A DNA stretch of 64,000 nt from Clostridiales bacterium. GTDB taxonomy: Bacteria > Bacillota > Clostridia > Lachnospirales > Lachnospiraceae. This document shows positions 1 to 64,000 of this stretch, piece after piece. The notes under the pieces were generated by a model that saw only the letters and a list, made by a program, of their open reading frames with translations, was not told where the DNA came from and ran no database searches. The stretch lies in NCBI GenBank assembly GCA_012839295.1, contig DUNO01000011.1:35484-99483 (forward strand), in the 5' to 3' direction. How positions within the stretch are numbered: position 1 is the first letter of the stretch; each line of letters opens with the position of its first letter. The translations under genes and the position numbers were made by a program.

Positions 1-12
1 GATTAAACTCAT
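1..12 (-). CDS. Start of a gene running off the left edge
   Basis: Downstream of the U32 gene on the minus strand, a GGGAGG ribosome binding site is followed after four bases by ATG AGT TTA ATC at the window edge. Only four codons (MSLI) are visible, so no function can be given. The short gap after the U32 stop suggests co-transcription with it. Confidence 0.55.
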
Positions 13-31
13 AGCAACCTCCCAATCTGGC

Positions 32-2617
32 CTATTCTATTCCGCGCTTAAAATGTCCCGTCGTATAATCCGACAACTCCTCCACATCCTGACCGCTGCA
101 GAAAAACCGGTCATAAAACAAACGTAAGACCTGGCATGCCTCGTTGAAGGACTCTTTCGTAAAATCAATCCTGATATTTCTCGGGTTTAATCTAATAATG
201 TCCGCGGCATGCTTATGGAGCGCCAAGGGCTGTCCATTGTAAATGGTATTATAGCAGGTGGTGCAGTTAGTCTTTACATAAAAGCTTTTCCCCAGCCGGT
301 CAGTCAAACGTCCCTGGATATTATTTTTACCCGCCCTTGCACAACCCACCGTGTTTTCAAACAGGCACTGGGCAGAGACCATCAGCAGGAGATGACCATA
401 TACAACCATGTCACAGTCGCTGATTCCTAGCTCCCTCAGCTCCTGGTAATTTAATTCTATGGGGGCGGTAAAATGCTCCAGCTGATGTTCCTGCCAGAAC
501 AATTTTGCCTCCTTATTATAAGTATACATATTATAATTAAGAATTATTTGCTTTTCTGCCATCTTTTCATTCAATAACGACTGCAGCAGGGCAACTTCTT
601 CAAGATTCTTCAGGATAAAGCCTGTCAGCTCCGGGAGGTTGATTAATTCTTCTAAATCCTGCTTCAAATTCCCATATACTTTTTTTCTGCAGATCTGGGG
701 AAGTGACAGATAAAAGTCCTTTATCTCCCGGTCCGCCCTTCTTGCCAAACGCTTCAGCGCCTTTATGTCAAAGCAGTCATACTCTGCATAGATGGCAGTA
801 ACCTCTAAAAAATTCATGGCTGCTTCAAATTGCAATTCCGTCTGTACGGATACGCTGATACCAAAATTCCCTGCCCCTGTTTTACCGTCAGGAGCAGACA
901 TCACAGCTTGCTTTCTGCCCTGATGCCCATCCAGATTCCGATCCCCATCCAGATTTCTATGATATTTCCCTGCCAGCGCCTCTTGCAGCCGGGAAATTCC
1001 AGCCCTCCTCAGCTCATTTAACCAGGCCACCGGAACGAAGATATCCTCATCCGAATCAATGGACAGCTCTTCAAAATAAAAAAGTGTCTCTCCTGTCTTT
1101 TCCAGGGCCGCGGCAAGCTTTTCTTTTGTCATGGGTTGCTTGATTGCCGGCTGGGCCTCATTATGGAAGACCGTAACCTCCACCTCTTCCGATTCATAGG
1201 GCTTTCCTCCGCACCGTGAGGATAACCCTCCGCACCGTGAGGATAACCCTCCGCACCGGAGGGTTAGGGACAGCCTGTCACCGGTATGGGCCACCAAAAC
1301 ACCTGTCATGCCTCTTTGGGCGTCCTTTTCGATATATTCCCTGGAAAACTCCTCTAATAAAGCGTTATTCTTGGTACGATAGACCTGTGCACCTTTCTTA
1401 ATCCGGGTGCCTGCAGCCTTCATCTGTCCATAGTTCGGCGTTTTCTTTACTTCCGCAGCCGGGCTTGGCCTCTTCCCCGCAGTAGTCCTCAGGATTACCC
1501 CTGCCTCATGGGGCTCCTTAACCGTGAATTCATGGACGGCTTCATGGCCAACACGGATTTCCAGAATATCCTGGGCATTCAACCTTTCCTTCAGTAAAAT
1601 CCCTACCTGGCTGCCCTGTACCTCCTTCACTTCACCCACAAATACCCCTCCATGGTTCGGACGGTACAGGGACATCATCGATTTCCCATGGTATGTCCTG
1701 GCATATCCTTCTGAAAAACCACCCCGGTTATAGATATCCTGGAGCTGGAGCATATCCTCACGAAACTCCTCACCGGATACCAGCTTATCATAAGCCGCCT
1801 TTCCCTTATCCAGATAATAGTCAACGTATTTCCGGTAAAGCCTTGCCGTCGCCGCCGAATATTCCGGACGCTTCATCCTTCCTTCAATTTTAAAGGAATC
1901 AATGCCCGCTTCCACCAGCTCCGGAATAATTGCCAGGGTATTGATATCCTTAGGGCTGAGTAAATACTTCTCCTGTTCCCCTGACAATCTGCCATAGTCG
2001 TCCCAAAGCTGGTACGGCATACGGCAGGGCTGGGCACAGCGTCCACGGTTCCCGCTGCGCCCGCCGATCATGCTGCTCATCAGGCACTGCCCGGAATAGC
2101 AATAGCACAGGGCTCCATGAACAAAGGTCTCTATCTCCAGACTGGTGTTTTCACGGATGCTCCTGATTTCCTCCAAATCCAATTCCCTTGAGGTAACTAA
2201 CCTGGTAACCCCATACTCCTTCAGGAGGTTTGCCCCCTCCGCCATGGTCAGGGTCATCTGGGTGCTTGCGTGAACCGGAAGTCCGGGAAACTGCTCATGG
2301 ATAAAATGCAATACCCCCACATCCTGGACAATAGCCGCATCCAATCCCTGCAAATAGTATTTTTCCAGATAGGAATAGAGCTGCTTTGCATGTTCCTTTT
2401 CTTTTAACAGGGTATTTACCGTAAGGTACAGCTTCTTACCCCTGATATGCGCTTCATCAATTGCCTGTAACAGGGCGGCCTCATCCAGATTGTTGGCATA
2501 TGCCCTGGCGCCAAAGCTGCTTCCCCCGATATATATGGCATCACAGCCTGCATTCATGGCCGCCCGCATCCCTTCATAGGAGCCGGCGGGCGCCAAAATT
2601 TCTATCTGTCTTTTCAT
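32..2617 (-). CDS. U32 family peptidase with DUF3656 (RlhA-like)
   Basis: Family U32 protein of about 861 residues. The U32 signature ETFVHGALCYCYSGQC is near residue 165-180, followed by RGRCAQPC; these cysteines match the Fe-S cysteines of this family. A collagenase-like DUF3656 region follows, and the C-terminus TTGHFKRGIE is typical. E. coli RlhA, with the same architecture, hydroxylates 23S rRNA C2501, so an RNA-modifying role is more likely than proteolysis; that is inference. The ORF track begins 22 codons earlier, but the ATG at 2617 has a GAGG site and gives the canonical MKRQIEILAPAGS start. It is longer than RlhA and carries a 21-bp in-frame tandem repeat. It probably follows zapA in one transcript. 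Confidence 0.85.
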   Translation of the reverse strand: MKRQIEILAPAGSYEGMRAAMNAGCDAIYIGGSSFGARAYANNLDEAALLQAIDEAHIRGKKLYLTVNTLLKEKEHAKQLYSYLEKYYLQGLDAAIVQDVGVLHFIHEQFPGLPVHASTQMTLTMAEGANLLKEYGVTRLVTSRELDLEEIRSIRENTSLEIETFVHGALCYCYSGQCLMSSMIGGRSGNRGRCAQPCRMPYQLWDDYGRLSGEQEKYLLSPKDINTLAIIPELVEAGIDSFKIEGRMKRPEYSAATARLYRKYVDYYLDKGKAAYDKLVSGEEFREDMLQLQDIYNRGGFSEGYARTYHGKSMMSLYRPNHGGVFVGEVKEVQGSQVGILLKERLNAQDILEIRVGHEAVHEFTVKEPHEAGVILRTTAGKRPSPAAEVKKTPNYGQMKAAGTRIKKGAQVYRTKNNALLEEFSREYIEKDAQRGMTGVLVAHTGDRLSLTLRCGGLSSRCGGLSSRCGGKPYESEEVEVTVFHNEAQPAIKQPMTKEKLAAALEKTGETLFYFEELSIDSDEDIFVPVAWLNELRRAGISRLQEALAGKYHRNLDGDRNLDGHQGRKQAVMSAPDGKTGAGNFGISVSVQTELQFEAAMNFLEVTAIYAEYDCFDIKALKRLARRADREIKDFYLSLPQICRKKVYGNLKQDLEELINLPELTGFILKNLEEVALLQSLLNEKMAEKQIILNYNMYTYNKEAKLFWQEHQLEHFTAPIELNYQELRELGISDCDMVVYGHLLLMVSAQCLFENTVGCARAGKNNIQGRLTDRLGKSFYVKTNCTTCYNTIYNGQPLALHKHAADIIRLNPRNIRIDFTKESFNEACQVLRLFYDRFFCSGQDVEELSDYTTGHFKRGIE
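1207..1258 (-). repeat. 21-bp in-frame tandem repeat inside the U32 gene
   Basis: The 21-bp unit beginning CTCCGCACCGTGAGG (plus strand) occurs twice exactly (1207-1227, 1228-1248) plus a partial third copy. It encodes a seven-residue repeat RCGGLSS in the DUF3656 part of the protein. The length keeps the frame, so copy number can change without breaking the gene. Confidence 0.9.
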
Positions 2618-2817
2618 CTTTTCCTCATTTCTATGCTTTTCTCCTGTCCCGGTTACAGGCTGTGCCCGAAGGCCTAGGTACACACCCGCCGAAAATAGAA
2701 AAAGCTGCCCTGATTAAGGATATCCACAGGATGGACACACCCTGTAATACCACTTATTCATGACAAGTGAATTAGCGCCCTAATTCATCTTGTATGGACA
2801 GCCTGCCTGATATACAT

Positions 2818-3225
2818 TTATCTTCGAATATCGTTTCGTTCGGTTTCTAATCTGACCATCTTCCTCTGCGTCTCATAAAGCTCTTTTTTCAGTTCCTCCA
2901 CTTCCTTCTGGGTAGAACTAAGCTTTTCCTGCGCAGCTACCAGCTCATGCTTCAAATCAAAAATCTCATTGCTCTTTTGCTCATCTTCCTTCTCAAGCTC
3001 TTGTAATCTGTCCTTCATTTTATAATAATCATCCGCAATATTAATCTGCATTAAGATATTTTTCAAGTCAGAGTCCAAGAATTTATAAGCATCCTTGTTG
3101 CGGAACTCCGTATGCTTTCCATTGATGTAGGAAGCAATTTTATGCAAATATTCCTCACTTTCGTATCCACTTAAGGTATATCTCTTGTTATTTATAATAA
3201 CTTCAATATCGTGATACTGATTCAT
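2818..3225 (-). CDS. zapA: Cell division protein ZapA
   Basis: ZapA binds FtsZ and promotes Z-ring bundling at midcell. The first ~90 residues (MNQYHDIEVIINNKRYTL onward) match the ZapA globular domain. The rest is a long charged coiled coil (QEKLSSTQKEVEELKKEL), so the ~135-residue protein is somewhat longer than usual. The track ORF starts 39 codons upstream, but the ATG at 3225 is preceded by GGAGG and fits the family. Its own promoter is at 3266-3294. Position after ruvB and before the U32 gene is common in Clostridia. Confidence 0.85.
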   Translation of the reverse strand: MNQYHDIEVIINNKRYTLSGYESEEYLHKIASYINGKHTEFRNKDAYKFLDSDLKNILMQINIADDYYKMKDRLQELEKEDEQKSNEIFDLKHELVAAQEKLSSTQKEVEELKKELYETQRKMVRLETERNDIRR

Positions 3226-3265
3226 AGGCCATCCTCCACACGTAATTCCATGCTCTGACAAGACA

Positions 3266-3294
3266 ATTATACCTGATGTTATTTTTCCTGGCAA
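3266..3294 (-). promoter_or_regulatory. Sigma-A type promoter of zapA
   Basis: On the minus strand TTGCCA, a 17-nt spacer and TATAAT lie about 40 nt upstream of the zapA start codon. Confidence 0.65.
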
Positions 3295-3313
3295 GCCGTG
3301 ATTGTAAATATAT

Positions 3314-3337
3314 GCAGGGCACAGGCATACGCCCTGC
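3314..3337 (-). terminator. Hairpin after ruvB
   Basis: Perfect 7-bp stem GCAGGGC/GCCCTGC with a 10-nt loop, between the ruvB stop and the zapA promoter. Only a weak AT-rich tail follows, so it may be a weak terminator or a 3'-end stabiliser. Confidence 0.4.
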
Positions 3338-3373
3338 ACCACAGGCAGTGAGACAGGCTTCCGGCAATGGGTA

Positions 3374-4363
3374 TCACAACAAGCCGATATGCCTGTAAGC
3401 CAGCTCCGAGGCGACCCTTCCCCTCGGTGTACGCAGGATCAGGCCATTTTGTACAAGGTAGGGCTCATACACCTCTTCTACAGTTCCCGGATCTTCTCCG
3501 ATGGTCGTTGCAATTGCTTCCACCCCTACAGGCCCCCCGCTAAACTTCTCTATCATGGTGACCAGGATGGCACGGTCAATATTATCCAGCCCCAGCTTAT
3601 CCACCTCTAATAAATCAAGGGCAAAGCCTGCAACCTCCTTCGTGATCCTGCCATCATATTTCACCTGGGCAAAATCACGTACCCTCTTTAACAGCCGGTT
3701 TGCCAGGCGCGGAGTTCCTCTCGACCTCCTGGCCAGCTCTGTTGCACCCTCCCCGTCAATTTCCACCTGCAGGACCTCTGCCGACCGGAGGATGATTTCC
3801 TTAAGCTCCTCTACCGTATAAAATTCCAGCCTGTTTACCACGCCAAAACGGTCCCTGAGGGGCGGCGTCAGCATGCCTGCCCTCGTCGTTGCACCGACCA
3901 AGGTAAACTTCGGCAGGTCAATGCGGATGGATTTGGCGGCTGACCCCTTCCCGATGATAATGTCTATCACATAATCCTCCATGGCCGGGTATAATAATTC
4001 CTCCACCTGCCGGTTCAAACGGTGGATCTCATCGACGAACAGCACATCTCCCTCCTGGAGGTTATTCAGGATAGCTGCCATCTCGCCAGGCTTTTCAATG
4101 GCCGGACCCGAGGTAATCTTAATGCTTACCCCCATTTCATTTGCAATAATTCCTGCCAGGGTAGTCTTTCCCAGTCCCGGAGGCCCGAAAAACAACACAT
4201 GGTCCAAGGATTCGTTCCTCTGCTTTGCTGCCTCTATGTAAACCTTTAGATTTTCTTTTACTTTTTCCTGACCGATATAATTGGATAATAATTGGGGTCT
4301 TAAGGAACCCTCAATCTTTTTATCCTCTTCTGTAAAATCGGTAGTGATAATACGCTTTGCCAT
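3374..4363 (-). CDS. ruvB: Holliday junction branch migration helicase RuvB
   Basis: RuvB is the hexameric AAA+ motor that drives Holliday junction branch migration with RuvA. The 329-residue length is normal. Visible motifs are Walker [10 protein letters not shown] (about residue 60), Walker B DEIH (about 111), sensor region [18 protein letters not shown] with the arginine finger, and the C-terminal winged helix ending [18 protein letters not shown]. It lies downstream of ruvA on the same strand with a 103-bp gap that holds a dispersed repeat. Confidence 0.98.
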
Positions 4364-4397
4364 AATATCTCTCCAATTGCATTTTTCTTATATTAAC

Positions 4398-4469
4398 CTA
4401 ACAATCATTTGGCTGCAAAGCCACCAGGCCACTCAATGTCGGATGTGAAATATTCTGTATTTCACACTA
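4398..4469 (-). repeat. Dispersed 3'-end repeat, family 1, copy A
   Basis: Read on the minus strand it begins at the ruvA stop codon: TAG-TGTGAAAT, short loop, ATTTCACATCCGACA, then a GC-richer part ending CAAATGATTGTTAG. The first part folds as a hairpin. A second copy (10716-10779) has the same order of blocks and also starts at a stop codon. Confidence 0.7.
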
Positions 4470-5072
4470 CACCCTCTTTAAACACATTTTCAAAATTTCC
4501 TCAGAGGTCATATCTTCCTTTATGTCCACCTGGTTCACAATCTTAAGCGCTTCCGAAGCGGAATATCCAAGAACCGTAAGCGCCTGGACAGCCTCTTCCC
4601 GTTTCCCAAAAATTCCTGAGCCTGAAAGCTGTTCTTCCTGATTAATAAAACGTTGCTCAAAAGCAGTCTCCAGCTTAAACTTATCCTTTAATTCAAGTAT
4701 CAGCTTACCTGCCGTTTTATTTCCAACCCCGGGAGCCTTTGCAATTAGCTTCGTATCCTCCGCAAGAACCGCAAAGCGGATATCATCCGCCGAAATCGCG
4801 GAAAGAATCCCCAATGCCCCCTTAGGGCCAATTCCATTTACCGTAATCAACAGCTTAAACATCTCAAGGTCGTCCTTCGTTAAAAAACCAAAGAGTCCAA
4901 TAGCATCCTCCCTGACATGAAGATAGGTATACACCTTGATATCGCTGCCCCTGGAAGGCAATTTCATAATAGAGGAACCCGGCAGATAGACCTCATACCC
5001 GATATTTCCCACCTCTACAACCACATAATTCTCCTTAACTTCCGCCAACTCGCCCTTCAGATAACTAATCAT
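4467..5072 (-). CDS. ruvA: Holliday junction DNA helicase RuvA
   Basis: RuvA is the tetrameric junction-binding partner of RuvB. The 201-residue length is standard. The N-terminal OB fold starts [21 protein letters not shown], the two helix-hairpin-helix motifs include [14 protein letters not shown] and [17 protein letters not shown], and the C-terminal domain III (residues ~150-201) contains GYSASEAL. It precedes ruvB on the same strand. Confidence 0.98.
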
Positions 5073-5112
5073 GATACACCTCTATATTTTTATTAAGCTT
5101 TTGTATTAAATT

Positions 5113-5364
5113 TTAGTCAGGCAGCCTCTCAAAGCTCCCTCTCGAAATATTTAACCGTCCCTCCTTCAAGTAATTCAACACCTCAAAGGCCGTAATCCCT
5201 AAGGCTTCCGAAATTTGCAATGCATTGCTGTTCGGATACTCCTTCAGGTACGCCTCAATATCATCAAACTGGTCAGCGTCGATTTGCTTGCAGTCCTCAC
5301 AGGTATAGGCTTTAAACCTTGAACGAAATACTTTTTGGCAATGCCGGCACACATTGGTATACAT
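5113..5364 (-). CDS. Small zinc-ribbon/HTH protein, YvyF-like
   Basis: An 83-residue protein with N-terminal zinc-ribbon cysteines CRHCQ...CEDC (residues 6-26) and a helix-turn-helix-like C-terminal half (NALQISEALGITAFEVLNYLKEGRL). It resembles the Firmicutes YvyF flagellar-operon family, but no flagellar genes are visible nearby, so its role is open. The start is set by an AAGGAGGAT site; that site can pair perfectly with an upstream anti-SD segment, suggesting translational control. It lies between cls and ruvA on the same strand. Confidence 0.75.
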   Translation of the reverse strand: MYTNVCRHCQKVFRSRFKAYTCEDCKQIDADQFDDIEAYLKEYPNSNALQISEALGITAFEVLNYLKEGRLNISRGSFERLPD

Positions 5365-5369
5365 AGACC

Positions 5370-5425
5370 AATCCTCCTTCCTAAAGGATGCTCCGCCTCC
5401 CTCTATAAGGAGGATTAACCTCCTT
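5370..5425 (-). promoter_or_regulatory. SD-copy / anti-SD / SD leader of the YvyF-like gene
   Basis: Minus strand order is AAGGAGG, TTA, AATCCTCCTT, then the true ribosome binding site AAGGAGGATT just before the ATG. The anti-SD can pair with the upstream copy (7 bp, 5-nt loop) or with the true site (10 bp perfect). The two pairings exclude each other. Confidence 0.5.
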
Positions 5426-5442
5426 CTTTGTGCTGCCGCAGG

Positions 5443-7917
5443 TTACATTAAGGTCGAAAAAACATTTAAAATCCTTTGGTAAGCTTTGATATGGAAAGGT
5501 CTGTTCTTCCATTCATCATAGGTCACCTCATGGCATTGCTCCATCGTCTTGACCAGATCCTGATGGATGGTCCGGATCGTCTCCTTATCACAGATCCATA
5601 CGCCGCACTCATAGTGCAGGTAGAAGCTGCGGTAATCCATATTGATTGTTCCTACAATACCGCTGTCCTCCGTAATAATCGTCTTGGCATGGATAAACCC
5701 GGGGGAATATTCATAGATCTTGACCCCGGCCTCCAGCAGCTTGCCATAATTATAGTTCGTAAGGATTTTAACATTCTTCTTATCCGGGATAAACGGCGTG
5801 ATAATCCGGACATCAATTCCGCTGACAGCCGCAGTAACCAACGCATCCCGCATATCTTCTTCAATTATAAGGTAAGGTGTTGTAATGTACAATACCTTCT
5901 TGGCATAATATATCATCTGTTTATAGATGTTTTCCACCGGATTTCTCGGATTATTGGCGGGCCCGTCGGAAATCACCTGGCAATACACCTCATTTTCCTC
6001 AAACTGCCTGGTAGGGCGGAATGGATTATAGTCCATTGGAGCCCCGGAACCTGAAACCTCCCACATCTGTAAAAAGGTTACCGTCAGCCCCCATACCGCA
6101 TCCCCTTCGACGCGGATAGCATTATCCTTCCAGGTTCCGAACCGCTGGACCAGGTTTACATACTCATCAGCCAGATTCATGCCTCCCGTAAATCCTACGT
6201 TCCCGTCCACCACAATAATCTTTTGATGGGACCGGAAATTCAGGTACAGCTTATCCGTATACCGGTGGATCGGATTAAATACACGGACCTCCATCCCTTC
6301 ATTTTCAAGGCTTCTCCTAAAGCTGCTCGGCGTGCGCAGCATTCCGCCAAAATCATCATAAAGGAACATGACCCGGACGCCCTCATCCAGCTTCCTCTTG
6401 AGCAGCTCATGCATCCTATCCCATAAAGCCCCTTCCGCCACAATAAAGAAATTAATCAGGACAAATTTCTCAGCCCCTTCAATCTCCTGGAAGATCGCCT
6501 CAAATACATCCTCACCCATGGGATAATAATCCACCTTATTATTCTTAAATAATGGAAAGGAATTATATTCCAGGTATTTCGTCATCCGGCTCTTGGTGGG
6601 ATACCTCTCCGCAAATTGTCTGGTTACCTCCGGGTTATATTCCAGGAATTCGGCGCCCCGATGGAGCTTGACCTGTATTCCATGGTCGATTCTGCTCCTT
6701 CTCCCCTTTCCCCAAAGCATGAACATAATATGGCCGGTAATCGGTAAAGCCGTAATAATGCAAATCCAGCCGATCTTATAGGAGGTATTGCGGTTGTCAT
6801 TGATTAATCCGACAATAACGATGATACTCAGCACCTGGATGGCTGAATAAATATAGATCGTATAGCCTCTGAGCAGGATGGACAGATAGATAATCAGCCC
6901 CATCTGTGCAAGGACCAGGATTCCCACCAGTACAGCCTTAAGAATCCCGCTCAAATTACCTTTGATGGTTCCCTTTACCTCTTCCTTGAACTCCTTTCCT
7001 ATTTCGCGGACAGTTTTCTTATTTATCTTTTCACGTAAATCGTGCAGTGCATTTTCTCGGAGCTTGCCTACCTTCATGGATGGAAAGGCCTTTAATAAGC
7101 GGATATGGTTCCTCAGGGCCTTGATATTCTGGTAGCGCCCGAAGAATTCCTTTAATTTTGCTTCTATTTCCGGCTTTAGCTCCTTCAGCTCGGTTTTACC
7201 GTTTGCTACAATGCTTTTCTGGTTATTTACCCATTCATCAATAGAGCTTCTGGCCTCCGTAAACAGACCCAGCAGCCGTAAATCATCAAATCTGGCCTTC
7301 CAGCCCTCTCCTGTAGCAAATACCTTCTTGGTTCCGAAGTACTCCAGCATATCATTACGCAGTCCGTTAAGCCTGGTAAGGATCTGTTCAAATTTTAAGG
7401 TTGATATTACTGTGGTCGTGAAATCTGCTAAAAGTAAGGGAACCAGTATATAGCCAAGGATTTCTCCCATCCTTCTTGGTATGAGGCCAATGATGGTATT
7501 GATTCCCGGCTGGAAAATACGTATCATCAAAACAGAAAGCACACCCCAGAACAAGGATACAAACAGGCTGATCCGGCCATTGATATTAAGGGGATGCGTA
7601 CTATAATCCCACCATCTGGTGTGGAAAACCAGCTCCATGACCAGTGAGGTAAGAAATTCCAGAGCCGTTGCCAACAGCATTCCCCCAAAAAACACAAACC
7701 ATAAATTGCTTTGTACCTCCCAAAGCACCATATATACCACCAATGCGCCGCAGCCGTAGATCGGAATGACTGGGCCTATCAAAAAGCCTCGGTTAACCAG
7801 GGCTCTCTTTTGGATTGAAACAAGGGTGCTTTCATAAATCCAACCGAAAACGCTATACAAAAAGAATATGTAAAACAGATAGTAGAATTCATCACCTAAT
7901 ATTTTAATACTCCACAT
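5443..7917 (-). CDS. cls: Cardiolipin synthase fused to an N-terminal CmpB-like membrane domain
   Basis: An 824-residue membrane protein; ordinary Cls is about 480-510. Residues ~415-824 are a phospholipase D-type cardiolipin synthase with two HKD motifs, HQKIIVVDG (564-572) and HAKTIITE (743-750). In the second, the usual aspartate position is Glu followed by Asp. Residues ~325-402 hold the usual N-terminal membrane segments of Cls. Residues ~1-180 are a separate polytopic domain (YIFFLYSVFGWIYES, RGFLIGPVIPIYG, RWWDYS) that I recognise as the putative ABC-transporter type IV/CmpB-like family (PF06541), joined by a charged helical linker. Function: cardiolipin from two phosphatidylglycerols at the membrane. 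A short upstream ORF may couple translation. Confidence 0.9.
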   Translation of the reverse strand: MWSIKILGDEFYYLFYIFFLYSVFGWIYESTLVSIQKRALVNRGFLIGPVIPIYGCGALVVYMVLWEVQSNLWFVFFGGMLLATALEFLTSLVMELVFHTRWWDYSTHPLNINGRISLFVSLFWGVLSVLMIRIFQPGINTIIGLIPRRMGEILGYILVPLLLADFTTTVISTLKFEQILTRLNGLRNDMLEYFGTKKVFATGEGWKARFDDLRLLGLFTEARSSIDEWVNNQKSIVANGKTELKELKPEIEAKLKEFFGRYQNIKALRNHIRLLKAFPSMKVGKLRENALHDLREKINKKTVREIGKEFKEEVKGTIKGNLSGILKAVLVGILVLAQMGLIIYLSILLRGYTIYIYSAIQVLSIIVIVGLINDNRNTSYKIGWICIITALPITGHIMFMLWGKGRRSRIDHGIQVKLHRGAEFLEYNPEVTRQFAERYPTKSRMTKYLEYNSFPLFKNNKVDYYPMGEDVFEAIFQEIEGAEKFVLINFFIVAEGALWDRMHELLKRKLDEGVRVMFLYDDFGGMLRTPSSFRRSLENEGMEVRVFNPIHRYTDKLYLNFRSHQKIIVVDGNVGFTGGMNLADEYVNLVQRFGTWKDNAIRVEGDAVWGLTVTFLQMWEVSGSGAPMDYNPFRPTRQFEENEVYCQVISDGPANNPRNPVENIYKQMIYYAKKVLYITTPYLIIEEDMRDALVTAAVSGIDVRIITPFIPDKKNVKILTNYNYGKLLEAGVKIYEYSPGFIHAKTIITEDSGIVGTINMDYRSFYLHYECGVWICDKETIRTIHQDLVKTMEQCHEVTYDEWKNRPFHIKAYQRILNVFSTLM

Positions 7918-7921
7918 AATG

Positions 7922-7975
7922 TTATAGCTCCTCCAGATATTGTTCAGATGTATTAATAGTTACCGGTGCCTTCAT
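7922..7975 (-). CDS. Possible 17-residue leader peptide upstream of cls
   Basis: ATG with a GGAAGA site opens MKAPVTINTSEQYLEEL, ending TAA four bases before the cls ATG. The cls ribosome binding site GGAGGAG lies inside its last codons, so ribosomes translating it would open or occupy the cls start. It may be chance; conservation would decide. Confidence 0.35.
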   Translation of the reverse strand: MKAPVTINTSEQYLEEL

Positions 7976-8186
7976 GCAAGTCTTCCGGGATTGGTTAAAC
8001 ATGCACGGGTATGGTTGGGCCATACCTCCCCACATATATCGTATGATATCACATCATTTTAGAAAATTCAGTAAGTTTTTTCATTAACTTCATTAAAATT
8101 TCATTAGACAACGCCCAAAAACACACTCTTTCCTTACTTTTTATTCTATGATAAAATAAAATCAGATCAAGGGAGGGATCATAGGA

Positions 8187-9317
8187 ATGATAACAAGACA
8201 ATTTACATTGCAGCAGGGACCGGCTTATCCCTTCGAAAGGGAGTATGACCTTAATAAAATTTTATATTTTGATATCGAGACAACCGGCTTCTCCGCCGAA
8301 TCCACCTATCTTTACTTGATCGGCTGCGCCTATTACAGGGACTCCTCCTTCCATATCCTCCAGTGGTTTTCAGAAGACATCAGGGAAGAGGGCGAATTAT
8401 TGGCCGCCTTCTTTGAATTCCTGAGATCCTATGAGGTTCTGGTCCATTACAATGGCACAGGCTTTGATATTCCCTACCTGCAGCGGAAAATAAAATTACT
8501 GGGATTAGATTACTCCTTTGACCATGTGGTGAGCCTGGATATTTATAAAAGGCTGACTCCCTATAAAAAGCTGTTCCAATTAAAAAACTTCAAACTAAAA
8601 ACCATCGAGAAATTTCTGGGCATCCGCCGCCAGGATATGCTGGATGGCGGTGATTTAATCCAGGTCTATCAAAGCTATCTTGGCAAGAAGCACTATGAGG
8701 AGCTGTGGAAAAAGCGGAACCCCGGACTTTCCCTGCCAGCCCTCTCTGAAGCTGAACAGCTGTTACAGCTGCTGCTATTGCATAATTCAGACGACATCCA
8801 GGGTCTGGTCCGCCTGTCCCCCATCCTATATTACGCAGATTTATTTGAAAAACCAATCCGCATCCAGGAAACATACATTAGGGACAGGGAATTCGTCATT
8901 TGCTTTGAAATCACTGCTGACCTTCCTGTCCGCATCACTTACGGCAATGGCTTTGCTCATTTGGACGCCTTTGGAAATACCGCTAATTTAACCATATCTG
9001 TCTATGAGGGCGAATTAAAGTATTTTTACAGCAACTATAAGGATTATTATTATCTTCCTGCGGAGGATTATGCAATCCACAAAAGCATCGCCAGCTATGT
9101 TGACAAGGATTACCGGAAAAAAGCCACTCCTTCTAATTGTTATACCAGAAAGCAAGGCATCTTTGCTCCCCAGCATGAGCCGCTGATCACTCCCTGCTTC
9201 AAGATGAACCATGCTGATAAATTGTCATTTCTGGAAATACATACTGATTTTCTCCTCCAGGAGGAAAACCTGGAACGATATGTAGTACATATGCTGCAGA
9301 ACCTTCTCTCCAGCTAG
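8187..9317 (+). CDS. YprB-like 3'-5' exonuclease (RNase H-like fold)
   Basis: A 376-residue protein with a DEDD-type exonuclease domain (RNase_H_2 type, as in B. subtilis YprB). Metal-binding acidic residues are visible in FDIETTGFS (about residue 29), HYNGTGFDIPYL (about 90) and HNSDDIQGL (about 200). The C-terminal ~160 residues are not catalytic by sequence. It starts at ATG 8187 after GGGAGGGATC. Substrate is unknown; single-stranded nucleic acid is expected from the fold. It is divergent from cls across a 210-270 bp gap without a clear promoter. Confidence 0.8.
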   Translation: MITRQFTLQQGPAYPFEREYDLNKILYFDIETTGFSAESTYLYLIGCAYYRDSSFHILQWFSEDIREEGELLAAFFEFLRSYEVLVHYNGTGFDIPYLQRKIKLLGLDYSFDHVVSLDIYKRLTPYKKLFQLKNFKLKTIEKFLGIRRQDMLDGGDLIQVYQSYLGKKHYEELWKKRNPGLSLPALSEAEQLLQLLLLHNSDDIQGLVRLSPILYYADLFEKPIRIQETYIRDREFVICFEITADLPVRITYGNGFAHLDAFGNTANLTISVYEGELKYFYSNYKDYYYLPAEDYAIHKSIASYVDKDYRKKATPSNCYTRKQGIFAPQHEPLITPCFKMNHADKLSFLEIHTDFLLQEENLERYVVHMLQNLLSS

Positions 9318-9418
9318 CCCTCTATCTACGAATAAGTTAATGCCCGCAGGATAATTTAAATGCTAATAATTAATTATTTAACATATAATATAATTAATTA
9401 ATCAGCTTGAGGATTATC

Positions 9419-10723
9419 ATGGACATTTATGTAGTACAACCAGGTGATACAATAATCTCCATTGCAGAAAAATTCGGTGTTTCCCTCTATCAATTAATAC
9501 AGGACAATGGGCTTGGAAATTCCTTCCACTTAGCCAATGGCCAGGCTATTGTCATCGTCTATCCTACTAGAACCCATATCGTCGAAGAAGGTGACTCCCT
9601 GCAGTCGATTGCAGAGGCTTATAATACCACATTGCTCCAATTATTAAGAAACAATTCCTTTCTTTCTGATAGAGAATATATTTATCCCGGTGAAACCCTG
9701 GTGATCAGTTATGATACCCGGGGCAAGCTTATAACAAACGGCTATGCTTATCCTTTTATTAACCAGGGCTCACTCATGAAAGTGTTGCCCTATCTTACTT
9801 ATCTGTCTATTTTTAATTACAGGATCATGGATGCCGGTGAAGTAACCAAATACAATGATGATACCCAGCTGATACAAACCGCAATAACCTTTGGTACCAT
9901 ACCGCTCCTGATGATATCCGCCATGTCTCCCCTGGGGGAATCAGATGCAGAAGTCGTATATAAATTACTGATCAACGAAGAGTTTCAAACCCATCTTATT
10001 TCAAATATCCTTGAGATCCTCCGCTCCACAGATTATCATGGCGTCAATATCATGATCAGTACCATGAACGAGGTAAACCAGGAGCTTTATTTTACTTTTT
10101 TAACAAGATTTTCCGACCAGCTATCCCAGGAGGGGTATCTGATTTTTTATACGGTTAATCCCAACCTCCGATATGAAGACAATGAAATTAAATTCGAGAG
10201 GATCGACTATTTAAGGATCAGCCAAAAGATTAACGGCTTTACCTTCTTCCAGTATGCCTGGGGTAAGAAAACGGATCCTCCTTCCCCGGTAAGCTCAGCA
10301 GAATTAATCAACGCCTTCCTGGAATATATCGTTACGGTTATTCCGGCGGAATTAGTCTCCGTCGGAGAACCCCTCATCGGCTATGATTGGGAGCTTCCCT
10401 TTATCCCAAACCGTTCCAGCGTCAACTCCGTTACTATCAATACAGCCATTAAAATTGCTTATGATTCTGCCGCCACCATAGAATTTGATCCCATATCCCA
10501 GACCCCGTTTTTCACCTATCAATTCTCTTTTTCCGCTAAGCCCATCGATCATATCGTATGGTTTATTGATCCCAGAAGCATCAACGCTTTAAATGGCCTG
10601 ATTGATAAATACGGTCTGCAGGGTTCCGGCATCTGGAATATCATGATTTACTATCAGCCGCTGTGGACAATCTTAAATTCACAGTACGAGCTTGTAAAGA
10701 TGATACCTGACCGAATAGTGTGA
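9419..10723 (+). CDS. LysM protein with degenerate GH18-like domain
   Basis: Two N-terminal LysM repeats (about residues 2-47 and 52-100; YVVQPGDTIISIAEKFGV, HIVEEGDSLQSIAEAYNT) bind peptidoglycan. The C-terminal ~330 residues resemble the GH18 barrel of spore cortex hydrolases of the SleL/YaaH type. The catalytic DGVDIDWE-type motif reads HGVNIMIS here, so every acidic residue is gone and hydrolysis is unlikely. The track starts at TTG 9407; ATG 9419 has GAGG at the right spacing. A spore or cell-envelope binding role is inferred. The stop codon lies inside the start of a family 1 dispersed repeat. Confidence 0.75.
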   Translation: MDIYVVQPGDTIISIAEKFGVSLYQLIQDNGLGNSFHLANGQAIVIVYPTRTHIVEEGDSLQSIAEAYNTTLLQLLRNNSFLSDREYIYPGETLVISYDTRGKLITNGYAYPFINQGSLMKVLPYLTYLSIFNYRIMDAGEVTKYNDDTQLIQTAITFGTIPLLMISAMSPLGESDAEVVYKLLINEEFQTHLISNILEILRSTDYHGVNIMISTMNEVNQELYFTFLTRFSDQLSQEGYLIFYTVNPNLRYEDNEIKFERIDYLRISQKINGFTFFQYAWGKKTDPPSPVSSAELINAFLEYIVTVIPAELVSVGEPLIGYDWELPFIPNRSSVNSVTINTAIKIAYDSAATIEFDPISQTPFFTYQFSFSAKPIDHIVWFIDPRSINALNGLIDKYGLQGSGIWNIMIYYQPLWTILNSQYELVKMIPDRIV

Positions 10724-10779
10724 AATGAAGATCATTTCACATCCGACACCCCGTGACCTGACGGTCAAATGATCGTTAG
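10716..10779 (+). repeat. Dispersed 3'-end repeat, family 1, copy B
   Basis: TAGTGTGAAAT, loop, ATTTCACATCCGACA, GTGACCTGACGG, CAAATGATCGTTAG, overlapping the stop codon of the LysM gene. Same blocks and same gene-relative orientation as copy A after ruvA; this copy lacks about ten bases in the middle. Confidence 0.7.
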
Positions 10780-10796
10780 TGTAAAAAATGCCACAA

Positions 10797-10836
10797 AAAA
10801 ACCTGTAAACCATTGATTCAAGGCTTACAGGTTTTC
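10797..10836. terminator. Bidirectional terminator between the LysM gene and rpmF
   Basis: AAAACCTGTAA, 16-nt loop, TTACAGGTTTT. A-rich on the left and T-rich on the right, serving both convergent genes. Confidence 0.8.
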
Positions 10837-10842
10837 ATTCAA

Positions 10843-11022
10843 TTATTCAGCTGTGATTATTTCCTTTTTATTGTAGGACCCGCAAGCCTTACACACTCTA
10901 TGGGGAACCATGAGCTCTCCGCACTTGCTGCATTTTACTAAGTTAGGAGCAGTCATTTTCCAGTTAGCTCTACGGCTATCTCTTCTTGCTTTAGAATGTT
11001 TACCCTTCGGACAAATAGACAT
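10843..11022 (-). CDS. rpmF: 50S ribosomal protein L32 (bL32)
   Basis: Too short for the ORF track. A 59-codon frame, MSICPKGKHSKARRDSRRAN onward, with the zinc-binding pairs CSKC and CKAC of zinc-type bL32. Ribosome binding site AAGGAGGTG precedes it. It follows yceD by three bases, the classic yceD-rpmF operon, and is followed by a strong terminator. Confidence 0.95.
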   Translation of the reverse strand: MSICPKGKHSKARRDSRRANWKMTAPNLVKCSKCGELMVPHRVCKACGSYNKKEIITAE

Positions 11023-11025
11023 CTG

Positions 11026-11553
11026 TCACACCTCCTTAAAATTGTTAAAAATATCTCGGATTACTGACATTCTGGGATCATAATGCTGCGTATCGCAGTC
11101 ACAGGTATTCTCATTTAGATTTATCCCACACTTTTCGCAGAGTCCTTTACAGTCCTCCCTGCACAAAAGCTTCATAGGGAAATCAATTAAGATTTCTTCA
11201 TAAATCAATGTGTCTACATCCAGATTGTATCCAATAATATAATTTGTTTCGTCCAGACCTTCTGTACGCTCCTCCTCAGAAAGCTTAAAATCAACCTCTT
11301 TCTGAAATCTGATCTCCATAGGATGTACTATTTCCTTCAGGCATCTGCCACAGTACAGGGTCAAAGAAATATCCGTTCCGCCCTCAATCAATACAACCTT
11401 GTCACCAAGATTTGTTATTGTGAGCTCTACCGGTTCCTTATGGGCGAATCCATAAGAAGTACCCTGGTATTCAACACTCTCAAGTTCAAGGGGGGCATCG
11501 ATCTTCGCTACCTTATCCTTCGTAGTCATTATTTCTGACAAAGATATCAGCAT
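11026..11553 (-). CDS. yceD: YceD/YlbN family protein (DUF177), rRNA accumulation
   Basis: A 175-residue DUF177 protein. The family is linked to 23S rRNA accumulation/large-subunit biogenesis in bacteria and plastids. A CGRC pair (about residue 68) and a cysteine cluster CREDCKGLCEKCGINL (about 133-148) could bind zinc. It lies directly upstream of rpmF, as in most bacteria, and has a near-consensus promoter. Start ATG 11553 follows GGAGAG. Confidence 0.9.
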   Translation of the reverse strand: MLISLSEIMTTKDKVAKIDAPLELESVEYQGTSYGFAHKEPVELTITNLGDKVVLIEGGTDISLTLYCGRCLKEIVHPMEIRFQKEVDFKLSEEERTEGLDETNYIIGYNLDVDTLIYEEILIDFPMKLLCREDCKGLCEKCGINLNENTCDCDTQHYDPRMSVIRDIFNNFKEV

Positions 11554-11621
11554 TGTAATCTCTCCGAATATTCACTGCTTACAAGAATTTAAATATAAAC
11601 TCTCTTTTACGCGCTTCTTGT

Positions 11622-11650
11622 ATTATACCCAGTGAAATACTATTTGTCAA
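11622..11650 (-). promoter_or_regulatory. Consensus promoter of yceD-rpmF
   Basis: Minus strand TTGACA, 17-nt spacer, TATAAT, about 70 nt upstream of the yceD ATG. Confidence 0.85.
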
Positions 11651-11717
11651 TCAAAAAATGTTATTTCTTACTTACCTATCCTTAACCTCTTAACCTAATA
11701 TGCCCTACCATACTTAC

Positions 11718-12914
11718 TTATTTGAGCAGTTCTACAGTTTCCCTTGCAATTGCCAGCTCTTCATTGGTGGGCACAATGCAAACCTTAGTCCTTGATTCAG
11801 GAGTTGTCAGCATAAGGAGCTTGCTCTTGGTATTATTTAATTCCAGATCAATCTTAACGCCAAGATATCCCAGGTATTCGCATACCCATTCCCTTACTCT
11901 CCAGTCATTCTCACCAACACCTGCCGTAAATGCGATCGCATCCACGCCGTTCATTGCTGCTACATAGCCTCCGATGTATTTTGCTACATTATAGCAGAAT
12001 ACTTCAAATGCAATAGTAGCTAATTCGTTACCTGCATCAACAGCATCATTCAGGTCACGGAAGTCACTGGATACCTCAGACATACCCTGAAGTCCGGATT
12101 CCTTATTCAGAAGGCTCATAACCTGGTCAAGGGACTTTCCTTCCTTCTTAGCGATGAACTCGATAATGGAAGGATCGATGTCGCCGCATCTGGTACCCAT
12201 AACAAGGCCTGCAAGAGGAGTGAAGCCCATGCTGGTATCGATGGATTTACCGTTTAATACTGCGGAAATACTGGAGCCATTTCCAAGGTGGCAAACGATG
12301 ATTTTGGAATTGTTAATATCTAAGCCGCAGAATTCAGCCGTTTTCTTGGATACAAAGCTATGGCTTGTACCATGGAAACCGTATTTACGGATCTTATATT
12401 TTTTGTAATATTCGTGAGGGATGCCGTATAAATAAGCTTTCGGAGGCATTGTCTGATGGAATGCAGTATCAAACACACCAACCTGGGGTTTGCCGGGCAT
12501 TAACTTCTCGCATGCATGGATCCCTATTAAGTTTGCCGGATTATGGAGGGGTGCCAATTCGCTGCATTCTTCCAGGGCTTCAATTACCGCCTCATTGATT
12601 ACAGTTGAGCTGGCAAACTTCTCACCGCCATGTACTACCCTGTGCCCTATCGCACCGATCTCATCCAGGGATTTGATCACGCCATGCTTCTCATCCGTCA
12701 GGGCATGAAGCACCATCTGGACTGCAACCTCATGATTCTTCATGTCATTCGTTTCAATTACTATCTTGTCCTGGCCCTCCGGTGTGTGTTTCAGCTGGCT
12801 CAACTCTTGTCCAATACGCTCACAAATACCGACTGCCAATACTCGTTCCGTATCAGAATCGATCAGCTGATACTTTAATGAAGAACTGCCGCAATTAATA
12901 ACTAATACTTTCAT
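11718..12914 (-). CDS. ackA: Acetate kinase
   Basis: Converts acetyl phosphate and ADP to acetate and ATP, the ATP-yielding step of acetate fermentation. The 398-residue length is normal. ASKHA motifs are visible: VINCGSSSLKYQL at the N-terminus, HRVVHGGEKF, ELAPLHNPANL, FHGTSHSFV and VCHLGNGSS. It follows pta on the same strand across a 184-bp gap that carries a pta terminator-like hairpin and a 16-bp tandem array, so it may be transcribed separately. Confidence 0.98.
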   Translation of the reverse strand: MKVLVINCGSSSLKYQLIDSDTERVLAVGICERIGQELSQLKHTPEGQDKIVIETNDMKNHEVAVQMVLHALTDEKHGVIKSLDEIGAIGHRVVHGGEKFASSTVINEAVIEALEECSELAPLHNPANLIGIHACEKLMPGKPQVGVFDTAFHQTMPPKAYLYGIPHEYYKKYKIRKYGFHGTSHSFVSKKTAEFCGLDINNSKIIVCHLGNGSSISAVLNGKSIDTSMGFTPLAGLVMGTRCGDIDPSIIEFIAKKEGKSLDQVMSLLNKESGLQGMSEVSSDFRDLNDAVDAGNELATIAFEVFCYNVAKYIGGYVAAMNGVDAIAFTAGVGENDWRVREWVCEYLGYLGVKIDLELNNTKSKLLMLTTPESRTKVCIVPTNEELAIARETVELLK

Positions 12915-12938
12915 TTACACATACCTCACTTTTTTATT

Positions 12939-13027
12939 ATAAATATGTTTTATATGTTTTACCATAATTATACTTTATCATAACTATATCTTACCATAAA
13001 TATGCTTTATTATAAACATGTTTTGTC
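12939..13027. repeat. Degenerate 16-bp tandem array upstream of ackA
   Basis: Four consecutive 16-bp units (12964, 12980, 12996, 13012) follow the pattern ATAAxTATxxTTTAxx, preceded by a related 25-bp unit. The array is very AT-rich and lies in the ackA upstream region. Confidence 0.75.
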
Positions 13028-13056
13028 CTGATATCCGGATTTTAATATAAAATACT

Positions 13057-13094
13057 GCGAAAAGCGAAGCATCTCACCACTTCGCTTCTTTGCG
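13057..13094 (-). terminator. Hairpin after pta
   Basis: Stem AAGCGAAG/CTTCGCTT with a 10-nt loop, followed on the minus strand by TTCGCAGTATTTTA. The T tract is broken, so read-through to ackA is possible. Confidence 0.55.
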
Positions 13095-13098
13095 TATC

Positions 13099-14133
<1,035 letters not shown>

Positions 14134-14169
14134 TCAAATAATAGTTATCAGGTGTGTATAATTTCTGAT

Positions 14170-14250
14170 AAAGGCGCTGCTTTTGCGTCGTGTAAAGTGT
14201 ACCCTAAAGGGCACGCCGATTACAGGAAGATGATTTTACTTCCTGTAAAA
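14170..14250 (-). repeat. Dispersed repeat, family 2, copy C (pta leader)
   Basis: Minus strand: TTTTACAGGAAG, TAAAATCAT, CTTCCTGTAATCGG, a variable linker, then GACGCAAAAGCAGCGCCTTT. Two hairpins are predicted. The same block order occurs after the L,D-transpeptidase gene (26067-26128), and the first hairpin recurs at 43388. Confidence 0.65.
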
Positions 14251-14292
14251 TAAAATTAGTGTATATAAAAATAAGTAAAAACCATAACTTTG

Positions 14293-14321
14293 ATTATAAG
14301 ACAAAATACATTTTGATACAA
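14293..14321 (-). promoter_or_regulatory. Promoter of pta
   Basis: Minus strand TTGTAT, 17-nt spacer, TATAAT. Confidence 0.6.
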
Positions 14322-14511
14322 GTATATTTTGTAGAAAAAGGTGGGATTCTTTAAACAAAATTAATGGTAAAAATAATATATTTTTGTGAAATACTACGAA
14401 AGCCATATGTATAATTTATATTAGGATAAATTTGGATTTAGATTCTAATAAGTAGAATTTTAGTTTTTTGGTTTTTATTCAGCCCACTTCATATCGCTTG
14501 GATTGTTGTCA
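14322..14511. other. AT-rich gap between the pta and tmcAL promoters
   Basis: The 581-bp pta/tmcAL divergent region is accounted for by the pta leader repeat, the two promoters and the tmcAL leader array; in this central AT-rich part I see no gene or clear structure. Confidence 0.5.
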
Positions 14512-14540
14512 TTGACGGTACCCGGCAGAAATGTTATATT
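14512..14540 (+). promoter_or_regulatory. Promoter of tmcAL
   Basis: TTGACG, 17-nt spacer, TATATT. It ends directly before a tandem repeat array that would form the transcript leader. Confidence 0.65.
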
Positions 14541-14541
14541 G

Positions 14542-14661
14542 GAACCACATATTAGTATGTATTAAAACTATGTATTAGTATGCATTAAAACCACGTAATA
14601 ACATGCATTGAACCCACGTATTATATCGTATATTGAGACCATGTGGCAACATGCGTTATTG
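14542..14661 (+). repeat. Five degenerate ~23-26 bp tandem repeats in the tmcAL leader
   Basis: Units of 23, 23, 23, 25 and 26 bp start at 14542, 14565, 14588, 14611 and 14636. Most share the pattern AAACCAxGTATTAxxATGCATTG. Several contain small inverted repeats (ACATA-TTAG-TATGT; CATGT-GGCA-ACATG). The array lies between promoter and start codon. Confidence 0.7.
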
Positions 14662-14693
14662 AATAAAAAACACCCCATGACAGGAGATAGCAG

Positions 14694-15986
14694 ATGAAGG
14701 TTGTAGGATTAATTACTGAATATAATCCATTCCATAACGGCCACAAATACCATATCGAAGAGGCCAAAAGGCTGACGGGCGCAGATTATGCCATCGCCGC
14801 GATGAGCGGTAATTTTGTACAGCGGGGAACTCCCGCCGTCATAGACAAGTACAGCCGTACCGAAATGGCTTTAAATAATGGCATTGACCTGGTCCTGGAG
14901 TTACCGGTATGCTATGCCACCGGCAGTGCGGAATATTTTGCCCATGGGGCTGTCTCCTTGCTGGACAGGTTAGGAATCGTAGATTACCTCTGCTTTGGAA
15001 GCGAGTGCGGTGACCTGGCTCTTCTGGAGGAAGCCGCAGGGTTCCTGCTTGATCCCCCTCCATCCTTTGATGAAACGCTCCATGCGTACCTCAAAGAAGG
15101 CTTTACCTATCCGGCTGCCCGCGGCAGGGCAATGCAGCACCTCCTTGAAGACCAGCAGCCAGGCTATAGCACCTCCTTAACCAAGCTCCTCACGGAACCG
15201 AATAATATCCTGGGCATTGAGTACATGAAGGCACTGCGCCGCCTGGATTCTAAGATTGCCCCCAGGACAGTACAGCGGATTTTGGCACAATATCACGACC
15301 CGGATTTATCAAAAGGGGAGGCAGCCAGCCCCGCAATCAGTTCCGCTACCGCGATCCGCCGTGCTATTTTCAGCAAAGGACCGGAGGCCGGCAATTATTT
15401 TGGGGAAATCAGCCATAGTGTCCCCCCGGATGTATACCATATCCTTAAGAAATACCACCGGGTAAGATATCCCATCTCAGAGGAGGACTTTTCCCAGGTG
15501 ATAAGGTATAAGCTGCTTTATGAAAGCAGGCAGTCCCTCGCCGGGTATCTGGATATTTCTGAGGATTTAGCAGACCGTTTAAAAAATCTTTCCACCATTT
15601 GCTCCCACCGGGCTATTTCTGAACTGGCACAGGAGATTAAGACAAAGAACCTCACCTTAACACGCATCAACCGGGCCATCCTCCACATGCTGCTAAATAT
15701 TAAAGCCGAAACCGTTCAGGAATATAACCGGAATGGCTATACCCAATATGCCCGGGTGCTCGGAATAAAAAAGGAATCCTCCCATCTGCTCCGTAAAATC
15801 GAAAAGCATGGAAGAATCCCTATTATAATGAAAGTATCAAAAGCGGAGCAGCAGCTCCCTCCTCCTGCCCTACGCATGCTGCAGGAAGATATTTTAGCGG
15901 CTCATTTGTATATACAAGCGGTATACGAAAAGTATGGTACTATCATTCCCAATGAATACAGGCATGGGATTATTCTTTATCCGTAA
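14694..15986 (+). CDS. tmcAL: tRNA(Met) cytidine acetate ligase TmcAL (YlbM)
   Basis: TmcAL uses ATP and acetate to make N4-acetylcytidine at the wobble position of elongator tRNA(Met). The 430-residue protein opens MKVVGLITEYNPFHNGHKYH with the nucleotidyltransferase HxGH motif at about residues 14-17. SGNFVQRGTPAVIDKYSR and LPVCYATGSAEYFAHGAV are family hallmarks. In Bacillus ylbM sits beside ylbN-rpmF; here it is inverted and separated from them by ackA-pta. RBS AGGAGA. Confidence 0.93.
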   Translation: MKVVGLITEYNPFHNGHKYHIEEAKRLTGADYAIAAMSGNFVQRGTPAVIDKYSRTEMALNNGIDLVLELPVCYATGSAEYFAHGAVSLLDRLGIVDYLCFGSECGDLALLEEAAGFLLDPPPSFDETLHAYLKEGFTYPAARGRAMQHLLEDQQPGYSTSLTKLLTEPNNILGIEYMKALRRLDSKIAPRTVQRILAQYHDPDLSKGEAASPAISSATAIRRAIFSKGPEAGNYFGEISHSVPPDVYHILKKYHRVRYPISEEDFSQVIRYKLLYESRQSLAGYLDISEDLADRLKNLSTICSHRAISELAQEIKTKNLTLTRINRAILHMLLNIKAETVQEYNRNGYTQYARVLGIKKESSHLLRKIEKHGRIPIIMKVSKAEQQLPPPALRMLQEDILAAHLYIQAVYEKYGTIIPNEYRHGIILYP

Positions 15987-15993
15987 ATTGATC

Positions 15994-16032
15994 AATGTGG
16001 GAGATCCGTGTGGATTTCCCGCATTATTTTAA
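15994..16032 (+). terminator. Terminator of tmcAL
   Basis: Long imperfect stem AATGTGGGAGATCC/GGATTTCCCGCATT followed by ATTTTAAT. Confidence 0.65.
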
Positions 16033-16036
16033 TCCC

Positions 16037-16066
16037 TTGACATTACATATCATGTAACGTTATAAT
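16037..16066 (+). promoter_or_regulatory. Consensus promoter with embedded operator (ArsR-MFS operon)
   Basis: TTGACA, 18-nt spacer, TATAAT. The spacer contains the perfect palindrome TTACAT-ATC-ATGTAA (16043-16057). A dimeric repressor bound there would cover both promoter elements; the downstream winged-helix regulator is the obvious candidate. Confidence 0.75.
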
Positions 16067-16127
16067 ATATGTATTGTATAATTAACAGTATATTAATCCA
16101 TTTTATTAGCTACAGGAGGGGTATCCT

Positions 16128-16715
16128 ATGCCTAAACAAATAACCTTAACCACCAGAAAGCAGCTGGATATCTATATGAATCCCCAGCGGCAGCGTCTTT
16201 TAAAAGCCATGGACATCCACGCAGCTCCAATGACCCCGAAGCAATTGTCCAGCCACCTGGGCATCTCAGCTTCCTCTGTTTCCCACCATTTAAAGAAGCT
16301 GGAAGAGCTGGATCTTGTTGGCCTTGACCATACGGAATCCATCCGTGGAATCCAGGCTAAATATTACAAGCGCCTTCCCGTCGTAATCAACCTGGGAAGT
16401 GACAAGGACGATGACCTCAAAGAGGAACGTACCCTGCTCTCGGATTATTGTATGAATGAAACCTGGAAGAGCTTTAAGGAGCATATGGAGCAGCTAAATG
16501 ACCGCACTAACCCGTTGGAGACAGGTGACGTCATGAATGGTATTCTTTATTTGACACAAGAAGAGGCAGAACAGCTGAAAGCACTGATACTGGGCTTTTA
16601 CTCCAGACATATGGAACCTGCTCCCGGCACTGTCCCATGGGAAACCGCCATCATCGCTTTTCCCCATAAAGCTTACCCTGCCGAAAAAACCATACCAAAG
16701 AACGCGGAGGATTGA
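16128..16715 (+). CDS. ArsR-like winged-helix transcriptional regulator
   Basis: A 195-residue protein with an N-terminal winged helix (RLLKAMDIHAAPMTPKQLSSHLGISASSVSHHLKKLEEL, about residues 25-63) of the ArsR/SmtB class. There is no metal-binding cysteine signature, so an organic effector or partner is more likely than a metal. The C-terminal ~120 residues are a helical effector or dimerisation region. RBS AGGAGGGG. It ends one base before the MFS gene, forming a regulator-transporter operon that is probably autoregulated via the palindrome in its promoter. Confidence 0.8.
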   Translation: MPKQITLTTRKQLDIYMNPQRQRLLKAMDIHAAPMTPKQLSSHLGISASSVSHHLKKLEELDLVGLDHTESIRGIQAKYYKRLPVVINLGSDKDDDLKEERTLLSDYCMNETWKSFKEHMEQLNDRTNPLETGDVMNGILYLTQEEAEQLKALILGFYSRHMEPAPGTVPWETAIIAFPHKAYPAEKTIPKNAED

Positions 16716-16716
16716 C

Positions 16717-17913
16717 ATGAAGTTAAGCCATAAACTAATCTTTTTTATAAGTCCCTTTTGTATAGGAATCACAGCGCCTGTGTTTTCCCTGGTTCTGCTC
16801 TCACACGGCGCAACGCTGGAATCATTATCCATCTGTGTCGGCATTTTTGCAGCCACGGTGGTGCTTCTGGAGCTTCCCAGCGGAATACTCACTGACCTTA
16901 TCGGGAGGAAACGTACCTTCCTGATTTCCCAATGCTTTATGCTGTGCTATTTCCTATTGGTTCTCTTTAGCCGCAATGTCCTCCTGCTAGCCATTGCATG
17001 TGCCATTCAGGGAATTGGCAGGGCTTTCAGCTCCGGTTCCCTGGAAGCCTTAGAGATTGAGGCCTATATGAAGGAAAAGGGGACAGAGGGACTTTCCAAA
17101 ATTAACAGCACCCTGGCGGTCATCACAAGTGCGGGATTAGCCTCCGGTTCTCTTTGCGGAGGTCTTTTCGGATATTTAGACCCTACATATACGCTGCTTC
17201 TGGCTGTCTGTATTCTCCTGGAAGCATTCCTTTTAATCCTTACACTTCTTTTCGTGAAGGAGCGCTGGGAAAAAACATCGGATGCAACGTCTATGATCCA
17301 GCTAAAAAATCAGGTACATAACCTTTTCTCTTCCCTAAAGCGCTCCAAAATTATCATAACCATACTTGCCATGTCCGTCATGCTGGGACTTGGACTTAGC
17401 ACCATCGAGGTCTATTGGCAGCCTGCGCTAAAACTTTTTCTGCCGGAGCACTTGGGCTGGATCTTTGGCATCATTAATTGCCTGGGATATTTGGGCATGA
17501 GCCTTGGCAACAAAGGGGCTGAACGGATATGGAGGCATTGGCATTTATCAGAAAATGTTAAACGGCCTATGATGTGTTACTGGCCCCTGCGGCTCCTGCT
17601 CCCATTCACCATCCTTCTATTAGGGTTATGCGGGAATATACCTGTCTTCATTTTCTTGTTCATCCTGACCTATTTTGTTCTGGGAGCCGGGAACTTATTT
17701 GAAGATACCATATTCCATTCCTCCATCGATAACAGCCAGCGCGCCAGTATGATGTCCTTATCCTCCCTGTTCTTAAGAAGCGGTGGGATCCTCACCTCCA
17801 TCCTGGGCAGCCTGATTCTGACAGGCTTCTCCCTGCCCTACGTCTGGATTCTGCTTTCAGCTGCCACAGGTGCCGGGATTCTGCTCTTGATGGTTCTGTA
17901 TCGAAGAAGATAA
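16717..17913 (+). CDS. MFS transporter
   Basis: A 398-residue major facilitator with about 12 hydrophobic segments. The loop 2-3 motif reads GILTDLIGRKRTFLIS (about residue 57), the MFS motif A. Substrate cannot be read from sequence; pairing with a dedicated repressor suggests efflux of a small toxic compound, which is inference. It shares the upstream gene's promoter (one-base gap). Confidence 0.85.
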   Translation: MKLSHKLIFFISPFCIGITAPVFSLVLLSHGATLESLSICVGIFAATVVLLELPSGILTDLIGRKRTFLISQCFMLCYFLLVLFSRNVLLLAIACAIQGIGRAFSSGSLEALEIEAYMKEKGTEGLSKINSTLAVITSAGLASGSLCGGLFGYLDPTYTLLLAVCILLEAFLLILTLLFVKERWEKTSDATSMIQLKNQVHNLFSSLKRSKIIITILAMSVMLGLGLSTIEVYWQPALKLFLPEHLGWIFGIINCLGYLGMSLGNKGAERIWRHWHLSENVKRPMMCYWPLRLLLPFTILLLGLCGNIPVFIFLFILTYFVLGAGNLFEDTIFHSSIDNSQRASMMSLSSLFLRSGGILTSILGSLILTGFSLPYVWILLSAATGAGILLLMVLYRRR

Positions 17914-17994
17914 ATCATAATCACCGGCTATAAAATGAACCCATTTTGTCAGACAAAAATAAGCCTAATGAAAGGGGGGGCATTAATCTGGATG

Positions 17995-18046
17995 CAAAAA
18001 ATAAGCTCTTTCCTTAATGACTATATATCACTTAGGAAAGGGCTTA
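17995..18046 (-). terminator. Terminator after the HEPN gene
   Basis: Minus strand stem TAAGCCCTTTCCTAA...TTAAGGAAAGAGCTTA followed by TTTTTTGC. It may also stop read-through from the convergent MFS gene. Confidence 0.75.
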
Positions 18047-18065
18047 CCTTTATTTATAAATAATA

Positions 18066-18482
18066 TTAATTTGTTTTGCTTCTTTCTGCAATATACTTAT
18101 TGACCTCCTGATAGAATAACCTTGCATTTTGTATCTGTTTTTCCGTTTCTTCTCTCGATGCAATAAACATATCATCATAGTCTGATGCATTTCTAATTTC
18201 AGATGCCTGTCCAATAATAGAGGACAGCTGTTCATTAAAAACACCCGATTTTATATAAGACTTCCTAAACTCAGCAATTATTCCGCTATGTTTTTTACTA
18301 TCATATCCATCAAAAGCAAGTACAGCCCGCATTGCATGAAATATGGAGTAATATGCCCTATTATTTGCTACACGCAAATGGTTATCTTCTAACATCATTA
18401 TGGCAATATCTAAATCCTCCTTAGATCTTTCAATCCGGTATCCAGCGTATTCCATTCTCACTTTAAATGTTTCATCCAACAA
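18066..18482 (-). CDS. HEPN domain protein (partner of MNT nucleotidyltransferase)
   Basis: A 138-residue all-helical HEPN protein with the hallmark NRAYYSIFHAMRAVL (about residue 41). The usual RNase motif R-x4-6-H is absent; the corresponding place reads EIRNASDYDDM, typical of the HEPN subfamily with R...DY. It starts at TTG 18482 with GGAGGGAG and overlaps the MNT gene by 11 bp. Such pairs act as type VII toxin-antitoxin systems or have unknown roles; activity here cannot be assumed without the RNase histidine. Confidence 0.8.
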   Translation of the reverse strand: MLDETFKVRMEYAGYRIERSKEDLDIAIMMLEDNHLRVANNRAYYSIFHAMRAVLAFDGYDSKKHSGIIAEFRKSYIKSGVFNEQLSSIIGQASEIRNASDYDDMFIASREETEKQIQNARLFYQEVNKYIAERSKTN

Positions 18483-18807
18483 TTACTCCCTCCTTTTCAA
18501 TGTTTTTATAAAATCCAGAAGCCTCTTTGTATTCTTTAAAGATGTCATAATTCTGGAATACTGCCGAGATGACAACATCATATTTTAGATCCAGTTTGTC
18601 AGCCGTTGGTCTCATTGTATTTCTTGCTTCTGACAATTTCTCAGGATGGATGGCGAGCAAAACCAATAAATCTATATCACTTTCCTTGTCAAAATCTCCC
18701 CTGGCACATGAACCAAATAAAATGACCGCTTTCAGGGAAGTTCCAAATTGTCTTTTTGCTTCTAAAATGTATTCACTTATAACCTTTTGTACCTTTTGTT
18801 TTGTCAT
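18472..18807 (-). CDS. MNT minimal nucleotidyltransferase
   Basis: A 111-residue nucleotidyltransferase with AVILFGSCARGDFDKESDIDLLV (about residues 27-49), the GS-x10-DxD motif with both catalytic aspartates, and a third Asp in LKYDVVIS (about 77). In characterised MNT-HEPN pairs, the MNT protein modifies the HEPN toxin by AMPylation. It precedes and overlaps the HEPN gene. RBS GGAGGG; promoter at 18856-18884. Confidence 0.85.
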   Translation of the reverse strand: MTKQKVQKVISEYILEAKRQFGTSLKAVILFGSCARGDFDKESDIDLLVLLAIHPEKLSEARNTMRPTADKLDLKYDVVISAVFQNYDIFKEYKEASGFYKNIEKEGVIVG

Positions 18808-18855
18808 AGCTTCCCTCCTAACTTACCTAAATCCTAACGATTAATCCCTAATACT

Positions 18856-18884
18856 ATTATAATTGTGCCCCGCATCTTAATCAA
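18856..18884 (-). promoter_or_regulatory. Promoter of the MNT-HEPN pair
   Basis: Minus strand TTGATT, 17-nt spacer, TATAAT. Confidence 0.65.
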
Positions 18885-18910
18885 CAACTTAATGAATTTT
18901 AAGGATGATT

Positions 18911-18962
18911 ATTAAAAATCCCAGAAACGCCCTTTATTTTAATTTACGCATTTCTGGGATTC
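18911..18962 (-). terminator. Terminator of pepF
   Basis: Minus strand AATCCCAGAAA stem with a long AT-rich loop, closing TTTCTGGGATT and followed by TTTTTAAT. Confidence 0.85.
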
Positions 18963-19004
18963 CAGTATCATTTGTTGTTTTGTTTATTATTTTATCTACA
19001 TCTG

Positions 19005-20816
19005 TTATTTCATCAGCTCTTCCATTTGCCCAAGCAGCTCCTCAAACAGCTTCAATGCCTGGTGGACCGGCTCCTTCGTGCCCATATCCACTCCTGCTGC
19101 CTTGAGAAGCTCAATCGGATAATTGGAGCTTCCCCCGCTTAAGAAGCGGATGTAATCCTCCACCGCAGGGGCTCCTTCCTTCAGGATCCGCCTTGATAAG
19201 GCAATTGCTGCTGAATAGCCCGTTGCATACTGGTAAACATAAAATGCATTGTAGAAATGGGGAATCCTCGACCATTCCATATCAATTTCCGGGTCTATGA
19301 TAATGCCATCCCCAAAGTATTTTACATTCAGGTCATGGTAGATCCTGCACAGGGTATCCGCCGTCAGGCTCTCCCCATCCTCCACCAGCTTGTGGGTGAT
19401 CATCTCAAATTCCGCGAACATGGTCTGGCGGAACAAGGTGCCCTTGAATTTCTCAAGAAAATGGTTGATTAAATACGCCTTCTGCTTCTTGTCCCCGGTG
19501 CTTTTCAGCATATGGTCAATTAGCAGGGATTCATTGCAGGTAGATGCAACCTCCGCAACAAAGATCTTATACCCGGCATAGACATATGGCTGGGTTTTAT
19601 CGGAATAATAGCTGTGGATCGCATGCCCCATCTCATGGGCCAGGGTATATACATTATCCAGGGTATCGTTATAATTTAACAGGACGTAGGGATGGGTTCC
19701 ATAGGCTCCCCAGGAATAGGCTCCGCTCCGTTTGTTTTCATTCTCATAAATGTCAATCCAACGGTTGTTAAAGCCCTCCTGCAAAATCCCCTGGTATTCC
19801 TCCCCCAGGGGCTCCAGGCCTTTTGCAACAATAGTTTTTGCCTCCTCAAAGGGAACCTCCATCTTCATATCTGCAACCAGCGGAGCATACAAATCATACA
19901 TATGAAGCTCCGGAAGCCCCAGCAGCTTTTTGCGCAGGGCTACATAGCGGTGCATCAGGTGCAGGTTTTCATGCACTGCCTCTATCAGGTTCGTATAAAC
20001 CTCTGTGGGGATATTTCCTCCATCCAACGCCCTCTCTAAGGTTGAATTATATTTCCTGGCCTTGGCAAAGAATACCTCCTGCTTTACATTTGCACTAAAG
20101 GAGGCCGCCAGAGTATTCCGGTAGCTTTTATAGGTAGAATATACGCCCTGGAAGGCTTCCCTTCTTACTCTTTGATCCGGGCTTTCCAACAGCTGCCCGT
20201 AACGGCCATGGGTGATTTGGATCCGTTCCCCATCTTCACCCTCGATTTCAGGGAACTTAATGTCCGCATTGTTAAACATGGAGAAAATATTGCTGGCACC
20301 ATCCGCTATTTCTCCTGCATCCGCAAGCAGCACCTCCATCTCAGCGGATAACACATGGGGCTTAAGCCGGAGAATGTCCTTCAGGTAAAAATCATATTCC
20401 ATCAGCCCCTTCGTTTCCCTAAGGAAACGGTTAATGGTTTCCTCCGGTATGGTCAGGATTTCCGGGGTTGCAAAGGACAGGGCACTGTTTACCTGTACCG
20501 ATAGGGCATTTGCTTTTGCCGCCAGATCCTGATAGGTGGGATTTGCAGTGTCCTCATGGCTCTTCTGGCCCGCATATACATAGACCCGCTCCATCAGCTT
20601 GCCAATTTCATCTGACAGCCGCAAAAACCCCAGCAGCAGCTCCCCTGATTCTCCCAGCCTGCCCTGGTACCCTGGGATGTCCCCCAGCATTTCCTTAAGT
20701 CTATTAAATTCTGCCTGCCATTGCCCATCCGAGCCATATAAATCCTCAATTGCCCAGGTATATCTCTTATCCACTTCACTTCTTTTCGGTAAGGTTTTGT
20801 TCTGTGCCATAAACAT
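19005..20816 (-). CDS. pepF: Oligoendopeptidase F
   Basis: M3B zinc metallopeptidase of 603 residues that degrades short peptides in the cytoplasm. The zinc site LAHEMGHAIHSYYS (about residue 383) with downstream glutamate in EVASTCNE is intact. N-terminal PepF/M3 domain typical (RYTWAIEDLYGSDGQWQAEF). RBS AGGAGAG. Monocistronic: divergent from ylbJ and ended by its own terminator. Confidence 0.96.
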   Translation of the reverse strand: MFMAQNKTLPKRSEVDKRYTWAIEDLYGSDGQWQAEFNRLKEMLGDIPGYQGRLGESGELLLGFLRLSDEIGKLMERVYVYAGQKSHEDTANPTYQDLAAKANALSVQVNSALSFATPEILTIPEETINRFLRETKGLMEYDFYLKDILRLKPHVLSAEMEVLLADAGEIADGASNIFSMFNNADIKFPEIEGEDGERIQITHGRYGQLLESPDQRVRREAFQGVYSTYKSYRNTLAASFSANVKQEVFFAKARKYNSTLERALDGGNIPTEVYTNLIEAVHENLHLMHRYVALRKKLLGLPELHMYDLYAPLVADMKMEVPFEEAKTIVAKGLEPLGEEYQGILQEGFNNRWIDIYENENKRSGAYSWGAYGTHPYVLLNYNDTLDNVYTLAHEMGHAIHSYYSDKTQPYVYAGYKIFVAEVASTCNESLLIDHMLKSTGDKKQKAYLINHFLEKFKGTLFRQTMFAEFEMITHKLVEDGESLTADTLCRIYHDLNVKYFGDGIIIDPEIDMEWSRIPHFYNAFYVYQYATGYSAAIALSRRILKEGAPAVEDYIRFLSGGSSNYPIELLKAAGVDMGTKEPVHQALKLFEELLGQMEELMK

Positions 20817-20905
20817 ATCTCTCCTATCATTATATTCTTGAATAAAAAATGCTTCATTTCAATAAATTATAATAAACCTGTCACTTGTCTTCAAGGAGTA
20901 TTTCC

Positions 20906-21928
20906 ATGAAATTTTTTAAATCGCGAAAAAGTACCCTGGTCAAATTGGCCATTCTTCTGTTTTTGGTAACCATGCTCCTATTCCCGGGCTGCGCCTTCCG
21001 TGGTGCCAGCTCCGGGTTGCTTTTGTGGTTTAACAATGTATTGCCCAGCCTGCTGCCCTTCATCATTGTGTCAAACCTGATCGTCCGTTTAAATATCACC
21101 AGGCATATCAGCAGGGTTTTTTATCCGGTCTTCGGGAAGATCTTCGGCATCAGCAGGGAGGGCTGTTATCCGGTGGTCATAGGCTTTCTGTCCGGGATTC
21201 CCATGGGGGCCAAAGCCGCCGCAGACCTGGAAGCAGACCGCCGTATCTCCATGGAGGAAGGGCAGTTCCTGATGTCCATGTGCAATAACGCCAGTCCCAT
21301 GTTTATCATAGGTTACATATCCATCACCCAGTTAGAGCTCCCGGAAATAAAATATGCCCTGTTTGCCATCATCTTTGGCTCTGCAATTATAGGTGCATTT
21401 ATTTACCGCCTGCTTGTTTTCCTAAGAAAACCCCGCAGAGGGAAGCTGCAGGCTGCCTCACTTACCAGGCAGGAAGCCTCTATGGACACAGCCGCCCCAC
21501 TTCCTGGAAAAGCTCCCCGTCCTGGCTCCTTCCGCTTTGAAATGCTCGACAGCTCCATCATGAACGGTTTTGAAATTGTGACAAGGATCGGCGGTTATAT
21601 CATATTATTTTCTATTCTGGCCCAAATTATGAAAGAAAGCCTGCCCTCTTCCGGCATCGTGAAAGCTTTTGCCATGGGGATTCTTGAAATCACCACCGGC
21701 ATCAGCCAGATCTGCTCTACTGCTGCCGGGATAAAGACAAAAATAGTCCTGATCGCTGCTCTCACCTCCTTTGGCGGCTTATCCGGTATTGCCCAGACCA
21801 AAAGTGTTTTGCAGGGATCAAGACTATCCATCCGTTCTTATCTATATGCCAGGGTTATCGTGGCAATCGTCGCTTTTTTACTTGCTGTAATTTATGTAAA
21901 TACCCTTTTTACTGCTGGATATCATTGA
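20906..21928 (+). CDS. ylbJ: Sporulation integral membrane protein YlbJ
   Basis: A 340-residue polytopic membrane protein. In B. subtilis YlbJ is needed for heat-resistant spores and for spore cortex development. Family features are GLLLWFNNVLPSLLPFIIVSNL, SGIPMGAKAAADL and MCNNASPMFIIGYI. The track begins at TTG 20885; ATG 20906 has AAGGAGT at good spacing. Its 3' end overlaps the convergent coiled-coil gene by 20 bp. In Bacillus it follows coaD; here it is inverted. Confidence 0.93.
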   Translation: MKFFKSRKSTLVKLAILLFLVTMLLFPGCAFRGASSGLLLWFNNVLPSLLPFIIVSNLIVRLNITRHISRVFYPVFGKIFGISREGCYPVVIGFLSGIPMGAKAAADLEADRRISMEEGQFLMSMCNNASPMFIIGYISITQLELPEIKYALFAIIFGSAIIGAFIYRLLVFLRKPRRGKLQAASLTRQEASMDTAAPLPGKAPRPGSFRFEMLDSSIMNGFEIVTRIGGYIILFSILAQIMKESLPSSGIVKAFAMGILEITTGISQICSTAAGIKTKIVLIAALTSFGGLSGIAQTKSVLQGSRLSIRSYLYARVIVAIVAFLLAVIYVNTLFTAGYH

Positions 21929-22556
21929 TAAAGGTATCTTCATCAAAATCAAAGTCCTCATCAGCATAAGCCTCCGGCGCCGCTGTGGTGCTTTGGCTGT
22001 TATTCTGGGGATAGAGCTGTTCACTTAATTCCCTTTTATTACTGCTCACAATCTCCAGGCTGTTCTTTAAGGTACCAATGAAACCATCATATTTTGAGAC
22101 GGCTGAGTCATAAGCATTGGAAAGTACACGCTCTACCTCTGTCAGTACGTCATTGGAATATGCCAGTGTGCCGGCCCTGATCTGATCTGCTTCTTCTGCT
22201 GCCTCCCTGCGGAGCCTGTCCGCTTCCTCGGAGGCCTGCATGATCATTTCATTTGCCTGATAGTAGGCCTGCTGCATAATTTCATGCTCATTTAATAAAT
22301 CCTTCGCTTTTTCCCTTGTCTGGCGAAGAATGTTTTCCGCTTTCTCTTCCGCATCCGCGATGATGGCATCCCGGTTTGCAATGATTTTCTGGTAACGCTT
22401 AATTTCATCCGGTGTCCTAAGACGAAGCTCGTCCAATAAATCATACAGCTCATCCTTCGGTACAATTACCTTGGTGCTGGATAAGGGCTGCATTCTGCAA
22501 CTTTCAACAAATTCATAAATATCCTCGATTAACTGCTCTATTCTGCTTGCTCCCAT
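21909..22556 (-). CDS. Coiled-coil protein, DivIVA/V-ATPase-subunit-like, unknown role
   Basis: A 215-residue, mostly helical protein. An N-terminal segment (MGASRIEQLIEDIYEFVESC) is followed by a long charged coiled coil (residues ~65-160; IIADAEEKAENILRQTREKAK) and an acidic tail. Automated pipelines often call such sequences ATPase subunit E/H-like, but that reflects the coiled coil. The ORF-track start overlaps coaD; ATG 22556 fits better. It lies 13 bp after coaD and is probably co-transcribed with rsmD-coaD. Confidence 0.7.
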   Translation of the reverse strand: MGASRIEQLIEDIYEFVESCRMQPLSSTKVIVPKDELYDLLDELRLRTPDEIKRYQKIIANRDAIIADAEEKAENILRQTREKAKDLLNEHEIMQQAYYQANEMIMQASEEADRLRREAAEEADQIRAGTLAYSNDVLTEVERVLSNAYDSAVSKYDGFIGTLKNSLEIVSSNKRELSEQLYPQNNSQSTTAAPEAYADEDFDFDEDTFINDIQQ

Positions 22557-22569
22557 TCCCAAACACTCC

Positions 22570-23058
22570 TTATATTTTATATTTATCGTAGATAGGCTGA
22601 ACGATATTTGCCGGTACAAATTGCCTGATGTCTCCGCCAAAGGCTGCTATCTCCTTGATTGCGCTGGAACTTAAGTAGGAATATTCCACACTTGTAGTAA
22701 AAAATACGGTATCTACCTTTTCATCCAATTTGTGGTTCATCTGTGCAATCTGCAGTTCATATTCAAAATCAGTAATAGCACGAAGTCCCCTTACGATAAT
22801 TGCTGCCTTCTGCTCCCTGGCAAAATCAATCAAAAGTCCGTCAAAAGCTATCACCTTCGTTGTCTTAATATCCGTATATTCCTCAATCACTTTCTCTATC
22901 ATCATAACCCGTTCTTCCGTAGAAAACAAAGGTTTTTTCGCTTTATTCTGTAAAACACCGATAATCAGCTGATCCACTAATTTAGAAGCACGAACGATAA
23001 TGTCCAAATGTCCTAATGTAATTGGGTCAAAGCTGCCGGGATAAATACCGACCTTCAT
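22570..23058 (-). CDS. coaD: Phosphopantetheine adenylyltransferase
   Basis: Fourth step of CoA synthesis: 4'-phosphopantetheine plus ATP gives dephospho-CoA. The 162-residue length is normal. Motifs: YPGSFDPITLGHLDII with the TxGH nucleotidyltransferase motif (about residue 15) and EYSYLSSSAIKEIAAFGGD near the C-terminus. Adjacent rsmD-coaD is a widely conserved pair. The first CoA step enzyme, coaW, is also in this window. Confidence 0.98.
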   Translation of the reverse strand: MKVGIYPGSFDPITLGHLDIIVRASKLVDQLIIGVLQNKAKKPLFSTEERVMMIEKVIEEYTDIKTTKVIAFDGLLIDFAREQKAAIIVRGLRAITDFEYELQIAQMNHKLDEKVDTVFFTTSVEYSYLSSSAIKEIAAFGGDIRQFVPANIVQPIYDKYKI

Positions 23059-23092
23059 CCATACCTCCTAAGCTGTCGTCTGCACCGCAGGA

Positions 23093-23647
23093 CTATTTTA
23101 CCTCAATAAAGACATGTTGATTTGTCTTATATTCCTTTTTCTTATAAATACGGAACCTTGTATCCTCTAAATAATCAAAATTCGTCCTTAAGGCGGCCTC
23201 AATCACGATAATTGTATCACAATATATAATATTCGAGTTCTGAAGGGTGAGGAGTACATCCTTCTCAAATTGGTTGTTATATGGTGGATCCATAAAGATC
23301 ACGTCAAAAACCTTCCCCTTTACCTCCAGGATGCGGATGGCTTCCACTGCACTATAAGCAACTACCTCCGCTCTCTCCTCCAATTTGGTAGTCCGAAGGT
23401 TTACACGGATGCATTCCACTGCCGCTTTATTATTTTCCACAAAAGCAGCATATCTGGCTCCTCTTGATAAGGCCTCAATGCCTATGGCTCCGCTTCCGGC
23501 AAACAAATCCAAAAAATCAGAATCCGCCAGATACGGGTTCAGGATATTAAACAATGTTTCCTTTGTCCTATCCGTCGTCGGCCTGGTTTCCATTCCCTCC
23601 GGCGTCTTTAGCTGTAATCTTCTTGCTTTCCCCGCTATTACTCTCAT
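23093..23647 (-). CDS. rsmD: 16S rRNA (guanine966-N2)-methyltransferase RsmD
   Basis: SAM-dependent methyltransferase of 184 residues. N-terminal MRVIAGKARRLQLKTPEG, SAM motif I FLDLFAGSGAIGIEALSRGA (about residue 45) and catalytic DPPY in FMDPPYNNQF (about residue 120) are intact. It is the first gene of an rsmD-coaD-coiled-coil run. RBS GGAGAG. Confidence 0.97.
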   Translation of the reverse strand: MRVIAGKARRLQLKTPEGMETRPTTDRTKETLFNILNPYLADSDFLDLFAGSGAIGIEALSRGARYAAFVENNKAAVECIRVNLRTTKLEERAEVVAYSAVEAIRILEVKGKVFDVIFMDPPYNNQFEKDVLLTLQNSNIIYCDTIIVIEAALRTNFDYLEDTRFRIYKKKEYKTNQHVFIEVK

Positions 23648-23949
23648 ACCAACTCTCCATTTCCCAAAGGATTATCTTTCAAATCTCAAAGGATTGTTTT
23701 TTAATCCTTGCCTTTGGAGCGAAAAATCTCCTGGACTGGATATTTTCCGGTCTTTTGGACTAAACATCCCCAGTCTCCCGGGCTGGATACCTTCCAGCCT
23801 TCTATCCTGGACATTTCACTGCTGTTAATGGTCTCAAATTATATTTTAGTATATTATGAATATTTGTCAACTTTTTTTATTGTCAGTTTATCCTATAAGT
23901 TTATCCTATCCGGCCCAATATTTCAATAAGTTATTAGGACTAACCACCT
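23648..23949. other. Intergenic gap between rsmD and the spore protein gene
   Basis: No gene visible. It contains an imperfect inverted repeat AAAGGATT-TTTTTT-AATCCTT (about 23688-23708) and short repeated phrases (CTGGACTGGATA, GGGCTGGATACC). The track ORFs here have no ribosome binding sites and look random. Confidence 0.5.
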
Positions 23950-23984
23950 AAAAAATACGGTTGCCAATCACTTGACAACCGTAT
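23950..23984 (-). terminator. Terminator of the SASP gene
   Basis: Minus strand ATACGGTTG, 12-nt loop, CAACCGTAT followed by TTTTTT. Confidence 0.9.
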
Positions 23985-24012
23985 CATTAATTAAAATCAC
24001 TTTAATCCTTTA

Positions 24013-24213
24013 TTATTTGCCTGCCATTCTGTTTTCATAATCTGCGATCATTTTCTTAACCATATAACCGCCTACAGAACCATTCTGCTTTGAAGTTAAG
24101 TCCCCATTGTATCCCTGCTTTAAAGGAACACCGATTTCATTAGCGACTTCATATTTAAAACGATTTAATGCTTCCTTTGCTTCTGGAACTTCTACTCTGT
24201 TTCTACTTGCCAT
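24013..24213 (-). CDS. Alpha/beta-type small acid-soluble spore protein
   Basis: A 66-residue SASP that coats spore DNA and protects it from UV and heat. The GPR protease cleavage region KYEVANEIGV and the second conserved block NGSVGGYMVKKMIA are present. RBS GGAGGAG. Expression in the forespore is supported by a SigG-type promoter 107 nt upstream. This is the strongest single evidence that the host sporulates. Confidence 0.97.
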   Translation of the reverse strand: MASRNRVEVPEAKEALNRFKYEVANEIGVPLKQGYNGDLTSKQNGSVGGYMVKKMIADYENRMAGK

Positions 24214-24275
24214 ATAAACTCCTCCATTTCATATTTTGATTTACTCAAAATAGTTTGTGTTGTTGTTTACCACCC

Positions 24276-24304
24276 AAAGAAATATACCTTCAAAATATTT
24301 CTTT
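24276..24304 (-). promoter_or_regulatory. Stem-loop in the SASP mRNA leader
   Basis: Perfect 10-bp arms AAAGAAATAT/ATATTTCTTT with a 9-nt loop, close to the predicted 5' end of the transcript. A 5' stem could stabilise this long-lived mRNA; that is inference. Confidence 0.6.
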
Positions 24305-24319
24305 AAGTTGTTACAGTCA

Positions 24320-24348
24320 TAGTATGTGCAGATAGAGTCGAAGTATGC
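24320..24348 (-). promoter_or_regulatory. SigG-type promoter of the SASP gene
   Basis: Minus strand GCATA, exactly 17-nt spacer, CATACTA. This matches the known SigG consensus (-35 GHATR, -10 CATxxTA). Confidence 0.85.
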
Positions 24349-24377
24349 TAGAATTTATTTCTTTTTTTAAAGCAAAT

Positions 24378-24459
24378 TTTAGCAATTGATTTTAAAGTTT
24401 GCCTGCTTTAAGCATTAATTTTAATGCTCACCTTTAGCGGCTGATTTTGAAGCCTGCCT
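24378..24459. repeat. Degenerate duplication after the citrate synthase gene
   Basis: Two related segments 55 bp apart, TTTAGCAATTGATTTTAAAG and TTTAGCGGCTGATTTTGAAG, each with a following GCCTG/C. Between them is the palindrome AGCATTAATTTTAATGCT. Each copy can form a hairpin on the minus strand. No T tract, so not a classical terminator. Confidence 0.5.
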
Positions 24460-24463
24460 AAAA

Positions 24464-25831
24464 TTATTCGGATGTCCGCTGGTCAAGGGGAATATAACCC
24501 GTTCTCTTACAGATACTTTCATAGGCCGGACGGATAATCTTTCCAGCATTATTTAATTCTTCCAAACGATGGGCGCTCCAGCCTGCAATTCTGGCTATGG
24601 CAAAAATCGGGGTGTACAGCTCCTTCGGAAGATCCAGCATATGATAAACAAAGCCGCTGTAGAAGTCCACATTTGCACTGACTCCCTTGTACATCCTTCT
24701 TTCCTTTCCTATAATCTCAGGAGCAAGACGCTCTACCTTTTCATATAAGCCGAATTCCTTCATCAGACCCTTTTCTTCTGACAGGCTTCTTACATAGCGC
24801 TTCAGGACATTGGCCCTTGGATCGGAGATGGAGTAAACGGCATGTCCCATACCATAGATCAATCCCATCTTATCAAAGGCTTTTTTATTTAATATATCAG
24901 AAAGATAAGCACTGATTTCCTCTTCATCCTCCCAATCCTTGATCTTTTCCTTCATGTCGTCAAACATCTGCATAACCTTAATGTTGGCACCGCCGTGCTT
25001 TGGACCCTTCAAGGAACCCAGGGAAGCAGCCACAGAGGAGTATGTATCTGTGCCTGAGGAAGTTACCACATGGGTGGTAAAGGAGCTGTTATTACCGCCG
25101 CCATGCTCCGCATGGAGTACCAGCGCCACATCCAGGATCTTTGCTTCCAGCTCCGTGTATTTCTTATTGGGGCGGAGCATATATAAAAGGTTTTCCGCTG
25201 TCGACAGCCCTTCCTTCGGGGGATGGATGACTAAGCTTTTATTATGGTGGTAATGGCCGTAAGCCTGATAACCATATACAGATAATAATGGAAATAATGC
25301 TATCAGCTGGAGGCTCTGTCTCAGGACATTCTCCATTGAGGTATTATCAGCCATATCATCATAGGAATAAAGCGTAAGCACGCTTCTTGACAAGGTATTC
25401 ATCATATCCTTACTTGGAGCCTTCATAATAATGTCCCTGACAAAGCTGGAGGGCAGCTCCCTGTAATTTTCTAATAAGTTAACAAAACGATCCAGCTGTT
25501 CCTTTGCCGGAAGATTACCAAATAACAGAAGATAAGCGGCTTCCTCGAAGCCGAACCTCTTTTCCTCCATATATCCTGCAATAAATTCCTCCACGTCAAC
25601 ACCGCGGTAATATAATTTACCCTCACAAGGCAACACTTCGCCCTCTACCTTTTTATGAGATACAATTTCACAGATGTCGGTAAGTCCCGCCAACACACCT
25701 TTTCCATTGATATCTCTTAAACCACGTTTTACATCGTATACCGTATATAGTTCAGGGTCTATCATCGTATTCTTCTTGCATAACTCAGTTAATTCAATAA
25801 TTTCTGGGGTGATTTCGGAATACTTATTCAT
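24464..25831 (-). CDS. gltA: Citrate/2-methylcitrate synthase
   Basis: A 455-residue citrate synthase: oxaloacetate plus acetyl-CoA gives citrate. Catalytic histidines are in LVLHAEHGGGN and YGMGHAVYSISDPRA, the catalytic aspartate in ANVDFYSGFVYHML. In fermentative clostridia it probably supplies 2-oxoglutarate for glutamate. The ORF track uses TTG 25885; ATG 25831 has an AAGGAGAA site. That site lies in an SD/anti-SD structure, and the gene has its own promoter with a palindromic -10, so both transcription and translation look controlled. No other TCA-cycle genes are adjacent. Confidence 0.93.
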   Translation of the reverse strand: MNKYSEITPEIIELTELCKKNTMIDPELYTVYDVKRGLRDINGKGVLAGLTDICEIVSHKKVEGEVLPCEGKLYYRGVDVEEFIAGYMEEKRFGFEEAAYLLLFGNLPAKEQLDRFVNLLENYRELPSSFVRDIIMKAPSKDMMNTLSRSVLTLYSYDDMADNTSMENVLRQSLQLIALFPLLSVYGYQAYGHYHHNKSLVIHPPKEGLSTAENLLYMLRPNKKYTELEAKILDVALVLHAEHGGGNNSSFTTHVVTSSGTDTYSSVAASLGSLKGPKHGGANIKVMQMFDDMKEKIKDWEDEEEISAYLSDILNKKAFDKMGLIYGMGHAVYSISDPRANVLKRYVRSLSEEKGLMKEFGLYEKVERLAPEIIGKERRMYKGVSANVDFYSGFVYHMLDLPKELYTPIFAIARIAGWSAHRLEELNNAGKIIRPAYESICKRTGYIPLDQRTSE

Positions 25832-25832
25832 G

Positions 25833-25876
25833 AATTCTCCTTTCGATTGTGAGAAAGGAGAATTTTTCTCCTTTCT
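25833..25876 (-). promoter_or_regulatory. SD-copy / anti-SD / SD leader of citrate synthase
   Basis: Minus strand order: AGAAAGGAGAA, AAA, TTCTCCTTTCT, CACAATC, then the true site GAAAGGAGAATTC and ATG. The anti-SD pairs perfectly with the upstream copy (11 bp, 3-nt loop) or with the true SD (10 bp, 8-nt loop). Confidence 0.6.
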
Positions 25877-25950
25877 ATTGTCCAAGCTTTTTGGATCAAC
25901 GTTGGTTTATTGGTTGCCTTATTTTCCCATTTTATTACTATAAGTAATAT

Positions 25951-25985
25951 TGGTATAATTATACCATAGATCGGATTGTATGCAA
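25951..25985 (-). promoter_or_regulatory. Promoter of citrate synthase with palindromic -10
   Basis: Minus strand TTGCAT, 16-nt spacer, TATAAT. The -10 is inside the 16-bp palindrome TGGTATAATTATACCA (25951-25966). A second inverted repeat ATTACT-ATA-AGTAAT (25934-25948) lies just downstream. Both could be operators. Confidence 0.6.
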
Positions 25986-26066
25986 TCCCCAAAATAATAC
26001 CTTATAAAAATATAATATTTTTTATAATAATTTAAGTTCTCAGAAGTTGTCTTTTTAACTTCTGGG

Positions 26067-26128
26067 AAAAGGCGCCGTATTTGCGCCGTACATCCCGATT
26101 ACAGGAACATGGTCTATGCTCCTGTAAT
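26067..26128 (-). repeat. Dispersed repeat, family 2, copy D (after L,D-transpeptidase)
   Basis: Starts at the stop codon on the minus strand: ATTACAGGA...TCCTGTAATCGG, linker, GGCGCAAATACGGCGCCTTTT. Same block order as copy C. A further hairpin CAGAAGTT/AACTTCTG follows at 26041-26064. Confidence 0.65.
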
Positions 26129-27439
26129 TTAATGATAATGGATTACTACGTCCGCGGTGGCTGTATTCCCCGCTTCATCCGTGGCTTTGACCGTAATCCG
26201 GCAATCATTATTCTCTCCACCGGCAATATCCGCTTCCAGAATAACAGCGCCATCCTCTGAATAATTATCAACTACGGTTACGCCGGACAGGACACTGTCT
26301 GCACTTGGAACCTCTCCTGACGCCAGATCCAGCTCCGGAACATTTAAGAAAACCGGTGCCGTTGTATCAACCACTACATCAGCATGCTCTTCCGCCAGGA
26401 TTTTATCCTTCCGAAGCACCTGATAGGTTAAGAAATAATTTCCTTCTTCCAGTTTTTCAATAATTACCTTTAATTTTGACTGGTCTAATTTTTTTCCGTC
26501 CTGATATGCCTCCACGCCATCCAGGGCAAGCTCCCTTGTTATTAATGCCTCGTCCTTGACTACCCTGTCGCGTATTCCTGCAAATTCCACCGGAGCATCA
26601 CTTTCCTCCACCGTAACCAGGATTGTTTTATCCGTGGCCATACCCAGGGTATCCTTTACCGTATATGTAATTTCATATTTACCGGGCGTGTTTACATCAA
26701 CCTTGCCCTTAACCTTAACCTGCTTCGTTATATTGCTGCCTGTGGCAGATACAGCTGTAATCCCGGACAGCAGATTTAATTTTTTCCCCTGGACGACTGT
26801 CAGGTCCTTTGCTCCTTTAATTTCAGGTGCCTTTGCCAGATAAGGATTCTTTGGGTCCGGGTCTGTAGGATCCCAGCCATTTGCGGCCGTGATTTTGAGG
26901 GCTTTTGGCTTTCCCAGGGGTCCCGGATTCTTTTTATCATCATAAACAACCACTGTCGTACCTATGGGACAGTTATCATAAATCCATTTTGCATCCGCAA
27001 CATTTACCCTTATACAGCCGTGGGACGCCGCAGTGCCCAGCTTATTATATTGTTTGACGGATAAGGAGGCCGGATTATTATTTTCATAATAATATACGGA
27101 ATGGAACAGGATTCCTTTCACAATCCGGGTTGCATATTGCCCATATACATCACCCATCAGTAATTTCCAACGGTATTTTGCTTTCGTCTGGAAGGTGCCC
27201 GTAATGGTCAGGTTGCCTGTCCCTACGGAGCAGAGCATCGCTTTGACAGGAACCGTATAAGCACCCTTTTTATCTTTTTCATAAACTGTGATTGTGTTAC
27301 AGGCCCGGTTCACCTTAATCAGATATGCCTGTTCGGCTGCAGATACAGCCTTATTACCGGCTGCAAGAAATAAAATGCTGATACCAAGGGCTAATAAGAA
27401 AATCCGCCGCCTAAATAACCTTGTATAAAATCTGTTCAT
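26129..27439 (-). CDS. Secreted L,D-transpeptidase (YkuD) with Ig-like repeats
   Basis: About 436 residues. An N-terminal signal or anchor (RLFRRRIFLLALGISILFLAAG) precedes a YkuD catalytic domain (about residues 40-175) with the active site SHGCIRVNVADAKWIYDNCP. L,D-transpeptidases cross-link peptidoglycan 3-3 or attach proteins. The rest is two or more DUF5011/Ig-like beta domains (GKYEITYTVKDTLGMATD; DEAGNTATADVVIHY), likely wall spacers. The track start is GTG 27460; ATG 27439 with ACGGAGA fits the signal peptide better. It is the last gene of the surface-glycan cluster. Confidence 0.88.
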   Translation of the reverse strand: MNRFYTRLFRRRIFLLALGISILFLAAGNKAVSAAEQAYLIKVNRACNTITVYEKDKKGAYTVPVKAMLCSVGTGNLTITGTFQTKAKYRWKLLMGDVYGQYATRIVKGILFHSVYYYENNNPASLSVKQYNKLGTAASHGCIRVNVADAKWIYDNCPIGTTVVVYDDKKNPGPLGKPKALKITAANGWDPTDPDPKNPYLAKAPEIKGAKDLTVVQGKKLNLLSGITAVSATGSNITKQVKVKGKVDVNTPGKYEITYTVKDTLGMATDKTILVTVEESDAPVEFAGIRDRVVKDEALITRELALDGVEAYQDGKKLDQSKLKVIIEKLEEGNYFLTYQVLRKDKILAEEHADVVVDTTAPVFLNVPELDLASGEVPSADSVLSGVTVVDNYSEDGAVILEADIAGGENNDCRITVKATDEAGNTATADVVIHYH

Positions 27440-27504
27440 AACAAATCTCCGTTCTGCCACTTTTTTCGTGGCCTATTATGCAAGATATTCTGCCGTTCAT
27501 GCAT

Positions 27505-27565
27505 GAAGAAGGCGCTTGCTGCTTCTTCCGGGGTGAAGAGTATTTCTAAGAAATACTTTTCACCC
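27505..27565 (-). repeat. Double hairpin between the DUF2298 gene and the transpeptidase
   Basis: A near-perfect 35-bp inverted repeat GGGTGAAGAGTATTTCT / AGAAATACTTTTCACCC (27531-27565) and beside it GAAGAAG/CTTCTTC (27505-27528). The minus-strand phrase AGCGCCTTCTTC resembles the end of family 2 repeats. Confidence 0.6.
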
Positions 27566-27600
27566 TATTTTATGCATTCTGTCCGTTTCGTCTTTCATAA

Positions 27601-30000
27601 TTATTTTATCCGAACGATGTAGGTTTCATAGTCTTTGGTTTCATCTGCCGGGCTCAGGAAAACAACCTCCCCCAGGCTCTTTAGCATCTCATGGTTAATC
27701 GTCGTATATTTATCCTGTTCCAGCTTGCCCACATAGATATAGGACACCTGGTATTTGTCCAATAAGCTTCTTATATACCCCTCATCCGTTCCGGTATATA
27801 TCTTCTCAATGTCCGAGGTACGTGCATCCAGAAGTGACAGTTCCCCCTTCCAAAGCCATTCATGGGTATGCCATCCAAGTATGGTCGGCAGCCCCGTCAT
27901 CACCGATACCCTTTCATAATCCGTATAGCTGTCGCCCGGCGCTTCCAGGACCACCGGCATACCTGTTACATTTTCATTCAGCCAGTTAATTGCCAGGTCG
28001 TCGTCCGGCATTGTCGTCTCCATGAAGGCCGTCGCATCCAGCCCTTCATAGCCTGACAGTTTAAAAATATTCCCATACCAGGAATTCACCGCATTTTGTA
28101 TATAACATACCGTCATAAGGAAGAGAACCAGCCCCGTTGCTGCAACCCTCTTTTGCCGCGCTGTATTGCCATAGCAAAGCAGGCGCAGGAAAATATATCC
28201 CATGCCAAGCCCAAACATGATATAGGCCTGGTAGGTAAGCTTAAACATGGTATTGGCCCTTTTATAGTCTCCGGAATATATATCCTGGACATAGACCAGC
28301 TCCGGAATCAGAACCAGGCCTATGGCACAGAGCCCGATAATAATAACGAACAGATCAGAGGCTGTCAGATTCCTTAGGATATCAGAAAACCTTATTTCAA
28401 AAGCCTTTTTAGTTTTTTGGGTCTTGCCCTCCTTTTGAACCTTGATTTCGGCTCCAGCCCTTCCTCCTGCCTGGATCTTTTCTTCTATTTGGGTCTCCGG
28501 CTGCTCCTGGGCTTCCTCCACGTATTCCCGGATTTTCCTTTTTCCTATATCCGATACCATGAAGCAAAGAAAAGCGACCACCAGAAAGACGGGCAGCCCC
28601 CATAGGATAATAAGCTGGTTTAAGGGGGTATGGGCCACAGCCAGGCAGATATTCGTGGAAATCTGGTCAAATTTCAAGGTGAAGGGCAACGCCACCAGCT
28701 CAGACACACCGATAATAAAGATTCCCTGAAGGGCAGTCAGCACCGTAACAGTTTTTATCCTAAAATGGTTTACGATAAGGTTCGTAAATAAAATTACGGC
28801 TCCTGAAACAACGAAATAGATCGGATAGTCCCAGAAATTCGTAGTATGGAACAGCCCGATAAAAAATGCAACCAGCAGGAAGGCCGGATTAATGATATCC
28901 TTCCAGAAGGGAATATCCCTTCTCTTTTTGTGCCTGCGGTAGCAGGTCCAGGCGAATAAAACTCCCAATACGGTGAGCACAAACATGATATTGACCACAT
29001 GGGCATGGAGATCCCCCAGGACAAAGGAATATGCGGGAAACTCATGTATTGTCTTATCATTTGTCTCCGGGTGGTATCCGATAAACCTGGTTGAATCCGG
29101 GAACCAATAATCCTCCGTGCCCGGTTCCATACCAAAGAATTTACGGACCCATCCCTCAAACCATTGATAGGTTGGATAATGCATATTGCCGGCAAAACAG
29201 ACCGAGGTTCCACCTAAGAGCCCGCTTAGGAAGGGGAGCCATTCCCTTTGCTTCCCCTGCCCTTTCATAAAATGTGCTGCCAGATTATATACCAGGGAAT
29301 AGGACAGCCCAAAGGTGAGGGCGCCTACCATCATCAGCATAAGATTATATCCATGGAATACCTTTACAAAGGATAATTTTGTCAGGAAGGTGGCCAAATA
29401 CTGGCCTACATAATAATAATTCAAGCTGGTACCGGAAAACCAAAAATCCTGGGGCGGCATATAATCGCTCCTCATCATGCTGGTCATGAAGCCATAGTCC
29501 ATGAATTTTTCCGTACCGTAGGCCTCCGGCTTAAAGCCCCTGATATAGACGAATAATAGAAAAAGGCCAAAGAATAACAGCTCTTCACCCAATATGGTAT
29601 CGAGCAGCTTTTCCATCGCCAAAAACCTTTCCCTGCGGTTCCCGGCCATGGCCGTTTTAGGATTCCTGTATTTCCTGCGAAGCCCCAGGATAACCCCATT
29701 TGCCACAAGACCGATTCCTGCACAGATGAGGCAGGCCTGCGCCGTGAATTTCATCAGCTGCAGGGAGGATAAAAGCCACATCAGGTAGCCTGTAACCGCC
29801 AGGCCAACCGGCTTGGCAAAGAGATAGCCTTTGTCATGGAATTTATCAAATACCAGGGTTGTGACAGGTAAAAAGATGATCCCTATACAGGCAACCGTAG
29901 CCCACCATTGCAGGAAGGGGCTAAAATCCGACTTTAACAGTATATTCCCTGACACATACAATATGATTGCAATTAATAGATAGCTTGCTTTTTTTAGCAT
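27601..30000 (-). CDS. DUF2298 polytopic membrane protein, putative GT-C glycosyltransferase
   Basis: A 799-residue integral membrane protein with many hydrophobic segments. It carries the DUF2298 (Chlor_Arch_YYY) hallmark MDYGFMTSMMRSDYMPPQDFWFSGTSLNYYYVGQY split over residues ~165-200, plus HEFPAYSFVLGDLHAH (about 325). The acidic residues after the first membrane spans fit a lipid-linked-sugar (GT-C) transferase; no member's reaction is known to me, so this is inference. A ~200-residue C-terminal extracytoplasmic part includes ANTMFKLTYQAY. It is in a run with glf and glycosyltransferases. Confidence 0.8.
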   Translation of the reverse strand: MLKKASYLLIAIILYVSGNILLKSDFSPFLQWWATVACIGIIFLPVTTLVFDKFHDKGYLFAKPVGLAVTGYLMWLLSSLQLMKFTAQACLICAGIGLVANGVILGLRRKYRNPKTAMAGNRRERFLAMEKLLDTILGEELLFFGLFLLFVYIRGFKPEAYGTEKFMDYGFMTSMMRSDYMPPQDFWFSGTSLNYYYVGQYLATFLTKLSFVKVFHGYNLMLMMVGALTFGLSYSLVYNLAAHFMKGQGKQREWLPFLSGLLGGTSVCFAGNMHYPTYQWFEGWVRKFFGMEPGTEDYWFPDSTRFIGYHPETNDKTIHEFPAYSFVLGDLHAHVVNIMFVLTVLGVLFAWTCYRRHKKRRDIPFWKDIINPAFLLVAFFIGLFHTTNFWDYPIYFVVSGAVILFTNLIVNHFRIKTVTVLTALQGIFIIGVSELVALPFTLKFDQISTNICLAVAHTPLNQLIILWGLPVFLVVAFLCFMVSDIGKRKIREYVEEAQEQPETQIEEKIQAGGRAGAEIKVQKEGKTQKTKKAFEIRFSDILRNLTASDLFVIIIGLCAIGLVLIPELVYVQDIYSGDYKRANTMFKLTYQAYIMFGLGMGYIFLRLLCYGNTARQKRVAATGLVLFLMTVCYIQNAVNSWYGNIFKLSGYEGLDATAFMETTMPDDDLAINWLNENVTGMPVVLEAPGDSYTDYERVSVMTGLPTILGWHTHEWLWKGELSLLDARTSDIEKIYTGTDEGYIRSLLDKYQVSYIYVGKLEQDKYTTINHEMLKSLGEVVFLSPADETKDYETYIVRIK

Positions 30001-30056
30001 AGTAACCCCCTACGAGTTCACTCATCGAGTGTTGAATTAAGCGAAATTTGCATGCC

Positions 30057-30770
30057 CTAATCCCGGCCAAGGCTCTGGTTGATCCTTTTAAAATCCCTCC
30101 AGGCCTGCCTTCCGATTTTCATAATCCGTCCCATATTAATAGAGTTCACTCCGCCCTGTCTTTTCCGGAAGGTGACAGGAAGATATTTCACCTCCAGCTT
30201 TTTCCTGGCATAGATCACCGCTATCATTACATTGGAAAGATTAAAATTGTCCGGTATCAGGCCTATATGCTCCTTTAATACCGAGGCCTTCATCAGGCGG
30301 AAGGGCGTATTGGCATCTGCTAATTTCACCCTGAAGCTAAGGTATAGGACCAGCTTCAGGATTTTTGTGACAAAAATACGGGACAATCCGTCCTGGCGCT
30401 TCCTCCGGTTGCCAATTACCATGTCGTAGCTATCACGGAGCTTCCAGAAGGGCCAGAATTCAAAGGGAATCGTCTGCCCGTCGGAATCCGTCTGGAAAAT
30501 ATAATCCGCCCCGGCCTGGATCGCATGCCGGTAGCCATATAATAAGGTTGCACCATGTCCGCTGTTGGGCTTTGTCATCGGTTCAAGGGCCGGAAGGTTC
30601 TTCGCCATATCCTGAAGGATCTTATAGGTTGAATCCTTGCTCCCATCATCTATTACGACAAGCTTGCTCCCGTTCCCGATCTGCTCCACAATTGGATACC
30701 AGTCCTTTATTACATTAACCACATTTGCCTCTTCATTATAGGCAGGCATTATAATGTACAGCTTATCCAA
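30057..30770 (-). CDS. Family 2 glycosyltransferase
   Basis: A 237-residue GT2 enzyme with the GT-A fold: YIIMPAYNEEANV at the N-terminus, VVIDDGSKDST, and the DxD-like FQTDSDGQTIP (about residue 93). No C-terminal membrane spans, unlike the GT at 34-35 kb. It starts at TTG (GGAGGG site at 9 nt); the next ATG would cut the first beta strand. Acceptor unknown; a polyprenyl-phosphate or lipid carrier is likely from context. Confidence 0.85.
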   Translation of the reverse strand: MDKLYIIMPAYNEEANVVNVIKDWYPIVEQIGNGSKLVVIDDGSKDSTYKILQDMAKNLPALEPMTKPNSGHGATLLYGYRHAIQAGADYIFQTDSDGQTIPFEFWPFWKLRDSYDMVIGNRRKRQDGLSRIFVTKILKLVLYLSFRVKLADANTPFRLMKASVLKEHIGLIPDNFNLSNVMIAVIYARKKLEVKYLPVTFRKRQGGVNSINMGRIMKIGRQAWRDFKRINQSLGRD

Positions 30771-30837
30771 CTTAAATACCCTCCATTCTCCTCATCAGAG
30801 GACTTCTCTCCTTCTAAGGAGCCTCTCCGTCCCATTC

Positions 30838-31926
30838 TTATCTTAGGGCCTCAAAGGCATCCAATGCCCTCCTGACGACTGCATCCATATTATAATAACG
30901 GTATTCCGCAAGCCGTCCAATGAAGATGACCTTGCTTTCCTTTTTCATTTCCTCCTCATACAGTGCAAACTGAGCCTTGCAGTCCTTCGTAGGGAAGGGA
31001 TAATAGGGCTCTCCCTCCCCGCTGGGGAATTCCTTGCCTATGGTGGTCTTCTTATGCTCCTGCCAGGTCAGCTTCTTATATTCCGTGATCCGGGTAAAAT
31101 CATAGTCGTTTGGATAGTTGACCACCGGAGCCTCCTGGTATTCCTCCTTGTCAAAGGTCTCAAATACAAAGTTTACGCTGCGGTATGCCAGCTTTCCGTG
31201 CTTATAGCCATAAAATTCATCCGTCGCACCGGTGTAGATTAAGGTCTCATGCTTAATATCCCCGATTACCTCTTTATAATCAGTATTCAGAAGAATCTTG
31301 ATATTTTTATTTGCCGCCATATTCTCACACATTTTCGTATAACCGCGCTTTGGCATGCCCTGGTATTTATCTGCAAAGTATCTGGTGTCACGGTTTAAAC
31401 GGATCGGGATTCTTGAGATAACGGAGGTATCAAGCTCCCCCGGATCCACTCCCCACTGCTTCCTTGTATAGGTTTCAAAGATTTTCTCATAAATATCCTT
31501 GCCAACCTTGCTTAAGGCAACATCCTTGCTTGTCTTGACCTCACTGATTGGCACTGCCTGTTTTTTTAAGAATTCCTCAACCTCGGAGCAGTCCAGGTTC
31601 AGGTTGTACAGCTTATTGATTGTTTCCACCGTGATCGGCATTGGTACCGGGTTGCCGTCCACATAGGTCAGGACCCTGTGCCAGAAATCATTCCATTTTG
31701 TAAAGCGGGATAAATATTCATATACCCCCTTGTCATTGGTATGGAAAATATGGGGTCCGTAATTGTGGATTAATATCCCATCCTCATTATAGGAATCATA
31801 AACATTCCCGCCGATATGGTTCCTTTTTTCAATTACCAGTACCTTTTCATTTAATTCATTCGCAATGCGCTCCGCCATAGTTAATCCGGCTAATCCGGCG
31901 CCGACAATTACATATTTGTATTCCAT
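30838..31926 (-). CDS. glf: UDP-galactopyranose mutase
   Basis: FAD enzyme that converts UDP-galactopyranose to UDP-galactofuranose, the donor for galactofuranose in surface glycans. About 362 residues. N-terminal FAD site VIVGAGLAGLTMAERIA; GGNVYDSYNEDGILIHNYGPHIFHT split over residues ~38-60; YTRKQWGVDP and TRDTRYF-like region present. ATG 31926 follows the repeated leader motif GAAAGGTACGGGTGTAAGG; the track start seven codons upstream lacks an SD. The cluster therefore probably makes a galactofuranose-containing polymer. Confidence 0.95.
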   Translation of the reverse strand: MEYKYVIVGAGLAGLTMAERIANELNEKVLVIEKRNHIGGNVYDSYNEDGILIHNYGPHIFHTNDKGVYEYLSRFTKWNDFWHRVLTYVDGNPVPMPITVETINKLYNLNLDCSEVEEFLKKQAVPISEVKTSKDVALSKVGKDIYEKIFETYTRKQWGVDPGELDTSVISRIPIRLNRDTRYFADKYQGMPKRGYTKMCENMAANKNIKILLNTDYKEVIGDIKHETLIYTGATDEFYGYKHGKLAYRSVNFVFETFDKEEYQEAPVVNYPNDYDFTRITEYKKLTWQEHKKTTIGKEFPSGEGEPYYPFPTKDCKAQFALYEEEMKKESKVIFIGRLAEYRYYNMDAVVRRALDAFEALR

Positions 31927-31980
31927 CCTTACACCCGTACCTTTCATTTTTTGACGACCTATCCAAAAAGTGAATTGGTC
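31927..31980 (-). repeat. Leader repeat upstream of glf
   Basis: Minus strand CCAATTCACTTTTTGG, ATAGGTCG, TCAAAAAATGAAAGG, TACGGGTGT. It aligns over its full length with 35306-35358 upstream of the glycosyltransferase; both can form a TTCA...TGAA hairpin followed by GAAAGG(C/T)ACGGGTGT. Confidence 0.7.
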
Positions 31981-31995
31981 TAATATAATAAAGCC

Positions 31996-34071
31996 CTAGT
32001 AAACCGGCTTCCATGTATCATAGATCGAGGTCCGGTAATCTCCTTCTCCCTCATAGTATACACATTCGTAGGTATTTTTTATGTTTTCTTCATTCACAAT
32101 ATAATCCTGGCTATTGCGGTTATCCTGGTCTACTACAATATATCGGATGCTGTTCTTCTTTACTAAAGCCTCCAGCTCCCCGGGAGTATCCGCCTCATAC
32201 ATCAGCTTGACCTGGGCCGTACGGTAATCCGTATCATATCCGGCAGACCAGGGGAAATACTGCCAGCCTTCGTACAGCATGGCTCCTCCAAGGACGATCT
32301 GGTTCACCGCATAATTAGACGTCAGGAACAGGTCTTTCGATTCACTGTGCTCCTCCACCCATTTTGTCAGGGGATCCTCCAAATCAAGTACCACCGCTGA
32401 GGAAGGCGTATTTTTTTTCAGCACTGTAATAAAATCATAGATGCCCGTGGCTGTTAAGCACAGAACCAGCAGAACACCGGCCATTCCCAGCAGGACATCC
32501 TTCCTTTCAAATAACCTTGCTACCAGCAAGGCCGCAAATATCCCTAACAGAATGCAGCTCATCATAATATATTTATGGTTCACCGTAACATCCACCGTCA
32601 GCGACACCGTAAAGGCAAGAACCAGCGGAGCCGAAAATGCGAGGATGAGGAAGCGTTCCACTCCCTTTTCCAGACAAAAGGCCGCCAGTAAAACAAAGGG
32701 CAGGATTCCAAGGAGGCGTTCCAGATAAGAGGCCACCCCAAATATAGTTTTATTCTCGGCGATAAAGCCAAAATAAAGCTCCGTCTTAACCACTGACCCG
32801 TTGATGAAAAAATGGGTCTGACATATGGTAAGCGCCAGGGTAATGGCTGCAACAATGATAAATTCGCAGCGCCGCTTTGACATGATTGCCATGACAAACA
32901 GTACGGACAGGCATCCGATTACCGCCGCCCCATGGAAGAAGCCCAGGCTTCCCAATAAAACGCCTGTGGCTATGGCTCTCCCCATATTTTCCGGAGCCCA
33001 GCCATCTTTCGTAAAAAAGGCTTCAGCCACTCTGGCCCAGCCCTTTTGCCGGCTGCCCTTCTGACCCTTTTTACCACCGGCCCCGGGGAAATTGTACTGC
33101 TTCAAGGCCTCAAACATCTCATATACATGGGGCATCAGCAAAATAATAACAAGAAAAATCACCGTCAGGCCAAAGGCCAGGTGTCTCTGGTTGCAATAGA
33201 CATTCAGGTTCCATAGCCCCCAATCCTCATTGGGCGTATCTGACAAAAAGCTTGTATTATCCATAAGGGCCTGCAGGATATTAGTTCCCTCCGGCAGCCC
33301 TGCCAGGTACGTAAACAATGCCCCCGCACTGCGGAATGCGAAAAACAGGCAGGCCAATACTCCTGCCGGAGGCTTTCCGGTTATCTTGACCGCTAAAAGA
33401 TACAGCAAAAAAAATGCGCCGGCAAAGCTCAGGATACTGGGAAGGTTAAAGGCATAGTCCAGGCGCATACCCAAATATTCCAGATTGCCAACCAGAAATT
33501 GGAACATAAAGTGATATTTTATATCCTCTCCCCCAAAGTGGGAATAGGAGGTAGGAAAATTATTTCCATAGGAAAAGGAACGGATCATCCCGATATGGGG
33601 TGAAAAATCGCTGAAGACGGACACACCGATGTAGAGCTTATCCCCTGAGACAAAAAATGTCGTCCACATAAGGATGCTGCCCAGCAATATAATCCCGGCG
33701 GCCAGGATGATTTCCAGCCAGGCCCTTTTCTTATCCTTAGTCAGCAGGAAGCTGCCGTTCTGCTTAACAGCCCTTGCTTTTCCCAGCACTCCAAGCACTG
33801 ACAGCCCTGCCGCAAGGGGCATTACGATGAGATTGGCATAGTAAAGGGGCTCCGCCCTCGCCCCAAACAGATAGGCCACCAAATAGGTTGCCCAGGTAAG
33901 TGCTAAGGTTCCCGTCGCAAACCAGGCGGGAAAGAGCAGCAGAAAAGGGCTCACTGATATGTTCCTTTTTTTATAATCTTTTTCAACTATTTTACTAAGC
34001 CCCGGAAAAGCGTAGGTACAGATCACCCAGCCTGCCAAAAAGCAAAGTATCAGATAAACAAATCCCAACAT
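31996..34071 (-). CDS. Large polytopic membrane protein, putative GT-C glycosyltransferase
   Basis: A 691-residue protein with about a dozen hydrophobic segments and a C-terminal extracytoplasmic domain (residues ~560-691). I do not recognise a named family. The early acidic loop VFSDFSPHIGMIRSFSYGNN (about residue 155) after the second block of spans, with YSHFGGEDIKYHFMFQFL, resembles the catalytic loop layout of GT-C enzymes such as ArnT/PMT-like proteins; this is inference. The C-terminal YIVVDQDNRNSQDY is like DUF2298 neighbours. RBS GGAGGAAAT. It lies between two glycosyltransferases and glf. Confidence 0.65.
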   Translation of the reverse strand: MLGFVYLILCFLAGWVICTYAFPGLSKIVEKDYKKRNISVSPFLLLFPAWFATGTLALTWATYLVAYLFGARAEPLYYANLIVMPLAAGLSVLGVLGKARAVKQNGSFLLTKDKKRAWLEIILAAGIILLGSILMWTTFFVSGDKLYIGVSVFSDFSPHIGMIRSFSYGNNFPTSYSHFGGEDIKYHFMFQFLVGNLEYLGMRLDYAFNLPSILSFAGAFFLLYLLAVKITGKPPAGVLACLFFAFRSAGALFTYLAGLPEGTNILQALMDNTSFLSDTPNEDWGLWNLNVYCNQRHLAFGLTVIFLVIILLMPHVYEMFEALKQYNFPGAGGKKGQKGSRQKGWARVAEAFFTKDGWAPENMGRAIATGVLLGSLGFFHGAAVIGCLSVLFVMAIMSKRRCEFIIVAAITLALTICQTHFFINGSVVKTELYFGFIAENKTIFGVASYLERLLGILPFVLLAAFCLEKGVERFLILAFSAPLVLAFTVSLTVDVTVNHKYIMMSCILLGIFAALLVARLFERKDVLLGMAGVLLVLCLTATGIYDFITVLKKNTPSSAVVLDLEDPLTKWVEEHSESKDLFLTSNYAVNQIVLGGAMLYEGWQYFPWSAGYDTDYRTAQVKLMYEADTPGELEALVKKNSIRYIVVDQDNRNSQDYIVNEENIKNTYECVYYEGEGDYRTSIYDTWKPVY

Positions 34072-34173
34072 ATTTCCTCCGAGGTATCCTATGCCGGCAA
34101 ACCAGACTCCTTGGCTAAGCTAGTTCCGGGCTTCTTCCTGATGGAATACACCGTATCCCATTTGTGAAGCATG

Positions 34174-34212
34174 GAAGTTGTTAGGCACCGTCTTTTGGTG
34201 CTTAACAACTTC
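34174..34212 (-). repeat. Hairpin abutting the glycosyltransferase stop codon
   Basis: Minus strand GAAGTTGTTAAGCACC / GGTGCCTAACAACTTC (one mismatch, 7-nt loop), beginning at the last base of the TAG. No T tract follows, so it may be a processing or stabilising element rather than a terminator. Confidence 0.6.
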
Positions 34213-35234
34213 TAAGTCTTACTGGTAAGACTTTCACACTTTTCTTTGGGAAGCTTCTTTGAACTAATGCACTTTGATACCAGGTATCTGGGTCTGCCCT
34301 TCACCTCTTTATATATTTTTGTAAGGTAAATCCCTATCATGCCGAGACTTACCATGATTGAGCTTCCTATAATCAGCTGTAGAAGGATCACTGTGGTGAA
34401 ACCGCTGGTTGCCTGGCCGGAGAATTTCATGTACAGGGTCTGGATCCCCAGCGCCAATGCACCAAAGAACATGATAATGCCCAGCACCGTGATACAGTGT
34501 AACGGAACCGAGGTATAGGAAGTAATCGCATTGACCGCCAGCCGTACCAGCCGCAAAAAGGACCACTTTGTCTTACCGTTAACCCTGTCAGCAACATCAA
34601 ATTTTATCTGCTTGCGGTCAAAGCCCAGCCAGGCCGACATTCCCCGAAAGAAGGTTGCACGCTCCGGCATTTCCTTCCAGGCATCCACCGCCCTCCGGTC
34701 CATTAATTTATAATCCGAAGCCTTTCCCAGGTTGATGTCCGAGGTCTTATATATAATGTAGTAAAAGAATTTTGCACAAGCCCGGTAGATGGGATTTTCC
34801 TTCCCCCTCGAGCTTTTTACCCCTTCAACCACATCAAAGCCCTCTTCCCTCCAGGCCCTTACCATCTCCGGTATCAACTCCGGAGGGTGCTGTAAATCCG
34901 AATCCATCACAAGCACCATATCGCCGTCCGCATATTCAAGTCCCGCACAAAGAGCCGACTCCTTGCCAAAATTACGGCTCAAACGAACCACGGTAACCCT
35001 CGGATTACTCTCTGCCATGCTTTTTAACCTGTCCCAGGTATTATCCCTTGACCCGTCATCCACCAGGATTATTTCATAATTTATCTGGTTCGTTATTAAT
35101 ACCTGCTCAATTACATGGACGGAACTGCTAATATGGCTTTCTTCCTGATAAACGGGTATCACTACGGACAGCTTGGAATCCTTTGTTCTCTCTTTATTCG
35201 TATCATAAAATAAGTTTCCCATAGCTATGTCCAT
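34212..35234 (-). CDS. Membrane-bound family 2 glycosyltransferase (GtrB/DPM1-like)
   Basis: About 340 residues: GT-A domain (LSVVIPVYQEE, ILVDDGSRDNTWD, LVMDSDLQHPPEL with the DxD) followed by two C-terminal membrane helices (LHCITVLGIIMFFGALALGI; LLQLIIGSSIMVSLGMIGIYL). Such enzymes move a sugar from UDP- or GDP-sugar to polyprenyl phosphate. Two starts are possible: GTG 35309 (track) or ATG 35234 preceded by GAGGTGAAGGAC; I chose the latter. It is the promoter-proximal gene of the glycan cluster. Confidence 0.85.
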   Translation of the reverse strand: MDIAMGNLFYDTNKERTKDSKLSVVIPVYQEESHISSSVHVIEQVLITNQINYEIILVDDGSRDNTWDRLKSMAESNPRVTVVRLSRNFGKESALCAGLEYADGDMVLVMDSDLQHPPELIPEMVRAWREEGFDVVEGVKSSRGKENPIYRACAKFFYYIIYKTSDINLGKASDYKLMDRRAVDAWKEMPERATFFRGMSAWLGFDRKQIKFDVADRVNGKTKWSFLRLVRLAVNAITSYTSVPLHCITVLGIIMFFGALALGIQTLYMKFSGQATSGFTTVILLQLIIGSSIMVSLGMIGIYLTKIYKEVKGRPRYLVSKCISSKKLPKEKCESLTSKT

Positions 35235-35305
35235 GTCCTTCACCTCACAAATCGCCACGAAAGTGCCGACATGAACCCGGTCCTCCATTCGTTTTATTAA
35301 TTTTA

Positions 35306-35358
35306 ACACCCGTGCCTTTCAATTTTTTGATGAACCTTTCAAAAAATTGAATAGGCCT
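35306..35358 (-). repeat. Leader repeat upstream of the glycosyltransferase
   Basis: Contains the perfect 13-bp inverted repeat TTCAATTTTTTGA/TCAAAAAATTGAA (35318-35351) followed on the minus strand by AAGGCACGGGTGTTAAAA. It aligns with the glf leader at 31927-31980. Confidence 0.7.
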
Positions 35359-35367
35359 GAATAAGAA

Positions 35368-35392
35368 GGTTGAATATGTTCTTTTTTCAACC
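35368..35392 (-). other. Second hairpin in the glycosyltransferase leader
   Basis: GGTTGAA, 11-nt loop, TTCAACC. The remaining ~200 bp to recG is AT-rich with no gene; a TATAAT-like box is at about 35447-35452 (minus) but has no good -35. Confidence 0.45.
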
Positions 35393-35595
35393 TACTTTCT
35401 ACAACCTTTCCCTTCTTTATCATTTTTTACAAAACCGCTTTTATTATTATACATGAAGCAAAATTATTTTACCATGTTTTTGTAAAATTAGTGGACAATC
35501 TTTTTGTGAAAATAATGTGAATTCCCTGTATTTTTAACACATATCGACACATACCACCGAAATTGTCCTGCTTAAGCATAACTTCCCATAACTTA

Positions 35596-37632
35596 TTATA
35601 ACGTACTTGCGGTCCTATGCAGGATCCTGTCCTCCAGGTAAGGATTTCCTTCAAAGATAGCGTCCACTTCCTGGTCAGTCAATTTTTTTACAGCCTCCGC
35701 CGCTTCCTTTAAAACCCTGGCATCCGTGAAAATATCCCCCAGCTTAAAGTCCATGTCGCCGCTTTGGCGTATGCCGAAGATATCACCGGGTCCCCTGAGC
35801 TTTAGGTCTTCCCCTGCAATAAAGAATCCGTCATTTGACTTATTTAATATCTCAAGCCGTTCCCAGGCTTCCTTACTGCTGCTGCCACAGACGAAGATGC
35901 AGTAGGACTGGTGCTCCCCGCGCCCTACCCGTCCACGGAGCTGGTGGAGCTGTGCAAGGCCGAACCGCTCCGCATTCTCCACCATCATGACAGTTGCATT
36001 GGGCACATTTACCCCTACCTCAACTACGGTCGTTGAAACCAACACCTGTATCCCGCCATCGGCAAACCGCTCCATCACCTGGTTCTTTTCCTTTGGCTTC
36101 ATTTTTCCATGGAGGTATTCCACCTTTATCCCGGGAGGAAGGGCTTCCCTGAGGCGTTCCGTATATTCCAGGACGTTCTCCGCTTCTATTTCCTCGCTTT
36201 CCTCTACCATAGGGCATATCACATAAGCCTGTCTCCCTAAAGCGGCCTGCTTCTCAATAAACCGGTATGCATTCGGGCGGTAATTCGTATCTACTACACA
36301 ATTTTTAATTGGCAGCCTCCTGGCCGGAAGCTCATCCACAATGGATATATCCAGGTCCCCATACAGGATAATGGCTAAGGTTCTGGGAATGGGCGTAGCG
36401 CTCATGACGAGCACATGGGGATTTCCGCCCTTATTCATCAAAGCCTCCCTTTGCTTTACCCCAAACCGGTGCTGTTCATCCGTAACCACCAGGCCAAGCC
36501 TGTCATATTCTACCTTTTCCTGGATCAGTGCATGGGTACCTACCACAATATCCGCCTCATGGTTCCCAATCCGCTGGTAGGCTTCCCGCTTCTCCTTTGC
36601 AGTCATGGAACCCACCAAAAGGCAGACAGATACCCCGAAGGGTGACAGCAGCTCCGTCAGGGATTTCAGATGCTGTTTTGCCAAAACCTCCGTCGGTACC
36701 ATCAGGCTGGCCTGATATCCGTTTTTCACCGCCAGGAACAGGGCCAATATGGCGAGGATGGTTTTACCGGAGCCAACATCACCCTGAACCAGACGGTTCA
36801 TCACATACTCCCCTTGAAGGTCTGTCCGGATCTCCTTCCATACCCTAAGCTGTGCCTTTGTCAGCGGATAGGGAAGCGCATCAATCAATGCCCCCGTAGC
36901 TCCCTCCTCCTTCATGACATATTCCGATTTTACCAGCTGCCTCTTCTCCTTTAATTTCCGCAGTGCCAGGGAGTAGAGAAAGAACTCGTCAAATACAAGG
37001 CGCTCCCTGGCCTTTATCATGCTGCTGCGGTCCTTGGGGAAATGAACCTCCTTCATAGCCTTCGTCCGATCCAGCAGCCCATATTCCTTTGCCAGCTTCT
37101 TCGGGATATAATCCTTTGCCATGGTAAGCTCTGACAGCACCTGCTTCACTGCCTTAGATATCGTCGTGTTTGTAATGCCCTCCGTCAACGGATAGCTTGG
37201 CTGCAGTACTTTTATAAGCTTGGCATAATTCTCCCATTGATAGATTCCCGGCTGCTCCATAACCAGCACACCGTTTTTACGTATGACCTTGCCCCGGAAG
37301 ATATAGCGGCTCCCGGTCCTTAAGGTCTTCTGCAGGAAGGGCATATTAAACCAGGTAAGGCTTATCGAGGCCGATGGATCCTTTACCTGGACATTTATAA
37401 TCTGAAGGTTCCGTACCTTTTTTACTTTTGGGGATGCGGTTAAGGAGGCTTCTATGGAGGTTGTCATGCCCTCCGAAACTGCTGCAATAGGAACAGGGTG
37501 GTTAAATTCCTCATATCCTCTTGGAAAATGCTCCAGCAGATCCTGGACTGTCTCAATGCCCAGCTTACGAAAGGCCTTCTCCGTCTTCTCCCCAATGCCC
37601 TTAATTACCTTTATATTATCATTTGCTTCCAC
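35596..37632 (-). CDS. recG: ATP-dependent DNA helicase RecG
   Basis: RecG remodels stalled replication forks and branched DNA. The 678-residue length is normal. Order: N-terminal wedge/OB domain (FRGKVIRKNGVLVMEQPG), helicase motif I MNRLVQGDVGSGKTILA (about residue 280), motif II DEQHRFG (about 390), motif III SATPIPRT, motif VI QLRGRVGRG, then the RecG C-terminal FKLGDIFTDARVLKEAAEAV. In many Firmicutes recG follows yloV; here a plus-strand ABC operon and a DUF1653 gene separate them. Confidence 0.98.
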   Translation of the reverse strand: MEANDNIKVIKGIGEKTEKAFRKLGIETVQDLLEHFPRGYEEFNHPVPIAAVSEGMTTSIEASLTASPKVKKVRNLQIINVQVKDPSASISLTWFNMPFLQKTLRTGSRYIFRGKVIRKNGVLVMEQPGIYQWENYAKLIKVLQPSYPLTEGITNTTISKAVKQVLSELTMAKDYIPKKLAKEYGLLDRTKAMKEVHFPKDRSSMIKARERLVFDEFFLYSLALRKLKEKRQLVKSEYVMKEEGATGALIDALPYPLTKAQLRVWKEIRTDLQGEYVMNRLVQGDVGSGKTILAILALFLAVKNGYQASLMVPTEVLAKQHLKSLTELLSPFGVSVCLLVGSMTAKEKREAYQRIGNHEADIVVGTHALIQEKVEYDRLGLVVTDEQHRFGVKQREALMNKGGNPHVLVMSATPIPRTLAIILYGDLDISIVDELPARRLPIKNCVVDTNYRPNAYRFIEKQAALGRQAYVICPMVEESEEIEAENVLEYTERLREALPPGIKVEYLHGKMKPKEKNQVMERFADGGIQVLVSTTVVEVGVNVPNATVMMVENAERFGLAQLHQLRGRVGRGEHQSYCIFVCGSSSKEAWERLEILNKSNDGFFIAGEDLKLRGPGDIFGIRQSGDMDFKLGDIFTDARVLKEAAEAVKKLTDQEVDAIFEGNPYLEDRILHRTASTL

Positions 37633-37752
37633 ACCCGGCGCCTCCTAATCTTTAATTTATCCATTATACTGTGCCTGCAGGGGCACCTATTAGTACCACC
37701 TATTATAAACGATTAGGATTCGATTAAAAAGGAAAAATTTTAAAAAAGGCTA

Positions 37753-37781
37753 TTGACATTTGTTTATTACGGCTGTATTAT
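37753..37781 (+). promoter_or_regulatory. Consensus promoter of the GntR-ABC operon
   Basis: TTGACA, 17-nt spacer, TATTAT. Confidence 0.8.
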
Positions 37782-37801
37782 TGTATTAATCACTTAATAC
37801 A
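37782..37801 (+). promoter_or_regulatory. Likely GntR operator
   Basis: Perfect inverted repeat TGTATTAA-TCAC-TTAATACA starting one base after the -10, over the expected transcription start. Typical site for an autoregulating YtrA-type repressor. Confidence 0.7.
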
Positions 37802-37810
37802 GTGGTACAC

Positions 37811-37849
37811 AAAGGGGAGAACCTCCTCCCTTTTCACACTTGAAAGGAG
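37811..37849 (+). promoter_or_regulatory. SD-like / anti-SD / SD leader of the GntR gene
   Basis: AAAGGGGAG, then CCTCCTCCCTTTTCA, then the true site TGAAAGGAG. The pyrimidine segment can pair with either flank, each with one or two bulges; a weaker version of the leaders at 5370 and 25833. Confidence 0.35.
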
Positions 37850-37859
37850 CGTTGCGGCA

Positions 37860-38240
37860 ATGGAATGGGAACTTGATTCTGGACGGCCGGTTTACCTTCA
37901 GCTAATTGAACGGATCCAGGCCGGCATCATATCCGGATATTATAAACCCGGGGATAGGCTGCCCTCTGTCAGGGAATTGGCTGCGGAAGCCGCTGTAAAT
38001 CCCAATACTATGCAGAAGGCATTAGCAGACCTGGAACGGACCGGATTATTATATACCAACCGGACCAGCGGCAGATTTATTACCTCGGATGAATCCATGA
38101 TTAAAAAATTAAAAGAGCAATCTGCCTTGGAGTTAGTCCAGGAGTTTATCGAGCGGATGCAGCAGCATGGATTTGAGCCAAAAGAAACCCTGGCCTATGT
38201 AACTGATATCGTTAATAACAATAAGAAGGTTGAAAATTAG
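37860..38240 (+). CDS. GntR family regulator, YtrA type
   Basis: A 126-residue regulator with an N-terminal GntR winged helix (PVYLQLIERIQAGIISGYYKPGDRLPSVRELAAEAAVNPNTM split over residues 10-52) and a very short helical tail, as in YtrA. YtrA-type repressors control adjacent ABC transporters. RBS AAAGGAG. First gene of a four-gene operon with a matching operator; ligand unknown. Confidence 0.92.
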   Translation: MEWELDSGRPVYLQLIERIQAGIISGYYKPGDRLPSVRELAAEAAVNPNTMQKALADLERTGLLYTNRTSGRFITSDESMIKKLKEQSALELVQEFIERMQQHGFEPKETLAYVTDIVNNNKKVEN

Positions 38241-38320
38241 CAGCCAGGATTAAAGCATCTGATTTTTAAACAGCGTATAGGATTTTAGAAAGGCGCAAAG
38301 CGCCGTAATGGGAGGCTATC

Positions 38321-39019
38321 ATGAATACAATTTTAGAGTGTAAATCACTAACCAAAAAGTTCTCAGGTCTTACTGCCCTGGATAATGTGAATCTCACTTT
38401 AGAGCGCGGCCGGATTATCGGTCTTTTAGGACCGAACGGCAGTGGTAAAACCACATTAATTAAATTAATCAATGGATTATTGGTTCCAAACGGCGGGGAA
38501 CTTCTTATAGGCGGCAAATCCCCCAGCCCTGAGACGAAGGCAGTCGTATCCTATCTGCCCGAGAAAACCTATCTTCCTGAATGGATGCGTGTCTCAGATA
38601 CCATCAGCTTTTTCAAGGATTTTTACAAGGATTTTGACGAACAGCGTGCCTATGATATGCTGCAGCGTCTCCAGCTTGATCCAAGCAAACGTTTGAAATC
38701 CCTGTCAAAGGGTACCAAGGAAAAGGTACAGCTGATTCTGGTCATGAGCCGCCAAGCCGATCTATACTGCCTGGATGAACCCATCGGCGGAGTTGATCCT
38801 GCTGCCAGGGATTACATCCTTAATACAATCATCTCCAACTACAATGAAAACGCTACTGTGCTTATTTCTACCCACTTAATTTCAGATATTGAAAAAGTGT
38901 TGGATGAAGTTGTATTTATAAAGAACGGCCATGTCACACTTCACGAAAGCGTTGACGATATCCGTTCCAAGGAAGGCAAATCCATTGATTCATTATTCAG
39001 GGAGGTATTTAAATGTTAG
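38321..39019 (+). CDS. ABC transporter ATP-binding protein
   Basis: A 232-residue ATPase with Walker A GPNGSGKTT (about residue 38), signature KSLSKGTKEK (about 128) and Walker B YCLDEPIGGVD (about 149); the H-loop is in ISTHLISDIE. YtrB/BcrA-like class. It overlaps the permease start by 7 bp (stop TAG over ATG), indicating translational coupling. Confidence 0.93.
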   Translation: MNTILECKSLTKKFSGLTALDNVNLTLERGRIIGLLGPNGSGKTTLIKLINGLLVPNGGELLIGGKSPSPETKAVVSYLPEKTYLPEWMRVSDTISFFKDFYKDFDEQRAYDMLQRLQLDPSKRLKSLSKGTKEKVQLILVMSRQADLYCLDEPIGGVDPAARDYILNTIISNYNENATVLISTHLISDIEKVLDEVVFIKNGHVTLHESVDDIRSKEGKSIDSLFREVFKC

Positions 39020-39798
39020 GAAAATTATTAAAGCATGAGCTAAAAGCGACCGGCAGGCTACTTCTTCCGCTATTTTTAATCCTTGCCGTATTAACAGTAA
39101 TGAACCGTATCGTATCATATCTGGATATATTTAAAGGCGTGTTATCCGTAATACCGGGTCTTATCATCTTCGCATATACCATTTCAATCATTGCCGTATT
39201 TGTTGTTACCTCCGTATTGATTATTTACCGTTTTTATAAGAATTTAATGACGGATGAAGGGTACCTGATGTTCACCCTTCCTGCGAAGACCCGTGAGCTT
39301 ATCGATTCCAAGCTTATCATATCCTTTTTATGGTCCCTGGTGTCCATCGCTGCCGTTATCCTGTCCCTCATCGTAGTCTTCTCCGGCTACAGCTATTATC
39401 CGGACATGAAGCATGCCCTTGCCATGTTATTTAGGGAACTTGCCTCCAGCCTCGGTAATTATGCAACTTTATTCTATGTGGAGCTCATAGTAATGACCCT
39501 GCTCAGTATCATTAACAGTACACTGATGATCTATGTCTCCATCGCCATTGGCCAACTGATAAACGGGCACAAGATCATCGGTTCCATAGGTGCATATATT
39601 GGATTAAGCACAGTACTGCAGGTTCTATCCGTTGCGCTCATGGCTATTGCCAATTTAGCCTTCGGCAATACCTTCCAGGATATAACTTCTGTTCCCCGGA
39701 TCATATTCCCATTTTCACTCGCTTTCCAGCTGGTAACCAGCATTGCATTCTACCTGGGCACGGACTTCTTATTTAAACGGAAGCTGAATTTAGAATAG
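39013..39798 (+). CDS. ABC transporter permease
   Basis: A 261-residue membrane protein with about six hydrophobic segments; N-terminal LKHELKATGRLLLPLFLILAV and EGYLMFTLPAKTRELIDSK are typical of ABC-2-like permeases paired with YtrA-type regulators. RBS GGAGGT inside the ATPase gene. Probably exports or senses cell-envelope-active compounds, by analogy to Ytr/Bcr systems. Confidence 0.85.
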   Translation: MLGKLLKHELKATGRLLLPLFLILAVLTVMNRIVSYLDIFKGVLSVIPGLIIFAYTISIIAVFVVTSVLIIYRFYKNLMTDEGYLMFTLPAKTRELIDSKLIISFLWSLVSIAAVILSLIVVFSGYSYYPDMKHALAMLFRELASSLGNYATLFYVELIVMTLLSIINSTLMIYVSIAIGQLINGHKIIGSIGAYIGLSTVLQVLSVALMAIANLAFGNTFQDITSVPRIIFPFSLAFQLVTSIAFYLGTDFLFKRKLNLE

Positions 39799-39831
39799 GG
39801 TGAATATCCTAAAAGGAGGGACTAAAATTTA

Positions 39832-40218
39832 ATGAAAGTAAGAAAGCTTTTCCCCTTGCTGCTGGTCATTATCACCGTCCTGGGCCTAAGCGGCTGCACT
39901 AAGAGTTCCAGTGTAGAAATCGGTTCCTTAGAGAATAATACCAATGCCAGAACCTCTATGTCCTACACTTTATTTACCGGCACAAAAACCAGGGAAATTA
40001 CAGTCGAAAAGGATAAACCAATTGATGTTGCAGTTGATATTGAAACAAAAAGCGGTTCCCTGGATTTAAGCATCACAAATGAAGCTGGGGAGTATAGTTA
40101 TGAGGGCCATGATTTAGAAACGAATTCCTTTGTTGTCACATTATCCGACGCAGGTAATTATACAGTGCAAATAATAACAAAAAAGCATAAGGGTGGTTTC
40201 ACCATAACCTGGGAATAG
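39832..40218 (+). CDS. Putative lipoprotein
   Basis: A 128-residue protein with a lipoprotein signal MKVRKLFPLLLVIITVLGLSGC (lipobox LSGC, Cys22) and a beta-rich domain (residues ~45-128; LDLSITNEAGEYSYEG, GNYTVQIITKKHKGGFTITW). I do not recognise a named family. RBS AAGGAGGG, 33 bp after the permease, so it is likely the surface component of the ABC operon. Confidence 0.75.
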   Translation: MKVRKLFPLLLVIITVLGLSGCTKSSSVEIGSLENNTNARTSMSYTLFTGTKTREITVEKDKPIDVAVDIETKSGSLDLSITNEAGEYSYEGHDLETNSFVVTLSDAGNYTVQIITKKHKGGFTITWE

Positions 40219-40231
40219 GATAACAAAATCA

Positions 40232-40268
40232 GGAGGGTGCTGCAAAGATCTTCTTTGCAGTACCCTCC
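40232..40268 (+). terminator. Hairpin after the ABC operon
   Basis: Strong stem GGAGGGTGCTGCAAAGA / TCTTTGCAGTACCCTCC with a 3-nt loop; the tail CCCTATTTG is poor in T. Confidence 0.6.
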
Positions 40269-40318
40269 CCCTATTTGTACACAAACCGGGAACTATGTAA
40301 TCCCCTGCCGTAATTTTA

Positions 40319-40915
40319 TTACCGCAGCCTGCGGTCCTCAAAACGGCTCATTGCCGTGAGGCAATTGGCTAATTCCTGGATTCTTGCCTCCAGCGGCCCT
40401 TCGTCCACAGTAAGGTCAAGGGCAACCGCCATATCGGTTATTATCCTGTCATCCAGATGCTTTTTATTTGTAAGTAAAACCTCTAATTTTTTACTGTAGG
40501 ACTGTGCATCCAAAAAGGTTATTAATAAAGGGCTTACCTCTCCCGTATTCTCCTGTATATTAGGCTCCTGGGAACCGGACAAAGGCTCCTGCCTTCCCCC
40601 ATCTTCTGCAGATCCTGCAATCACGGCCCGCTTTTCCCCCGCTGCTTCCTTCCCATTTCCATATAGGCTCTCCTCCTGGGTGCTCTTAAGCTCAAACCGG
40701 TATTTCTGCTTTACCTCAGGATATTTCACATGGTCCACCTCACTGACAAACATATCAAGAGGACGGACATAGGTCTTAAAATCCCCATAGAGAGCCTGAT
40801 AGACCACCATAATCTGCCCTGTCTCTGAGTGGGCTGCCACTGTAATGACCTGATATTGCCTGTCCTTAAAATGCTTATATATTTCACCTGGTTTTGGCAT
40901 TCTGTTTCCTTCCAT
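40319..40915 (-). CDS. DUF1653 domain protein with variable C-terminal extension
   Basis: Residues ~6-70 (KPGEIYKHFKDRQYQVITVA ... RPLDMF) match the DUF1653 beta-barrel-like domain, unknown function. The remaining ~125 residues are not in the basic family: a low-complexity linker and a helical end (SYSKKLEVLLTNKKHLDDRIITDMAVALDL). RBS GGGAGG before ATG 40915. It sits between yloV's terminator and the ABC operon end. Confidence 0.75.
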   Translation of the reverse strand: MEGNRMPKPGEIYKHFKDRQYQVITVAAHSETGQIMVVYQALYGDFKTYVRPLDMFVSEVDHVKYPEVKQKYRFELKSTQEESLYGNGKEAAGEKRAVIAGSAEDGGRQEPLSGSQEPNIQENTGEVSPLLITFLDAQSYSKKLEVLLTNKKHLDDRIITDMAVALDLTVDEGPLEARIQELANCLTAMSRFEDRRLR

Positions 40916-40943
40916 TGATTATCCTCCCTGGATTAAAGATTTG

Positions 40944-40976
40944 AAAAACCGGTAGAACATGGTTTCTACCGGTTTA
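40944..40976 (-). terminator. Terminator of yloU-yloV
   Basis: Minus strand AAACCGGTAGAA, 6-nt loop, TTCTACCGGTTT with T tail TTTTTC. Confidence 0.85.
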
Positions 40977-40991
40977 TATACTCATGAAGCC

Positions 40992-42701
40992 CTATTCCAC
41001 AGATAACACATAATAATAGATGGGCTGGCCGCCATAATGTACCTCAACATCCAAATCCGGATACTGCCCCATTATCTCTTCTGCCAGAGCATTTGCTTCT
41101 GCTTCTTTTACCTCTTCTCCGTAGTATAAGCTGATTAATTCGGAATCATCATCCGCCAGGCAGCGGATCAGCTCAAGGGCGGTAGCCGCTACCCCCTCAC
41201 CAACAGCAAGGATCGTCTTATCGCCAATGCCCATGATATTCCCCTGCTTGATCTCTTTTCCGTCAAGGCTCGTGTCACGTACGGCATAAGTCACCTGACC
41301 GGATTTCACCTTCTGCATCTCCTCCGTCATCCTTGCGACATTCTCCTCCGGCGCCTTATCATAAACAAAGTTAATGATTGCCGTAATTCCCTGGGGAACC
41401 GTCTTGGAAGGAATAACATGTATATTCTTATCCTCTGTCAAATGCTTCGCCTGCTCTGCCGCAAGAATTATATTCCCGTTATTCGGTAATATAAATATAT
41501 CATCCGCATTTACTTTACTGATTGCCGTCAGCATATCCTCCGTACTTGGATTCATAGTCTGTCCGCCCTTGATAATATAATCCACACCAAGTCCGGTAAA
41601 TATTTCATCCAGGCCTTCACCCATGGATACGGCGATAAAGCCGGCCTTCTTCCTGGGCTTTTCTTCCACCGGCTTTTCCTCTGCCGGCTTCTTTACTTCC
41701 GCCTTCTGCTCCTGGGCAACCTTCTGGGCATCCTTTATCAATCTTTCATTATGCTCTTCACGCATGTTATCAATTTTCATTCTTGTTAATGAACCATACG
41801 TTAATGCCTTCTGGATAGCAAGTCCTGGGTCATTCGTATGTACGTGGACCTTCACGACATCATCATCCGATACAACGACAAGCGAATCACCGATTGATTC
41901 AAGGTATGCCTTGAACTCTTCCTCCGTCTGGGCATTATACACTTTAGGATTGTCTTGCAAATCCTTATCCAACATAATGATAAATTCGGTACAGTAGCCA
42001 AATTTGATATCATCCGTGGAGATAGGCTCCCTTACGGATACTGCGCTGGCTTCCTTGGCCGCAATATTGTCAAAGGATACTTCCTTACCGATTAGGGCAT
42101 CATATGCGCCCTTCACGATCTCAAGAAGACCCTGTCCGCCGGAATCCACTACCCCTGCTTCCTTTAATACGGGCAACAGCTCCGGTGTGTTCTGCAGCAC
42201 AACCTCCATATGGGCGATTACTTCCTTGCAGAAATATACCATATCTTCAGTTTCAGAAACTAATTCGGCCGCTTTTTCAGCAGCGCCCCTGGCTACTGTC
42301 AGGATAGTTCCTTCCTTTGGCTTCATAACAGCCCGGTATGCGGTTTCTACCCCTTTTTGCAAAGCATTGGCCATAACGGTAACATTTATTTCATTAAAAT
42401 CCTTGATTTCTTTGGAAAAGCCACGGAACAGCTGGGATAAGATAACGCCGGAATTCCCCCGTGCACCCCTTAGGGAGCCTCCGGAAATAGCCTTGGCCAA
42501 TTCCTCAATCGTCGGATTTTCAAGGGCATTCACTTCCTTAACAGCGGACATAATGGTAAGTGTCATATTTGTTCCGGTATCCCCGTCCGGAACGGGGAAT
42601 ACATTCAATTCATTAATGATTTCTTTCTTAGCTTCAATGCTGGCAGCTCCGGCAAGAAACATTTTCTTAAGGGTCTGCGCATCTATCGTTTTAGTAACCA
42701 C
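40992..42701 (-). CDS. yloV: DAK2-domain kinase YloV (FakA-like)
   Basis: About 569 residues. N-terminal DhaL/DAK2 domain with LNVFPVPDGDTGTNM (conserved Asp nucleotide/Mg site) and GGSLRGARGNSGVILSQ; a middle domain and a C-terminal DegV-like half (VDYIIKGGQTMNPSTEDML, ILPNNGNIILAA). In Staphylococcus, FakA phosphorylates fatty acids bound by FakB. The track start is TTG 42743; the GTG at 42701 with a perfect AAGGAGG at 8 nt is preferred. No fakB/degV gene is nearby. Follows yloU as usual. Confidence 0.92.
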   Translation of the reverse strand: MVTKTIDAQTLKKMFLAGAASIEAKKEIINELNVFPVPDGDTGTNMTLTIMSAVKEVNALENPTIEELAKAISGGSLRGARGNSGVILSQLFRGFSKEIKDFNEINVTVMANALQKGVETAYRAVMKPKEGTILTVARGAAEKAAELVSETEDMVYFCKEVIAHMEVVLQNTPELLPVLKEAGVVDSGGQGLLEIVKGAYDALIGKEVSFDNIAAKEASAVSVREPISTDDIKFGYCTEFIIMLDKDLQDNPKVYNAQTEEEFKAYLESIGDSLVVVSDDDVVKVHVHTNDPGLAIQKALTYGSLTRMKIDNMREEHNERLIKDAQKVAQEQKAEVKKPAEEKPVEEKPRKKAGFIAVSMGEGLDEIFTGLGVDYIIKGGQTMNPSTEDMLTAISKVNADDIFILPNNGNIILAAEQAKHLTEDKNIHVIPSKTVPQGITAIINFVYDKAPEENVARMTEEMQKVKSGQVTYAVRDTSLDGKEIKQGNIMGIGDKTILAVGEGVAATALELIRCLADDDSELISLYYGEEVKEAEANALAEEIMGQYPDLDVEVHYGGQPIYYYVLSVE

Positions 42702-42735
42702 TGGTTTTTCCTCCTTAAACGTTGTGCTCTCAGGA

Positions 42736-43092
42736 TCAGTCAATTACTCTGACACCTTCAACAAAAATATTAATTTTTTTAACCTCAAATCCTGAGAACT
42801 CTTCAACATTATATTTCACGTTACTGATCAGGTTGTCAGCAACTGCAGAAATACTCACGCCATAGGAGACGATAATATGCAAGTCAATTGTAATTTTATT
42901 CTCTTCAATCTGGACACTGACACCGTGGCTCAGGCTGTCTCTCTTTAACAGCTTGGCAATACCGTCCTTCATATTAACGGACGCCATACCAACAACGCCA
43001 AAGCACTCCACTGCAGAGGCTCCCGCATATTTTGCCAGCACATCATTATCTACAACTATTTCACCGATTTGTGAACTCATATGTCCCTTCAT
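42736..43092 (-). CDS. yloU: Asp23/Gls24 family protein YloU
   Basis: A 118-residue Asp23 domain protein (IGEIVVDNDVLAKYAG, KITIDLHIIVSYGVSISAVA). Family members are abundant envelope-stress proteins, often membrane-associated through partners. It precedes yloV in an operon; RBS AGGAGG. A TATAAT box at 43142-43147 (minus) with TTGCTT at 16 nt is a plausible promoter. Confidence 0.93.
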   Translation of the reverse strand: MKGHMSSQIGEIVVDNDVLAKYAGASAVECFGVVGMASVNMKDGIAKLLKRDSLSHGVSVQIEENKITIDLHIIVSYGVSISAVADNLISNVKYNVEEFSGFEVKKINIFVEGVRVID

Positions 43093-43459
43093 ATTAAACC
43101 TCCTATCAATTTATGCAACTAACCGAGATTGTCTTCACTTAATTATACCATTATTCCATGGATAAGCAAAGGTAGGAATTTATTTAAGTGGTTGAATACA
43201 ACCACTTTTCTTAGTATTATAACCATTTTAATTGATGATACCTACACCATTTTCATGCGCGGAGATATTTTTCTTCTCATTTTTTACATATGGATAAGAT
43301 TTTACATCCTTTTCATGCCGAATCTTTCTTTATGGATCTACTTTTTTTCCAATATTAGGCTAACCATAGGAACCCCTGCATACTATATTACAGGAAGTAA
43401 AATCATTTTCCTATACTCGGGATCTAAATTATTACCAATTATGATTGGAAGTGATAACT
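43093..43459. other. Gap between yloU and the small membrane protein
   Basis: Contains the yloU upstream region, a 9-bp hairpin AAGTGGTTG-AATA-CAACCACTT followed by TTCTT (43186-43211, plus), and a partial family 2 repeat (43388-43420). The 150-codon track ORF across it has no SD and unusual composition; I reject it. Confidence 0.5.
43388..43420 (+). repeat. Dispersed repeat, family 2, partial copy G
   Basis: TTACAGGAAGTAAAATCATTTTCCTATACTCGG is nearly identical to the first hairpin of copy C (pta leader, read on the minus strand), with changes in the right arm that weaken the stem. Confidence 0.6.
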
Positions 43460-43597
43460 ATGAAGAGAATGATCGGTTTTATCCTGTTCTGGATTGCCAT
43501 CGGTATGACCATTATGCTATTCATCACGAATGGAATCTTAGCTATATGTATTATCATTTTATGCTTATTGCTTGGATATAATCTATTCTGTAACTAA
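43460..43597 (+). CDS. Small hydrophobic membrane protein, 45 residues
   Basis: Too short for the ORF track. MKRMIGFILFWIAIGMTIML then FITNGILAICIIILCLLLGYNLFCN: a basic N-terminus and two hydrophobic stretches that could span the membrane as a hairpin. A GGAAGTG site lies 7 nt before the ATG. It is the only plus-strand gene between rpmB and yloU. Function unknown; composition fits a real small membrane protein. Confidence 0.6.
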   Translation: MKRMIGFILFWIAIGMTIMLFITNGILAICIIILCLLLGYNLFCN

Positions 43598-43644
43598 TTA
43601 ACTTATTAAAAACTATCTAAAATTAAAATACCCTTATTTTTCAA

Positions 43645-43678
43645 CAAAAAAAGAGGGTGTCAAGATCCCCTGACACCC
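43645..43678 (-). terminator. Terminator of rpmB
   Basis: Minus strand GGGTGTCA, 9-nt loop, TGACACCC then TCTTTTTTT. Confidence 0.92.
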
Positions 43679-43688
43679 ATCGTTTCCC

Positions 43689-43874
43689 TTACGCGCGTTC
43701 TACTTTACCGGATCTAAGACAGGAAGTACAAACATACATCTTTCTTGCTGCACCGTTAACTTTAACCTTAACAGACTTTACGTTGGATTTCCACATCTTG
43801 TTAGATCTTCTATGAGAATGACTCACAGCGATTCCAAAGTGAGCACCTTTATCACATATTGAACATTTTGCCAT
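43689..43874 (-). CDS. rpmB: 50S ribosomal protein L28 (bL28)
   Basis: A 61-residue protein starting MAKCSICDKGAHFGIAVSHS, with zinc-binding pairs CSIC and CTSC. The track ORF adds 28 codons upstream; ATG 43874 has AAGGAGGTG and the family start. Own promoter and terminator. Position beside yloU-yloV matches other Firmicutes. Confidence 0.97.
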   Translation of the reverse strand: MAKCSICDKGAHFGIAVSHSHRRSNKMWKSNVKSVKVKVNGAARKMYVCTSCLRSGKVERA

Positions 43875-43929
43875 CAAAAGCACCTCCTTAGGGAAAATAT
43901 AGGCCCAAATTGACCCTACAAACATATTT

Positions 43930-43958
43930 ATTCTAACAGAAGATGACATATAATGCAA
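43930..43958 (-). promoter_or_regulatory. Promoter of rpmB
   Basis: Minus strand TTGCAT, 17-nt spacer, TAGAAT. Confidence 0.65.
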
Positions 43959-43996
43959 GAACTTTTTTCTACCTCTGGCGCTTATTTCTGACCGCT

Positions 43997-44407
43997 TTAT
44001 CTCTGACTGCCTTCTGCCTGCTTTTTAATTGCTTCCTCTACCTTTTCATCCACTTCACTTTTACCCTGTGACTTCTTCGTAAATTTATTAATGATATCCG
44101 GAACCATGTCAAGAATCTTGGTTACCGCATCCTGATCCTTAATATTGACCAGCTTGGAGCTGCCGTTCTGTATTACAAGCACTGAGCTGGGTGAGATCTT
44201 TCCCCCCATACCACCGCCTGCATTATTCTTATGGTCACCGGAGAAGGCTCCTGCCCCCACACCGAAGCTGACCTCTACCAATGGTAGGATAATTGTATTT
44301 TCATCTACCCTGACTGCCTCACCGACCACTGTTTTTGTTGTTATAAAGCTGTCCATACCTTTAAATAATGATTCGACTGTTGAATTAAAACTGTTCTCTG
44401 CCATCAT
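43997..44407 (-). CDS. ytfJ: GerW family sporulation protein (YtfJ)
   Basis: A 136-residue YtfJ/GerW protein: TVVGEAVRVDENTIILPLVEVSFGVG and the glycine-rich SGDHKNNAGGGMGGKISPSS are hallmarks. In B. subtilis GerW is a forespore protein needed for a germinant response. Start ATG 44407 overlaps the stop of the DUF2953 gene by 4 bp (ATGA), so the two are translationally coupled. RBS AAGGAGG. Confidence 0.92.
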   Translation of the reverse strand: MMAENSFNSTVESLFKGMDSFITTKTVVGEAVRVDENTIILPLVEVSFGVGAGAFSGDHKNNAGGGMGGKISPSSVLVIQNGSSKLVNIKDQDAVTKILDMVPDIINKFTKKSQGKSEVDEKVEEAIKKQAEGSQR

Positions 44408-45483
44408 AACGCCTCCTTCAAAATTACGATATTCTTTGTCAACTGCTTAAACCGTTTATCTAATAATAACTTAATTACTATTATGAGTATTGTAATTAAT
44501 CTTATTCTCCCCCTTGCATAATGCCTGCCTTCCAATACTTTCTCCTCAAAATCGGGGGTGACTTGGATTTTATCCCCATAAATGCTATATAGAATTCCCA
44601 TAGCTCCCAGGGCTTGTCCTGTGGAACAGGGATCGCCGGTGCCAAACCTTATTGTAGACCTTAATTCCTTCGGAAGCATATGCTTTAATATTTTTTTCAG
44701 GCTTTTAAAGGTCACCTGAAAGCCTTCCTTATTTATCTCCAGCCGTATAAAATCAAGGATCAAGTCCAGCTTCCCCTTGATATTATGAACCGATTCAAGG
44801 ATTGCTTTTATCTTTTCTATAAAATTCCTGATAAAGGCTATTACCCTTTCCTTTATTTCTTTTATTTTCATATGGATACGCTTAAAAACTGATCCTTTTT
44901 CCTCTTCCTGGGATCCCTCCAAATCAGGTTCCATTTCCCAAACCGTCTCCGCTTCTGCCCGTGTTTCTGTTCCTGGCTTTGCTTCTGTCCCTGTATCATT
45001 CCCTGTTTCTTTCTCAACCAATACCGCTTTTTTATCCGATATCAGTTCCTTTTCATTTATTGTATCCCGCTTTTCGTCAGTTATGTCAAGCTGGCTCATT
45101 TCATTTTTCCCAGTTTTTAAAGGCTTAGCCTTTAGAGGCTTCTTTCCAGCTTTTGCATTTTTTTTGGTCCTGACCTGCTCCGCTTCTTTCTTAAGCTTCC
45201 CCGCCTTGGGCTTCCTCGGCTGCAGGTTATCATAAATTGTAAACCACAGTACCTTAACGAAGATATGGAATCCCCCGTCCGTATGTGATACCCTGGCCCG
45301 GACCAACTGGAACAGCCAGCCCACCTTACCCTCCAGGGTAAACAGTTCATGGCCGTGCTCTGCCCTTACCCTATAGCTGACCGGATCAAAAAGAATGATG
45401 AGGACGGCCAGCAAAAATAAGCCAAGCACGGCCAGCAGTAATATCCCTATTATTTTCAATATAAGCAGAATTACCAGGAGCAT
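44404..45483 (-). CDS. DUF2953 membrane protein
   Basis: A 359-residue protein with one strong N-terminal membrane segment (residues 3-33), a beta-rich part (SYRVRAEHGHELFTLEGKVGWLFQLV), a Lys/Glu-rich low-complexity linker (~85-190), and the conserved DUF2953 end (STIRFGTGDPCSTGQALGAMGILYSIYG, RGRIRLITILIIVIKLLLDKRFK split over residues ~280-345). In sporulating Firmicutes it regularly precedes ytfJ, suggesting a spore role; mechanism unknown. Confidence 0.85.
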   Translation of the reverse strand: MLLVILLILKIIGILLLAVLGLFLLAVLIILFDPVSYRVRAEHGHELFTLEGKVGWLFQLVRARVSHTDGGFHIFVKVLWFTIYDNLQPRKPKAGKLKKEAEQVRTKKNAKAGKKPLKAKPLKTGKNEMSQLDITDEKRDTINEKELISDKKAVLVEKETGNDTGTEAKPGTETRAEAETVWEMEPDLEGSQEEEKGSVFKRIHMKIKEIKERVIAFIRNFIEKIKAILESVHNIKGKLDLILDFIRLEINKEGFQVTFKSLKKILKHMLPKELRSTIRFGTGDPCSTGQALGAMGILYSIYGDKIQVTPDFEEKVLEGRHYARGRIRLITILIIVIKLLLDKRFKQLTKNIVILKEAL

Positions 45484-45518
45484 ATATCCACATCAACCGC
45501 CAATCATCATCATTTTAT

Positions 45519-45552
45519 TTTCTTATGTAAAGTAATTTCTTATGTAAAGTAA
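45519..45552. repeat. 17-bp tandem duplication over a stop codon
   Basis: TTTCTTATGTAAAGTAA occurs twice head to tail. The right copy contains the stop codon and last codons of the 102-residue gene on the minus strand; the left copy is just downstream. Confidence 0.9.
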
Positions 45553-45848
45553 CTTCTCACATCAAATTCCCCCGTATTGTGATAAACCTCCATTATCATT
45601 TCCCGGACAAGGCCGATCGCTTCCTCTCTTCCTTTGGCAAGTCCAATCACATGGATATTGGTTCTCTTATAATGGGGAAACAACAGTTCATTCGCCTCGA
45701 GGATATCAAATAAATTATTGGGATTTGAGGCAAGGGCAACAAGGTACACACCGTAAGCAGCCTCCCGGTTATTGATGGAAGCAATTACCCTTTCCTTCTT
45801 CCTTTCCAGCTTTTCACCGACATAAAGTCGTGAGGACCATAAAACCAT
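45540..45848 (-). CDS. Unrecognised 102-residue protein
   Basis: I do not recognise a family. The protein has no membrane segment; the layout looks like alternating helix and strand (REAAYGVYLVALASNPNNLF, NIHVIGLAKGREEAIGLVREM). The phrase FDILEANELLFPHYKRTN looks conserved in style. A weak AGAGG site precedes ATG 45848. It lies 56 bp upstream of the DUF2953-ytfJ pair on the same strand, so a shared transcript is possible. Confidence 0.6.
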   Translation of the reverse strand: MVLWSSRLYVGEKLERKKERVIASINNREAAYGVYLVALASNPNNLFDILEANELLFPHYKRTNIHVIGLAKGREEAIGLVREMIMEVYHNTGEFDVRSYFT

Positions 45849-45950
45849 AGAAAAATAATACCTCTTTCACTCAAAATTTAATATCCCCTGTTCGAATAAA
45901 GAACTGATTTACCTAATAGTATACCACATATTACCAGAAAAAATACAGTC

Positions 45951-47372
45951 CTATTCTGTCATTATCTCATTTATTATCTCTACACATGCGGCTTTTTCAT
46001 ATTCATCCGAGCAGCGCCCAAGGCTATAGAGGACATAATCCATGACCTCCTTATGGTCAACAAAGAATACGGGTATCTTATTCATCGTATTTGCCATGAC
46101 CGCCCGGGTAACCATCCGGTCACTCCGCTCAAATAATGCTGACAGCTCTTTAATTAATGCCTTCTTTTCCTCATAGATCCTATCCTCATCCGCGATTTTC
46201 CCCGGAGCTTCCTGCTTATCAAAATCGATAAATAAGCTGCTGGACAATAAATCCTGGGAACAGAGCAGTACCTGCAGCAGCTGCTCCAGCATCAGGCCTG
46301 CAGTCAGGGGCTTCTGCCTTTCCTTCACCTCATACAGCGCATTCTCCAGAAGAGAGAGCTCATAGGAAATCGATTCCTGGACACCTTCCAGCTCTGTCAG
46401 CAGCTCCAGCAGTTCCCCGGAGGGGTTACTCTTTAACTTACTTTCAAACTGTTTGTTAATTTCACTGATGATACGGATTGCCGCCTCTTCGGCATGCTCC
46501 GTGCCGGATCCAGCCATGCCCGCATAGGGGGTGCATAAAAGAAGGGCATAGATCTCATTGGTAATCTCCTGAAGCCCGATATAAGCCGTGGTTTCCGTTT
46601 CCAGCATCAGGGTCGCAGCCTGCAATAAAACAAGGGCTTCCTTATAAGCCTCCTCGGTAATATCCTTAAAGGCTATACCGGATAAGCGGTGCTTTTTTTC
46701 CCACAGCTCCGGGTAAAGCCTCTCCAGCTCTTCCCCCGGATACAGCATAGCGGAGGTGCGCAGGATATATAAGAATGCCTCCAGCGAATTCGTGTCCGAA
46801 CCCAAATAGGCATCGATACTGCCCTTAATCAACTCAAAATACTTCTGCTTTGTAACACGGACAGGCAGCTGCCCCAGCATCTCCTTGATCCTTTCGTTGA
46901 TGATAACATTATCCCCTGAATCAAAGATATACCGGAGGATCTCCTTTGCAAGCTCCTCTTCGTCCACCGCTTCGACGGTTCCTTTAAACCGGTACTCCAC
47001 CCTGTTAATTACATGCTCATATATCTGAAAAAGATCCGTGTAGGCTGTTAAAGCCTCTACATGTCCCGTATTATCCCTACGTATCCCATCTATGCTGCGG
47101 ACCCACTTCTCCCTGGCTTCCCCGCTTTGCTTTTGTAAAATACCTTCCTTAATAATTGTATTTAACTGCTCCAGCGTCTCCAGGGCAGTCTTGCTCCAGG
47201 TATTCCCATCATCACAGAAGGCCTCATAGAAGGAAAAATAATGCATCGCAAGCCTGACCTTTGCATAAGCAAGGTACTGGTCTGAGAGCTGGTTAAATAG
47301 CTGGGGAATTGCCGCCTCTAATTGCTTCCCCTGCTGGATATCCTTACAAATACGTTTCGTGTTTTTATTCAT
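45951..47372 (-). CDS. Unrecognised 473-residue helical protein
   Basis: No family recognised. The protein is soluble by composition, rich in Leu, Glu and Ala, and almost entirely predicted helix (for example LEELLQVL-type heptads and EEAYKEALVLLQAATLMLETET). No signal peptide or catalytic motif is visible. Start ATG 47372 follows AGGATGG. Gaps of ~100 bp on its 3' side and ~285 bp on its 5' side make it likely monocistronic. Confidence 0.65.
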   Translation of the reverse strand: MNKNTKRICKDIQQGKQLEAAIPQLFNQLSDQYLAYAKVRLAMHYFSFYEAFCDDGNTWSKTALETLEQLNTIIKEGILQKQSGEAREKWVRSIDGIRRDNTGHVEALTAYTDLFQIYEHVINRVEYRFKGTVEAVDEEELAKEILRYIFDSGDNVIINERIKEMLGQLPVRVTKQKYFELIKGSIDAYLGSDTNSLEAFLYILRTSAMLYPGEELERLYPELWEKKHRLSGIAFKDITEEAYKEALVLLQAATLMLETETTAYIGLQEITNEIYALLLCTPYAGMAGSGTEHAEEAAIRIISEINKQFESKLKSNPSGELLELLTELEGVQESISYELSLLENALYEVKERQKPLTAGLMLEQLLQVLLCSQDLLSSSLFIDFDKQEAPGKIADEDRIYEEKKALIKELSALFERSDRMVTRAVMANTMNKIPVFFVDHKEVMDYVLYSLGRCSDEYEKAACVEIINEIMTE

Positions 47373-47401
47373 TGTTTATACCATCCTGTTCTTCTCCATG
47401 T

Positions 47402-47440
47402 AAATTATGAGAAGTTACCTCTTGACTTCTCATTAAAGTC
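47402..47440. other. Intergenic hairpins upstream of the 473-residue gene
   Basis: ATGAGAAGT / ACTTCTCAT stem (about 47407-47434). Further left toward the rhomboid-like gene, 47569-47606 holds GAAGTGCCTATTAT / ATAATAAGCACCTC, a long imperfect stem with GGTTTT on its plus side. The second may end the rhomboid-like transcript. Confidence 0.45.
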
Positions 47441-47657
47441 ATTCTATATAATCATTTCTTCTTCGTTCTTATACTACTTATTATAACAGCAAACCACTCC
47501 AGGCACTAGACATATATTACATATTTCCTATGATTTTACCGCCACGGGCATTCCCTAAAATTCCAGGTATTAAGAAGTGCCTATTATAAATATAATAAGC
47601 ACCTCGGTTTTCCAATTATTTAATTCTCCAGCCGAACTCAGCCGGCAATAGACCCAT

Positions 47658-48530
47658 TTACTTTTTCGTCACATGCTCATGGGTAAACAGATGATCCATG
47701 CAATATTCATAATTGCCGTCACATTTGGAACAGAAGCGGAACTCCAAATTGTCACCGTCCAGCTCCGTCCTTCCGCAGACTGCACATTTATGCCTCGTTA
47801 TTACATTCTTCCCGCGAAACTGCGTAACCGTCCCATGGTTCCTGGGATCCTGCATCTGCCTGCGGTAATCCGCCTTACGCTTGATTTCGCTTGGGGAAAT
47901 CCTGCGGTAATTCCTGGTTCCGAAGAAGAACAGAAGGAAATTGCCAAAGGTTAATACCAGAGGAATGATTAATATTGCAGCGCCCTTTGAAATGTAATTG
48001 TAAATGTAATAGAGGTAAATAATACCCTCCAGGACCGCCATATATTTCGCCTTGACGGGAATCAGGAAGTAGATATAAAACTGTACGTTCGGATACAGCG
48101 CAGCAAAGGCAAAAAACATAGTGCTGCAGATCAAGCCCATGGAATCAAAGGCAGGAAAGCTGATCCCCGTAACCAGGTAAATAATCAGGTAGCCTATAAT
48201 GTTTAGTATCACTCCTGAAAAGAAATACAGGTTTAACCGGAAGGCTCCCCAATTCTGCTCCAGGGAATTGCCGATCATATAATAAAAATAGGTTGATATG
48301 GCAAAAAAGATGATATTACGGATGTCACTATAGGGTATGATGAAGGTAACCAGCCTCCAGACCTGTCCCTGTAACACCTTCCCAAAATCCAGGGAAAGAT
48401 ACGTGACCAATACATCCGGCATAAAGGTACCAAGGATCAGACCCAGGCAAAATATGCCCACAATATATTTCATCAGGTTCGGGATCGCGTACCTCCCAAA
48501 TTTTCTTTCCATTTTATTTATCAAATTCAC
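47658..48530 (-). CDS. Rhomboid-like membrane protein with C-terminal zinc ribbon
   Basis: About 290 residues. Residues ~15-205 show six hydrophobic segments with the rhomboid layout (LQGQVWRLVTFIIPYSDI resembles the L1 WR motif; NSLEQNWGAFRLNLYFFSG). The GxSG catalytic serine position reads SMGLICSTMFF, and no matching TM6 histidine is evident, so it is likely a pseudoprotease. The C-terminal ~45 residues have CAVCGRTELDG and CSKCDGNYEYC, a zinc ribbon. Start is uncertain: GTG 48530 after AGGTGTTGAC, or ATG 48512. It directly follows corA. Confidence 0.7.
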   Translation of the reverse strand: MNLINKMERKFGRYAIPNLMKYIVGIFCLGLILGTFMPDVLVTYLSLDFGKVLQGQVWRLVTFIIPYSDIRNIIFFAISTYFYYMIGNSLEQNWGAFRLNLYFFSGVILNIIGYLIIYLVTGISFPAFDSMGLICSTMFFAFAALYPNVQFYIYFLIPVKAKYMAVLEGIIYLYYIYNYISKGAAILIIPLVLTFGNFLLFFFGTRNYRRISPSEIKRKADYRRQMQDPRNHGTVTQFRGKNVITRHKCAVCGRTELDGDNLEFRFCSKCDGNYEYCMDHLFTHEHVTKK

Positions 48531-48532
48531 GT

Positions 48533-48552
48533 CAACACCTGTACCTTTCAAA
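48533..48552 (-). repeat. Leader motif copy before the rhomboid-like gene
   Basis: Minus strand TTTGAAAGGTACAGGTGTTG, matching the core GAAAGG(C/T)AC(G/A)GGTGT of the glf and glycosyltransferase leaders. Confidence 0.5.
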
Positions 48553-48557
48553 TACAA

Positions 48558-49493
48558 CTAGAATACCTTTTTCTTCCTGAAAATAAGCACGGTAATAGCA
48601 GCAATAACCAGTGCGGCACATACTGCTATAATAAACGCATAGGGATTATCCTGTCCGGGAATGTGCGAAAAATTCATTCCGTAAAAGCTAGCAATCATCG
48701 TGGGTATGGAAAGAACAATCGTAATAGCGGCTAAAAACTTCATAACAATATTCTGATTATTTGATATAATTGAAGCAAATGCATCCATCGTTCCACTCAA
48801 AATACCGCTATAAATATTCGCCATCTCAATGGCCTGCTTATTCTCAATAATCAGATCTTCCAATAGATCCTCATCCTCCGGATAGTGTTTGATATTCTCC
48901 AGCTTTAACATTTTTTCAAATACAACTTCATTGGAGCGTAGTGAGGTTGTGAAATATACCAAGCTTTTTTCCAATTCCAATAAATCAATCAGCTCACGAT
49001 TCTGTGTTGAAATATGAAGCTTACGTTCAATTTCTTCACTTTTCCGGTCAATCGTACGCAGATCCTGAAGGAATGTTGAAGCATTCCGGTAAAGAATCTG
49101 GATGATAAACCTGGTCTTCTTATAAGTATAGAAATCTCTGACACGGCCATCAATAAAGCATTTTAGTACCGGCGTCTCCTCCAGGCATACTGTAATCATG
49201 TAATTATCAGCTACGATGATTCCAAGTGGAATTGTAACATAGCGGTCCTTATCATTTCTTCTCTCGAGTGCGGGAATATCTACTATGATCAAGGTATAAT
49301 TATCCTCAACCTCAATTCTGGCCCGTTCTTCCTCATCCAAAGGGGCCCTAAGATGATCCACGTCAATTCCTGTTGCTTCAGCAATTTCCATTAACTCCGT
49401 TGCAGAGGGAGCGGTCATCGCAACCCAGCATCCTTCCGTAATTCCGGTCATTCTCTGCAATGAACCTTCTGCCGTTCTAAAAATATCAATCAT
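48558..49493 (-). CDS. corA: CorA family divalent cation transporter
   Basis: About 311 residues: a large cytoplasmic funnel domain then two C-terminal membrane helices with the signature YGMNF after SIPTMIASF (about residue 275). Transports Mg2+ or other divalent metals. The usual F-x-P-L-T lead is replaced by FLAAITIVLSIPTM, which still fits 2-TM-GxN proteins. ATG 49493 (AAGGAGCATTT) preferred over the track's GTG 49508. Confidence 0.9.
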   Translation of the reverse strand: MIDIFRTAEGSLQRMTGITEGCWVAMTAPSATELMEIAEATGIDVDHLRAPLDEEERARIEVEDNYTLIIVDIPALERRNDKDRYVTIPLGIIVADNYMITVCLEETPVLKCFIDGRVRDFYTYKKTRFIIQILYRNASTFLQDLRTIDRKSEEIERKLHISTQNRELIDLLELEKSLVYFTTSLRSNEVVFEKMLKLENIKHYPEDEDLLEDLIIENKQAIEMANIYSGILSGTMDAFASIISNNQNIVMKFLAAITIVLSIPTMIASFYGMNFSHIPGQDNPYAFIIAVCAALVIAAITVLIFRKKKVF

Positions 49494-50084
49494 AAATGCT
49501 CCTTCCACTGCCTATGAGCAGGTACACCCTCCGGGTATATATTCCTCCCGAAGTATATACAGGAAAACAGCACCCAGACCTAGCGAACCGGATTTTGGCC
49601 GGCTGTGCCCTTAACATATCCTCTACTACTCATAGCAGTCCCTATTAAATTTTGTTTTCGTATTGGATTCTGACTACTACCAGGGCCGGCTTCCATCCAT
49701 ACCACATCCTTTTTTCCTAAAATTTGTAAAACAATGGGCAATTTAATAGCCCATTCTATTTTTTATATTCTTCCGGGAACATGCCCCCCGTCGGGTGCAG
49801 TGAAAAAGATGAATTTCCGAGGGAATTCATCTTAATTCAGTAGCAGGTTTCTTTTTAACCTGAACTTATTATAAGTTTTTATCCTACCTTTGTCAAATAA
49901 AACAAAAATTAATAATATTTATAATTTCCTAAGAAAATTTTCTTATGCGGAGTATGGCCAATAAATGTTTTAAGGGGCGGCACATTATTTTTTGCATTTT
50001 TTGTTGCATTTTTTCCTAATATGGCATATAAATTTACTTAAGGGTATTTTTATTTCCATATAATCCCAACCAAAAATTAATGTG
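49494..50084. other. Long structured gap upstream of corA and the activase
   Basis: No gene recognised in about 590 bp. Inverted repeats: GTATATATTC/GAAGTATATAC (49535-49560), CCGGATTTTGGCCGG (49588-49602), AATGGGC/GCCCATT followed by a CTATTTTTTATATT tail on the plus strand (49733-49770), AGATGAATT/AATTCATCT (49807-49832). The third looks like a plus-strand terminator with no annotated gene before it. I compared it mentally with the M-box Mg2+ riboswitch and did not find its conserved core. Confidence 0.5.
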
Positions 50085-50113
50085 TTGAACTTAAGAATTT
50101 GTTGGCGTATAAT
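50085..50113 (+). promoter_or_regulatory. Promoter of the activase gene
   Basis: TTGAAC, 17-nt spacer, TATAAT, 51 nt upstream of the ATG. Confidence 0.75.
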
Positions 50114-50164
50114 AAAGAAAGTTGACTTTTATCTTTATATGTAGTAAACAGGGAGTGATTTAGA

Positions 50165-53100
50165 ATGAAGAAGATCTATAGCCTCGGTATAGATATTGGT
50201 TCCACCACCGTTAAAATAGTGATTATCAATAATGACGGAACGCTGCTTTTTTCCGATTATGAGCGTCACTTTGCCAATATACAGGAGACCCTGGCCAGCT
50301 TAATTAAAAAGGCCCAGGAAAAGCTCGGGGATGTTGCCGTATCGCCTGTCATCACAGGTTCAGGCGGCTTAACCATCTCAAAGCACCTTGACATCCCCTT
50401 TGTCCAGGAGGTAGTCGCAGTATCGACCTCCCTGCAGGACTATGCTCCACATACCGATGTAGCCATCGAGCTGGGCGGTGAGGATGCGAAGATTATTTAT
50501 TTTTCCAATGGAATCGAACAGCGTATGAACGGAATCTGTGCCGGAGGTACAGGCTCCTTTATTGACCAGATGGCAAGCCTCCTAAAGACAGATGCTTCGG
50601 GCCTTAACGAATATGCCAAAAGCTATCAGGCCATCTATCCCATTGCTGCACGCTGCGGTGTATTTGCAAAATCGGATATCCAGCCCTTAATTAATGAGGG
50701 TGCCACAAAGCCGGATCTTTCCGCTTCCATCTTCCAGGCTGTTGTCAACCAGACGATCAGCGGCCTGGCCTGTGGAAAGCCCATCCGCGGCAATGTGGCC
50801 TTTCTGGGCGGCCCCTTACATTTCCTTGGGGAATTAAAAAACGCTTTTATCCGTACCCTGAATTTAAAGGAGGACCAGGTCATTGCCCCCGAGCATTCCC
50901 ATCTGTTCGCTGCCTTGGGTGCGGCAATGAACGCAAAGCAGGACTCCCAGGCTGACTTATCCGGCTTATATGAGAAGCTGTCCCATGGAATCAAAATGGA
51001 CTTTGAAGTAAACCGGCTGCAGCCCCTATTTACAAGCGAAGATGATTACCAGGCCTTTATAGACAAGCATTCTGTACATACGGTCAAAAAAGGCGATTTA
51101 AATACTTATGAAGGAAACTGCTTCCTGGGCATTGATGCCGGCTCCACCACCACTAAGGTGGCCCTGGTGGGCGAGGACGGCTCCCTATTATACTCCTTCT
51201 ACAGCAATAATAACGGCAGCCCCCTTAAAACCACCATACGGGCGGTCAAGGAAATCTACGACCTCCTGCCGGAAAACGCCAGGATCGTGCGCTCCTGCTC
51301 CACCGGTTACGGGGAAGCCCTGATCAAGGCCGCATTAATGCTTGATGAAGGCGAGGTAGAAACTGTGGCCCACTATCATGCTGCCGCCTTTTTCGAGCCT
51401 GAGGTGGACTGCATCCTGGATATCGGCGGACAGGACATGAAATGTATTAAGATCAAGAATGAATCTGTTGATAATGTCCTGTTAAATGAAGCCTGCTCCT
51501 CCGGCTGCGGCTCCTTTATCGAAACCTTTGCAAAATCCTTAAATTATGAAGTCCAGGATTTCGCCAAGGTTGCCCTGTATGCCGAAAATCCTATTGACCT
51601 GGGAACCCGTTGTACCGTATTCATGAATTCAAAGGTAAAGCAGGCCCAGAAGGAAGGGGCTACCGTTGCGGATATCTCCGCCGGCCTGGCTTATTCCGTT
51701 ATTAAAAATGCATTATATAAGGTAATTAAAATTACCAATCCCCGGGATCTTGGTAAAAAGATGGTTGTCCAGGGCGGGACTTTTTATAATGATGCGGTTC
51801 TTCGGAGCTTTGAGACCATCTCCGGCTGCGAAGCCGTACGGCCTGATATTGCGGGCATTATGGGCGCCTTCGGAGCGGCTTTGATTGCACGGGAGCACTA
51901 TGAAGGTGAAGCTACCTCCATGCTTTCCATTGATGCCATTAATGAGCTGAAATTTGAAACCGCACTGGCGCGCTGCAAGCGCTGTACCAACAGCTGCCTG
52001 CTCACCATTAATAAATTCACCGGGGGAAGGCAGTTCATCTCCGGAAACCGCTGTGAGCGGGGACTGGGCAAGGAAAAGAATGTTGATAATATCCCCAACC
52101 TTTTTGAATATAAGCTGAACCGCTATTTTGCATATGAGCCGCTGCCGGAGGCAGAGGCTGTGCGCGGCGTCGTTGGGATCCCCAGGGTACTGAACATGTA
52201 CGAGAATTACCCCTTCTGGCACACCTTCTTTACCAAGCTGGGCTACCGGGTAGTGCTGTCGCCAACCTCCAGCCGGAAGATCTATGAGCTGGGAATCGAA
52301 TCCATTCCCAGTGAATCCGAATGCTATCCGGCAAAACTGGTACACGGGCATGTGAAATGGTTAATTGACCAGGGGGTCCGCTATATCTTCTATCCCAGCA
52401 TCCCCTATGAGCGAAAGGAGATCCCCGGCGCCAACAACCATTACAACTGCCCCATTGTAACCTCCTATCCTGAGAATATTAAGAACAATGTCGAGGAGCT
52501 TAAGGATTCTTCCATCCTCTTTGAAAGCCCCTTCCTGTCCTTTGAAAATATTGAAATTGCCGGCAACCGCCTGGTGGAATTGTTCGCCTGCAAGCCCGGT
52601 ATCTCTGAAAAGGAAGTAAGGTCCGCCGTCACTGCGGCTTGGGCAGAGCTGTCTGTTGCAAGGGAGGATATGTGCAAAAAAGGCGAGGAGACCATTGCCT
52701 ATCTGCAAGCTTCCGGCAGAAAGGGCATTGTACTGGCAGGCCGTCCCTACCATGTGGATCCCGAGATCCATCATGGTATACCGGAGCTAATCAACTCCTA
52801 TGGTGTAGCCGTCCTTACAGAGGATGCTATCTCCCACCTCGGCGAAATCGACCGCCCTACCATTGTAGTGGATCAATGGATGTACCACTCCAGGCTATAT
52901 GCTGCGGCCTCCTACGTCCGCACCCAGCCGAACCTGGAGCTCATCCAATTAAACTCCTTTGGCTGCGGCCTGGATGCGGTAACCACGGACCAGGTCAACG
53001 ATATACTCTCAAAATCGGGTAAAATCTATACTGTATTGAAGATAGATGAAGTAAATAACCTGGGTGCAGCAAGGATCCGTATCCGTTCGCTCCTGTCTGC

Positions 53101-54454
53101 TGTCCGTGAACGTGAGACCAAGCACCTTAAGGCGAATGTAGTTTCCTCCGCCCACAACCGGGTAATATTTACGGAAGAAATGAGGGAAACCTATACGATT
53201 CTTGCCCCGCAGATGTCTCCGATCCATTTTGACCTATTGGAGCCTGCACTCAGAAGCGGCGGCTACAAGGTTGAGGTACTGCCAAATGACAACCGTCAGG
53301 CCGTGGATGTTGGTCTGCAATATGTAAATAACGATGCCTGCTATCCATCCCTAATGGTAGTAGGCCAGATCATGGACGCTCTGCTCTCGGGAAAATATGA
53401 TTTAAACAAAGTGGCTGTCATGATTACCCAGACCGGCGGGGGCTGCCGTGCCACCAACTATATCGGCTTCATCCGGAGGGCTTTGGAAAAAGCCGGTATG
53501 TCACAGATTCCTGTAGTCTCCTTAAGCGCCTCAGGCCTTGAGAAAAACCCGGGTCTTAAGATTACGCCCCAGCTGCTGATTACGGCAATGCAGGCCTTGG
53601 TTTACGGTGATGTCTTCATGCGTGTATTGTACCGGACCCGGCCCTATGAAAAAATCCCCGGCTCCGCCAATGCCCTTCACCATAAATGGAGGGATATCTG
53701 TATCAAGAGCCTTGAAAACGGTGCAAAATGGGGCGAATATAAAAAGAACCTCCGGGGAATCATCCAGGATTTTGATACCCTCTTACTGGATGAAACCGTG
53801 AAAAAGCCCAGGGTAGGCATTGTTGGGGAAATCCTTGTTAAGTTCCTTCCTTCCGCCAACAATTACCTGGTAGAGCTTCTGGAAGCAGAAGGAGCTGAGG
53901 CCGTAATGCCTGATTTACTCGATTTCTTCATGTACAGCTCCTATAACAATAACTTTAAGGCCAGATACCTTGGAAAGAAGAAAACCTCCGCATACATTGG
54001 AAATACAGTAATCTGGGCATTGGAAAGGCTCCGTTCGACCTCAACGAAGGCCTTCGAAAACAGCAGGCGTTTTACCCCTCCTGTACCGATTAAAACCTTG
54101 GCTGATTATGCTGAGACCGTGGTCTCTACCGGCAACCAGACCGGTGAGGGTTGGTTCCTGACCGGTGAGATGCTGGAGCTGATCCACTCCGGTGTTAAAA
54201 ACATTGTTTGTACCCAGCCTTTTGCCTGCCTGCCGAACCATATCGTAGGCAAGGGCGTTATCAAGGAAATACGCAGGCAATATCCGGAAGCTAACATCGT
54301 GGCTGTTGACTATGATCCGGGTGCCAGTGAGGTTAACCAATTAAACCGGATTAAGCTTATGCTGGCTACTGCGGTGAAGAATATGGATAAGAATGAGGTA
54401 CCTGCCGAAAAGGTGCATATGGAAAGTGCTCAGGGTGAGCTGCAGTATGAATAG
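50165..54454 (+). CDS. Acyl-CoA dehydratase activase-related protein (double BadF domain, DUF2229, HgdB-like)
   Basis: A 1,429-residue fusion. Two BadF/BcrA ASKHA ATPase domains: residues ~1-265 ([14 protein letters not shown]; Fe-S cysteine in [11 protein letters not shown] and [11 protein letters not shown]) and ~318-590 ([28 protein letters not shown] and [12 protein letters not shown]). Then a cysteine cluster [14 protein letters not shown], a DUF2229 domain (~660-900) and an HgdB-like 2-hydroxyacyl-CoA dehydratase domain (~950-1400; [28 protein letters not shown]). Such activators use ATP to inject a low-potential electron into a partner [4Fe-4S] protein. The natural partner and substrate of this fused family are unknown to me. 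RBS GGGAGTG; own promoter, monocistronic. Confidence 0.88.
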
Positions 54455-54570
54455 GGTATGAATGGGGCTGGATCTGGGTTGGGAATAAGGCTGGATTATG
54501 CTATTGGGTTTGGTCTTTGCGGGGGGTGTGAGTACACTTCCAGCATTAATATAGAATTTTATTTTAAAAC

Positions 54571-54627
54571 AATAACAAGAAGAGGGTGTTTTCTTTTTGT
54601 AGCACCCTCTGCCTGTTATTATTTTTA
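54571..54627. terminator. Bidirectional terminator between activase and permease
   Basis: AATAACA..AGAGGGTG, 14-nt loop, CACCCTCT..TGTTATT followed by ATTTTTAA on the plus strand and TGTTTTAAAA on the minus strand. Confidence 0.85.
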
Positions 54628-54700
54628 AAGAGATGTTATAAGGAAGATTATTTATGATGTGTTACGGGAGCTTTTCTTGGTGTTTTGTTTCTTCGGGTTT

Positions 54701-56230
54701 CTAGTCATAGTTGTTCTGCCTGCTATCATCCTCATCCTTGCAGGGACAGTCACCAGCTTCTTTTGTGCCTGTTATTACTGTTTCCGGTTTCTTTTCATAA
54801 TTTGTCTCTATTTTTCCGTCCCTGCTTATTTCTTCTGAGAATTCGTGTGCGAACTGGGCCTTAAGCTCTTTTCTGTTAAGGGACTTCTGACCCTTGTCCG
54901 GCTTTGCTTTCCTGGACCATTTCATAATCAGGTAGATTAGGGAAAAGGCTGCCGTCATCCCTATACCGGCAATTAATCCCGAGGTCTGCCCGGAGATAAA
55001 GGGCATGCTGGCGATTATGATGATAATACTGATTAAGGCGATCCAGGAGGTGAAGGGAAAGCCAGGCATTTGGCATTTTCCTTCCGGCGGACAGCCGTTG
55101 CATTTGCGGAAACGGATGTGGGTAGCCATAATTACCCCATAGGTCAGCAATGTGGCAAAGCCGCCGGAGCTGATTAAGAACAGATATACGCTTGGGAAAA
55201 ATTGCCCGGCTCCCAGGGCGAGCAGCATGGCAAGCCCGGAGAACAGGATGCCCCGGTAAGGTACGTCCGTTGATTCCTTTAACCATTTTGGCGCATGCTC
55301 CTCATCTGCAAGGGTGCGTATCATCCTTCCCAGACCAAACATGGCGGCCAGCATGGTGGAAAGGATGGCCGTAACCAGGATAAAATTAATTGCAATGCCT
55401 GCCCAGGACATTCCCCAGCGCGTTAAAGCTGCAACCATCGGGCTGACATCCTCCCTCAATGCTCCTGTCGGTATCAGGGGCAGCAGGGCAATGGCGGACA
55501 GCACATACAGGCCTACCAGGGCTACAACCGTATAGAGGATTGCCCTCGGTATAGTCCTATGGGGATCCTTTGCTTCTGAAGAGGCCATCCCGATAATCTC
55601 AAAGCCGGCATAGGCAAATACAACGATCAGCATGCTGCCTGCAATACTCCTGATACCGCCGGGCAGCAGGGGCTCCCTTGCCAGTTCACCGATCCCGATG
55701 GCACCCACGCCCCTGATGGCTCCGGTAATCAACAACAGGGCCAGCACAATAAATGCCACCACTGCAAATACCTTTACAATAGCCAGGCTTGATTCCAGCT
55801 TACTTAGCTTACTTGCTCCCAGGAGGTTTAGCAGCGTCGTTGCAATTATAATGACACAGCCTGATATGGGTACCGATATGCCCGGATACCATTCCTTGAT
55901 CAGGATGGATGCGGCTATTGCTTCACTGGACATCGCCAGCACCATGCCGGTCCAATATACCCATCCGATGACAAAGCCCGCACCGGGTCCAAAAACATTT
56001 GCCGTAAAGGTATAAAAAGAACCGGAAGCCGGATTTGCCACAATCATTTCCGATAATGCGAAAAGAATAAAATAAATTAAAATACCTCCTAATATATAGG
56101 ATATAACAATTGCCGGTCCAGCCGCCTGTATTGCGACGGCGGAGCCCAGAAAAAAGGAACCCCCGACCACAGAGCCCATGGCCATCATCGTCAATTGCCA
56201 GGCGGATAAGCCTTTCTCATGCTGCTTCAT
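54701..56230 (-). CDS. APC family amino acid permease
   Basis: About 509 residues with 12 hydrophobic segments. N-terminal LTMMAMGSVVGGSFFLGSAVAIQAAGP is the APC TM1 substrate-binding signature. ASGSFYTFTANVFGP and FAYAGFEIIGMASSEAKDPHR are also typical. A cysteine loop RKCNGCPPEGKCQMPGFP precedes TM11. The ~65-residue hydrophilic tail is variable and ends with CPCKDEDD. ATG 56230 with GGAGG at 8 nt preferred over TTG 56245. Substrate not determinable. Confidence 0.88.
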   Translation of the reverse strand: MKQHEKGLSAWQLTMMAMGSVVGGSFFLGSAVAIQAAGPAIVISYILGGILIYFILFALSEMIVANPASGSFYTFTANVFGPGAGFVIGWVYWTGMVLAMSSEAIAASILIKEWYPGISVPISGCVIIIATTLLNLLGASKLSKLESSLAIVKVFAVVAFIVLALLLITGAIRGVGAIGIGELAREPLLPGGIRSIAGSMLIVVFAYAGFEIIGMASSEAKDPHRTIPRAILYTVVALVGLYVLSAIALLPLIPTGALREDVSPMVAALTRWGMSWAGIAINFILVTAILSTMLAAMFGLGRMIRTLADEEHAPKWLKESTDVPYRGILFSGLAMLLALGAGQFFPSVYLFLISSGGFATLLTYGVIMATHIRFRKCNGCPPEGKCQMPGFPFTSWIALISIIIIIASMPFISGQTSGLIAGIGMTAAFSLIYLIMKWSRKAKPDKGQKSLNRKELKAQFAHEFSEEISRDGKIETNYEKKPETVITGTKEAGDCPCKDEDDSRQNNYD

Positions 56231-56372
56231 CCTCATTTCCTCCAAACAGATTATTCATGTTCATGTTATTGTAATGATCCAAACCGAACCTATTTATACA
56301 AAACTAATATTTATGGTTATTATGCCTAGATTCTGAAATTACATTCGGTTTCCGGATTACATCCCAAAAATT

Positions 56373-56427
56373 GAAAACAAAAAAACAGCCCCCGCCGGAA
56401 AGCATATTGCAATCCCAAGGAGCTGCC
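56373..56427 (-). terminator. Terminator of hisHF-ung
   Basis: Minus strand CAGCTCC...GGGGGCTG with TTTTTTTGTTTTC tail. Confidence 0.7.
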
Positions 56428-56442
56428 ATAATACAGCCTATA

Positions 56443-57138
56443 TTATTTATTCTCAATCTGCCAGTCAATCGGGGATATCCCATTTTGCTGCAAAAATTCA
56501 TTTGTCCTGCTAAAATGCCTGCAGCCGAAAAAGCCACGGTAGGCAGACAGGGGGCTCGGGTGGGGAGCCTCCAAGATCAAATGTTTCGGGTTATTCAGCA
56601 TTGCTTTCTTTTGCTGGGCAGGCCTGCCCCATAATAAGAATACAATCGGACGGTCCTGGGCATTCACGGCCTGGATGACCGCGTCCGTAAAGAGCTCCCA
56701 GCCCTTTCCCTGATGGGAATTGGCTTGATGTGCCCGGACAGTCAAAACCGTGTTCAAAAGCAGGACACCCTGCTTCGCCCATTTTTCCAAATACCCGTTA
56801 TTCGGTATATAGCATCCCAGGTCATCCTGAAGCTCCTGGTAGATATTGACCAGGGATGGAGGGATCTCCACATCCGGTTTTACGGAAAAACATAAGCCAT
56901 GGGCCTGTCCTTCATTATGATAGGGATCCTGCCCCAGCACAACAACCTTGACCTGGCTTAAGGGTGTTAAATGGAACGCATTAAAAATATCATCCGCGTT
57001 GGGATAGATGGTATAATGCGTATATTCTGACTTTACAAATTGATATAGCTGTGAATAATAAGGCATCCGGAACTCCTTGCCAACCGCGTCCAGCCAATCA
57101 TTACTAATCGCTCCCAAAGCTATTTCCCCTTTCCTCAT
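56443..57138 (-). CDS. ung: Uracil-DNA glycosylase
   Basis: Removes uracil from DNA, the first step of base excision repair. 231 residues. Catalytic water-activating motif [20 protein letters not shown] (Asp at about residue 72) and DNA-intercalation motif [17 protein letters not shown] near residue 190 are intact. It starts 15 bp after hisF and probably shares its transcript. Confidence 0.98.
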
Positions 57139-57153
57139 AACCTCAATCTATAA

Positions 57154-57915
57154 TTACAATCTGACACTAACTCCCTTTTCATGCAGATAGCGCTTAAGCT
57201 CCAGAACCTCCAGCTCCTTGTAGTGGAATAAGGATGCCGCCAGGGCCGCATCTGCCTTTCCCTCTGTCAGGGCATCATAAAAATGCTCCATATTCCCCGC
57301 ACCACCGGAAGCAATCACGGGTACAGGCACATTTTCAGAAATGGTTCTCGTCAGCTCAAGGTCATAACCATCCTTAGTACCATCCTTGTCCATGCTGGTA
57401 AGCAAAATTTCACCGGCGCCAAGCTCACAGGCCTTCATTGCCCATTCCACGGCATCGATACCCATATCGACGCGCCCACCATTTTTATAGATATTCCAGC
57501 CGTTGCCATCGGGCCTCCGTTTTGCATCAATCGCCAGCACCACACACTGGCTTCCGAATTTATCCGCCGCTTCGCTTATAAGGCTGGGATTTAAAATTGC
57601 TGCCGTATTTACGGCAATCTTATCTGCGCCTTCCCGGAGGATCATCTTAAAATCATCTACGGTACGGATGCCTCCGCCAACGGTAAAGGGAATGAATACG
57701 GTCTCAGCCACTCTGCGGACCATATCGATTTTAATCGTCCTTGCATCCGAGGAAGCCGTAATATCGAGGAAAACCAGCTCATCAGCTCCCGCCTTGTCAT
57801 AAGCCGCCCCCACCTCTACCGGGTCACCTGCATCCCTTAAATTAACAAAATTAATTCCCTTTACTACCCTGCCATTATGCACATCCAAACATGGAATAAT
57901 TCTCTTTGTATACAT
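57154..57915 (-). CDS. hisF: Imidazole glycerol phosphate synthase subunit HisF
   Basis: Cyclase subunit: with HisH it converts PRFAR and ammonia to imidazole glycerol phosphate and AICAR. 253 residues, TIM barrel. [18 protein letters not shown] with catalytic Asp11 and [18 protein letters not shown] with catalytic Asp (about residue 130) present. Follows hisH by 38 bp. The rest of the histidine pathway is not in the window. Confidence 0.98.
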
Positions 57916-57953
57916 GCCATCTCTCCTATCAATTCAAACAACGATCCCTACCT

Positions 57954-58559
57954 TTATAATGCCGCAAAATTCTTTAGTATTGCAAGACCCACATCCCCGC
58001 TTTTTTCGGGATGGAACTGGCAGGCAAATATATTGCCTTTTTCCACCGCAGCATGTATCAAAGTACTATAGAAGGTAGATGCAGCCACATCGGCCTCATG
58101 CTTCGCTTTTAAATAATAGGAATGCACGAAATAAACATAGGATCCGTCCGGGATCCCTTTGAATAATCTGGATTCCGGGCTAATGGCCAAGGAGTTCCAG
58201 CCCATGTGGGGGATCTTTAGCCCTTCACAGTCCGGAATACGGAGAATCTCCCCCTCCAGTATGGATAAGCCGTCCACACCGTCACACTCATCACTGCGTT
58301 CAAACAGCAGCTGCAGCCCTAAACATATCCCAAGCAACGGCGTGCCGCTTTTTGCAATTTCCTTAATCACATCCACCAATTGATAATGCTGCAGCTTCTC
58401 CATTGCGTCACCGAAATTGCCAACCCCGGGCAGTATCACCCTATCCGCCTTTAAAAGACTTTCCCTGTCCCTTGTTACAACAGCCTCTTCTCCCAGGTAA
58501 GCGAGAGCCTTCTCCACGCTTTTCAAATTACCAGCATCATAATCAATTATAGCTATCAT
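57954..58559 (-). CDS. hisH: Imidazole glycerol phosphate synthase subunit HisH
   Basis: Glutaminase subunit supplying ammonia to HisF. 201 residues, class I amidotransferase triad: Cys in LLGICLGLQLLFERSDE (about residue 79), His-Glu in FACQFHPEKSGD (about residue 181-183). Oxyanion segment GVGNFGDAM present. Start ATG 58559 follows the leader motif GGAAAGGCACGGGCATAAGA. Upstream is a 9-bp inverted repeat. Confidence 0.98.
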   Translation of the reverse strand: MIAIIDYDAGNLKSVEKALAYLGEEAVVTRDRESLLKADRVILPGVGNFGDAMEKLQHYQLVDVIKEIAKSGTPLLGICLGLQLLFERSDECDGVDGLSILEGEILRIPDCEGLKIPHMGWNSLAISPESRLFKGIPDGSYVYFVHSYYLKAKHEADVAASTFYSTLIHAAVEKGNIFACQFHPEKSGDVGLAILKNFAAL

Positions 58560-58560
58560 T

Positions 58561-58580
58561 CTTATGCCCGTGCCTTTCCT
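58561..58580 (-). repeat. Leader motif copy before hisH
   Basis: Minus strand AAGGAAAGGCACGGGCATAAG directly before ATG, like the glf leader GAAAGGTACGGGTGTAAGG-ATG. Confidence 0.5.
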
Positions 58581-58600
58581 TAACTGAAAACCCTTTTATA

Positions 58601-58663
58601 TAGACCGGTCCAAGCAGGGCAAGTCTGAGGGTATTTTGTCCTCTCCTTTGCTTTACCGGTCTA
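58601..58663 (-). promoter_or_regulatory. Inverted repeat in the hisHF leader
   Basis: TAGACCGGT ... ACCGGTCTA, perfect 9-bp arms extended inward by AAGC/GCTT across a 1-2 nt bulge, 30-40 nt loop. It could be the end of the upstream transcript or a leader structure of hisH; the minus-strand side lacks a T tract. Confidence 0.5.
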
Positions 58664-58693
58664 ATGCCAAGTCAAATATTCCTGTTAAATGTA

Positions 58694-60805
58694 TCAGTTA
58701 TTTATATTATTATCTACGACATCATACACTGCTAAACTATATTGCTTCATATTATCATAGGAGATAATTTCCATTGCCTGCTTTTCCGAAAGCTTGAATT
58801 CATTCTTTAATTCCGCCAGTATCTGCTCCCTGACATATTTTAAATCACTTTCAATCCCTAACAGTGTAGCAAGCTCTATGTACTTGTCATATCTTTTCAG
58901 GCCCTTTAACAAGGAATCTAGCGCCTGCGGATATTCTCCTATGGAATAAAAACTATTATAAGAGTTCAGCTGCTTATTAACAAACATAACCGTCATGATT
59001 TTATCGTATATGGCAATATCCTCATCCTTGATCTCCATACCGTATACCTCATTATAAGCATCCGTATACTTCTGCCCATCAAAATAATTGGTCGCTTTCT
59101 CTATGCTCAGAGTATAGGAAACCGCATTGGTTCCCACTATTATTAACGTCGCCAGCAATCCGAAGAAGATAAATACGATGGTGGCACCTAAACGGTTGAT
59201 CCTTCCCTCATCCTCTTCGATGTCATCGATTACCTGGATGATTTCTCTGTTTTTCTTTTCTTTTTTCTCTTTTTTACGTTTAGCAGCTTTCCCTTTGCCG
59301 CTCTCTTCTTCTCCCTCCGCAGCTCCCTTTTTACTTTTTTTCGGTTTTTTACCGGCTCCGGCCTCTTCTGGCTCTTCGCCTGCCTTCCCCTTTGCTTTGC
59401 CTTTCTTGGGAGGGGCTGCCGCTAATTCATCCGCCTTGTCCGCTTCCGTTTCCAATGCGCCAGCCTTCTTTGGTTCCTTACTCTTTTTTACATTGCCAAA
59501 CAAAAGCTGCAGAAGATTTTTCTTCGGCTTTTCACCATCTGCCGCCCCATCCTTTTTCTGTTTCTTTTCCTTTTTTGCTTTCTTCCCTTTTTTATCCGGT
59601 ACCTTACTCAGGATCTCCTCTTCCTGCATTTCAAGGTCCGTTAAGGAAGATATTCCTTTTAAAGCGTCAGAAAACACTTCTCCTACATCGCTGGGTCCGC
59701 TATCCTTTGGTGGTTCCACTGCTTTACCCTGCAGCAGGTCATTAATTGCCCTCACATCCTCCGATACCGGGTCATCCGAAGCTATCTGACCCAGAAGACT
59801 TAAGAAATCATCCTCGTCTGCTTCGGTTTGATCCGTGTCTTCCGATACCCCCGAAACGGCATCCTGAAGCTCTAATTCCGGGTTTCCTGGCTCCTGGGAC
59901 TTTAACTCTTGGGAGTTTAGCCCCTTGTCCCCAGCTTGTCCTTCCAGTTCATCCAGACCTTCCAGATCCACACGGTAATCATCCGGAACCGTATTAAGAC
60001 TATCCAATAAAGCATTTAAATCCGGGTCAAAATCCTCCTCTTCCAATTCGGGAAGCTCCTCCAGAAGCTGATTCTCCTCTGACTGCGGATCCGCCTCCTT
60101 ATCAGCTGCTCCATCATTAAACGCACCCGACAGCAGGTCTGCCAGATTATCTTGAAGCCCCTGATCCCCAAGGCCTTCTTCCTGAGCTTTCTCCTCCGGT
60201 GCCTGGCTGCTGCCAAATGCCTGTTCCTCAGAAGCTATACCAGCCAATGTCTCCGGCATTATCTCAGGCTCAATCATTGCTTCCGACGCTGTCCCAGTGG
60301 CTTTTGCCGTATTCCCGGTTCCGCCCGCCCCGGGCTCCTTCGCCGGCGCTTTCTCATGGTCATACAAAAGCTGGGAAATATCCTCTCCGAATAATTCCTC
60401 ATCACTGATTACAGTTTCCATCCCTAAATCCCTTAAATCATCACCCAGGTCATAATTATCAAAATCCTCCAGGTCACTTAAATCTATGGGATACGACATA
60501 TAGTCCTGCCAATCGTCTGCCGATTGACCCTCAGCAGCGATCCCAGGGCTATGTAACTTTTCCATATCATTCATGTCATCCAAGTTGTCTTGGACAAGCT
60601 GCAGGCTGCTTCGATTTCCACCTGACGAATTTGCAACACTTTTCTTCTTATAGATACTTTCTGCTGTTGGAGTAGTCATTTTAACCGAATTTAATAAGCT
60701 GTCAAGATAAGATTCATTTGACACCTTACTCCTCTTATCCTGGCAGTTCTCGCAATATTCTATCCCGTCTGGTATATTAGCTTTACATATCTTACATCTT
60801 GCCAT
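58694..60805 (-). CDS. Zinc-ribbon, acidic low-complexity, single-span membrane protein
   Basis: About 703 residues, no named family recognised. N-terminal zinc ribbon CKICKANIPDGIEYCENCQ (residues ~4-22). Then ~400 acidic, low-complexity residues (LGDDLRDLGMETVISDEELFGEDI; QELKSQEPGNPELELQ) and a Lys-rich stretch (~415-530; GKKAKKEKKQKKDG). One membrane span follows (LGATIVFIFFGLLATLIIVGTN, about residue 550) with a ~135-residue TPR-like helical end outside (YFDGQKYTDAYNEVYGMEI; GEYPQALDSLLKGLKRYDKY). ATG 60805 preferred over GTG 60820. It lies 69 bp after cheW. Confidence 0.7.
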   Translation of the reverse strand: MARCKICKANIPDGIEYCENCQDKRSKVSNESYLDSLLNSVKMTTPTAESIYKKKSVANSSGGNRSSLQLVQDNLDDMNDMEKLHSPGIAAEGQSADDWQDYMSYPIDLSDLEDFDNYDLGDDLRDLGMETVISDEELFGEDISQLLYDHEKAPAKEPGAGGTGNTAKATGTASEAMIEPEIMPETLAGIASEEQAFGSSQAPEEKAQEEGLGDQGLQDNLADLLSGAFNDGAADKEADPQSEENQLLEELPELEEEDFDPDLNALLDSLNTVPDDYRVDLEGLDELEGQAGDKGLNSQELKSQEPGNPELELQDAVSGVSEDTDQTEADEDDFLSLLGQIASDDPVSEDVRAINDLLQGKAVEPPKDSGPSDVGEVFSDALKGISSLTDLEMQEEEILSKVPDKKGKKAKKEKKQKKDGAADGEKPKKNLLQLLFGNVKKSKEPKKAGALETEADKADELAAAPPKKGKAKGKAGEEPEEAGAGKKPKKSKKGAAEGEEESGKGKAAKRKKEKKEKKNREIIQVIDDIEEDEGRINRLGATIVFIFFGLLATLIIVGTNAVSYTLSIEKATNYFDGQKYTDAYNEVYGMEIKDEDIAIYDKIMTVMFVNKQLNSYNSFYSIGEYPQALDSLLKGLKRYDKYIELATLLGIESDLKYVREQILAELKNEFKLSEKQAMEIISYDNMKQYSLAVYDVVDNNINN

Positions 60806-60874
60806 CCATGCACCGTCCACTTTATTGTAAATAAAATTCTAACAAGCAAATCCCTCATTCATACCTGGCATTGA

Positions 60875-61351
60875 TTAGCCAACATTAACATCGGAATTCA
60901 AGTTAGCTATGATTTTTCTTAGGTCGACTATTTCAATCATCCTATCCTCCGTTTCAAAAACCCCTATAATCACATTTTTCTGGTTTATTGAAAGTCTTTT
61001 ATTCAATTCCTTTATCTCAGCCTTGGCAACCTTATGTATTCCGCTGACACTGTCCACATGGAATGCAACATGTAAATTATTAATATTCGCAATAATATTC
61101 ATGTCGTTCCCATCGTCATTTGCGCTCTCCAGCCCAAAACATGCAGCTAAATTAACGATCGGAAGTACAACCTCCCTTGGTATAATAATTCCTTCAATAT
61201 AAGCATGCGAATTTGGTACAGGTGTTGGTTCTTTGTCATAAGGAAGAATCTCCTTGATATCGTTGATATTAATCCCATATGGATTTTTACCAACCCTAAA
61301 CTCCAAAATCTCAACCTCAGATGCCCCGCCCATGAATAAATCCATCTCCAT
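60875..61351 (-). CDS. CheW-like protein
   Basis: A 158-residue CheW domain: VEILEFRVGKNPYGININDIKEIL, IEGIIIPREVVLPIVNLAACFGL, and RMIEIVDLRKII. CheW couples chemoreceptors to CheA; no cheA, receptor or receiver domain is nearby and there is no CheV receiver tail. RBS GGAGGT, near-consensus promoter. Co-transcription with the zinc-ribbon protein downstream is likely. Confidence 0.88.
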   Translation of the reverse strand: MEMDLFMGGASEVEILEFRVGKNPYGININDIKEILPYDKEPTPVPNSHAYIEGIIIPREVVLPIVNLAACFGLESANDDGNDMNIIANINNLHVAFHVDSVSGIHKVAKAEIKELNKRLSINQKNVIIGVFETEDRMIEIVDLRKIIANLNSDVNVG

Positions 61352-61430
61352 ACAATTACCTCCATATAAGTATCTATTTTGAAATTACTCTGGAAAAAAT
61401 GACAAATAGTCCAAAAATTCATCATAATCT

Positions 61431-61459
61431 ATTATAGTGTTAAAGTCACCTTTTGTAAA
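61431..61459 (-). promoter_or_regulatory. Promoter of cheW
   Basis: Minus strand TTTACA, 17-nt spacer, TATAAT. Confidence 0.7.
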
Positions 61460-61716
61460 GGCACAAAACCGGGCTCCGGCCAGTGTCTGCCCCTCATTCC
61501 TATTATTTTAATCTAACACATATATATATCGGTAGGATTATGTAAATTATTTAGCTGATTTTCAAATTGATCCTAATAAAAATGCAAAACCTACATAACC
61601 TGCCATTTTTCCCCCCACTCCAAGACTCCCCCCCTGGTCATTCCCTTTGTCCGGCGCCTTCCAGGATTCCCATCTTCCATAGGGTAGTCCCTTCGATACT
61701 AAATAGACACCCGGGC
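61460..61716. other. Gap between coaW and cheW
   Basis: No gene seen. It contains a C-rich, unstructured run (CCCCCCACTCC, CTCCCCCCCTGG) and an AT-rich part with TATATATAT. The 67-codon track ORF here lacks a ribosome binding site. Confidence 0.5.
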
Positions 61717-61748
61717 ATCAAAAAAGACATGCTAAAACAACATGTCTT
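61717..61748 (-). terminator. Terminator of coaW
   Basis: Minus strand AAGACATG, 9-nt loop, CATGTCTT then TTTTGATG. Confidence 0.8.
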
Positions 61749-61827
61749 CCGGGAGTTACTGCATTTGTAAATAAAAATGAGAGCTTCTGCCTAAAAAAAC
61801 GAAGTAATCCCGTCAAAATCCTGATCC

Positions 61828-62652
61828 TTACTCTGTCAGGTAAGGTACTGTTGCCCCAATAGCTGTAGCAAATACTGCGTGAGGCGGTATAATAAAATTG
61901 ATGGGGTATAATTTACCGACTTCCCCAAAAACGGTTTCAGCCTGGGGCAGGGTGGTTAAGGCGCCGATTAATACCACGTCGCGGATGGGAGTGTCCAAAC
62001 AGGCAAATACAGCCAGCATTCCGATGGTCTGAAAGACCATATTGATAGTTCCAAGAGCCAGATCCGCCTTCGCAGCCTCACTTTTAATATGTCCGAAATT
62101 GGAAGCCGTAGTAAGGGGCGGAAGCTTTGGTATAAGATCCCTGCTTATATCCTGGATTGTTAAATCTACCTTTGTTAAATCCCCTTTTTCCGCAATGGCT
62201 GCAATTAATCCAATATCATTTTCATTAATTAATTTGGATGAGAGGCCCAGCAAAGAACCTCCGCCAACGCCGCTTCCTCCTATATGGGTGATCTGATCCT
62301 TTAATACCCTCACATAAGCCGAACCAGTCCCCATGCTGACCACCAGAGCCTGCTCCAGCTTGGACAGCATCGCTCCGCCAAGCCCAATAGCTTGAAATTC
62401 ATCTACCTTAAAGGTCGGTATCCCATAGATATCATCATTGACAAAGGATGCGCCAACCCCTGTAATAACGATTTTAGAGACATCCTTTAATGATATTTTA
62501 TATATATGTGTGAAATGCCCTATCGCACCGTATAAGGAGGTGATTTGGTCTGAAGCCCTTACCTGCAGGCTTCCCAGCATCTGATCCTTATTACGGAATG
62601 CTACTATTTTTGTTGTAGAACCCCCCACGTCAATTCCTAATATAATGCCCAT
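61828..62652 (-). CDS. coaW: Type II pantothenate kinase
   Basis: First committed CoA step: pantothenate plus ATP gives 4'-phosphopantothenate. About 274 residues. ASKHA fold with GIILGIDVGGSTTKIVAF at the N-terminus, VDEFQAIGLGGAML, VSMGTGSAYV and HIGGSGVGGGSLLGL. Type II is the eukaryote-like/staphylococcal class that escapes CoA feedback. Track start is 20 codons early; ATG 62652 has AAAGGAGAGG. Confidence 0.93.
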   Translation of the reverse strand: MGIILGIDVGGSTTKIVAFRNKDQMLGSLQVRASDQITSLYGAIGHFTHIYKISLKDVSKIVITGVGASFVNDDIYGIPTFKVDEFQAIGLGGAMLSKLEQALVVSMGTGSAYVRVLKDQITHIGGSGVGGGSLLGLSSKLINENDIGLIAAIAEKGDLTKVDLTIQDISRDLIPKLPPLTTASNFGHIKSEAAKADLALGTINMVFQTIGMLAVFACLDTPIRDVVLIGALTTLPQAETVFGEVGKLYPINFIIPPHAVFATAIGATVPYLTE

Positions 62653-62728
62653 AAGCCTCTCCTTTCGCTTCAGTATACCTGGCAGGCATTTGTGAAATAA
62701 TATCCTGCCCATTATGTACCATTTGCTA

Positions 62729-62757
62729 ATTTTATGACGCAGGCGTTATTTTGTCAA
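62729..62757 (-). promoter_or_regulatory. Promoter of coaW
   Basis: Minus strand TTGACA, 17-nt spacer, TAAAAT, immediately after the rplY terminator. Confidence 0.75.
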
Positions 62758-62800
62758 CAAAAAATGGAGCAATAGAATTTTTAATTTCTATTTGCCCCAT
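62757..62800 (-). terminator. Terminator of rplY
   Basis: Minus strand ATGGGGCAAATAGAA, 8-nt loop, TTCTATTGCTCCAT then TTTTTTG. Confidence 0.9.
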
Positions 62801-62831
62801 TATATCTTTAGGAATTACTATTATATTAATA

Positions 62832-63383
62832 TTAAACTTCAATCACGGATGCGATCAACTGCTTCTTATCCATTTCCGGTGTGATTCCCTCAGGAAATGC
62901 CAGGTCGCCGACAAGAATATTATCAGCAGCTTTAGCATTGGATAAATCAAATTCTATCACATGGGGTATGTCCTGTGGCAGGCCTACTACAGGTATCACG
63001 TCAAAGAGACGGTTTAAAACCAATCTTTTCGCCTGCAGGAACTCAATCCCGGTATATCTTATTGCAACATCAGCCTTCACAGCGTCCGTGAAAAGCACCT
63101 TCTGAAAATCTACGTGCTGGTAATCATAATCCTTTGGATTTGTCTGGATCGCCTTTACCATTACCTCGAAGTCCTGCTGGTCTTCTCCTTCTAATTTTAA
63201 TATACAATTCCGTCCATATTTTTTATAGACTTTTCTAAACTCCTCTTTCCTTACAGCAACCGCTACCGAATCAAGCCCCCTACAATTAACATTGCCTAAT
63301 AAAAATCCTTCTTTTATAAGTCTCTTATTTTCATTCTTAGAATTTGAACGGGCTTCAAACTTTAACACTGCATCTACTGCCAT
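62832..63383 (-). CDS. rplY: 50S ribosomal protein L25 (bL25, CTC type)
   Basis: A 183-residue L25 with the C-terminal TL5/CTC extension. N-terminal VLKFEARSNSKNENKRLIKEGFL fits the 5S rRNA-binding domain. The usual G-x-(V/L)PAV(V/L)YG segment reads GFLLGNVNCRGLDSVAVAV, an unusual variant. C-terminal DLAFPEGITPEM is typical. In Bacillus the homologue ctc is a general stress gene. RBS AAGGAGGT. Confidence 0.9.
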   Translation of the reverse strand: MAVDAVLKFEARSNSKNENKRLIKEGFLLGNVNCRGLDSVAVAVRKEEFRKVYKKYGRNCILKLEGEDQQDFEVMVKAIQTNPKDYDYQHVDFQKVLFTDAVKADVAIRYTGIEFLQAKRLVLNRLFDVIPVVGLPQDIPHVIEFDLSNAKAADNILVGDLAFPEGITPEMDKKQLIASVIEV

Positions 63384-63713
63384 TATGTACCTCCTTACAA
63401 TTATAATTCATAATTCTGTCTACTGCTTTGACAAGAAAATAAATTTATAAACAACTTATTTTCTGATAAATAAATAGCGTACACAAAACCTAGTTCCATT
63501 CTATACAATTACAGATAAATGTCAAGCTTTAAACCGTTTTTTATATTAAATAATTTATTTTGTATTTATATTTCAAGACATATCAGTCTTTTTTTCATTA
63601 TTTATCCTTTAAATCATATTTTTTTCTATTTCTTTGTATTTTTTAACTTCCATATGTTAATTTTTGAGTGTTCACATGGATTTAAAATAAGCCGCTTCTA
63701 TAAAATTTTTCAC
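63384..63713. other. AT-rich gap upstream of rplY
   Basis: Very AT-rich, no gene or clear promoter. The 74-codon plus-strand track ORF is a Phe/Ile/Tyr-rich product of AT-rich DNA without a ribosome binding site. Confidence 0.5.
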
Positions 63714-63747
63714 ATAAAAAAACTTAGAATATTACTATCCTAAGTTT
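63714..63747 (-). terminator. rRNA operon terminator
   Basis: Minus strand AACTTAG, 12-nt loop, CTAAGTT then TTTTTTATG, about 135 nt past the 23S 3' end. Confidence 0.8.
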
Positions 63748-63881
63748 AGATTTGCATATAATTGACTTAAAACTACACACGGGGTGACATGCACCCCAAA
63801 GGATAAGGAAGGTATTCCCCTCTCCTCCGAAAATGTTCCATCCATGGACCCTGCGGCCCTCTTACTGTAATAACCTTTTTA
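63748..63881 (-). other. Post-23S transcribed spacer without 5S rRNA
   Basis: Between the 23S 3' end and the terminator. It includes hairpin GGGGTG-ACATG-CACCCC (63780-63796) but nothing resembling 5S rRNA or a tRNA. Confidence 0.6.
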
Positions 63882-64000
63882 GGTCAAGCCCTCGGCCTAT
63901 TAGTAACAGTCAGCTCCATGCGTTGCCGCACTTCCACCCCTGTCCTATCCACCTGGTCGTCTCCCAGGGGCCTTACTAGCTTATGCTATGGGATATCTCA
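63882..64000 (-). rRNA. rrl: 23S ribosomal RNA, 3' end (partial)
   Basis: The reverse complement ends ...GGAGCTGACTGTTACTAA / TAGGCCGAGGGCTTGACC, the highly conserved 3' terminus of bacterial 23S rRNA. The gene continues beyond the window. The exact last base may differ by one or two. Confidence 0.93.

Follow-up and report, generated by a model that had tools for sequence, protein, structure and literature searches.

Tandem Shine-Dalgarno Hairpin Arrays Before Citrate Synthase and Other Genes of Herbinix: Candidate Two-Register RNA Switches

Introduction

The leader of a citrate synthase gene (citS) in a Lachnospiraceae genome (contig DUNO01000011.1) contains two copies of the Shine-Dalgarno (SD) sequence and one anti-SD arm that can pair with either of them. 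This raises the question of whether the leader is a translational switch of citrate synthase, as proposed in a preliminary description of the sequence, or one case of something wider. The window, i.e., the whole 64,000-nt stretch of DNA that was analyzed, was therefore considered together with its own genome, its genus and more distant genomes.

Results and Discussion

Anatomy of the Citrate Synthase Leader

The minus-strand sequence of the leader is GGACAAT-AGAAAGGAGAA-AAA-TTCTCCTTTCT-CACAATC-GAAAGGAGAATTC-ATG, and the exact positions bore out the previously described order of a decoy (D), an anti-SD arm (A), and the SD with its ATG:

25866..25876, minus strand: upstream SD copy (decoy, D), AGAAAGGAGAA, where the sister species has its plain SD
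25865-25863, minus strand: loop AAA between D and A, 3 nt
25852..25864, minus strand: pyrimidine anti-SD arm (A), of which TTCTCCTTTCT is 25862-25852
25845..25851, minus strand: A-rich linker CACAATC, from A to the working SD
25833..25844, minus strand: working SD and its 3' flank, GAAAGGAGAATT, 5 nt (from GGAG) ahead of the ATG
25831-25829, minus strand: citS start codon, ATG
24464..25831, minus strand: citrate synthase coding sequence, 455 aa, the controlled gene
25958..25985, minus strand: possible promoter, read by eye (TTGCAT, 25985-25980; TATAAT, 25963-25958)

D pairs with 25862-25852 over 11 bp, as had been counted. The pairing of A with the working SD was also found to be perfect, but it comprises 12 bp (AATTCTCCTTTC, 25864-25853, with GAAAGGAGAATT) rather than the 10 bp first given, as the AATT contributed by A also pairs, with the AATT located 3' of the SD. 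Folding of the citS leader surpassed all of the dinucleotide shuffles (200/200, z -3.4). No riboswitch aptamer had been evident at citS, and an Rfam scan of the window likewise returned no family at the gathering threshold.

The palindrome reported at the -10 element (GGTATAATTATACC) is present, although the promoter itself was missed by a simple promoter scan. The palindrome is not retained in the sister species (GCTATAATTAAAAC) and is incidental. A terminator (G+C-rich hairpin followed by a T run) was absent from the coding strand of citS; the sole terminator-like match lay on the opposite strand, and an intrinsic terminator or attenuator was rejected for this leader. A leader peptide starting from the ATT inside the array was dropped because other loci gave no support.

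The citS Unit Is a Recent Insertion

The citS leader was compared with 29 loci of other members of the genus, one of which lacked the leader due to a contig end. The D/A pair was missing from all 28 readable leaders, each of which carried a plain SD. Conservation of the decoy and the anti-SD, on which the preliminary description had staked its proposal, was thus not found at citS taken alone. The sister species, which is the closest relative (93% protein identity), has the same upstream leader followed by GGACAATAGAAAGGAG-ATAAC-ATG, without the 31-nt insertion. Most simply, the window species would have gained approximately 31 nt before citS, with D occupying the old SD position. With the pair missing from every readable citS leader of the other genus members, the citS unit is a recent insertion rather than a switch that citrate synthase genes have conserved, and it stands as a young case, one unit long, within a larger set of arrays in Herbinix.

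Array Leaders in the Window and Its Genome

Two further leaders of this kind were located in the window:

37810..37849, plus strand: second unit, degenerate, before a GntR-type regulator (ATG 37860), with strong D:A and weak A:SD pairing
5370..5425, minus strand: third array-like leader (ATG 5364-5362), read by eye, consisting of AAGGAGG, AATCCTCCTT and SD AAGGAGGATT, with an A:SD pairing of 10 bp and a further hairpin between

Elsewhere in the window, the leader of an rsmD-like gene (23648-23735, minus strand) contains AATCCTTTG twice, with CAAGGATT upstream, and these give alternative hairpins that are not complementary to the GGAG SD.

The citS leader sequence matched additional places in its own genome. 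The exact pattern occurred at seven loci (13 matches, both strands) and the reversed pattern at none, and two units, (D-A)2-SD-ATG, precede a DarA-like gene, a xylulokinase gene, and an iron alcohol dehydrogenase gene. In the window genome, 1.26 Mb was covered by an SD-complementarity scan and a sequence-agnostic scan. The former detected a stretch complementary to the SD, at least 9 bp long and immediately 5' of it, at 11 of 811 SD-preceded starts, vs. 0.2 expected from shuffles. Other cores among the 11 included GGAGGC-CAAA-GCCTCC, as well as GGAGG-N-CCTCC before gyrB, each derived from the SD of its own gene. The sequence-agnostic scan, which sought any 8-mer followed by its reverse complement and the same 8-mer again, identified seven loci including citS and none in a first-order Markov sequence used as the control; at six of the seven, the array ends at the start of an ORF that has an SD, and the seventh is AT-rich.

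Spread Across the Genus, the Family and Beyond

Arrays of the form (D-A)n-SD, with 1-6 units, precede many unrelated genes in the window genome and across Herbinix, including gyrB, ilvC, carB, leuB, recA, minD, tig, cheW, flhA, flgD-like and xylB (names read from N-termini, not from a family search). A large genome would carry many array genes, judging from the 1.26 Mb and from counts of the pattern, part of which is background. The exact pattern was present in 5 of 34 genomes of the genus, and the sister species carries a four-unit array before xylulokinase. Three lone matches were recovered from 395 genomes of the family outside the genus, and 84,980 species genomes yielded 11 stretches, five of them in Herbinix or Lachnoclostridium records. 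The strict pattern had no match in viral contigs. GGAGG-N-CCTCC-N-GGAGG was found in 24 of the 34 genus genomes, in some of which it stood at 15 vs. 0 and 17 vs. 0 against the reversed control; in the window genome, about half of the 102 matches (vs. 47 reversed) may be background. Other Lachnospiraceae genera were near the control level, as judged from the count table.

A covariance-model search gave many weak matches, of which the analysis retained solely those seen by eye to precede a start codon. Among the pattern matches listed, which are not a random sample, 57 of the 67 non-redundant loci read and 23 of the 25 multi-unit loci end at a start codon. In a species without SD arrays, four weak matches of the covariance model lie exactly 50 bp apart (G007:C1:982779-982947) and represent some other tandem repeat. 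Three Bacillaceae, namely two Parageobacillus species and Bacillus methanolicus, retain one D-A-D unit (GAAAGGAGTTTAGGCTCCTTTC...GAAAGGAG) ahead of a livH-type-looking permease gene.

Arrays at different genes have nothing in common beyond the SD, the anti-SD, and A-rich linkers (53% A), and their cores and linkers vary by gene (GAAAGGAG, GGAGGC, and GGAGGA types). The arrays are therefore not a dispersed repeat, since each is built from the SD and linker of its own gene. REP/MITE elements and variable-number tandem repeats resemble them in having short palindromic tandem units, variable copy numbers, and many genomic sites, whereas the arrays share an SD core only, use the local SD and linker, and sit at start codons. 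A dispersed palindromic repeat was rejected because cores and linkers are gene-specific instead of shared. The linkers are alike within the GAAAGGAG subset of the window genome, and copying between loci is possible for this subset. Because the architecture alone is conserved, sequence-family methods miss the arrays.

The main null explanation is that the arrays are a mutational by-product, i.e., that inverted and tandem duplications arise easily at the SDs of this genus and are tolerated without a regulatory role. We consider this somewhat unlikely. Near-perfect tandem copies occur within arrays and unit number changes, which is typical of repeat slippage, and an inverted duplication could account for A being complementary to the SD flank. 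Presence is also sporadic: arrays are rarer at xylB and trpB, and most relatives lack an array at citS, xylB, and trpB. This pattern counts against a switch, as does the lack of an obvious function shared by the target genes. On the other hand, such a process could strike any intergenic DNA, yet the arrays are almost confined to the SDs of start codons, where a hidden SD should be costly unless compensated. The history of the gyrB arrays, described below, also argues against a by-product.

Covariation and the History of the gyrB Arrays

In 64 final units, the mean complementarity of A to the bases after the SD of its own gene was 2.64, vs. 1.18 when A arms and SDs were permuted between loci (2000 permutations, maximum 1.67). 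D paired with A over a mean of 7.5 bp in these units. Covariation was assessed at 45 loci using gap-free concatenated D, A, and SD blocks and 500 shuffles, and both pairings covaried: 82% of A:SD positions were paired (0.185 vs. 0.071 shuffled, sd 0.014, 0/500), as were 70% of D:A positions (0.118 vs. 0.069 shuffled, sd 0.012, 0/500). The signal was stronger for A:SD than for D:A and much lower for slid versions of both pairings; as the loci are mostly different genes, some of them related, the match may partly date from the origin of the arrays.

A comparison of orthologs is stricter. Among gyrB orthologs, 12 distinct final units had 85% of A:SD paired with a covariation of 0.182 (1/500). Covariation of D:A in the same 12 units was at the chance level (124/500), and D may therefore be less constrained than the arm of a true switch. 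The gyrB arrays occurred in 14 species, all of which fall inside one clade of 17 in the GyrB tree (fork supports moderate, 93/90), and array presence required four label changes, vs. 9.9 in shuffles. One of the three array-less species of the clade has a degenerate unit. The arrays comprise 1-6 units, and their sequences have turned over between species. These data fit an old gain at gyrB, after which the array would have been kept while loops, linkers, and unit number turned over. Persistence across the clade, despite sequence turnover and with A:SD covarying among orthologs, is what a tolerated by-product does not readily explain.

The main functional rival is a ribosome standby site, in which A:SD forms a stable hairpin and the free D copies and A-rich linkers retain the 30S subunit for as long as the hairpin stays closed; translation would then be maintained or smoothed by the array, not switched. 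Known standby sites likewise have a single-stranded SD-like stretch just 5' of a structured SD, which corresponds to the OFF register described below, and the better conserved A:SD pairing, which leaves an upstream D copy free, agrees with this model, as does the A content of the linkers. However, the upstream stretch of the arrays is complementary to the anti-SD arm, unlike that of standby sites. D is usually complementary to A over more bases than a landing pad needs, and D:A covaries across the 45 loci. A standby role is judged unlikely.

Predicted Energies and a Candidate Switching Mechanism

When only the last unit was considered, the difference between ON and OFF was predicted to have a median of +1.1 kcal/mol across the 64 units and to be +1.9 kcal/mol at citS. 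The difference was within 2 kcal/mol in 28 of the 64; beyond that, 24 were predicted to favor OFF and 12 to favor ON, which counts against the switch reading. In minimum-energy folds of the growing citS chain, D:A (-13.6 kcal/mol) formed first and A:SD (-15.5 kcal/mol) after the SD emerged. The balance between ON and OFF depends on context, since the minimum-energy fold of a longer citS leader was D:A. The predicted probability of an open SD was 0.06-0.88 without a unit vs. 0.0002-0.017 with units, with no clear trend in unit number past the first unit. As in translational riboswitches, the SD can in silico be freed or masked by two pairings that exclude each other; both are possible and covary across the 45 loci, and their predicted energies are nearly balanced.

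Based on these chain-growth folds and predicted energies, we infer a strand exchange that runs from ON to OFF. Pairing of A with the upstream D would leave the real SD open (ON), whereas A would close the real SD by pairing with it and with the initial bases of the SD-ATG spacer (OFF). D:A would be transcribed and folded first. The emerging 3' flank of the SD would then nucleate on the 5' flank of A, situated in the loop of D:A, so that D is displaced, and the mRNA would drift to OFF unless a 30S subunit already held the SD. Initiation would be favored on fresh transcripts and under plentiful ribosomes. In multi-unit (D-A)n-SD leaders, the exchange would be relayed along successive units, with the balance set by the length of the arms and by how many units there are. 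Folding in the cell, the order of events, their direction, and ribosome supply as the input belong to the inferred part of this reading.

The two registers of the preliminary description are supported by the anatomy, the nearly balanced predicted energies, and the multi-locus covariation; a conserved switch at citS is not. That array leaders are two-register RNA switches made of the gene's own ribosome-binding site has, in our view, about an even chance of being correct, given sequence comparison and folding predictions.

Two other accounts were considered. Repeated D copies could be bound by a trans-acting protein (e.g., a GGA-binding regulator of the CsrA type) or an sRNA that sets the register. 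Arrays do contain several GGA motifs at a regular spacing of 25-33 nt, the last one over the SD. However, all GGA copies but one are paired in a stem whichever register forms, and no CsrA-like ORF was found in the DNA read, which is part of the genome; a trans-acting factor is quite improbable. An RNA thermometer, in which heat would melt A:SD, is less probable still and hardly to be expected. As in ROSE and fourU elements, a local hairpin near the start codon sequesters the SD, and SD opening at citS was predicted to be 0.006 at 37°C and to rise to 0.13 when calculated for 55°C. The arrays differ from these elements in their competing SD copy, tandem copies, long perfect stems, and lack of a U-only anti-SD arm. 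A fourU/ROSE thermometer was rejected because the stems are perfect over 8-13 bp and most other arrays were predicted to stay closed at 55°C; the target genes are not heat-shock genes.

Relation to Known Systems

Strand exchange and kinetic control during transcription are established for riboswitches (PMC10907184). In riboswitch platforms, as in the arrays, one strand pairs with either the SD or a competitor. The arrays differ in lacking a recognized aptamer, in using an SD copy as the competitor, in their tandem arrangement, and in their occurrence at many unrelated genes with differing sequences. No leader sequence common to the array genes was found that could represent an aptamer, in line with the Rfam result for the window, although an aptamer of an undescribed kind may be present.

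Tandem SD hairpin arrays are, to our knowledge, undescribed, and a narrow search of open papers turned up no account of them. The Herbinix arrays are apparently an undescribed way of translation control, as far as their sequences indicate. Only tentatively, and as a possibility that we rate well below an even chance, do we propose a new class of cis-regulatory RNA, namely tandem SD/anti-SD arrays built from a gene's own SD and used across one clade, which would act as ligand-free kinetic switches tunable by copy number and sensing ribosome supply. If this is true, gyrB, ilvC, carB, recA, and more genes in one clade would be under a common control architecture without having a sequence in common, and the SD of any gene would suffice to build it anew. 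Such arrays would offer a natural system for co-transcriptional strand exchange, ribosome competition, and the relation of repeat number to translation, and RNA regulation would spread via local duplication, not via mobile elements.

Other Leader Elements

Several other elements were noted in leaders of the genus and family. At a trpB-like gene in two species, an SD array lies downstream of a T-box-looking motif (GGGTGGTACCGC, by eye) and its terminator, and two RNA controls may be stacked there. At xylB, two species have a different inverted-repeat insertion (GGCAATTACGAAACC ... GGTTTCGGTAATTACCGGATAGAA) directly before the SD. A conserved leader, GGAGGGGCTAACCCTCCAGACGAAAGAAAGGAGGGCGATGCCAATG, precedes a short ORF (M-VTY-) in many other Lachnospiraceae genera, sometimes twice per locus, and is possibly that of a small holin-like or type I toxin mRNA.
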